32,202 nucleotides of DNA, taken from a virus. A program made the position numbers and the translations under genes. Of this stretch, positions 1 to 32,202 are shown piece by piece. The DNA lies in the IMG/VR virus record IMGVR_UViG_3300035666_000110, positions 1 through 32,202 of that record; one strand, written 5' to 3'. A model generated the notes under the pieces. That model saw only the letters and a list, made by a program, of their open reading frames with translations. It was not told where the DNA came from and did not search any database. Position 1 is the first letter of the stretch, and the number at the start of each line of letters is the position of its first letter.

Positions 1-792
1 CTTTGCTATGCTACCGAACGTAATAACTAGTGAAGAGTCAAACATCATAGTTGTACCGCCCTTGTTTTGCAATGTAGGCTGTCCCATTGGATGATCTGGT
101 TTTGCTACCCAAACTTTATTTATTGCCACGAGCGTGTTTGTATATTGCTGACTTTCTTTTCTGCTTAATACAATTTTTTGATTTATATAATTACCAAATT
201 GAGTTGACATAGCCCCAGCGGCCCACTCGTTATTATTTGTGGACTTTTCTATACTCATTCTACATGGTATCGATCCAACAGAATCCCAAAAGAAGCACAG
301 ATCATAAGGTAAATTACCTTTCTTTTGTTCGTCTAACATATCTGCTATAAAAGCTGATACATCCTCTATGCATTGTAATTTTTCTCTATCTACGTATACA
401 AAAAATCCGTTGTAATCCTTAACAACTCCGTCGTCGTCTGGGATTTCTTCAAACTGTAAACCCATTTGCCTTGCGTGCTCCCAACTCCATTTCATTTCTG
501 TGATTATGAAGACAGGTAATATTCCCATCTTTTGACAGGATACAGCAGCTTCTAGTAAGGCTGTAGTTTTTCCTGTGTCGGAGTGGCCACGTAAAAGCGT
601 TATGTGACCTACTGGTATACCTGGAATTTGTAGGGCTTCCATAAACGCCGATGACAGGGGGATCCATTTGTTGTCTTTGAACTTTATGGATACAGTAGAT
701 AAATTTTTGCTTTTTTTGAAGTTGTCAAGATTGAACTCCTTCTTTATTGCGCTAGATACGGAACTATTAAGCCCTACTTTAGCCTTAGCCAT
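1..792 (-). CDS. uvsX: UvsX-type recombinase, N-terminal 264 residues (3' end outside window)
   Basis: RecA-family strand-exchange protein of T4-like phages. It would coat single-stranded DNA with help from gp32 and drive recombination-dependent replication and repair. The frame is open from the ATG at 792 to the left edge. A Walker A loop GHSDTGKTT lies at residues 69-77 and a Walker B strand LCFFWDS at about 161-167. An NKVWVAK stretch and a GGTTMMFDSS segment follow, corresponding to the DNA-binding loop and C-terminal part of the RecA core. The N-terminal 45 residues are Lys- and Ser-rich, as in other UvsX proteins. T4 UvsX is about 390 residues, so roughly one third is missing beyond the window. 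The leader is A-rich with no Shine-Dalgarno. The gene lies just downstream of the gp32-like gene, its functional partner. Confidence 0.93.
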   Translation of the reverse strand, partial: MAKAKVGLNSSVSSAIKKEFNLDNFKKSKNLSTVSIKFKDNKWIPLSSAFMEALQIPGIPVGHITLLRGHSDTGKTTALLEAAVSCQKMGILPVFIITEMKWSWEHARQMGLQFEEIPDDDGVVKDYNGFFVYVDREKLQCIEDVSAFIADMLDEQKKGNLPYDLCFFWDSVGSIPCRMSIEKSTNNNEWAAGAMSTQFGNYINQKIVLSRKESQQYTNTLVAINKVWVAKPDHPMGQPTLQNKGGTTMMFDSSLVITFGSIAK

Positions 793-813
793 ACTTTACT
801 TGTTTTGTCTTGA

Positions 814-1629
814 TTAAAAATCGAATAAGTCGTCCAGCTTTTTATCTACTTCAGACTTAGGTGTACTTAAGGTAAACAACTCTGACTTTTTAGGGGCAGG
901 ATTATCCCAAGGTAAATCGCTAGCTGGCTCTTGTTTAGTAGATTGTTCGGTCTCTTCCACCGTTTCTTCAGGATTTAAGTGAGACATGAGATGAGATTTC
1001 ATATCGTCGTAACTGTAATTCTTAAAGAGTTCGTTGGGATTTGGTTGCTCTGATAACCAAAGTTTAACTTTATTTGCGTCGTCTGACAACGCAGTAACTT
1101 TAGTTTTGATACGAACTGTTGAGGTGTTGTAACTAAGACCAGTCTGCTCTTTACTCTGAGTCTCGACTAAAATGTCGCGACCTGAGATCACATCTGTGTA
1201 ATCGCCTACATCCTCGTCTTCCGCAATGGCCAATAACTCCATGTAAACTTGTTTACCGAATTCCCACAATCTAACGCCTTTGTCCTCTTCGTTTCTAACG
1301 ATTACGGGTACGAATACTCGCAATTTTGGATCCAATTTTTTTGCCAAAGACCAGTCTTCTTTGTTGGAAGATTTCCTGAGCTGTTGCGCAAATTCGATGA
1401 TTGGATCTTTTTGACCAAAACTCTTTGGCGAGATCATCGTTTTTTTGTTAATGTCGTAGTGAAAAAATAATTCCCGGAAAGGATTCGACTTATCGAACTT
1501 AGAGGGAACTATTCTTACCAAGTGTTTCCCTACAGCAGGTTTCCAAATTGTCTTGCTGTAATCTTTGCTTTGGCCGCTTCTTGGATTTTGTAATGCAGCC
1601 AAGCGATTTTTTAGTGCTTGAATGTCCAT
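814..1629 (-). CDS. 32: gp32-like single-stranded DNA-binding protein
   Basis: Binds and protects single-stranded DNA at replication forks and recombination intermediates, and would work with UvsX encoded just downstream. The 271-residue length is near T4 gp32 (301). The order matches the family: a basic N-terminal arm (LKNRLAALQ near residue 5) for cooperative binding, an OB-fold core starting with WKPAVGKHLVRIVP (about 29-42), and a Glu/Asp-rich flexible tail from about residue 215 ending DDLFDF. Such a tail recruits partner proteins. The whole protein contains no cysteine, so the zinc ribbon of T4 gp32 is absent. At its place is HYDINKK..SPKSFGQKDPIIEF (about 57-80). The start at 1629 gives the complete arm. 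The leader is AU-rich with an inverted repeat at 1644-1658; T4 gp32 autoregulates through an AU-rich leader, but that is only inferred here. Confidence 0.9.
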   Translation of the reverse strand: MDIQALKNRLAALQNPRSGQSKDYSKTIWKPAVGKHLVRIVPSKFDKSNPFRELFFHYDINKKTMISPKSFGQKDPIIEFAQQLRKSSNKEDWSLAKKLDPKLRVFVPVIVRNEEDKGVRLWEFGKQVYMELLAIAEDEDVGDYTDVISGRDILVETQSKEQTGLSYNTSTVRIKTKVTALSDDANKVKLWLSEQPNPNELFKNYSYDDMKSHLMSHLNPEETVEETEQSTKQEPASDLPWDNPAPKKSELFTLSTPKSEVDKKLDDLFDF

Positions 1630-1643
1630 ATAACTGTATTATA

Positions 1644-1658
1644 GTTTAATAATTAAAC
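1644..1658 (-). promoter_or_regulatory. AU-rich leader palindrome before the gp32-like gene
   Basis: A perfect 6-bp inverted repeat GTTTAA/TTAAAC with a 3-nt centre lies 14 nt before the start codon of the single-strand-binding protein gene, in a leader made almost entirely of A and T. A TATAAT-like hexamer overlaps the gap between it and the start (1638-1643), too close to the ATG for an ordinary leader. The site could be an autoregulatory binding site or weak stem, or simply chance in AT-rich DNA. Confidence 0.3.
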
Positions 1659-1686
1659 TTAATTAAATGTTACTAATTGAAAAAAT

Positions 1687-2148
1687 TTATCTATCGAGTC
1701 CGCCTACTTCTATGACGTTATGTATAACCGTGTTTAACTTTCTTAAAGAATCACCTTGAGTTAATAGCATTGAGTTTTTGTAATCTTGCCAATTGATGCT
1801 AAACTTTGTGTCCAACACTCCGTAATTTAGTGATTTTATTAGAGTGTTTAATGCGTTAATGGTATACAGAGTGTTCGTATCTTTTTTACGGTGCAACAAA
1901 ATAGTATTAGGCAGTATGCGAGTTTTTATCGGAGATTCGTCTATCTCTATGTTGTAAGTACACATGTATTCATCCGACTCGGGACTGGCCAAAACAAAAA
2001 TCTTACCGTACATTATTCTGTACTGTCGATTAATTTTGTATATTGATTCTTGCAAATCTTCTTTGTGCGAAAACGTGCAAAATAGTTTGTTCATTATTTG
2101 CTCTCTTGTAAGTTCTATTTCCTTGTTCTTATAATTCATCGTAACCAT
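1687..2148 (-). CDS. Conserved-looking hypothetical protein, 153 aa, in the replication block
   Basis: I do not recognise a named family. The protein is soluble-looking, with mixed alpha/beta composition, no signal peptide and no membrane segment. The most distinctive part is the centre and C-terminus: TILLHRKKDTNTLYTINALN (about 82-101), then a WQDYKNSMLLT segment, which reads like a compact conserved fold. It lies between the family A polymerase-like gene and the gp32-like gene, with small gaps on both sides, so a role in DNA metabolism is a reasonable guess by position only. A second in-frame ATG three codons downstream (2139) is an equally possible start. A TATTTAT element overlaps the stop codon of the preceding gene at 2156-2165. 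Confidence 0.75.
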   Translation of the reverse strand: MVTMNYKNKEIELTREQIMNKLFCTFSHKEDLQESIYKINRQYRIMYGKIFVLASPESDEYMCTYNIEIDESPIKTRILPNTILLHRKKDTNTLYTINALNTLIKSLNYGVLDTKFSINWQDYKNSMLLTQGDSLRKLNTVIHNVIEVGGLDR

Positions 2149-2155
2149 TTATGTT

Positions 2156-2165
2156 AATAAATATC
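2156..2165 (-). promoter_or_regulatory. TATTTAT element upstream of the 153-aa gene
   Basis: Coding-strand GATATTTATT, the same core found before seven other genes in this window. Here it touches the stop codon of the preceding gene and ends only 7 nt before the start at 2148. If it is a promoter, transcription would begin at or after the first ATG, which would favour the second ATG at 2139. This is one of the less certain copies. Confidence 0.35.
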
Positions 2166-3475
2166 TATTTATTTTCGTAAAACGAATATGTTTCTCCGTA
2201 CTTGTACTTAACTTTCATGTCTCCCTTCTCTAGTATTTCTTTTATTCCAACTAACGTATCTTTACCATCGTTTGGATCGAAGTCAAACAAAAAAGAGTCG
2301 TAAGTTATCATAACAAGTTTTGTATTTGTCCCAACTAAAAATTCTCTCAACTCCAATATTTTATCTACGTTTTCTTTAGTTTCTAAATTTTGTATTGTGT
2401 AATTAAATAACTTCATAGGCGTCATATCTTCGTAATACTTAACTATTCTTCCAGTTGGAAGTTCAAACTGTCTATCGTTCGTATACTTTTGATATATGCC
2501 TGCTACGTACTCAGAAGTTTTTGCAAAAAACGGTATCTTTTCGTATTTCTTTTGTACGCCTCCATAAAGTTGTTTAAACGTTATTCCCTTAGATTCAGCG
2601 TACTCTTCTTGAGACACTTCTGATTTTCCAAAGTAAGATTTAGCTAAGTACGAGTGTACACTGTGCTCTTCTTTTGGAAATTGATAATCTATTAATTTTG
2701 CTATTAATCTTGGGTGATAAGCGTCGAAATCAAACTCTACAAAGTAATTATCTGCTACGAAACACTTTCTATATTCGCCTTCTTTTGGTATAGCTAAAAA
2801 GTTGATACCATTAAAAGAGTTGGTCGGTCTTCCTGTTAAATTGTACAAATTATAATAGGTTAGTAATTTACTTCCTATTGAAGAGTGGTGTAAACACTTT
2901 ATCTGGTAAGTCTTACTTGCACAATCTATATCTACGCCAACTCCGGATTCCTCTACGTACTTGTAAGCGGAGGTTAATTTATTTATAAAATCCGTATTAC
3001 GCTCTTTACCGAAATACTGTTTTACGCTGTCGTATTCGTTTTCGCAATATTCGTAGTGTTTACTCACCGGTATTATTTCGTTAACTGAATAATCTTCGTA
3101 ATACTTGTTATAAAAATCGTTGTGCAACTTTGTACGATGATCGATGTTTTCAAGAGAGTTCTTTTCGTCGAGTACGGAATGGTTTACATCTATTAAATTT
3201 TTGTGGTCAAAAAAATACGTGTGATATTTTTTATCAAGTACGTACAATTTATTGTGAGCCATCAAAAAATTCTTAATTAAATCAAAACTCAAACTAAAAG
3301 TTTCGTAATGCTTTACACAAAGCATGTACCCCTTGTTTCCAGGATTGTAATACACTAAAGTTGGACTATCTAAAGACGGATGACAATAATCGTTACCCGC
3401 TATTATTTTTATGTATGCGGTATCGACTGCTTGTAACTTTGAAAATTGTTCTTTGTTCTCTACGAGATAGTGCAT
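2165..3475 (-). CDS. Compact, divergent family A DNA polymerase-like protein (436 aa)
   Basis: Probable DNA polymerase of the Pol I (family A) type. The palm/fingers signatures occur in the right order: TGRPTNS at 214-220 and NFLAIPKEGEYRKCFV at about 225-240 (Pol I: TGR..S, LQNIP...G..IR..F). Motif A is DFDAYHPRL at 249-257, motif B is KGITFKQLYGG at 296-306 (Pol I: K..NFG..YG), and motif C is TYDSFLFDF at 391-399. The metal-binding aspartates would be D249 and D393. Two usual residues differ: the motif A glutamate (E710 in E. coli Pol I) is H254, and the motif C HDE is YDS. At 436 residues it is about half a typical phage Pol I. The N-terminal 200 residues show no clear exonuclease motifs. 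T4 itself uses a family B polymerase, so this is either a replacement or an accessory enzyme. Confidence 0.7.
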   Translation of the reverse strand: MHYLVENKEQFSKLQAVDTAYIKIIAGNDYCHPSLDSPTLVYYNPGNKGYMLCVKHYETFSLSFDLIKNFLMAHNKLYVLDKKYHTYFFDHKNLIDVNHSVLDEKNSLENIDHRTKLHNDFYNKYYEDYSVNEIIPVSKHYEYCENEYDSVKQYFGKERNTDFINKLTSAYKYVEESGVGVDIDCASKTYQIKCLHHSSIGSKLLTYYNLYNLTGRPTNSFNGINFLAIPKEGEYRKCFVADNYFVEFDFDAYHPRLIAKLIDYQFPKEEHSVHSYLAKSYFGKSEVSQEEYAESKGITFKQLYGGVQKKYEKIPFFAKTSEYVAGIYQKYTNDRQFELPTGRIVKYYEDMTPMKLFNYTIQNLETKENVDKILELREFLVGTNTKLVMITYDSFLFDFDPNDGKDTLVGIKEILEKGDMKVKYKYGETYSFYENK

Positions 3476-3526
3476 TAACCTTTATTTTCCATCTAACATA
3501 ACAACTAATTGATTACGAACGAATTT

Positions 3527-4156
3527 TTATTTTTCGGTAGGTTTTGCGAATTGATCGTATTTTTCACCTATAAATTCTTTTATGCCTAGAAAAGACTTAT
3601 TCGCGTCTTCTACCAATCTTTTATTTGTGTCTATTATTCCAGTGCGGATATCGTATTGAGATACTCTCTTTTGATTCAATGGGCCAGTGAGTTTCCAAAA
3701 CAGACCTATAGCTTGATACATACTGATATCGTAATCTGCTGTACCGTTTTTTATGGAATTATACTCTTGTTCAGACACCTCTGTGACGTATCCCTGTTGA
3801 TTTATTCGTTTAACGAAATACCTAATTACGTATCCCTTATCGTAATCGCTCTTAAGAGGCGAAGGATAATAAGGCACAGGAGCAGACTGGGATTTACCAG
3901 TTAGCTTTGCTTGTTTGGTTAATGTTCTAATAGACTTAGCAGATAAACTCTGACCAGCGACTCCTGGTGCGTTTGTGTAATCTTCTATTTTGGTTAACTC
4001 TATAGACGGACCAATTATCGGATCTGGACCTGAGAAAGCTCTTCCATCGAAAGTCAAATGATACTTACCAGAATAAGGAATTCCCGATTCGGTGTATTCG
4101 TTACCTGAAGTGGTCAAATTCGTCTTTACTTTTGATTTAGGATAATATCTTATCAT
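3527..4156 (-). CDS. Probable virion or baseplate-associated protein, 209 aa
   Basis: Function not recognised. It starts 4 nt after the stop of the hub-lysozyme gene, so it is almost certainly co-expressed with the tail genes. It begins MIRYYPKSKVKTNLTT and is rich in Tyr, Pro and Gly in its first half (SGKYHLTFDGRAFSGPDP). The second half is more helical: GYVIRYFVKRINQQGYVTE (about 109-127), a segment around WKLTGPLNQKRVSQYDIR (about 155-172), and a final amphipathic helix. No catalytic motif, signal peptide or membrane segment is visible. Position at the end of the baseplate block, just before the replication genes, suggests a small structural or assembly component. That is inference from context. 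Confidence 0.72.
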   Translation of the reverse strand: MIRYYPKSKVKTNLTTSGNEYTESGIPYSGKYHLTFDGRAFSGPDPIIGPSIELTKIEDYTNAPGVAGQSLSAKSIRTLTKQAKLTGKSQSAPVPYYPSPLKSDYDKGYVIRYFVKRINQQGYVTEVSEQEYNSIKNGTADYDISMYQAIGLFWKLTGPLNQKRVSQYDIRTGIIDTNKRLVEDANKSFLGIKEFIGEKYDQFAKPTEK

Positions 4157-4160
4157 GAAT

Positions 4161-7100
4161 TTAGCTTAAATACAATTGACTCTCTTTTTCTCTTCTAGTT
4201 ATTAAACCTCTCACAGGTTTCCTATCAGCTCCATCACCCGCTATGGTCGTAGCGAAAGTTTTTATGCTTTGCGCCACTATTTGAGAGTTTTGTCCGGAAT
4301 TAATAGCTTCCCATACTTTTGATTTAGATAAATTACCAGAACCTGCGTTATACCCTAAACTTATCAATACTACTTTTTGATTCTTTGTAAGTTTATCGTA
4401 AGATTTTAAATTAGCGCGTAAGTATCTATCAAGATTAGCAACTTCAAACTGTATCTCAGCGCTTGCTTGAGCGACTGTAATAGAATCTCCCAATCTTACG
4501 TCTTGACCTTTTTTATCTTTAGACATGTCCGATTGGTATCTAGTAGTTCCCCAACCTATTGTAGGCTTATCGTTTCCTTGCTTATACGCATAAACTACTG
4601 TATTAGCGTTAATTGGTGAATTTACTCTCAAGTAAGCGTTTGGCTGTGCTGAATACAAGCCTTCAAAACTTTTTATAAACTCTACAGCATCTAATATTAC
4701 ATCTCCGACAAAAGTTGGTAAGTCTATGTTAGAATTAAGCAATTGTCCCAATAATAATCTATCTTTTGCGTCGTCTGCAAACTTACTCACTTGTCCAGAA
4801 AATTCTCCAGGTTCTTTTAGTGGTAACATTTGTCCTTTTATGGAAGTATTCCACACATTATCAGAACTTATAGTGTCAGTTTTACCAACTATTACAAATC
4901 CCACCTTTCTTGGATTATTATCGACCACGCTTCTTATATTGTACGTATAAGGCAACAATTCGTCTTGTATAGTAAACGCAGAAAAGATAGGCAAACCACC
5001 TAAACCGTGCATCGTCAAGTTTACAGACACTGGTATCATTGCACTTGCTCTCGTAGCTTTCGACTCTACTCTAATCTTGCTCATCGATAAGATGTAGTAA
5101 TTTGTTGCCGATGGTACGTTGTTTTGCGACGGATTAACTGTGCTGTAAAATTGTCGTATGCTGTCATCGAATAAAGTAGCCGCTTCTATATCAGTATTAC
5201 TTTTAATAGAACCTGAATTTGAATTACCCAATTTTGTGCCTACGTATCTATCTGATAGGTACGTATTAACGTAACCAAAGGCGGTAGAGTCTGTTGAATT
5301 TTGCGATTGTTCGCTTGGTGTAGAGTTAGCAGAAATGGCCAACATATTCGCCATTCTTGAGCTGACTTCGGAACGTATCTCTAAAGATTTTGCTATTGAT
5401 TTTTTACCGTAGAGGGGCAAATCTTCTCCAAGCTCTTTAGAGTTTATTGGATGCCCTTCACCGTCTATGTTTACGTATTGAGAATCGATAACGTGATAAG
5501 TATTCGCTTTGTCGTTATACACTAAACTAAACGCATTAAAATTACCTATGCTTTTGTTCAAATCGCTCAATAGTTTCTCAATAAAGTCTTTAAAAAAGAC
5601 TTCGCTTAAAGAGTCGCTCTTTGCGTATTGGGATATTACTTCTATCGCGTAATTGCAATTAATTAACACGTTTAATAATTTTGCTGTATACGGACTGTTA
5701 TCTTTATATTGAGGAATGGCTCCTGATATCGCGTCTTCTTGTTGCGGTTGAAAAAGCTTTACTTTATTATCTTTTAACTTATTGTATATTTCTTTATCAA
5801 ATATGTTTATGTAATCTTTGTTAGTTCCTTGAAAAGGTATTAAAAATTTAAAAGGATCAGTGCTAAGTTGACTTGGGTGACTCAAACAATAATTTACGTT
5901 AGCATTAAAATCCAAATAAAAAAATGGAGTCTTTAAAGATCTATCACACTCTGACTGTTGCGTTAACGTGCACATGTGATTAATCAACATAAATAACGTA
6001 GATAATTTTATATAAGTTGGATACACCAAAGTTAATCCACCCTCTTGCATGTTTTGGTTAACTTGATAAGGTATAACGTAAGACGTAAATAAGTCTTTAT
6101 AATTGACTTCTTTATTGATTAAATCTTTGTTGTCTTGACCCAAAGATCCAGCCATTAATTCTGTCCAAAATCCGTATTTCGCTCTAAACTTAAACAAATC
6201 TTTGTCTGATATGTTTTCGTTATTTAATCTGTATAACTCTTTTTTTCTTTGATCTATTTCTGGAAACGGTTTCTGTTGATTCTGAGAAGTGCTCCAAATT
6301 TGAGAACCATCAAATCTTAACGAAGAAGGATCAATAGACGTTCCGTTAGGCACGTTAGGTATAGTGATAGTAGATGGAGATGACTTAATAGTTTCTCCCA
6401 TCAATTCTGATATTACATCAGAAAACACTCCGTATTTCATTGCCTCACCAACAAAGCTTTTACCGCGACTATCTTTTTTCCATAAAGGAACTTCTATCAC
6501 TTTGTTTAAAGAATCTTGACCGTAAATTTTATAAGCTTCTGTTAGCGAGTGTAGTTGTATCGCTTTTAATATTATCTCTATAGCAGAATTATACTTTAAT
6601 TTCTCAACTAACTGAGTTTTTTCTGCTTCTAAATTTTGTACATCTTCAGCTGATTGAACTGTTGCGGACTGTGATATATTTTGTTGCTCTAACTTATTTT
6701 TGTATTCTAAATAATCAGCAAGCGTTGATATTTGATCTCCTATTGTTAGATCTTCTATTACATAAGTATCGCTAAACTCTATAGTTATTGGAAACAACAA
6801 ATCTTGTAAAGTTTCAATTGTTCTCGTCACACCGGCTCCACTCTCTTCACTTAATACTTTAGCGGAGTGTTTATACTTAGCAGATATCTTTATTTTAACT
6901 TCGCTTGTTGTTTTATTTTCATCGATTATGTTTACGAAGTTAACCGACTCCATAACTTTTTCAGATCTAATCAAAGAAAACAAATAATCTTGAAATATAT
7001 CTGCTAATTGTTCAGATATTTTAAATTCATCTTCACCTGACGGAATACTAATAGTAAATCTAATTGCATATTTTTCTAACGACTTATTTGGGTTAAGATA

Positions 7101-8507
7101 TTTTATTTCATATCTATAAAAATTGGGATAACTAACGCCCTCTCTACCAATTAATATTCTATCTTTTACGTAGTCTTGTTGTGATAATACAGATATGGTC
7201 GAACCGTTCACTCCTAACGCAGCTATTCCTGCTTTTACGCTGGATTCTATTTCAGATTTATAGTTATTATAATCGACTTTAAACAAATCGGAAACAAAGT
7301 TATAATTTACAGATAGGTTTATATTTTGAAATCTATTTCCTCCTTGATCATAAAAAATGTATTGACCAAATCTTCTAATTATTAAAGAATCGTGAGTATT
7401 AACCTTAACTCTTATATCGTACTTATTGTAAAGTCCAGGTACTTCTTTAGAATTTGGCCTTCCGTACTTTGCTATATATTGATTAACTGTTAAGCTTCCA
7501 GAAGCTGCATTATCTTTCAATATTCCGTCTACGGTTAACTTATCTTTTTTATTGGCGTTTAATTGCTCTTGTAAAGTTTTTTGTTGCTCCGCTAACTCTT
7601 TAGCTCTATTAGCTTGTTCTATTTGAGCAAGCAAATTACTATATTGCTCTATTTCGGACTCTAAGAGATCGGGTAACCCTTCTGGATGGTTTATTTTTGC
7701 GTTTTGGCCTACTACTCCTCCAGACAATAGCTCTATAGTACAATCGTACCCAGCTTCTGCGTTTAGAGAAAAAGAAAAATTTGTTACTATGCCTATCATA
7801 GCATCGTAATTACCTTCAGACTCTCTAACTTTTCTATTTATTTCTAATTGTATCTTTTGATTATTAGTACAAGACTTAAAGGGATCTATCATGTAATCTT
7901 CTCCCTTTTCTAAATTATTACTAGAGTTATAAAAATAAGTGTGACCAAACTCTAACAACATCGTATATCCCAACTTAAAATATAAAAGATCGATAACGTC
8001 CAATTGATATTTATCCCAAACTTGAAAGTCTATCTTCGCTTTTCTTAACGATCCTAATCGACCCATAGTTTCTATAATAACGTTAGATATACCAGGCATG
8101 GGTCTATATCCAAACTGTCTAATTTCGCTTTCACCTAATGTATCGTAAGTTCCAGATAAACCCTGTCTAAGTTCGTAAGAGAACCCACCACCTTGGCCTG
8201 GGTGCAGTGTGTAAGCGGAAATTCCTCCGAATAACACAAATTTTCTGGCCATAGAAGATTCAAACTCTGGATTTCCTGTTAACGTTTCAAAATACCTAAT
8301 GTCTGCTGAAGGAGTTAACGCATCTTTATATTTTAGGTCTATGGAAGACACGAGTCTTACCCAACCAGTTTTGTTGGCTAAGTATATCAAATTTTCGTTG
8401 TCTCTTAGATCCTTTGTATTTTGATCTGATCTAGTTTTTATTTGAGTCTTTATCCAATCTGGTAAAGGCGTACCTATTATGTTAGATATTCTGTTGTCGA
8501 GCGGCAT
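4161..8507 (-). CDS. Giant baseplate hub protein fused to a GH24 lysozyme domain (1448 aa)
   Basis: Likely the central baseplate hub that also digests peptidoglycan during injection. The N-terminal part carries FGGISAYT, a GYRPMPGISNV segment (about 132-142) and a GSLRKAKIDFQVWDKYQLDVIDLLYFKLGYTMLLEFGH stretch (about 150-190). This arrangement is familiar from hub or baseplate proteins of large marine myophages. A Gln/Lys-rich coiled coil follows at about 285-325 and another near 610-640. Near residue 1150-1240 is a gp27-like end (FTIQDELLPYTY, FVIVGKTDTISSDNVW). Residues 1273-1448 form a T4-type lysozyme (GH24): SFEG with catalytic-type E1282, PTIGWGTT with T1316, then GYNAGSGN. The residue six before T1316, where T4 lysozyme has Asp20, is Q1310, and about 20 extra residues lie between the Glu helix and the hairpin. 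In T4 the hub (gp27) and the lysozyme (gp5) are separate proteins, so this is a fusion. Confidence 0.85.
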   Translation of the reverse strand: MPLDNRISNIIGTPLPDWIKTQIKTRSDQNTKDLRDNENLIYLANKTGWVRLVSSIDLKYKDALTPSADIRYFETLTGNPEFESSMARKFVLFGGISAYTLHPGQGGGFSYELRQGLSGTYDTLGESEIRQFGYRPMPGISNVIIETMGRLGSLRKAKIDFQVWDKYQLDVIDLLYFKLGYTMLLEFGHTYFYNSSNNLEKGEDYMIDPFKSCTNNQKIQLEINRKVRESEGNYDAMIGIVTNFSFSLNAEAGYDCTIELLSGGVVGQNAKINHPEGLPDLLESEIEQYSNLLAQIEQANRAKELAEQQKTLQEQLNANKKDKLTVDGILKDNAASGSLTVNQYIAKYGRPNSKEVPGLYNKYDIRVKVNTHDSLIIRRFGQYIFYDQGGNRFQNINLSVNYNFVSDLFKVDYNNYKSEIESSVKAGIAALGVNGSTISVLSQQDYVKDRILIGREGVSYPNFYRYEIKYLNPNKSLEKYAIRFTISIPSGEDEFKISEQLADIFQDYLFSLIRSEKVMESVNFVNIIDENKTTSEVKIKISAKYKHSAKVLSEESGAGVTRTIETLQDLLFPITIEFSDTYVIEDLTIGDQISTLADYLEYKNKLEQQNISQSATVQSAEDVQNLEAEKTQLVEKLKYNSAIEIILKAIQLHSLTEAYKIYGQDSLNKVIEVPLWKKDSRGKSFVGEAMKYGVFSDVISELMGETIKSSPSTITIPNVPNGTSIDPSSLRFDGSQIWSTSQNQQKPFPEIDQRKKELYRLNNENISDKDLFKFRAKYGFWTELMAGSLGQDNKDLINKEVNYKDLFTSYVIPYQVNQNMQEGGLTLVYPTYIKLSTLFMLINHMCTLTQQSECDRSLKTPFFYLDFNANVNYCLSHPSQLSTDPFKFLIPFQGTNKDYINIFDKEIYNKLKDNKVKLFQPQQEDAISGAIPQYKDNSPYTAKLLNVLINCNYAIEVISQYAKSDSLSEVFFKDFIEKLLSDLNKSIGNFNAFSLVYNDKANTYHVIDSQYVNIDGEGHPINSKELGEDLPLYGKKSIAKSLEIRSEVSSRMANMLAISANSTPSEQSQNSTDSTAFGYVNTYLSDRYVGTKLGNSNSGSIKSNTDIEAATLFDDSIRQFYSTVNPSQNNVPSATNYYILSMSKIRVESKATRASAMIPVSVNLTMHGLGGLPIFSAFTIQDELLPYTYNIRSVVDNNPRKVGFVIVGKTDTISSDNVWNTSIKGQMLPLKEPGEFSGQVSKFADDAKDRLLLGQLLNSNIDLPTFVGDVILDAVEFIKSFEGLYSAQPNAYLRVNSPINANTVVYAYKQGNDKPTIGWGTTRYQSDMSKDKKGQDVRLGDSITVAQASAEIQFEVANLDRYLRANLKSYDKLTKNQKVVLISLGYNAGSGNLSKSKVWEAINSGQNSQIVAQSIKTFATTIAGDGADRKPVRGLITRREKESQLYLS

Positions 8508-8511
8508 AACA

Positions 8512-8820
8512 TTATCTTACTGTATTAATTAATCTGTATTGGTTCAATATTTGTTGTATGTCTCCTGGCACCCTTAATTGAACTCCAAGAGGAGGATATA
8601 TAGAATCACCAGGCAAACTATTCGCAGAAGCTATTATCCACCACAAGCTTGAATCTCCGTAAAAATCCAACGCCATGTTATCTAACCTGTCTCCTATAGT
8701 AGTTATCAAATACGTATCATCTTCTGTTATCGATATATCGGGATATATCGAATTCACATAGTATTTTTCTCCAGTTGTAGAGTTACTTGTTATGGGTATG
8801 TTTTGGTATCTGTAGTTCAT
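8512..8820 (-). CDS. 53: LysM-type baseplate protein, gp53/gpX-like (102 aa)
   Basis: Small baseplate component with a LysM-like fold. Residues 38-90 read ITTIGDRLDNMALDFYGD, then SLWWIIASANSL, then PPLGVQLRVP. This is the usual signature of phage LysM baseplate proteins (T4 gp53 C-terminal domain, P2 gpX): a 'GDrld.lA..fYGd..lWW.ia.aN' helix pair followed by a proline-rich loop and a final strand. In contractile tails such proteins stabilise the hub-wedge junction. The start codon overlaps the stop of the upstream 528-aa baseplate gene by one base (TAATG), so translation is probably coupled. The hub gene follows after 4 nt. At 102 residues it is shorter than T4 gp53 (about 196) and more like gpX in size, so the exact T4 equivalence is uncertain. 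Confidence 0.82.
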   Translation of the reverse strand: MNYRYQNIPITSNSTTGEKYYVNSIYPDISITEDDTYLITTIGDRLDNMALDFYGDSSLWWIIASANSLPGDSIYPPLGVQLRVPGDIQQILNQYRLINTVR

Positions 8821-10406
8821 TACTTATTGTATATCAAAGGCACTGATTGGCCTATGTTTTCTTTTCTAGGTAATATATTCATTATTGGTTTAAACGACAC
8901 TGATACTTCCACCACTTGAGGTAGTTGACCCATATCCTTATCTTCTTCTAAATTTATTTCCCAAGGTACATTTTGTGGTATAGTCAAATTAACGTTTTCC
9001 AAAAAACCAGGAACTCTATACATATAATCTCCAAGAGTCAATTTAATTATCGGAGCTCTCATTACGCTGCCTGCTCCTGATGGAGCGGTTGAGCCGTGAC
9101 TATAGTCAGGATATACTTGACTTACTAAGTGATTTAATTTTTTGTACATAGGTGTCATGTCTTGCCTACTTTGAGCAGCTACGATGAAAGAAAATCCAAT
9201 CGATCTATCAAAACCTTGATACGTGTAAAAATTTTCTCCCCTTCCTAAGTATTTAAATGAATTTAAATTTGCCGTGTGATTATCAGTTATCGCTGAAGAT
9301 ATGAATGCCCTAAACATTATTACAGAAGCTTCGTTTGGATCGTCGTTATTTATTGCTTCAAACGCAAATTTTATAATGTCTTTGTTAAATACTCCACTTA
9401 TGTCTTTGCTAAAAGGATTTTCTATTTCGCTAATCGTAAACAAAGATTGTCTATTCAGTCTATCTTCCGCGTCTACTATCGTAACTGTGTAGTCTTTAGA
9501 TTTGTTTCTTGTTCCTGGTTTACCTACACCCAATCGTTTTTGTATCGATTTTTCAGTATTCCATAAAATGTTACTGCCTCTATACTTTTCAAGATTTTCT
9601 CTAAAGTCAAAATTTAAATCCGTGTTTAAACTTGCGCTTTGTTGACTCAGTTGCGCGTAATTCATTGCGTTTGTGGCGGATTGTCTTGTAGTATCTTCGT
9701 ACCTACGAATAAGCGTAGATCCTAATCCATACACAGAGCCAGGACCACCCAAATAACTAAACATAGTACGAGGATTGGTAGATATTCCCATACTATTCAT
9801 CAAAGGCAAATTGGTGTTGTTTAACAGTATCTTAGATTGGTATAGCAAATACAATCTATTGCTTTGATATTGATTCGTTACGTTCTCTTGATTGACAATA
9901 TCGAAATAGTATTTAGAGTTGTAATCTAACGGAACTGTTCCTGCTCTTGGGTAGTGTACACCGGTGCCGGCTGCTCCTATTTGACTCAATGAATTTAAAC
10001 CCCTATTATATACTCGCGTATTCTCTAACAAGTTTGGAAGTATAGTGCTTCCACCCAAAGAGAGTCCCTTTCCTGTTTGCATCTTTGGATTAGAAAGTTG
10101 TAGACCAACTTGCTTATCTAGAAACACCTTTCCTTGAGAAGTCTTAAAGAATTGTTTTATTCTAAAAACGTCCAATTCTCCCCTAGAGGTGATAGTTTGC
10201 GCTCCTAAACTTAATGTTTGTCCTCCTCTCATTGGCCAGTCAGCACCAAACAATAGCTGATCGTTAAGAGTTCTTTGAGATCTTGGTTGAACTGTGTAGT
10301 ACGGGTTTGCAAATTGGACGAAGGGCTGCCCAGACCATCCGCCTCCGAGTCTATCTCGATCGTATTTTAAGTTAGTTAGATTACTTCTTAGGTCTATTAG
10401 TGGCAT
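8820..10406 (-). CDS. Baseplate/tail-tube junction protein, gp48/gp54-like (528 aa)
   Basis: Probable protein capping the hub and starting tail tube polymerisation. The C-terminal 90 residues (about 440-520) have the pattern seen in tube initiators: MRAPIIKLTLGDYMYRVPGF, ENVNLTIPQNVPWEINLEED, then PQVVEVSVSFKPI. This is a tube-like beta structure in which a conserved 'G.l.nv..ti....pWe' strand pair is followed by an 'evsvsfkp' strand. The N-terminal half (GGGWSGQPFVQFANPYY at about 21-37, FGADWPMRGG near 53-62) is not recognised and is much longer than in T4 gp54, which has about 320 residues. It lies between the tape measure gene (3-nt gap) and the LysM gene (1-nt overlap), the position of a tube-initiator or baseplate protein. 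Assignment to gp48 versus gp54 cannot be decided by eye. Confidence 0.72.
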   Translation of the reverse strand: MPLIDLRSNLTNLKYDRDRLGGGWSGQPFVQFANPYYTVQPRSQRTLNDQLLFGADWPMRGGQTLSLGAQTITSRGELDVFRIKQFFKTSQGKVFLDKQVGLQLSNPKMQTGKGLSLGGSTILPNLLENTRVYNRGLNSLSQIGAAGTGVHYPRAGTVPLDYNSKYYFDIVNQENVTNQYQSNRLYLLYQSKILLNNTNLPLMNSMGISTNPRTMFSYLGGPGSVYGLGSTLIRRYEDTTRQSATNAMNYAQLSQQSASLNTDLNFDFRENLEKYRGSNILWNTEKSIQKRLGVGKPGTRNKSKDYTVTIVDAEDRLNRQSLFTISEIENPFSKDISGVFNKDIIKFAFEAINNDDPNEASVIMFRAFISSAITDNHTANLNSFKYLGRGENFYTYQGFDRSIGFSFIVAAQSRQDMTPMYKKLNHLVSQVYPDYSHGSTAPSGAGSVMRAPIIKLTLGDYMYRVPGFLENVNLTIPQNVPWEINLEEDKDMGQLPQVVEVSVSFKPIMNILPRKENIGQSVPLIYNK

Positions 10407-10409
10407 TTG

Positions 10410-12599
10410 CTATTGGATTGCTTTTGATATTTTTCCTGTACCCACGTCCGTTGCTATTCTAGCACTATCTAGATTTAAGTATGTCGTAGTGTTATTTTCT
10501 ACGACTATAGCAGATTTTGTTTTTTCGATAGCGTTGTTACCTCCGGTTGTAGAAGTTTGAGTTTGCGCATTCGATCCTATGCTAGCAGAACCGACTTGTC
10601 CGGCCATAGAACCAAAATCTATCGATTTTAACACAGAACCTCCCATCTTTGCGGATCTTATTAAGTTTTCGTCTATTCCCGCTCCAAAAAAGTTAGCTGC
10701 ACTCATTATAGCGGCCGCTATGTTTCCAACTATATCGAACACTGTAGCCATCGTATTTTTTATGGCTTCTACTATTTTCATTATGTTTCCTGGCTTTGAC
10801 ACCCAATCGATCATCCGCTCTATCATCGGTACTATTGGTGAATTTTGTACGAAATCCGCGAAAGCCGATTTTATTTTATCCATTAATCCTGCTATTTTTT
10901 CTTGATTACTTGCGTTTAACATAGACTGTACAGCTTCTTGACCCAAAGCTGCGGTCATCTCTTTTTGAGTTCCGAATCTCTTAAGAGCTAATTGATATTG
11001 CTTTTGAGCGTTATCCGTGTCTTTGGCTCCTAATTTAGATAGTAACTCTTGTCTCTTTAACATTTCACCCATTTGATCCCTTGTCATTCCAAGAGCTTCA
11101 GCAAAAGATTCTGCTTGTATTCTATTCATTTTCATGAAGTCTGCAGAACTTCCCACTTGTGAATTTATTTCTGAAGCCGCTCCGGCCAAATCGTTGTTTA
11201 GAAATAGCTCTCTAGCTTTAGATAAGTTTATGGATCTACCGGTCAGCAATTGTGCTTCGAATTCTTTACTTATGCTTGATTCGAAATCTAAAAAAGAACT
11301 TGCCATAGAATCTAACTCTTTAAGATTCATTCCCATGGCTTTTACAGTAACTAGAGATTTTGCTAGTTGAGCAGGGTATTTTGCAAAAGATAAGCCTAAA
11401 AATCCACCAAGCTTACTCGCCTCACCCAACACTTCTTGATAGTTTAAGCTAACTCCAGTTGCTTGTTTTAATCCCTCAACTTGAGCTAAAACAGACTTAA
11501 GAGTATCTTTAGAGCTTTTTCCAGTTATTGTAGCTGACTCTGCGATGCTAGCTCTTGCTTGTTCGTCTAAACCCGCTATATCTTTTAATTGTATGTTTGT
11601 GTCCAATATCTCTTTAGACAAAACATTGTTAACTCCCAAAGCTTTTCCCAATTCTATTTGGGATTCGTACATGCTTCTAGCATTAGCTAATATACTACCT
11701 TGAGTAACTGAATATACGTTGAATTCCGTATTTAATTTTCTCGCTTCTAAATTAGACAATCCAAGTTGTCTACCGAATTTTGCGGTCTCGGAAGTAATAT
11801 CGACTACGTAATTAAACGCAGATATCATACCTTTAACCACTCCTCCAATAATCGGTATAGCCAACGCGGGATCGAATACACTGCCTAATAGCGATTTTCC
11901 TATAGACGCTGCACCTGCGCCTGCAACTTTCCAATAACCTCCTACCGTAGCTAAAGCTTTTTGAACTTTATTTAATTGGTTATCTTGATCGTTTATACTA
12001 TCTACAACTTGTCTCGCTTTTAAAGCCATGGCCGAATAAGCATCATCTCCAACTCCTAGTTTTTCTGCAAATATTTTCATCAAGTTTCCAGAAATTCCTA
12101 ATTGTCTAGATACTTGTTTTTCTTGTTTTACTAAATTTTGCCCTTGTATAACTTTTTTATGAGCTATTTCTAATTGTTTTTCAGCAGCGTACAGTGCAAT
12201 TGCTTCAAGATCTCCTTGCGATTGTAATAAATCGAGCATCTCTTTCTCTCTTACGCTACTATCAGCTATATTAGCAGTTAATTGCTTAGCTGCTGTAACA
12301 GTATCTTTGGCAGATTGACTTACTAATTTACTAAAATCTTGAAGCTTTTTAGTTTCTAAAAATTCTTTTTGTTTTAATTTTAATAGCTCTTGATTAACTT
12401 GCTTTGTATTAATCGTATCATTATTTAATGACGCAAGTCTTGCCTCCACTTTGCCGTAAGCGGAATCCATATTTTTAAGATCTCGTATTGCGTCTTTTAA
12501 TAAGTTATTAAAATCGCCTTGATCGTCAAGTATGTCTCTTAAACTTTGACGTAATAAATTGGGATCTACAGATTGTTGTCCTTGCGGTGGTTGTGCCAT
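10410..12599 (-). CDS. Tail tape measure protein (729 aa)
   Basis: Sets tail length and occupies the tube lumen before DNA ejection. The sequence is long and mostly helical. The first 220 residues are coiled-coil-like, with Lys/Gln/Leu repeats (VNQELLKLKQKEFLETKK near 68-85). A strongly hydrophobic Gly/Ala/Ile stretch follows at about 219-266 (AGAGAASIGKSLLGS, IPIIGGVVKGM). Another helical region comes next, and a second hydrophobic segment near 625-655 (IVGNIAAAIMSAANFFGAG). Two membrane-prone segments in a long helical protein downstream of the tube and chaperone-like genes are the usual mark of a tape measure. At about 1.5 Å per residue, a family rule of thumb, 729 residues would predict a tail near 110 nm. 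No peptidase or lysozyme motif is visible. T4 gp29 has 590 residues. Confidence 0.85.
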   Translation of the reverse strand: MAQPPQGQQSVDPNLLRQSLRDILDDQGDFNNLLKDAIRDLKNMDSAYGKVEARLASLNNDTINTKQVNQELLKLKQKEFLETKKLQDFSKLVSQSAKDTVTAAKQLTANIADSSVREKEMLDLLQSQGDLEAIALYAAEKQLEIAHKKVIQGQNLVKQEKQVSRQLGISGNLMKIFAEKLGVGDDAYSAMALKARQVVDSINDQDNQLNKVQKALATVGGYWKVAGAGAASIGKSLLGSVFDPALAIPIIGGVVKGMISAFNYVVDITSETAKFGRQLGLSNLEARKLNTEFNVYSVTQGSILANARSMYESQIELGKALGVNNVLSKEILDTNIQLKDIAGLDEQARASIAESATITGKSSKDTLKSVLAQVEGLKQATGVSLNYQEVLGEASKLGGFLGLSFAKYPAQLAKSLVTVKAMGMNLKELDSMASSFLDFESSISKEFEAQLLTGRSINLSKARELFLNNDLAGAASEINSQVGSSADFMKMNRIQAESFAEALGMTRDQMGEMLKRQELLSKLGAKDTDNAQKQYQLALKRFGTQKEMTAALGQEAVQSMLNASNQEKIAGLMDKIKSAFADFVQNSPIVPMIERMIDWVSKPGNIMKIVEAIKNTMATVFDIVGNIAAAIMSAANFFGAGIDENLIRSAKMGGSVLKSIDFGSMAGQVGSASIGSNAQTQTSTTGGNNAIEKTKSAIVVENNTTTYLNLDSARIATDVGTGKISKAIQ

Positions 12600-12605
12600 A
12601 GTTAA

Positions 12606-12614
12606 TATAAATAT
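12606..12614 (-). promoter_or_regulatory. TATTTATA element upstream of the tape measure gene
   Basis: Coding-strand ATATTTATA, 6 nt before the tape measure start. It lies inside a 14-nt near-palindrome TAATAT-TT-ATATTA. The short spacing is unlike the 16-26 nt seen before most other genes carrying the element, so it could be a chance match in a short AT-rich gap. Confidence 0.35.
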
Positions 12615-12621
12615 TACATGA

Positions 12622-12942
12622 CTACTTTTTTACTTTACTTATGTAAGGTTGAGATTTTTCGTTTTTTGCTATGTGATCCGGTATTTTGATTTTAGACATA
12701 TCTGTTTTGTTGGTCAACTGTTGTTTACCCGCAGCTTCCTCCCTGGCCTCTTTAACCTTTTCTAAGTGCTCTTGTATCTTTTTTAGATTAAACCTCCTGT
12801 AAGGTACAGGCATGTTCCACACTTCGGAATAATTGAATCCTCCACCTCCGTAGTAGGTCAATTCGAACACTTCGGTCATGAATTCTGACCTGTATTCTTT
12901 AGTGGGAAACATGGGCACTATTTTTTTGTAAGTGTCGTCCAT
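12622..12942 (-). CDS. Small gp51-like or tail assembly chaperone-like protein (106 aa)
   Basis: Probable assembly factor for the baseplate hub or the tape measure. It contains FELTYYGGGGFNYSEVWNMP followed by VPYRRFNLKKIQEHLEKV (about 26-63). The pattern is a Gly-rich turn, a 'W/YNMP..yR.f' motif and a Lys/Glu-rich helix. I associate this pattern with the small protein encoded after the gp26-like gene in T4-related phages, but I cannot confirm a gp51 match by eye. The C-terminal 40 residues are basic and look disordered. It lies 13 nt after the gp26-like gene and 22 nt before the tape measure gene. In other tailed phages this place, between tube and tape measure, holds the tail assembly chaperones. 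Confidence 0.65.
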   Translation of the reverse strand: MDDTYKKIVPMFPTKEYRSEFMTEVFELTYYGGGGFNYSEVWNMPVPYRRFNLKKIQEHLEKVKEAREEAAGKQQLTNKTDMSKIKIPDHIAKNEKSQPYISKVKK

Positions 12943-12955
12943 GCGTCGATCTTAA

Positions 12956-13714
12956 TTAATCTTGAGGGAAAAAGAAATCTGCGCCTATCGGTAGGCTAAC
13001 CAACTCAGTGGATCCATCTGCGAAGGTCGCGTTAATGTTCATATCCAAGTCTGGAGTTACGCTTCGCATATACTTTCTAAGCGGTGCGCTATCCCTTGAT
13101 ATTAAGTTACCAGAATCTATGTATTGTCTTATCGTAGCTTGAGATCTGTCTCCATTTATTGAAGTGAGTTGGTACTTTAATCTCGTAGTGTACTCACCAA
13201 TAGCGTCTTCTCCCAACACCCTCTTCGTAGATTTTATCTCTTGCTCTATCTTGTTATCGTCCTCTACGGTCAGTACTTTAAAAGTAACTACGTTTTTTGT
13301 GTACGGCAACTCGAAAGTGAACTCATTGTTTTCATTGTATACTGAGTAATCTACTTTCTTGTGATTGAGTTGTTGTAAGTCAACTTTAACCACCTCAAAT
13401 TCTCCAGTGATTGGGTGAGGGTACTTAAACGAGTACTCTGGTCCGTACGCTAATATTCTGGCAGCTATCAGCAGCATGTTCCTATCACCCAGGAGCAAAT
13501 CCTCGTACTTTATTTGAGATTTAATAAGAGATTTTAACATTCGCTCTATCGCGATGCCCTGTTTAAGCAGGTTCACGTTTGTGATGATGTCTTCCGTTTT
13601 TGCTGTCATGTAATACATCTCTACTTGACCAGAAGATAAAAGATTTGATTTTTGATAAAGTAATCCTTTTGAAGGAAGACTAATAGTTTCTGATGGAATT
13701 TCAAAATTTGTCAT
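12956..13714 (-). CDS. 26: T4 gp26-type baseplate hub assembly protein (252 aa)
   Basis: Resembles the T4 baseplate protein family that includes gp26 (Pfam T4_baseplate). The family order is visible: ISLPSKGLLYQK (about 11-22), a 'M..KTEDIITNVNLLKQGIAIERML' region (about 36-60), then EDLLLGDRNMLLIAARILAYGPEYSFKY (about 71-98). These are followed by a beta-rich half with LPYTKNVVTFKVLTVEDD. T4 gp26 has 208 residues, so this member is a little longer. Usual family members have a Cys-rich patch after the YG.EY motif; here it is YPHPITGEFE, without cysteines. In T4 the protein acts in hub assembly. Placement between tube and tape measure fits a chaperone-like role for the tape measure. A TATTTATA element lies 16 nt before the start. 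Confidence 0.8.
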   Translation of the reverse strand: MTNFEIPSETISLPSKGLLYQKSNLLSSGQVEMYYMTAKTEDIITNVNLLKQGIAIERMLKSLIKSQIKYEDLLLGDRNMLLIAARILAYGPEYSFKYPHPITGEFEVVKVDLQQLNHKKVDYSVYNENNEFTFELPYTKNVVTFKVLTVEDDNKIEQEIKSTKRVLGEDAIGEYTTRLKYQLTSINGDRSQATIRQYIDSGNLISRDSAPLRKYMRSVTPDLDMNINATFADGSTELVSLPIGADFFFPQD

Positions 13715-13730
13715 AATTGTAACTGTTTTC

Positions 13731-13739
13731 TATAAATAT
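13731..13739 (-). promoter_or_regulatory. TATTTATA element upstream of the gp26-like gene
   Basis: Coding-strand ATATTTATA with 16 nt between it and the ATG at 13714. It lies in the short gap after the homing endonuclease stop, so it would allow the gp26-like gene to be expressed independently of the inserted endonuclease gene. Confidence 0.5.
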
Positions 13740-13746
13740 GTATATT

Positions 13747-14487
13747 TTAAATTTTGTAATAAATTTTATGCGTATTTAAGAATTCGTAATACTTACTACC
13801 CTCTCTTCTTTTTATTCCTCTATTTAAGTAATCATGAATAAATGAATAATGCATGTTTAATTTTTTGGCCAATTCAGTAGCTGAAGCTGCTTCGTGTACA
13901 GTACCATCTTTTAAATTTTCGCAAACTACTTTTCCAAGAGATCCTATATTTTTATAAGCTTCTTTGGATCTATTTTTAGCTTTCTCTGATATTTTCTTCT
14001 TGGTACTTTCAGATCTTTTTTGGCCTACACTTTTGTTGCTGTTTATCCAACCCTCATTTAAGTATTTTTGAAGATCTTTAGCATCAATTTGTCTAATATC
14101 TTTAGTTATTGGATTAATTATCCACTTTTTGCCCTTATGCTTTGATCCTATATTTTTTTTGTGAGTTTCTGATTTTTTTCTTTTCCAAAAAGACATCAAA
14201 GTTTCCCTCGCTTGCTTATATTCTATTTCAGAGATTACTCTTTTACCATCATAAGACATTCTGTGAAATGACCAATATACTTTATGGCAATATATTGGAT
14301 GATGTTTGAAGCATTCTACAAGTATTTTGTGCGCCCTATAGTGCTCTTCCGGGGTTAATAATACTGTGCTACTTTTTTTATCGAAAGATTTTGGAATTAT
14401 GTGATGAGATTCGTAATAACCTCCATCGCCCTTTTGTCTATTTTGTGATATCGCTTTTCTAATTAATTTAAAATAAGTACTTAGCAT
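13747..14487 (-). CDS. Free-standing HNH homing endonuclease (246 aa)
   Basis: Selfish DNA endonuclease that would cut phage relatives lacking it and spread by recombination. An HNH centre lies near the N-terminus: SHHIIPKS at 27-34 with H28/H29, then LLTPEEHYRAH at 43-53 with H49 and H53. The asparagine often found before the LTPEEH segment is replaced by Ser/Thr. Downstream are DNA-binding modules typical of such enzymes: SETHKKNIGSKHKGKKW and SESTKKKISEKAKNRS (NUMOD3-like, about 106-122 and 159-174). An 'EGW' element lies near 145, and a final HTH-like NUMOD1 segment ASATELAKKLNMHYSFIHDYL at about 201-221. Flanking tail genes are intact, so it is an intergenic insertion, not intron-borne. 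Its gap carries a hairpin and a GGGAG ribosome-binding-like sequence, unlike its neighbours. Confidence 0.88.
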   Translation of the reverse strand: MLSTYFKLIRKAISQNRQKGDGGYYESHHIIPKSFDKKSSTVLLTPEEHYRAHKILVECFKHHPIYCHKVYWSFHRMSYDGKRVISEIEYKQARETLMSFWKRKKSETHKKNIGSKHKGKKWIINPITKDIRQIDAKDLQKYLNEGWINSNKSVGQKRSESTKKKISEKAKNRSKEAYKNIGSLGKVVCENLKDGTVHEAASATELAKKLNMHYSFIHDYLNRGIKRREGSKYYEFLNTHKIYYKI

Positions 14488-14490
14488 AAA

Positions 14491-14523
14491 AAAACTCCCT
14501 TTACTATAAATATTGGGAGTTTT
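14491..14523 (-). promoter_or_regulatory. Hairpin with TATTTATA in its loop, covering the endonuclease start region; possible terminator
   Basis: Perfect 9-bp inverted repeat AAAACTCCC/GGGAGTTTT with a 15-nt loop, followed by a run of T and then the ATG of the HNH gene. The 3' arm contains GGGAG 7 nt before the ATG, so the stem would hide a ribosome-binding site in transcripts coming from the tail tube gene. The loop carries the TATTTATA element; transcripts starting just after it would lack the 5' arm and expose the site. Stem plus U-run also fits a weak intrinsic terminator for the tube transcript. Both roles may hold. Confidence 0.65.
14505..14513 (-). promoter_or_regulatory. TATTTATA element in the hairpin loop upstream of the HNH gene
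   Basis: Coding-strand ATATTTATA with 17 nt between it and the ATG at 14487. The spacing matches the copies before the gp26-like, tube and fibre genes. If transcription starts 5-7 nt downstream, as at T4 late promoters, the mRNA begins at about the 3' arm of the surrounding stem. Confidence 0.5.
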
Positions 14524-14567
14524 ACTAAATTAATAATCTAGTTCAGTAAATTAGTTAGTATGATAGC

Positions 14568-15053
14568 TCAAAAGAGAATTTCACAGTAATCCATTCCAAG
14601 AGTCATGCTGATTTCCACCGCTTCTACTGCAGAAAAGTCGTAGTTTCCAAAATTTGCTTCCTTGATGAAAGCTCCTTTTATCACCCAAGAACTAGCTATG
14701 TCGCCCAACGGACCAACTACGTTCAAGTTTACGTCCTTTTTATAAAAATCTGAGTATCCGTCGCGGCCCGTTACTGATTCGTGGTGAAGTCTTACCCACT
14801 CCATCACAGCCTGCTGGCCAGAAGGAGATATGGGACTGTACAACCCAAGAGTGATGTCCCTCCACTCAGCTTTACCTTTTATCTTACGATATACGTTGAT
14901 GTGATCCAACTTTATCTCATTAAATGATACTCCTGGAGCGTCTGCCTTTTTAATCATATAGGCAGGAATACCGTCTATGTAAAATATGAAACGATGCTGT
15001 AACATCGGTTCGAAAGCGGTAAACATTATTTCGTTTGGAGAAAGTATTGGCAT
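14568..15053 (-). CDS. 19: Tail tube protein, gp19-type (161 aa)
   Basis: Forms the rigid inner tube of the contractile tail, polymerising inside the sheath. The length matches T4 gp19 (163). The family pattern is clear: an N-terminal strand MLQHRFIFYIDGIPAYMIKKADAP (about 17-40), a PGVSFNEIKLDHINVYRKIKGKAEW region (about 40-64), and ITLGLYSPISPSG. Then come a helix, a DGYSDFYKKDVNLNVVGPLGD segment, and the final strand pair WVIKGAFIKEANFGNYDFS, EISMTLGMDYCEI. It is 42 nt downstream of the 197-aa gene and follows the sheath gene by one gene, as in T4 where 18 and 19 are adjacent. A TATTTATA element lies 22 nt before the start; the leader is A-rich without a Shine-Dalgarno. Confidence 0.93.
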   Translation of the reverse strand: MPILSPNEIMFTAFEPMLQHRFIFYIDGIPAYMIKKADAPGVSFNEIKLDHINVYRKIKGKAEWRDITLGLYSPISPSGQQAVMEWVRLHHESVTGRDGYSDFYKKDVNLNVVGPLGDIASSWVIKGAFIKEANFGNYDFSAVEAVEISMTLGMDYCEILF

Positions 15054-15075
15054 TTTTCGTTTTGTTTTTTCTTTT

Positions 15076-15084
15076 TATAAATAT
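15076..15084 (-). promoter_or_regulatory. TATTTATA element upstream of the tail tube gene
   Basis: Coding-strand ATATTTATA preceded by GT, with 22 nt of A-rich leader before the tube start. It would allow high independent expression of the tube protein, one of the most abundant tail subunits. Confidence 0.5.
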
Positions 15085-15095
15085 ACGTATAACTA

Positions 15096-15689
15096 TTAAT
15101 TGCAGTACTTAGAATTTACTTTTACTTTGTTTCCTTCGTCGTCGACACGATAACATTGTCCATCTATCATTTTGTAAATTCTTTCGTACTCTTTTACCAA
15201 TTCTTTTTTGTCTTCTGGCTTTGGTTTGGCTTCTTGCACTTTTGATTTTATGTCTTCTGGTACTTTGGCAAGAATTTGAGAAAGATCGTCTCCCTCTTCA
15301 AGTCCTTCAGATATAGCGGGAACAGCTGCGCCTTCTTTATTTGCGAGTTTTTCTTTTACTTTTTTAGCTGCGGCTACTATGCTGTCTTTTGCTACAGCCA
15401 AACCAGCGCTTAACATCACTGTACCAGCAGTTGCTAATGTCATTACTTGTCCTCCTAAATCTGCCATGGCTTGACCTGGGTCAGTTGATGTACTCTTTAG
15501 TGCGTCTGCGATCGCCGGCCAATTGTCTGCAGTCCATTTACCCAAATCGTATTCCCAAGAACTACCAGTATATTCGTCAAGAGTTACTTTTACCATCTGC
15601 TCGTCTTCGGATTCCCTTATCAATTGTTTACTTACCGATTCGTAAAGTTTTTTTGGAACTTTTATTCTTAAAATTGTAGTGTCTTTCAT
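15096..15689 (-). CDS. Unknown protein between sheath and tube genes (197 aa)
   Basis: Not recognised. It starts with LRIKVPKKLYESVSKQLIRE, which reads like an N-terminal amphipathic helix, then an acidic-aromatic region with SSWEYDLGKWTADNWPAI (about 43-60). A hydrophobic Gly/Ala/Met stretch follows at about 73-105 (LGGQVMTLATAGTVMLSAGLAVA); it could be a membrane segment or a buried helix. A Lys/Glu/Pro-rich charged tail comes next (KVQEAKPKPEDKKELVKEYERI), and the end CYRVDDEGNKVKVNSKYC has two cysteines. It starts 4 nt after the sheath stop and precedes the tube gene, so it is co-transcribed with two of the most abundant tail proteins. In T4 nothing separates genes 18 and 19. A minor virion protein or an inserted accessory gene are both possible. 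Confidence 0.7.
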   Translation of the reverse strand: MKDTTILRIKVPKKLYESVSKQLIRESEDEQMVKVTLDEYTGSSWEYDLGKWTADNWPAIADALKSTSTDPGQAMADLGGQVMTLATAGTVMLSAGLAVAKDSIVAAAKKVKEKLANKEGAAVPAISEGLEEGDDLSQILAKVPEDIKSKVQEAKPKPEDKKELVKEYERIYKMIDGQCYRVDDEGNKVKVNSKYCN

Positions 15690-15693
15690 TTAA

Positions 15694-17475
15694 TTATACG
15701 TTAAAAGTAGTGCCAGTTGGCATGATGTTAAAGGTCAAGCTGATGATTTCCGCAGCGATTGTGGGTTTTATGTTAATGGCTCCTACAAGAATTCCACGAT
15801 CGATTGTATCGGGAGTGTTATTAGTATCGTCCATTATTACTTCAAATGCGTATAAACCTTCACGCTGTTGTACGGATTCAAGGTAAGGATTAACTTGATT
15901 CAAGAATTTATTTCTTGTAACTTGAGTGTTGGGTTGGAACACTAAAGTTTGTCCTATTTGACCTATGTAAGATTTCAATTCTATCAAGAGTCGTCTTACG
16001 CTAACTCTATTTAATGCTGAGTTTTTGGATTGCAGAGTCTTTTGACCGTATATTGCTACACCAACTCCAGGGAAACTAGCGATCGGGTTAACTTTTCCTG
16101 CGTATAAAAGGTTACGATCGTTTAACGATACTTTTCTTTCTGGTTGAATAACGTTACCTAAACCTCCACGATCAACTCCAGCTGGAGCCCACCAAGCAGC
16201 GGCAACTTTATCATTGTATTCGTATACTGAAGGAATCACTGTAGCGGGTGGAACGAACTGTATTCTTCCAGTCTCTACCGATCTTACTTGTACCCAAGGC
16301 CAATAAGTGGCTGCGTAAGAGTTATCGAAAGTAGAAGCTTGTGATATCACGGATGTTAGATTAGAACTGTATCCAACCATATCAACCACTGCTATGTTGT
16401 CGCCTCTATCGGCCGCTAAACTTATTAAATCTGCTGTAGAGCTTGGTGCGTTTAGTGAGTTAAGACCAGGCGCAGTAATTACGTTAAATTGATACTCGTC
16501 TTTATTTCTAAGTAAGTTTATTGCTATAGCGTAATCTGTGTCCAACAATCCTTGTACGTTCGTAGCCGCAGAATTCGCAACAGAACTACCGCTTATGGAT
16601 TGATTCAATGTTAAAGGCGCGCTTGGAGTAGAATTTGCGAATCCAAATATTGCTCCAGTTGCTCCAGAAAAAGCTCCGTGAAGTGAACCTGAACCTATAC
16701 GAGGCATGGATCCCGTCAAAGAGGATACTGGATTTCCCGCAGCATCGAAATAATTCGGAGTAGCGGCTACTGTGCCAGGTATTACGCGAACATATTTTGA
16801 TTTGTTCTGATAAGCCCCTTGTGGTTGTATGTAGTATTGAGAATTTGAAGAATCTAATTGAACTACATTTTTTTGGCTACCTATAACGTATTCTATGTAG
16901 TTATTTTGATTAGGATCTAGAGACAAATTGTTCCAAGTCTCTAATATAGTCTTGTTATTATTTGTGTCGTCGCCGCGTCTGATTATGATAGAAAATACTC
17001 CAGAGCCAGTATTAACGGCTGAGATCTCCCAACGAATATTGATGTCTGAACCCGTAATTAAATTACCTACACTTCCAACTGCTCCTGAGTTGTTCATTAC
17101 AACTCCAGTAGATATTGTCTCTAATTGAAAAGATGCAGTGGTACTATTTACGTTACCTATAGAAGTCACATTAGCAGTAGCAGAAGTGTACGAACCGGAA
17201 GCTACTCTCGTAACTAATAGCGAACTTCCTCCTTGATTAAAGTAATTGTAAGCAGCTATACTAGTTAAATATTCTTGAGAAGCTCCTCCAGTTATGAAAG
17301 AAGCTCCGAATACAGCTTTGTATTCTGAATAAGAGGTTACTAGAGTTGGAGTATTTACAGGACCTATAACAGTCGGGCCAACTATTGCGGCACCTGCTTC
17401 TATTGGGCCTTGAGTGTATTGCGATTGATCGTTTTCTATTAATACTACTCCTGGACTGAAGATTGAATCGGACAT
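15694..17475 (-). CDS. 18: Contractile tail sheath protein, gp18-type (593 aa)
   Basis: Main subunit of the contractile sheath that drives the tube through the host envelope. The N-terminus has the sheath family start, SIFSPGVVLIENDQSQY, then AAIVGPTVIGPVNTPTLVTS and a YSEYKAVFGAS segment (about 48-57). The C-terminal domain (about 470-593) has NALNRVSVRRLLIELKSYIG, FQPNTQVTRNKFLNQVNPYL, and the end ...ISLTFNIMPTGTTFNV, which donates strands to neighbouring subunits in the sheath. Between them lies a variable domain with TPSAPLTLNQSISG and a central PATVIPSVYEYNDKVAAAWWAPAG region typical of the family. T4 gp18 has 659 residues, so the length is normal. A TATTTATT element lies 26 nt before the start and the leader lacks a Shine-Dalgarno. 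Confidence 0.95.
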   Translation of the reverse strand: MSDSIFSPGVVLIENDQSQYTQGPIEAGAAIVGPTVIGPVNTPTLVTSYSEYKAVFGASFITGGASQEYLTSIAAYNYFNQGGSSLLVTRVASGSYTSATANVTSIGNVNSTTASFQLETISTGVVMNNSGAVGSVGNLITGSDINIRWEISAVNTGSGVFSIIIRRGDDTNNNKTILETWNNLSLDPNQNNYIEYVIGSQKNVVQLDSSNSQYYIQPQGAYQNKSKYVRVIPGTVAATPNYFDAAGNPVSSLTGSMPRIGSGSLHGAFSGATGAIFGFANSTPSAPLTLNQSISGSSVANSAATNVQGLLDTDYAIAINLLRNKDEYQFNVITAPGLNSLNAPSSTADLISLAADRGDNIAVVDMVGYSSNLTSVISQASTFDNSYAATYWPWVQVRSVETGRIQFVPPATVIPSVYEYNDKVAAAWWAPAGVDRGGLGNVIQPERKVSLNDRNLLYAGKVNPIASFPGVGVAIYGQKTLQSKNSALNRVSVRRLLIELKSYIGQIGQTLVFQPNTQVTRNKFLNQVNPYLESVQQREGLYAFEVIMDDTNNTPDTIDRGILVGAINIKPTIAAEIISLTFNIMPTGTTFNV

Positions 17476-17501
17476 CTATATTTAGTTTTATTTTGTCTAC
17501 C

Positions 17502-17511
17502 AATAAATATC
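17502..17511 (-). promoter_or_regulatory. TATTTATT element upstream of the tail sheath gene
   Basis: Coding-strand GATATTTATT, 26 nt before the sheath start, in a 79-nt gap that separates the sheath from the adhesion cassette. This gap is a natural place for a strong late promoter, since sheath protein is needed in large amounts. Confidence 0.5.
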
Positions 17512-17554
17512 GAAACTTTACTTAAAAAACGTAGTAGTTGCATATATATAAGTT

Positions 17555-18214
17555 TTAACTAAGAGTAATTGTTGCATATTGTCCTGGGATTGTACCGATT
17601 CTTGGAGAAAATGCTGAATTATCAACACCAGCGATTCCACTAAAGAAGGCACCGGCGGCACCAACGTTTATAAAGAATATACTAAAGTTAGCAGCACCTG
17701 ATCCAAAAGTTTGATAGGCTGGGTTACCAGGCAGAGAGCCTTTACTAAAATCTCTAAAAAAATATCCAGTTAGTCCTAATCCCCCCTCTATGGGAAAATT
17801 AGCCCCGAATCCAGCATAAATTACTGAAAAACCATCTATATTTACTCCAGATATGGTACAACCTATTCTATTATTTATTACTCTAACATATCCAATATCA
17901 TTACGTATGATATCAGCATTTAAACTAACTGGATAATTCGTAGAATCTAACAATATACTATTTGCATTTGGATTTTTAATCGCAAGTTGTGCTTGTACAT
18001 TATTTCCCAATTTTACATACGGAGAATTATTTTTCCAATTTCCAGATAATCTATTCCATGATCTATTTCTTCTAGAAGATCCATTAACTTCGTTTTGATT
18101 ATTGTAAAGAAATGATCCGTCTCCAGCTTGAAATTGAAAATTAGTAGTCAAACCAGATTGTAAGCCTGCTCTTTGAGATATTACATCTCCGTCTACAGTT
18201 AATCGATCACTCAT
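17555..18214 (-). CDS. Unknown virion-associated protein at the end of the adhesion cassette (219 aa)
   Basis: Not recognised. It begins with a Ser/Asn/Arg-rich stretch (NQNEVNGSSRRNRSWNR, about 38-54). The middle is beta-rich, with ISLNAD-like strands and IGCTISGVNIDGFSVIYAG (about 117-135). The last 80 residues are Gly/Ala/Phe-rich and hydrophobic (FSIFFINVGAAGAFFSGIAG). This composition is common in beta-sandwich or fibre tip proteins, but no family is clear. Its ATG overlaps the stop of the 723-aa paralogue (ATGA), so it is translationally coupled to that putative adhesin. It may be a partner, chaperone or cap of that protein; this is inference from the overlap. Confidence 0.68.
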   Translation of the reverse strand: MSDRLTVDGDVISQRAGLQSGLTTNFQFQAGDGSFLYNNQNEVNGSSRRNRSWNRLSGNWKNNSPYVKLGNNVQAQLAIKNPNANSILLDSTNYPVSLNADIIRNDIGYVRVINNRIGCTISGVNIDGFSVIYAGFGANFPIEGGLGLTGYFFRDFSKGSLPGNPAYQTFGSGAANFSIFFINVGAAGAFFSGIAGVDNSAFSPRIGTIPGQYATITLS

Positions 18215-20382
18215 ATAAGTAATAATTTTGCGTATACATTAGTATCTCTTGGTATTAATCTCGTTGGTACAAATCTTCTTCTTGTCCCAATTATATTATT
18301 TCCCAATCCAGTAACCCAAGCTTCTCCATTCCAATATTCAAATATTCCATTAGATGTTCCTTTAGAATCTTGAGTTAATAACAACTTATCGTCTTGAAAT
18401 CTATATACTTCTATCACATATTGATGAGGACTATTATATAAATCTACTTGAATCCATGCAAAAGTTCCATTATTAATATTGGAATCATTTACATTCCACC
18501 TATAAAAAGATGCTATACTTTCTTGATCTTCATATAAGAGCGCCAAAGATAAAACTCTAGCAGGTAACATCATAGAACCCATTGTCCTAAATTGAAACGC
18601 AAATTGTATTTCACTACTTGGTGTAACTTGATACAAATTACCGTCTTGTCTTGCATCAATCCAACTGCCACTATTGTTAGATATTCCAGAAGTTCTATAT
18701 TGTAGCTTATACATATCTGGAGTTACGCCAAATTTACTATCTCCTATATTCTTTGCGCAATTTATTAATACCCTATAATATTTTGTAGGAATTATTCCTA
18801 AATTTATTCTTGGACAAATTATTCTGTTAGTTACTACATTTGTATATTCTAAATCTGCAGCCATAGGATACGCCGTAAATGAATTTACTGTCGTAGTGGT
18901 TGCAGAAGTGTAATTAAAAAACATCCATCCATCTTTAGCTGATAGGGTTGGTGAGTTTCCTGGAATTATGTGTGCAAATGGAGTAGAGTTTTTATTTTTT
19001 AATATGTTTGGTAATTGAGATGTTATAACTGGACTGCGTCTATTAAACGAACTAGTTATATTATAAATATCTCTGGGTATACCTGTAGTAGATATTAAAT
19101 CAGTAGCGTAGAGGCTCCCGCTTCCTACTATCATTAGTATCTTTCCTGTTATTTCGTCAATGGTTACGCTTGTAAAATTACCCGTAGATACATTTGTGTT
19201 GACACCACCTGGTTTATTATCTGTTGCTGATAATCCTAATTCAATATTTATAAATAGGCTAGATGATCCATTAAGTATGTACTCCAATGGAGTTCCATAA
19301 ACGCCACCACCAATACCAAATCCTGGGGTTGTATAAAAATATATGGAAGCTGTGTTTGCTAATCGACCTGTGGGAAGAGTACCTATAACTCCATTATTTT
19401 GAGTCGCTAATGGAGCCAAAGAACCAGAAGATTGATCATACGTTGTAAAAGATCCTGTTTGCACTCCGGCGCTTAACGATGTTAAGGGAGCTCTAAAATT
19501 AGTAAAACCGAGTCTAAGAGGTTGAAATTGCGGGCCTGCTTGAGCAACTATATACGCACTTTGAGTTGTCCAAGATTGAAAATTTGAAAAGTCAGTACCG
19601 CATATTGCTCCTCCAGCGGTAGATAATCCATATACTGCTTTTATTTTATCTATAGTACCTGCGGCTGGTATATTAGTTGCCGGAATTTTAAAATCTTCGT
19701 ATCTTAATCCCTTAGCTACAAACAAATTATTGCTATTAGATTGTGCTTGCAATATCATAAGATCTTGAATCACATAAGGAGTTCCTAGAGACGCTGATAA
19801 GCTTCCTGTTATAGTTATTGAAGTATCAGAATTTATACTATGAATTTGATACCAAGACACTATCTGTATAGGGTCTGTATTTCCAAATCCTATCCTAGAG
19901 CCAGCTGATAAACCAGTATTCCAAGTAGTACTAGAGCCAGTAATTTGATTGCCTATGGCAGATATACTTCCAGTAGTATAATTCGCTAAAACAGCTCTTG
20001 TGGATATTGCAGTAGCGCTACCTCCTCCAGGAAAATTTAAAGTAATAGCGCCTACAAAAGTATAAGTATTGGTAGAAGGAACAAATGTCCAAAGTTGCAC
20101 TCGTCTTGTAGTAGAAGCTGCAGCTGCATCATTTCCAAATATCCAATATAAATCTTCATTAATCTTTACAATAGAATACATACTTGACGGTATTGCCAAT
20201 TGTGTATTTCCGTTATTTGCAATATCTATGGGATTCGGGCCGATGAATTTATCAACCTCTCCAGATCCCAAATTATATTGTCCTACATGAGGACCTCTAT
20301 TGATTTTATCTGGATCATAGACACCAGTTATTGGAACTTGCTGTATTGACCCATCAAATATTTGTTCAATAGCTACTTTCAT
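18211..20382 (-). CDS. Large tail adhesin-like protein, downstream paralogue (723 aa)
   Basis: Putative tail-associated structural or receptor-binding protein, paralogous to the 712-aa protein encoded directly upstream. Both begin MKVAIEQ.FDGSIQQV, then GQYNLGSGE.DKF.GP (about 34-49), DLYWIFG (about 78-84), and an immunoglobulin-like insert around TTGSISAIGNQITGSSTTWNTGLSAGSRIGFG (about 134-165). Inserts of that last type are common in phage virion proteins. The C-terminal 230 residues also match closely (RIICP.INLG, PDMYK.QYRTSG, MLPARVLSLAL.YE, GTRRRFVP). The middle, about 270-470, is poorly conserved between the two. No pectinase, peptidase or lysozyme motif is visible. Its start abuts the stop of the 712-aa gene with no gap. 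It is followed by the overlapping 219-aa gene. Confidence 0.78.
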   Translation of the reverse strand: MKVAIEQIFDGSIQQVPITGVYDPDKINRGPHVGQYNLGSGEVDKFIGPNPIDIANNGNTQLAIPSSMYSIVKINEDLYWIFGNDAAAASTTRRVQLWTFVPSTNTYTFVGAITLNFPGGGSATAISTRAVLANYTTGSISAIGNQITGSSTTWNTGLSAGSRIGFGNTDPIQIVSWYQIHSINSDTSITITGSLSASLGTPYVIQDLMILQAQSNSNNLFVAKGLRYEDFKIPATNIPAAGTIDKIKAVYGLSTAGGAICGTDFSNFQSWTTQSAYIVAQAGPQFQPLRLGFTNFRAPLTSLSAGVQTGSFTTYDQSSGSLAPLATQNNGVIGTLPTGRLANTASIYFYTTPGFGIGGGVYGTPLEYILNGSSSLFINIELGLSATDNKPGGVNTNVSTGNFTSVTIDEITGKILMIVGSGSLYATDLISTTGIPRDIYNITSSFNRRSPVITSQLPNILKNKNSTPFAHIIPGNSPTLSAKDGWMFFNYTSATTTTVNSFTAYPMAADLEYTNVVTNRIICPRINLGIIPTKYYRVLINCAKNIGDSKFGVTPDMYKLQYRTSGISNNSGSWIDARQDGNLYQVTPSSEIQFAFQFRTMGSMMLPARVLSLALLYEDQESIASFYRWNVNDSNINNGTFAWIQVDLYNSPHQYVIEVYRFQDDKLLLTQDSKGTSNGIFEYWNGEAWVTGLGNNIIGTRRRFVPTRLIPRDTNVYAKLLLI

Positions 20383-22521
20383 TTATAAAACTATAATTTT
20401 TGCGTAAAGATCTACGCTTCCTGGTAGAGATCCAGATGGAACAAATCTTCTCCGAGTTCCAACAGTATTAGTTCCTAATCCTCCCGCCCAAACGCTTCCA
20501 TTCCAAAATTCAAAAGCTCCGTTTATACTGCCTGTAGATGATTGTGTTAATACTAATGCGTTGGTGTCTGCTCTATATATTTCTATGCTATGAGTTGGTA
20601 AAGATCCAAACAGGGAATTTTGAATCCACGCAAAAGATCCAGTCGCAGAATTAAAATCACTAAAATTCCATCTATATTGAGTAGGTAATGAATCTATTGT
20701 TTCGTATATCAAAGCTAAAGATAATACTCTAGCAGGTAACATTATTACTCCAAGCGTTCTAAATTGAAATGCAAATTGTATAGATGATGCTGGCAAAACT
20801 CCAGATAAATTTCCATTTTGTGTAACATCTGTCCAAGCTCCACTATTATCATCTATTCCTGAAGTCCTGTATTGAACTTTATACATATCTGGAGCTAATC
20901 CCATATTAAAGTCTCCTATGTTTTGCATTCCATTCACTAATACTCTATAAAATTGAGAGGGATTTGATCCTAAATTTATTTTAGGACAAATTATTCTATT
21001 ATTTTCATCTGCTTGAGTATCAAAATCTGCTGCCAATGGATAAGCAGTGAGTGCATTTGTATTGGTTGTTGTTGCAGTACCATACATCCAAAATAACCAT
21101 CCATCTTCAACAGATATAAATGGAGCAGCACCTATCGGTACGTGGACAAACATTGGACTGTCTAAATCCCTTAAAGAAGATGGAATTTGAGAAGATAAGC
21201 ATGTAGATCTTCTATCTAGCTGTTGACCTCCTGTATAATAATCACTAACATACATAGTACCATTTGCACCTGCAGTTAAAATAATTAACTTATCTATAGT
21301 TTTAGCTACATCAAAAGATAAAAATGTACCTGTAGATATATTTGTATTAGTAGTTCCAGGAGGTACTTCTGACATTGAATCAGCTAAAAATGTTGTATTA
21401 CCTGTTGTGACACTTCCTGTGGGTATTCTAAGTATTCTAGTTGATGTAAAACAATAAAGGCTTGGCACTCCTAATCCAGATCCATGATTCAAAGTTGCTA
21501 CGCGGCCATTATTATTTTGCGATATGTTACCCGTAACAGTTTGTGTGCCTGTGATTACTACATCGCTACCCGATAACGCTATTTGGCCAGCAGTTAATGG
21601 AGTTAATGCGGCTCTTAGATTATATCTATACATCTGTAGTGAAGTAGCAGATCCTTCTGTGCAATACACGTATTGTTGACTCCAAGAATCAAAATTTCCA
21701 ACTGCGCAGCCTCCAATAACATCGTTAGTCACGGTTGCGGCATCTTTTAACCAATAAGTTGCTTTTATTTTATCAGCAACAGACGCAGATGGTATAGACT
21801 TTGGGGAAGCTTGAAAATCTTCATATCTAAGTCCCTTTGTAACAAATAAACCTCCGTTTGTTGCAGTTGCTGCTGTTACTGCTTGCACCATCATTAGATC
21901 TTGAATAACATACGGAGATCCAGAAGCGACTGTACCTGCTGAAGAACTTATAGTCATTTGAGTGTCGCTGCTTATAGTTGCCACTTCATACCAAGTAGAT
22001 ATTGCATCAGGATTTGTTGATCCGAATCCTATCCTAGAACCTACTGAGATTCCCGTATTCCAAGTCGTACCTGAGCCTGTAACCGTAGTAGCGTTAACTG
22101 TAACGCTTCCAGTTGTATAGTTCGTAAGAATTGCAGTTAATCCCCTAAAAGTTTTATTAGTTAGAACTGGATAGTTTACAAGTATGGCTCCAACAAAAGT
22201 GTAAGTTGCTGTAGACGGTACGTATGTCCACAATTGAATTCTTCTAGTTACTGCAGCAGCTGCTATATCAGCGCCAAAAATCCAATACAAATCGTTATTT
22301 ATTTTTACAGCACTCACTATATTTGATGGCATTGCCAAAGAAGATTCTCCAAAATTTGCAACTCCCAATGGCGCTGGACCTACAAACTTATCTATTTCGC
22401 CCGAACCTAAGTTGTATTGCCCTGTATGTTTTCCTCTATTTATTTTAGTAGAATCGTAAGATCCAGTGATGTCTACTTGTTGGATTGATCCATCAAAAAC
22501 TTGCTCTATTGCAACTTTCAT
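20383..22521 (-). CDS. Large tail adhesin-like protein, upstream paralogue (712 aa)
   Basis: Tandem paralogue of the 723-aa protein that follows it. The shared N-terminal region (about 1-205) includes INRGKHTGQYNLGSGEIDKF, DLYWIFG and the TTGSVTVNATTVTGSGTTWNTG insert, which in phage structural proteins usually forms a small beta domain ending in SGSPYVIQDL. The shared C-terminus (about 480-712) ends in GTRRRFVPSGSLPGSVDLYAKIIVL. The middle third differs from its partner in sequence and in indels, as expected if that part contacts receptors. The number of Ser/Thr/Asn/Gly residues is high and there is no membrane segment. It begins 17 nt after the 141-aa gene and lacks a visible Shine-Dalgarno. 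Confidence 0.78.
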   Translation of the reverse strand: MKVAIEQVFDGSIQQVDITGSYDSTKINRGKHTGQYNLGSGEIDKFVGPAPLGVANFGESSLAMPSNIVSAVKINNDLYWIFGADIAAAAVTRRIQLWTYVPSTATYTFVGAILVNYPVLTNKTFRGLTAILTNYTTGSVTVNATTVTGSGTTWNTGISVGSRIGFGSTNPDAISTWYEVATISSDTQMTISSSAGTVASGSPYVIQDLMMVQAVTAATATNGGLFVTKGLRYEDFQASPKSIPSASVADKIKATYWLKDAATVTNDVIGGCAVGNFDSWSQQYVYCTEGSATSLQMYRYNLRAALTPLTAGQIALSGSDVVITGTQTVTGNISQNNNGRVATLNHGSGLGVPSLYCFTSTRILRIPTGSVTTGNTTFLADSMSEVPPGTTNTNISTGTFLSFDVAKTIDKLIILTAGANGTMYVSDYYTGGQQLDRRSTCLSSQIPSSLRDLDSPMFVHVPIGAAPFISVEDGWLFWMYGTATTTNTNALTAYPLAADFDTQADENNRIICPKINLGSNPSQFYRVLVNGMQNIGDFNMGLAPDMYKVQYRTSGIDDNSGAWTDVTQNGNLSGVLPASSIQFAFQFRTLGVIMLPARVLSLALIYETIDSLPTQYRWNFSDFNSATGSFAWIQNSLFGSLPTHSIEIYRADTNALVLTQSSTGSINGAFEFWNGSVWAGGLGTNTVGTRRRFVPSGSLPGSVDLYAKIIVL

Positions 22522-22538
22522 ATCGTAATCGTTATTTT

Positions 22539-22964
22539 TTAAATTGTTATTATTCCATCTATAGCATTAAACGCTAATAAAAAACCTGCTCCTGGAGTAA
22601 AACCGAAATTATCATATATTGCATATCCATAACCCAAATCATAATATCCTATTAAAGGTCCACCAGAAGCAGTTGAATTATATATAATTACGTATCTAAA
22701 TACGGGACTATTTACACTATTTGCTACTATAACTAAATTATTTACTATTAATTTATAAACTCCATCTGTTTGAGTAGAAGATACTGTTACCAAATTTCTA
22801 CTACCTAATCCAGTGTAATCTATCTCTGTTATTTCGCTTATTTGTGAATAACTAGCACTTGGTTGAACATTTGTTAATGCTACAGTTAATTGATCAGTAG
22901 CTAGATTATGTTTTTTTTCTGCTAAATCTTTTGTAAAGCAATTAAATTTTATTAGTGATGGCAT
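22539..22964 (-). CDS. Small phage structural protein, tail tip/fibre cassette (141 aa)
   Basis: Resembles a widespread small phage protein family, often encoded near tail fibre or tail tip genes. The order is: a start with FNCFTKDLAEKKHNLATDQLTVALTNV (about 8-34; family 'F...F..DLA...HNL..D.lkvaLtN..P'), ISEITEIDYTGLG (about 42-54), a 'TDGVYKLIVNNLVIVANS' strand pair, and SPVFRYVIIYNSTASGGPLIGYYDLG (about 85-110). It ends in a 'FTPGAGFLLAFNAIDGIITI' strand pair. The family is mainly beta structure and its exact position in the virion is not established, to my knowledge. No catalytic residues are evident. It sits 12 nt after the 449-aa fibre gene and before the paralogue pair, so a connector or minor fibre role is plausible. 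Confidence 0.75.
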   Translation of the reverse strand: MPSLIKFNCFTKDLAEKKHNLATDQLTVALTNVQPSASYSQISEITEIDYTGLGSRNLVTVSSTQTDGVYKLIVNNLVIVANSVNSPVFRYVIIYNSTASGGPLIGYYDLGYGYAIYDNFGFTPGAGFLLAFNAIDGIITI

Positions 22965-22976
22965 ATTCTTTATTAT

Positions 22977-24326
22977 TTACGATGATATATCTCCATATAA
23001 ATACCATTCATCTGTACCAATTTTTACTAAATTGGCAAAACCATATCTTGCAGAGATTTTTGTAAAATTACTCCTACTTCTGACTGTTACTCCAGAACCA
23101 GATGCAAATGATGTCTGCCCTGCTCCATATTGAGTTACTGTAAATCTTGAATATAGTGGAATAGCCACACTTGCATTTGTTGGTATAGTCAATGTATTTG
23201 CAGAACCAGAATCAATTTCTACTAATCTACCTATGTCTATTCCTGCCAAAGTGTAAGAACCAGTTTTTCTAGTTGTATAGAAAAATAAAGTATTCGATAC
23301 ATCATATTGGAAATAATAATCTCCATCTAATCCTCCAGTAGGCGCAGTTGGTCCTGAAGTTATCACCTTATTTGCACCAACAGTGTTGTAACTAGCGGTA
23401 AAAGCTACAGATCCGTCGAAAGAAGTACCTGGTGCTGATCCGCTGCCGGAAGCATTAAAGAATAGAGAGTTTGTAGTAGTTCCGCCACCACCTCCTCCAC
23501 CGCCTCCAGAACCAGTGTTAACAGTTATTGGAAACGTACTTCCGTCTCCTTTAGTAAACGTAATAGTATTTAATGAGATCGAAGCTGTAATTAATGCATT
23601 GGGAGTATTAGATGCTGTTAGTGCACTTATCGACCAACTAGAGGTTCCAAATAAAGACCCACTAAATACTCCAAAGAAAGATCCAGTAAATGATCCCGTA
23701 CCAGATTGTGCTACGCTCGCAGTGACTGCATAGGACGCACTGGTCGATGTAGAAGATGTTAAGGCGTTGATTGACCAACTAGAAGTTCCAAATAATGACC
23801 CAGAATAACCCTGAGTAGCTGTAACTGATCCTGTAACTATTAAACTACCTGTTATAACAGCAGAACCACTAAATGGGAATCCTGCGCCAGATCCTCCTCC
23901 CGCTGAACCTGTATTAACGGTTATTGGAAAAGTACTACCATCACCTTTAGTGAATGTTATTGTATTTAAGTTTACAGACGCAGTTACTAGCGCATTAGGC
24001 GTAAAAGATGCAGTTAAAGCATTTATTGCCCAACTAGCTGTGCCGAATAAAGATCCTGTAAATCCTCCAAGACTAGTAATACTTCCTGTAACAAATAAAG
24101 ATCCGCTAACATTGGCTCCTATTATTTGCCAACTCACTTCTAATGATGGCTGAGCTGCATTTACTAAAACATAAATAGTATCGTTATCTCTTTGATACAC
24201 TATCAAGCCTTCATATACGTTAGCAACAGACAAACCAAGTCTAGCTGTAGCATTTGCCACACTAAATCTAGCATCTACTGGTTCTGTGCTAGTGACATTA
24301 AATCCTGCAGGTAGTATTATAGGCAT
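22977..24326 (-). CDS. Tail fibre protein with repeat modules and a conserved C-terminal tip (449 aa)
   Basis: Probable trimeric tail fibre. An N-terminal region (DARFSVANATARLGLSVANVYEG, about 18-40, followed by GLIVYQ and TIYVL) resembles phage fibre attachment domains. Residues about 73-282 hold Ser/Thr/Ala repeats, with two copies of the NTITFTKGDG core (from residues 121 and 253) and several GSLFGT(A/S)S units. A run of nine glycines (about 274-282) acts as a flexible hinge. The C-terminal 120 residues have YYFQYDVSNTLFFY, IGRLVEIDSGSANTLTIPTN, VTQYGAGQTSFASGSGVTV and VKIGTDEWYLYGD. That last module is common at the ends of marine phage fibres. It starts 3 nt after the stop of the 542-aa fibre gene. 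Confidence 0.85.
   Translation of the reverse strand: MPIILPAGFNVTSTEPVDARFSVANATARLGLSVANVYEGLIVYQRDNDTIYVLVNAAQPSLEVSWQIIGANVSGSLFVTGSITSLGGFTGSLFGTASWAINALTASFTPNALVTASVNLNTITFTKGDGSTFPITVNTGSAGGGSGAGFPFSGSAVITGSLIVTGSVTATQGYSGSLFGTSSWSINALTSSTSTSASYAVTASVAQSGTGSFTGSFFGVFSGSLFGTSSWSISALTASNTPNALITASISLNTITFTKGDGSTFPITVNTGSGGGGGGGGGTTTNSLFFNASGSGSAPGTSFDGSVAFTASYNTVGANKVITSGPTAPTGGLDGDYYFQYDVSNTLFFYTTRKTGSYTLAGIDIGRLVEIDSGSANTLTIPTNASVAIPLYSRFTVTQYGAGQTSFASGSGVTVRSRSNFTKISARYGFANLVKIGTDEWYLYGDISS
23481..23966 (-). repeat. Two fibre-module repeats in the 449-aa gene
   Basis: A complete module at 23966-23778 (NTITFTKGDG core, Gly-rich linker, FPFSGSAVITGSLIVTGS, GSLFGTSS) and a second core plus Gly linker at 23570-23481 that then switches to a different domain. 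The DNA is also similar to the copies in the other two fibre genes, so homologous exchange between them is possible. Confidence 0.8.
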
Positions 24327-24329
24327 AGC

Positions 24330-25958
24330 TTATGTTAAATCATAGGTTATAGTTGTTCCTGCACCTCCAGCTTGAAGTAAAATAGTTCTGTACACTTTAT
24401 AATCTCCAAGAGACGACGAAGTAAATGAACTTAAAACTCCAAATCCCGATGATTGTATATTGGTTAAAAAGGCTAAAGAGGAGTTATATACTATATAGTG
24501 GTACTTATCTCCAGTCCATGTTATAGTTGTTGATTGTCCAGGATTTGTAACAGTGCCTTTAGATATAATTCCCACATTTCCACCTATAGTAGTATCCCAA
24601 CCTCCAATATTTTCTATTTCATTTTGAGTTAAACTCGAAGATACTGAAGCTCCAGATCTTAGACTTCTTATCTTTGTAAATGTACTAGTTGCCAACGCAG
24701 TAGTAACTAAGGCCGGACTATTATCTGATCCATTAACGCCTGAAGAAGAGTATGATGACGTAGCTCCAAACACTATGCTCGCCGATCCTGTCAATGATCC
24801 TGTAACAAATATGGGGCTTGTTCTAGAAGAAGTTACAAAATTTAATACCCATCCATTTGCAGCTCCAGAAGCTGTCACGTAAGTGATACTTCCAGTCGCG
24901 CCTTGTTCTATTTGATTTGATGATGCTCCTAATTGAATACTAGCTGTTGGGGTTATGGTTGGAGCTCCAGGATTTGTTTTGCTAAGAGTGCCTGCCAAAG
25001 ATGCACTTTGTACAAGAATAGATCCATTCGCTGGATTACTTGCTGTTATTTGTAAAAGATAAGTGTGACTTCCAGAATCCAAAGTTTGATATGATAATGT
25101 AGTACCAACTCCTGTTTGGGCCAATAATACGCCACCTTCAAATATCGAAGCAGATATTAAAGTGTATCCTGCATTTGACCACGCAGCTGAAGCTGTGTAA
25201 TCGTCCAATACTTTATTAAACCTATCAGTTATAAATGTAGAATTAAAAGAAAACGAAGATATAGAGTGAGTGGCTGGATTTCCAAATATAAATTTAAGTC
25301 TACCTGCGGTAAAGTCTACAGCAACGTCTGTAGAATAATCTAATACTTCTATTTGTGATAAAGATTGTAGACTACTAGTAACGTACTGTATATTAGATAA
25401 GTTTGCGTAACTTGAAGATAATGCATACGACGAGCTTATTGCTTGACTCGCAGTTCCAAATAAAGAAGCAGTAACTCCTTGAGTGGCTCTAATTGATCCT
25501 GTAACTACTAAGCTACCAGATATAATAGCCGAACCAGTGAATGGAAAATCAGAAGCACCTCCACCTCCACCGCCTGAACCAGTATTTACTGTTAATGCAA
25601 ATGTAGAACCATTGCCTTTGGTAAAAGTTATAGTATTTGAGTTAACTGATGCTGTTACTATAGCATTGGGCGTAGTAGAAGCTGTAGCTGCAGTAGTTGC
25701 AAACGAAGCTGATGATATGCTTCCTAATAAGAAAGATGCTGTAGCTGCGTAAGAACTACTTAATGCTTGTAATGCATAAGATGCAGTTGCACTTCCACTA
25801 GACGATAATCTTTGTATAGATTCAGAAACGCCATTGCTCTGTTTAAAAAATATTACTCCATCTGTAGTATTTATGGCTAATTCACCTAATGCCAAATCTT
25901 GGACAGTGGGTTGAGTACCTACAGCAGAACTATTTTTTAATATTATTCTAATTGACAT
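24330..25958 (-). CDS. Tail fibre protein with one repeat module (542 aa)
   Basis: Probable tail fibre. The N-terminus, MSIRIILKNSSAVGTQP followed by VQDLALGELAINTTDGVIFF (about 19-38), is the typical phage fibre attachment domain ('i.lkr.......P....l..GELaiNt.dg.iy'). Ser/Ala 'SSYAATAS' repeats follow, then one copy of the NTITFTKG module from residue 108 with a seven-glycine linker. A middle region of beta type carries PTITPTASIQLGASSNQIEQGATGS (about 305-330). The C-terminal 120 residues include KIRSLRSGASVSSSLTQNEI, WDTTIGGNVG and GDKYHYIVYNS, ending in a Gly/Ala-rich strand pair. The leader contains two hairpins and a TATTTATA element 19 nt before the start, so this gene probably begins its own late transcript. 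Confidence 0.85.
   Translation of the reverse strand: MSIRIILKNSSAVGTQPTVQDLALGELAINTTDGVIFFKQSNGVSESIQRLSSSGSATASYALQALSSSYAATASFLLGSISSASFATTAATASTTPNAIVTASVNSNTITFTKGNGSTFALTVNTGSGGGGGGASDFPFTGSAIISGSLVVTGSIRATQGVTASLFGTASQAISSSYALSSSYANLSNIQYVTSSLQSLSQIEVLDYSTDVAVDFTAGRLKFIFGNPATHSISSFSFNSTFITDRFNKVLDDYTASAAWSNAGYTLISASIFEGGVLLAQTGVGTTLSYQTLDSGSHTYLLQITASNPANGSILVQSASLAGTLSKTNPGAPTITPTASIQLGASSNQIEQGATGSITYVTASGAANGWVLNFVTSSRTSPIFVTGSLTGSASIVFGATSSYSSSGVNGSDNSPALVTTALATSTFTKIRSLRSGASVSSSLTQNEIENIGGWDTTIGGNVGIISKGTVTNPGQSTTITWTGDKYHYIVYNSSLAFLTNIQSSGFGVLSSFTSSSLGDYKVYRTILLQAGGAGTTITYDLT
25449..25637 (-). repeat. Fibre-module repeat in the 542-aa gene
   Basis: One complete module: NTITFTKGNG core (a G-N-G variant of the usual G-D-G), Gly linker, FPFTGSAIISGSLVVTGS and SLFGTAS. 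It is closest by eye to the modules in the 828-aa gene, which read almost identically from FPFTGSAIISGS onward. Confidence 0.8.
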
Positions 25959-25971
25959 AATCTTAGCTAGT

Positions 25972-25995
25972 GTTACCTATAAATATACGGGTAAC
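25972..25995 (-). promoter_or_regulatory. Hairpin with TATTTATA in its loop, leader of the 542-aa fibre gene
   Basis: Perfect 6-bp inverted repeat GTTACC/GGTAAC enclosing a 12-nt loop that contains the whole TATTTATA element (25978-25986). The arrangement, stem around the element close to a start codon, repeats what is seen before the HNH gene, although here the 3' arm holds no GGAG-like sequence and there is no U-run. Confidence 0.5.
25978..25986 (-). promoter_or_regulatory. TATTTATA element upstream of the 542-aa fibre gene
   Basis: Coding-strand ATATTTATA with 19 nt before the ATG at 25958, in the loop of the stem above. It is the only copy inside the adhesion cassette between the 828-aa fibre gene and the sheath gene. 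Confidence 0.5.
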
Positions 25996-26000
25996 TATTT

Positions 26001-26024
26001 GTCAATTACTTATTATAAATTGAC
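26001..26024 (-). promoter_or_regulatory. Second hairpin in the gap before the 542-aa fibre gene
   Basis: Perfect 7-bp inverted repeat GTCAATT/AATTGAC with a 10-nt loop, beginning at the first base after the final codon's ATG of the 54-aa gene and overlapping its stop codon. No U-run follows, so it is not a classic terminator. It may mark the 3' end or a processing site of the upstream transcript, just before the element-bearing hairpin. Confidence 0.4.
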
Positions 26025-26188
26025 TACATTGTGCTTTTTATAGTGGATATAGATTCTTCTGTCTCTATAATTTCTATTTGTAATTTAGTTATAGTTTGCA
26101 AATCTCCAGTACTTTGAGCCAATCTCATAAGAACGTGTAAGTTTTGTAATTTTCTTTCTAACACAAGAATTATATCTCTAAGATTCAT
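26024..26188 (-). CDS. Small coiled-coil protein, 54 aa, between adhesin and fibre genes
   Basis: Short ORF starting MNLRDIILVLERKLQNLHVL and ending with a STIKSTM tail. Almost the whole chain is predicted by eye to be helical, with hydrophobic residues at heptad-like spacing (I, L, L, L, L, then L, I, L, I, I), so a short coiled coil or helical hairpin is likely. It fills the otherwise empty gap between the 948-aa gene (18 nt upstream) and the 542-aa fibre gene, and has no competing ORF. Small helical proteins near phage fibre genes can act as trimerisation or attachment aids, but nothing in the sequence proves such a role. No Shine-Dalgarno is visible in its AT-rich leader. Confidence 0.65.
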   Translation of the reverse strand: MNLRDIILVLERKLQNLHVLMRLAQSTGDLQTITKLQIEIIETEESISTIKSTM

Positions 26189-26206
26189 CTAATTTATATT
26201 TAACTA

Positions 26207-29053
26207 TTAATAATATAACATAGTTCTCATTACCTCGGTAGATGTATGTTTTACAAACCATAAATATTTAAGACCGTCTGGACTTGTAAATATTTCCATC
26301 CTATTTCTTATTATTGCAGCACCATTTGCAAATGGCGCCAATCCTGCTCCATGTATCTGATTTGTATTAGTGTCTAAATAGTAAAATCTTAGTGTTGCAT
26401 CTTTAGTAAAGTATATTCTATCTCCACCATCATAAGCGGTCATAGTACCAGTACTTAAAGTTTCTCCCAATGGACTTGCTGCTATAAATTCTACTTTATC
26501 AGTAGATACATCTATAAATTCCCAGTTATTTGTAGCGCCACCGCGAGGGATATATATCCTTCTTCCTCTAAGATCTAAATTTGTTGTATTTTGCACCCAC
26601 TGCGCTTCAATACCAACGCTTCGAGTTGGTTGTTGCATAATAGCATAAGAAGAACTTAATAAGCCAGGGGCAGTTATAGTTCCGAAAGTTAATGTAGTAT
26701 TTGTATTACTTGCAATAGTAGTTTCTTCTCCTATACCAGAACCAGCTAATATTTTTAAACGTCTACCAGCAAAGAAGTTTGTTACCCAACCACTTGAAGT
26801 GATAGCCGTAAGAGGCACACTTTGAGTATAATTTACTAAATAGCTTCCAGAATAGTCTGTTACAAGTGTACCCGAAGCATAGTTAACTATAAAAGTACCT
26901 GGGAATATTAAACTACCTGTTATTAACGAGCCTATACCAAGACTTCCACTAACTCCCACATTAGTTGTTACAGTGAGTAAGTTTCCTGATATAGAACCAG
27001 ATCCAACAAAAAATGCGTTTGTGTCAGTTAGGGTTGTTGCTGTTGGCACACTACCAGTAGCAAAACCAGTATACATACTACCAATCATGTCGGTTTTGGT
27101 CAATATATAGCGAGTAACTCCATTTAGTGGCACAAGTGGTTGTGGCGCAGCAAATACAAGAGAGCTAGAAGTATTAGATACAATACGTGCACTTGCGCCC
27201 GTAGCAATACCATTTGTTGCTATCGTAGACACATTCATGTATAAATTATAACCTGCCCATTGATTTGTTCTCCAGTTCTTAGTAGTATCAACTAAAGTCG
27301 ATAAACTTTGAGAAGAAGATCCAGATGCATTTGGTGTACCTGCCATAGTATATTGAAAAACACTCGCCGATGGTATACTCGTTATAGAAAATGTACCATT
27401 ATAGTTGGCATGTGATATACCTCTAATAGTTATTGGTTGATTAAGTTTAAAAGAATGGCTAACTGCTGTTGTTATTGTAGCTGTTGTGCCAGACGCAGTC
27501 ATAAATGATATTCCTATCGGTTTATTATTACCAAATTGTGCAGATGCATTTAAAGCTATACCGCTCTCTTCGTCTCTACCATACGACAGCAAATCATCAG
27601 TGAGATTTAAGAACGCAATGCTAGACTGACCCCCGATCGCAAAATATGTCTTATCAGGATCTGCTGTTATATTGTAAACTGATGAGCTATTATAAGAAAA
27701 AGAAGAAGATCCATACACTGTAATAGAGCTAGAATTACTCGAAGCTATTGGTAATAGAGTTCCAAATCCACTACCACTAACGATTCTAAGGGCATAGTTT
27801 TTCCATCTATTTAATGGCCAGTTTTTTGTACTATCTATCAATTGATTAAAAGAACCCGAAGTCGCTCTACCAGCATCAAATCCATCTATAAAATATTGAG
27901 ATCCAGAATTTGGTGCCACTGACATTGTCTCATATGTTAATGAAGTTGCGGTGTTGGTTAATATTCTTGCTTGTTGACCTTCGCCCTGTCCACTCCATAT
28001 TCTAACATAATAACTTCCACTTAAGCTACTACTTGCCCATTGATTTACATTCCAAGATTTGCTGGAATCTATTAAACTAGAAGTTGTTGAAGTCTGCGTC
28101 ACTATACCTCTCTCCCAAACAGTCGCTTGATCTCCTGTACGCTCCAGTGATGCATCTGTACCTGCAGAGCGTATAAAATTAGTTAAAGATGTTCTAACAT
28201 ACCATGTATCACTAATTGCGTCATATTGTTGCACACTATAGTTAGAGGTAGCTTGTGAAGAGGCCAATACTATGGCTCCTCCTTCAATTTTAAAACGAGA
28301 AGAACTATCCGGCACAATTGACCATGGAAAATTAAGTGTAACGTTATTTGCTTCTATACTAACTATTGTCTGAACGCCTGCAGTAGCGGCAATAGCGGGA
28401 GAGAATACTGAAGGGATTGCAAAAGGCTCGTACGCTGCATACAATGTGGATCCAAAAATCAATTGATTAGCTGAATTTCCTATTATTCTTCTTACTTGAG
28501 TAGAACCAGCGCCTTGAATAACTCTCGCTTGATATCCTAACCACCTATTAACTCCCCAGTTTTTAGCTGTATCTGTTAATGTTATATCACCAAGCGTATT
28601 TGTAACTGTAGTGGCTATAGCGATATCTTCTACAATTGCATCAGATACGTCTAATATAGTTCTTCTTTGGCCGGCGCCTGTGCCAGAGACTATAGATACA
28701 TCATAACCTACATAAGCTTTGCCAAAGTTAGCAGGTACATACAATGTATTATTAGTTGCTCCTAATACAAATCCCTCAATACCAGCAGACATTAAAAATC
28801 TCATTGTTGAAAAGGTTGTTGGAGGGATTGGTGGAGAAGCTAACTGTATGTATGTATCTGTCCATGTATCATACTTCCAAAAACTAGTAGCAGCATTTAT
28901 ATAGTATATATATCTACCAAAGTTTATATGCATCACAGGATTTAAAGCAGCACAAGAAGTAGATATCGCAGAACTGTTACCTCCTTGAGCTGCTCTTAAT
29001 GGTTCCCATACTGGTAAATCTATTGCAAGTTTATTGTTATTAATTATGGCCAT
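26207..29053 (-). CDS. Large repeat-containing virion/adhesin protein (948 aa)
   Basis: Probable tail-associated structural protein made of repeated beta domains. It begins AIINNNKLAIDLPVWEPLR, then a propeller-like start with NFGRYIYYINAATSFWKYDTWTDTY (about 44-68). A repeated unit 'DT.KNW..N.W.GY.....SG.G.G....I.SNT...L.F' recurs near residues 158, 327, 405, 587 and, more weakly, 755, with a partial unit near 109. A separate small domain, GTTATITTAVSH followed by YNGTFSITSIPSASVFQYT (about 522-570), is a very common insert in phage structural proteins. The C-terminus (RIYIPRGGATNNWEF to KHTSTEVMRTMLYY) returns to propeller-like strands. It is Ser/Thr/Asn-rich, with no signal peptide or catalytic motif. 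It follows the 106-aa gene by 18 nt. Confidence 0.8.
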   Translation of the reverse strand: MAIINNNKLAIDLPVWEPLRAAQGGNSSAISTSCAALNPVMHINFGRYIYYINAATSFWKYDTWTDTYIQLASPPIPPTTFSTMRFLMSAGIEGFVLGATNNTLYVPANFGKAYVGYDVSIVSGTGAGQRRTILDVSDAIVEDIAIATTVTNTLGDITLTDTAKNWGVNRWLGYQARVIQGAGSTQVRRIIGNSANQLIFGSTLYAAYEPFAIPSVFSPAIAATAGVQTIVSIEANNVTLNFPWSIVPDSSSRFKIEGGAIVLASSQATSNYSVQQYDAISDTWYVRTSLTNFIRSAGTDASLERTGDQATVWERGIVTQTSTTSSLIDSSKSWNVNQWASSSLSGSYYVRIWSGQGEGQQARILTNTATSLTYETMSVAPNSGSQYFIDGFDAGRATSGSFNQLIDSTKNWPLNRWKNYALRIVSGSGFGTLLPIASSNSSSITVYGSSSFSYNSSSVYNITADPDKTYFAIGGQSSIAFLNLTDDLLSYGRDEESGIALNASAQFGNNKPIGISFMTASGTTATITTAVSHSFKLNQPITIRGISHANYNGTFSITSIPSASVFQYTMAGTPNASGSSSQSLSTLVDTTKNWRTNQWAGYNLYMNVSTIATNGIATGASARIVSNTSSSLVFAAPQPLVPLNGVTRYILTKTDMIGSMYTGFATGSVPTATTLTDTNAFFVGSGSISGNLLTVTTNVGVSGSLGIGSLITGSLIFPGTFIVNYASGTLVTDYSGSYLVNYTQSVPLTAITSSGWVTNFFAGRRLKILAGSGIGEETTIASNTNTTLTFGTITAPGLLSSSYAIMQQPTRSVGIEAQWVQNTTNLDLRGRRIYIPRGGATNNWEFIDVSTDKVEFIAASPLGETLSTGTMTAYDGGDRIYFTKDATLRFYYLDTNTNQIHGAGLAPFANGAAIIRNRMEIFTSPDGLKYLWFVKHTSTEVMRTMLYY

Positions 29054-29071
29054 ATTATTTATTTTATATTT

Positions 29072-29392
29072 TTATGATATATTACTTCTTAATCCTGTAT
29101 TATACATTATTCTTTGGTTCATCATCTGAAAGTCGTTGTTTGTGTAACCACCAAGGTTACCAATTGAGTTTGTACCTACTGGTAAGGCGTTAGTTATAGC
29201 TGTTACAGCTGATACAGTACCTACAGTAGTAATTGTAGATAATGTTAAACCCGATGTTATAGAGTCTATAGTAATTCTCTGTCTTTGTAAAGAATCTACG
29301 TTAGAAGAAGCTTCTAAAGCTCTTAATATACGTCTCAATAAAAGTATTGAGTCATCTGTTGCAGCATTTTTTGGTACTTGGTTGTAAGCCAT
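29072..29392 (-). CDS. Small protein of the fibre cassette (106 aa)
   Basis: I do not recognise a named function. The first half is helical: DDSILLLRRILRALEASSNV (about 13-32), then DSLQRQRITIDSI. The second half is rich in Thr, Val, Ala and Gly (TITTVGTVSAVTAI), then an Asn/Gly-rich end with YTNNDFQMMNQRIMYN. The layout, an N-terminal 'LLRRi...le' helix with a 'RQR..vds' motif and a low-complexity Thr/Val middle, is one I associate with small proteins next to fibre genes in environmental phages. It lies 3 nt after the 828-aa fibre gene and 18 nt before the 948-aa gene, so the three are almost certainly co-translated from one message. It could be a connector or assembly factor. Confidence 0.68.
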   Translation of the reverse strand: MAYNQVPKNAATDDSILLLRRILRALEASSNVDSLQRQRITIDSITSGLTLSTITTVGTVSAVTAITNALPVGTNSIGNLGGYTNNDFQMMNQRIMYNTGLRSNIS

Positions 29393-29395
29393 ATT

Positions 29396-31882
29396 TTAAT
29401 ATATTATATATTGTGTGTTATTAGAACTTAAGTTTATTGCGTTAAATGGATTATCTATGTTTACTATTGTTCCATCATCTATCAAACTAAAATCTATTGC
29501 ATATATAGTTGCTAAACCATCTATTAATTTTATTATATATTGATTTTTATTTCCTAAAGCTGTTGGTAATATAAAAGTATTTACCCCTTTTGAATTATAA
29601 ATATATGTGTCTCCATTTCCAGAAGGAATTGATATTGTTTGGTTATTAACTTCTATTATATTTACAGAATTTCCTCCGCCTCCGCCACCTGTAACTGTAA
29701 TAGGAAAAGTAGTTCCATCTCCTTTTGTAAAAGTAATAGTATTTGATGATATTGATGCTGTTACTAAAGCATTAGGAGTAAAAGACGCAGTAAAAGCTAA
29801 AGATGCTGTAGCGATGCTTCCCAATAAAAAAGAAGCAGTAAGCGCCAAACTACTAGTTTCAGCTTGACTTGCAGTACCAAATAAAGATCCAGTAATTCCT
29901 TGAGTTGCAATTATAGAACCTGTTACTATTAAGCTGCCAGATATAATAGCAGAACCAGTAAAAGGAAAATCAGAGATGCTTCCACCGCCACCACCGCCAC
30001 TACCTGTATTTACTGTTAGTGGAAATGTAGTTCCATCTCCTTTAGTAAACGTAATGGTATTTAGATTAATTGAAGCCGTAATTATATTAGTTAATGCTAT
30101 TGATGAAGTAACAGCGAAACTACTAGATATTGATTGACTTGACGTAATAGAGTATGTACCTATTGCTAAAAAAGAAGCAGTAGCTGCATTAGTTGCAATA
30201 GAAGCTGTTGCTACACTCATTGAACTCGTCTGAGATACTAGTAAGTACTGGGTAAGCATCGATGCTGTACTACTATTTAATACATAAGCAGGGGCAAAAG
30301 AAGCTGTTTGTGTAAAAGAAGAACTAATTGCTTGACTTGCAGTACCAAATAAAGATCCAGTATATCCCAAAGTCGAGATAATAGAACCTGTTACTACTAA
30401 GCTACCTGATATAATAGCTGATCCAGTAAATGGAAAAGTACTTCCACCTCCTCCACCACCACTACCTGTATTTACAGTAATTGGGAATGTGCTACCATCT
30501 CCTTTAGTAAATGTAATAGTATTAAAATTTACTGAAGCTGTTAAAATATTATTTAAAGCCAAAGATGCCGTTACAGTTCTAGATGAGCTGACAGCAAATG
30601 ATGCACTAAGTGCTGTTGATGCAGTAACTGCGGCATTTATCCATACACTTCCACTTCTTACTAATCCTTGACCAGTTTCAGGACTTATTATTTTAACATC
30701 ATGTAATTCATCTAATTCGAATCCATTGTCAATTCTAACATACATTGAACCATTATTCAATTGTACTCTTAATACTTGACCTAATCTTACTGCGTGTAGT
30801 GGAGCCTGTGGAGCTGAACCTGTCATTGATCCACTTGATGCTAAAAATAATAACTGTCCTGCTGTATAATTAGATGTATCTATACCTAACAACTTACCTT
30901 CTGTCATTACGTAACCAAAAGCTTGATCAGGTATATTTTCATTAGTTAATCCTAAAGTATTAGCTGAATTTGTATCGTCAGTCCAATCCGCTAAAGAAAT
31001 ATTAGCATTATCTCCTGTAGCTCCTGATATTCTAACAACTTTTCCTTTATCGATTTGTACTCCAGTTACATTCTTTACATAAATTAAAACGTCTTGAGCA
31101 TTACGAGCACCATCAGCAAATGAAGCTGTTAAAGCATAAGATGAACTTATAGCATTTAAAATAGAACCGCTAAAAAAAGAAGCTGTTGCAGCAAATGAAG
31201 AAGAAACTGCATACGATGAACTTATAACATTTAAAGCCCAACTAGCAGTTCCAAATAAAGAACCTGTATATCCTTGGGTCGCTGTTATTGATCCTGTTAC
31301 TACTAAGCTGCCCGAAATTATGGCAGACCCCGTAAAAGGAAAATCAGAAGCACCGGCGCCTCCAGAACCTGTGTTAACTGTAATAGGGAAAGTACTTCCA
31401 TCCCCTTTAGTGAAAGTAATAGTGTTTTGAGATACGGACGCAGTTACTAAATTATTCAATGCTATTGATGCAGTAATTGCTCTAGAGGAACTTATAGCAA
31501 ATGAAGCGCTTAGTACGCTCATCGAGCTCGTCTGTGAAGTTAACACGTATGGTGCTAACATTGAAGATGTACTACTATTCAATACGTAAGCCGGCGCAAA
31601 AGAAGCTGTTTGTGCAAAGCTACTTGAATTTGCTTGGCTTGCTGTAATTGCATATGTGCCTGATTGTAAAGTAGATGCAGTTGCGGCATTAGTAGCAAAT
31701 GATGCACTTGCTACACTTCCCAATAAAAAAGAAGCAGTGAGAGCCAAACTACTAGATATTGCTTGACTAGCAGTGCCGAATACTGATCCAGTGATTCCAT
31801 TTGTCACGGTCCAGCTTCCACTGACTACGCCAGAACCACTTATTATTATGGAACCTGATATTACTGGACTATATATTCTCAT
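29396..31882 (-). CDS. Long modular tail fibre protein (828 aa)
   Basis: Probable long tail fibre shaft. Ser/Ala/Thr-rich repeats of the type SLALTASFLLGS, SSSFAQTASFAPAYVLNSST dominate. Four copies of the NTITFTKGDG core start at residues 153, 454, 608 and 714; the first three are followed by a Gly-rich linker and FPFTGSAIISGSL.VTGS, then GSLFGTAS. Between the first and second modules, residues about 262-400 form a different domain (VKNVTGVQIDKGKVVRISGATG, DQAFGYVMTEGKLLGIDTSNY, ELDELHDVKI) that is common in phage fibre proteins. The last 90 residues carry an unrelated tip (INIIEV-like strand, TYIYNSKGVNTFILPTALGN). A segment of residues 85-125 is repeated near 525-560 (FAPAYVLNSST.SML). A TATTTATA element lies 20 nt before the start. 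Confidence 0.85.
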   Translation of the reverse strand: MRIYSPVISGSIIISGSGVVSGSWTVTNGITGSVFGTASQAISSSLALTASFLLGSVASASFATNAATASTLQSGTYAITASQANSSSFAQTASFAPAYVLNSSTSSMLAPYVLTSQTSSMSVLSASFAISSSRAITASIALNNLVTASVSQNTITFTKGDGSTFPITVNTGSGGAGASDFPFTGSAIISGSLVVTGSITATQGYTGSLFGTASWALNVISSSYAVSSSFAATASFFSGSILNAISSSYALTASFADGARNAQDVLIYVKNVTGVQIDKGKVVRISGATGDNANISLADWTDDTNSANTLGLTNENIPDQAFGYVMTEGKLLGIDTSNYTAGQLLFLASSGSMTGSAPQAPLHAVRLGQVLRVQLNNGSMYVRIDNGFELDELHDVKIISPETGQGLVRSGSVWINAAVTASTALSASFAVSSSRTVTASLALNNILTASVNFNTITFTKGDGSTFPITVNTGSGGGGGGSTFPFTGSAIISGSLVVTGSIISTLGYTGSLFGTASQAISSSFTQTASFAPAYVLNSSTASMLTQYLLVSQTSSMSVATASIATNAATASFLAIGTYSITSSQSISSSFAVTSSIALTNIITASINLNTITFTKGDGTTFPLTVNTGSGGGGGGSISDFPFTGSAIISGSLIVTGSIIATQGITGSLFGTASQAETSSLALTASFLLGSIATASLAFTASFTPNALVTASISSNTITFTKGDGTTFPITVTGGGGGGNSVNIIEVNNQTISIPSGNGDTYIYNSKGVNTFILPTALGNKNQYIIKLIDGLATIYAIDFSLIDDGTIVNIDNPFNAINLSSNNTQYIIY
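29672..31426 (-). repeat. Four fibre-module repeats in the 828-aa gene
   Basis: Three full modules at 31426-31241, 30523-30335 and 30061-29867, and a core-only copy at 29743-29672. At DNA level the AAGCT.CC.GATATAATAGC segment and the Gly-codon runs are nearly identical among copies and with the copy in the 542-aa gene. Long similar tracts in one orientation could recombine, shortening or lengthening the fibre. Confidence 0.8.
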
Positions 31883-31902
31883 TTTTTATTTGTTGCGCTG
31901 TT

Positions 31903-31911
31903 TATAAATAT
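31903..31911 (-). promoter_or_regulatory. TATTTATA element upstream of the 828-aa fibre gene
   Basis: Coding-strand ATATTTATA with 20 nt between it and the ATG at 31882, in the 38-nt gap after the preceding gene. No hairpin surrounds it. Confidence 0.5.
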
Positions 31912-31920
31912 CTTTTTGGT

Positions 31921-32202
31921 CTACTTCTTTACCACTATACTTCCAGAAAATAAAAATCCAATGTTTATAAATACTTGATTTGTATTTATCGACTGTATTT
32001 GGATCGGTATTATTTGCTCTCTATCAACTGCGTCATATATCTGAACTATGGGATACTCTTCATTTAAACTATGAGTGATAGTATATACGGTTGATCCAGA
32101 TACCCCTATTTTGTAGAATGGAGTATTTGCCGCAAATGATGCAGATGTTGCAAAAGATGCTGATATAGCGGTGCCACTTCCCTTTGATACAATTGCGTAG
32201 CC
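31921..32202 (-). CDS. C-terminal 93 residues of a tail fibre or virion protein (5' end outside window)
   Basis: The frame is open from the right edge to a TAG at 31923-31921. It first shows Ser/Ala repeats (TAISASFATSASFAANTPF) like those of the fibre genes that follow. It then has a compact beta domain: FYKIGVSGSTVYTITHSLN, EEYPIVQIYDAVDREQIIPI, NQVFINIGFLFSGSIVVKK. This 'hsLn..ypivqiyd......i.p..i......v.i...f.Gsi.v' pattern is a common C-terminal domain of virion proteins in environmental phages, where it probably caps a fibre or fibritin-like trimer. The length of the missing part is unknown, and so is whether it carries the same repeat modules. Confidence 0.8.
   Translation of the reverse strand, partial: GYAIVSKGSGTAISASFATSASFAANTPFYKIGVSGSTVYTITHSLNEEYPIVQIYDAVDREQIIPIQIQSINTNQVFINIGFLFSGSIVVKK

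Follow-up and report, generated by a model that had tools for sequence, protein, structure and literature searches.

The window, as we call the whole 32,202-nucleotide stretch analysed here, is a 32-kb fragment of an IMG/VR virus and, apart from the genes described below, consists mostly of a T4-like tail gene cluster, in which tail sheath, tail tube and baseplate hub genes were recognised. The first gene past the tail genes, PolL, is followed by orf153, by the gene for a gp32-type single-strand DNA-binding protein (SSB) and by an incomplete RecA/UvsX-like gene, the last in the same position as RecA in relatives (Table 1). A sequence-only reading had pointed to a 436-residue open reading frame at this locus carrying TGR and motifs A, B and C in order. 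Our analysis confirmed this frame and the reported motif positions and placed the gene on the minus strand; an ORF check of the plus strand found no open frame across 2165-3475.

Table 1. Genes around PolL and motifs and regions within it (window coordinates; residue numbers are those of PolL unless Pol I is named)
Feature	Position	Strand	Basis or correspondence
PolL, 436-aa thumbless family A polymerase (divPolA1 member)	2165..3475	-	ORF, profiles, model
orf209, final tail-cluster gene and conserved neighbour on the upstream side of PolL	3527..4156	-	neighbourhood comparison
orf153, obligate downstream partner gene of PolL	1687..2148	-	79/79 loci
gp32-type single-strand DNA-binding protein	814..1629	-	PF08804 E 2e-12, phrog_1192 E 4e-20
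RecA/UvsX-like recombinase, incomplete at contig end	1..792	-	Walker A GHSDTGKT in translation
Residues 1-160 (N-terminal region), fold like an exonuclease but no exonuclease motifs	2996..3475	-	structural alignment
Residues 183-213, remnant at the place of the Pol I thumb, between GVxID and TGR	2837..2929	-	spacing, model
TGR, residues 214-216	2828..2836	-	R216 = Pol I R668
Motif A DFDAYHPR, residues 249-256	2708..2731	-	D249 = D705, H254 = E710 (steric gate)
Motif B KGITFKQLYGG, residues 296-306	2558..2590	-	K296 = K758, F300 = F762, Y304 = Y766
QNLET motif	2378..2392	-	Q362 = Q849; E365, T366 invariant in family
Motif C TYDSF, residues 391-395	2291..2305	-	D393 = D882, S394 = E883, Y392 = H881

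Several other features of the window's tail region were observed. An HNH homing endonuclease-like ORF of 246 aa (YYESHHIIPKSF; 13747-14487, minus strand), which had no Pfam match above the cut-off, lies between the baseplate hub and tail tube genes. Two adjacent minus-strand ORFs of 723 and 712 aa (18211-20382 and 20383-22521), with almost identical starts (MKVAIEQ[IV]FDGSIQQV), look like tandem duplicates, and the tail-fibre-like proteins encoded at 22977-25958 and 29396-31882 (minus strand) contain many repeats of the types GSLFGTAS and NTITFTKGDGSTFPITVNTGSGGGG.

Used alone as a query, the window protein had no match in Pfam, PHROGs or PDB sequence searches and a weak one in NCBIfam. A translated search identified gp001 of the Flavobacterium phage immuto, annotated as a DNA polymerase of family A (36% identity, 98% coverage, E 3e-66), together with partial matches in Microcystis phage Mel-JY01 and in an uncultured phage of 484 kb (LR756508). 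The immuto relative passes the PF00476 model with 42.7 bits; the window protein misses this cut-off because it is too diverged for the model, and both its fold and the profile comparison agree on family A. At least 560 PolL loci were confirmed among the first 600 candidates in IMG/VR, and PolL was also present in three metagenome-assembled bacterial records, two of which are labelled Flavobacteriales and Flammeovirgaceae. These labels are in keeping with Bacteroidota hosts, though the host given for Mel-JY01 is Microcystis; a literature search on this phage found nothing. In one copy (L167:2262-3596), PolL is split by a single in-frame stop into 2262-2741 and 2745-3596, which is either an error or a real interruption.

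An AlphaFold2 model of PolL built on 69 window and IMG/VR sequences (pLDDT 93.5, pTM 0.91) had as its best structural matches Pol I-type DNA polymerases throughout. Foldseek returned the apicoplast polymerase with E 1e-19 and Klenow with a TM of 0.75-0.76 by model length, and VIA aligned 410 of the 436 residues with the Bst large fragment (Z 26.1, rmsd 3.8 A), the alignment spanning 1..433 of the model and 300..876 of Bst. In addition, a profile from four family sequences matched Klenow with E 3.4e-5, and comparison of the polymerase halves by hhalign gave E 2.6e-8. With these matches and the fold, a chance occurrence of the motifs can be set aside. Profile search and structure prediction against Pol I, which the sequence-only reading had suggested as a check, agree with each other, and the fold is that of Pol I rather than that of a non-polymerase protein.

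Although PolL and the Klenow/Bst large fragment have a common fold over 410 residues and share TGR and motifs A, B and C, PolL departs from Pol I in lacking the thumb and the exonuclease motifs and in carrying E710->His, R754->Tyr, H881->Tyr and E883->Ser. The spacing from GVxID to TGR is 34 residues in PolL compared with 120 in E. coli Pol I, and thus a thumb of ~86 residues is missing; the model has one short helix, 183-190, in what remains. PolL is also 25 residues shorter than Pol I between the Tyr766 and Gln849 positions. Sequence profiles did not detect an exonuclease in the N-terminal part, and neither DxE nor any other exonuclease motif was conserved among 74 homologues. The absence of an evident exonuclease motif had been remarked on from the sequence, and that observation stands, with the refinement that the N-terminus aligns structurally with the end of Pol I that holds the exonuclease domain. 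Because the alignment runs from PolL residue 1 onto Bst residue 300, the exonuclease end of the large fragment is what the N-terminal part of PolL matches, and by arithmetic no fewer than 134 of PolL residues 1-160 must be aligned. According to the model, then, the 3'-5' exonuclease domain appears to be present but inactivated in PolL, as in divPolA1.

Alignment with E. coli Pol I equates H254 with E710 and S394 with E883, in agreement with the earlier observation of His for the motif A Glu and Ser for the motif C Glu, and places Y292 at the R754 position. Our first conservation count, on 74 homologues, was biased because motifs A and C had served as search patterns in the scan; the count was repeated, free of this bias, on loci found by N-terminal patterns and on loci found through the neighbour gene orf153. 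D249, H254, K296, Y304 and D393 were still invariant in the repeat samples. The lack of conservation of D249 and D393 that would have spoken against a polymerase was therefore not seen. Among the aligned sequences of the orf153-found loci, R216, D249, H254, K296, F300, Y304, Q362, E365, Y392 and D393 were never replaced and Y292 and D251 were variable; the E883 position held Ser or Ala, and the R754 position held Tyr, Gln, Thr, Pro, Ala or Val, never Arg. In Pol I, Arg754 contacts the triphosphate. Homologue pairs with an estimable dS gave dN/dS values of 0.03-0.34. From this invariance and these dN/dS values, we infer that selection acts on the family to retain both metal-binding Asp residues and the fingers Lys and Tyr, with His fixed at the steric gate. 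It is this fixation that makes H254 of interest; the sequence-only reading had suggested that the H254 and S394 changes could affect sugar selectivity and fidelity. The motif C Ser, on the other hand, is by sequence comparison ordinary and not special, since other phage PolAs have HDS (Twort, HMO-2011), HDA (Muddy) or, in the full-size PolA of PolL's own lineage, HDQ at this place.

The genes flanking PolL are conserved. Tail genes are followed by orf209, PolL, orf153, SSB, RecA, 5' nuclease, DnaB and ribonucleotide reductase in 85 loci, as far as the contigs reach. The nuclease is a Pol I-type 5'-3' exonuclease (PF02739/PF01367), so that both halves of Pol I are found in one cluster. PolL lies directly upstream of orf153 in all 79 loci with enough sequence there, and a search of 50,697 phage records found PolL and orf153 in the same six, the other weak PolL matches being ordinary PolA genes. 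The orf153 product (~150 residues) gave a confident model (pLDDT 86), for which structure search yielded no significant PDB match; the best VIA matches, polyomavirus T-antigen origin-binding domains, had a Z of 4.9, which is below the level to trust, and were set aside. One locus (L001) is ~680 bases longer than its near-identical counterparts L002 and L003 in the interval from the RecA-like gene to the 5' nuclease gene, which may reflect an insertion.

The sequence-only reading had left two possibilities for the small Pol A, namely that it replaced gp43 or that it is an accessory polymerase. We scanned 18 records (15 IMG/VR records, immuto, Mel-JY01 and LR756508) for a full-size polymerase. 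Full PolA was present in 10 of the 15 IMG/VR contigs (frames of 768-783 aa) and in immuto (777 aa), and Mel-JY01 and the 484-kb LR756508 carry PolB in its place. One of the contigs, the 27-kb L002 (G001), combines a PolL copy 98% identical to that of the window with a full PolA frame of 783 aa. No full polymerase was seen in the remaining five scanned records, all of them fragments (29-70 kb), and every scanned record of at least 77 kb has one. No regular polymerase is visible in the window, whose own replicase cannot be seen because the window is a fragment. Given the full PolA or PolB of the relatives, including the contig with the 98%-identical copy, a replacement of gp43 is not supported and PolL as sole replicase was rejected, and an accessory polymerase fits the second polymerase of these genomes. 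The same phages' full-size PolA, of which immuto gp199 (777 aa) shares a genome with a relative of PolL, is likewise of family A but, unlike PolL, has exonuclease motifs, Arg754, the steric-gate Glu and HDQ in motif C. Sequences of this full-size PolA (L087-L095, L004:37898-40231) have HDQ for HDE and, where Pol I has Phe762, Leu. In the 484-kb phage, the PolB (L096, LR756508 258000-268000) seems to be interrupted by intein-like sequence (CFTPGHEIVTKDG) and split over separate frames, and in immuto the annotated 7-deazaguanine DNA modification genes QueC, QueD, QueE, FolE and DpdA lie near the full-size PolA (L004:18607-37015).

PolL is a new member of an already described family. In 2024, Yutin et al. 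described divPolA1 from 14 phages including immuto, and the passage of their paper on this family presents it as an extra PolA beside the regular polymerase, with a truncated thumb, an inactivated exonuclease, conserved palm residues and replication genes downstream, and probably still a polymerase (PMC11348598). Among the papers searched, the name divPolA1 occurs only in this one and its preprint. The type case, immuto gp001, resembles PolL in size, in the lost thumb and exonuclease motifs and in its palm residues; both have replication genes directly downstream, and the immuto genome has a second, regular polymerase. We see no basic difference between divPolA1 and PolL, and the family now extends to at least 560 IMG/VR loci, the 484-kb phage and a Microcystis phage. 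The divPolA2 of barbaviruses is, according to the part of the same paper that treats it, also an extra thumbless PolA beside a regular polymerase, but differs in its variable neighbourhood and in an N-terminal globular domain unrelated to Pol I (PMC11348598); PolL aligns with the Pol I large fragment from residue 1 and so does not belong there. In a phylogenetic tree, PolL formed a single clade (bootstrap 100) on a long branch. We considered a recent duplication of the phage's PolA, and a sister relation of PolL and full PolA gave an AU value of 0.216, which neither supports nor rejects it. The divPolA1 passage of PMC11348598 does not treat the fixed E710H, the lost Arg754 or orf153 as partner gene, although these may be published.

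We predict, with a probability of roughly 60%, that PolL is an active but poorly processive accessory polymerase beside the regular DNA polymerase of large tailed phages. Activity is favoured because the Asp pair, K296, F300, Y304 and Q362 are invariant in the orf153-found loci and dN/dS is low. The enzyme would bind primer-template weakly and, for that reason, copy short stretches, filling gaps or extending recombination or Okazaki intermediates covered by gp32, and it would work with gp32, UvsX and the separate Pol I-type 5' nuclease. The fixed steric-gate His would probably tune nucleotide choice, and orf153 may, at a guess, supply the grip on DNA once given by the thumb. Two points argue against activity: Arg754 is replaced in every sequence of the family that we examined, and DNA binding without a thumb may be too weak for synthesis by PolL alone.

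The same losses could be explained if PolL were a non-catalytic scaffold, a pseudo-polymerase that keeps its fold, binds DNA, nucleotide or a partner, and organises gp32, UvsX and helicase. Inactivated polymerase copies act as scaffolds elsewhere, and the missing thumb and exonuclease motifs, the replacement of Arg754 and Glu710 and the strict partnership with orf153 are all compatible with such a role. However, dead polymerases usually lose the equivalents of the catalytic Asp residues, Lys758 and Tyr766, and in the PolL family all four stay unchanged across loci that were collected independently of these residues. We regard a scaffold as unlikely, though it is the likeliest of the rivals, followed by a replisome role and then by RNA synthesis. 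As a core replisome polymerase, PolL would synthesise, for example, one strand, leaving something else to the full-size PolA or PolB. Its constant presence where orf153 is found accords with this, as does its place in a conserved replication cluster, the regular polymerase being among diverse genes (this analysis and the divPolA1 passage of PMC11348598), but cluster position alone cannot separate gap filling from a replisome role. Missing thumb, proofreading and Arg754 speak against long accurate synthesis; moreover, the full-size PolAs keep their exonuclease motifs, and a full-size polymerase occurs in every scanned record of at least 77 kb. We regard a replisome role as improbable.

A primase or an RNA polymerase derived from PolA was considered because the steric-gate Glu is lost (E710H is invariant) and because YDSF in motif C resembles the HDSF of T7 RNA polymerase; the location beside gp32 and DnaB would also suit an RNA-making enzyme. 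The idea is weakened by the gp61/DnaG-type primase that each of the five records no shorter than 158 kb carries and by the occurrence of HDS and HDA in ordinary phage PolA, and structurally the best matches of PolL are DNA polymerases without exception, leaving RNA synthesis a very slim prospect. One could also envision, more speculatively than the accessory polymerase favoured here and with rather little likelihood, that PolL works as a two-part polymerase with orf153 standing in for the thumb, and that the fixed His and the loss of Arg754 give it another substrate, be it rNTP, modified dNTP or a non-templated reaction, for use on gp32-coated recombination intermediates.

To what is known of divPolA1, the present analysis adds the fixed E710H, the loss of Arg754, the ordinary nature of the motif C Ser and the strict pairing with orf153, and divPolA1 is a common protein of large aquatic phages. 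If PolL is active without a thumb, it would show the minimum that the Pol I core needs.
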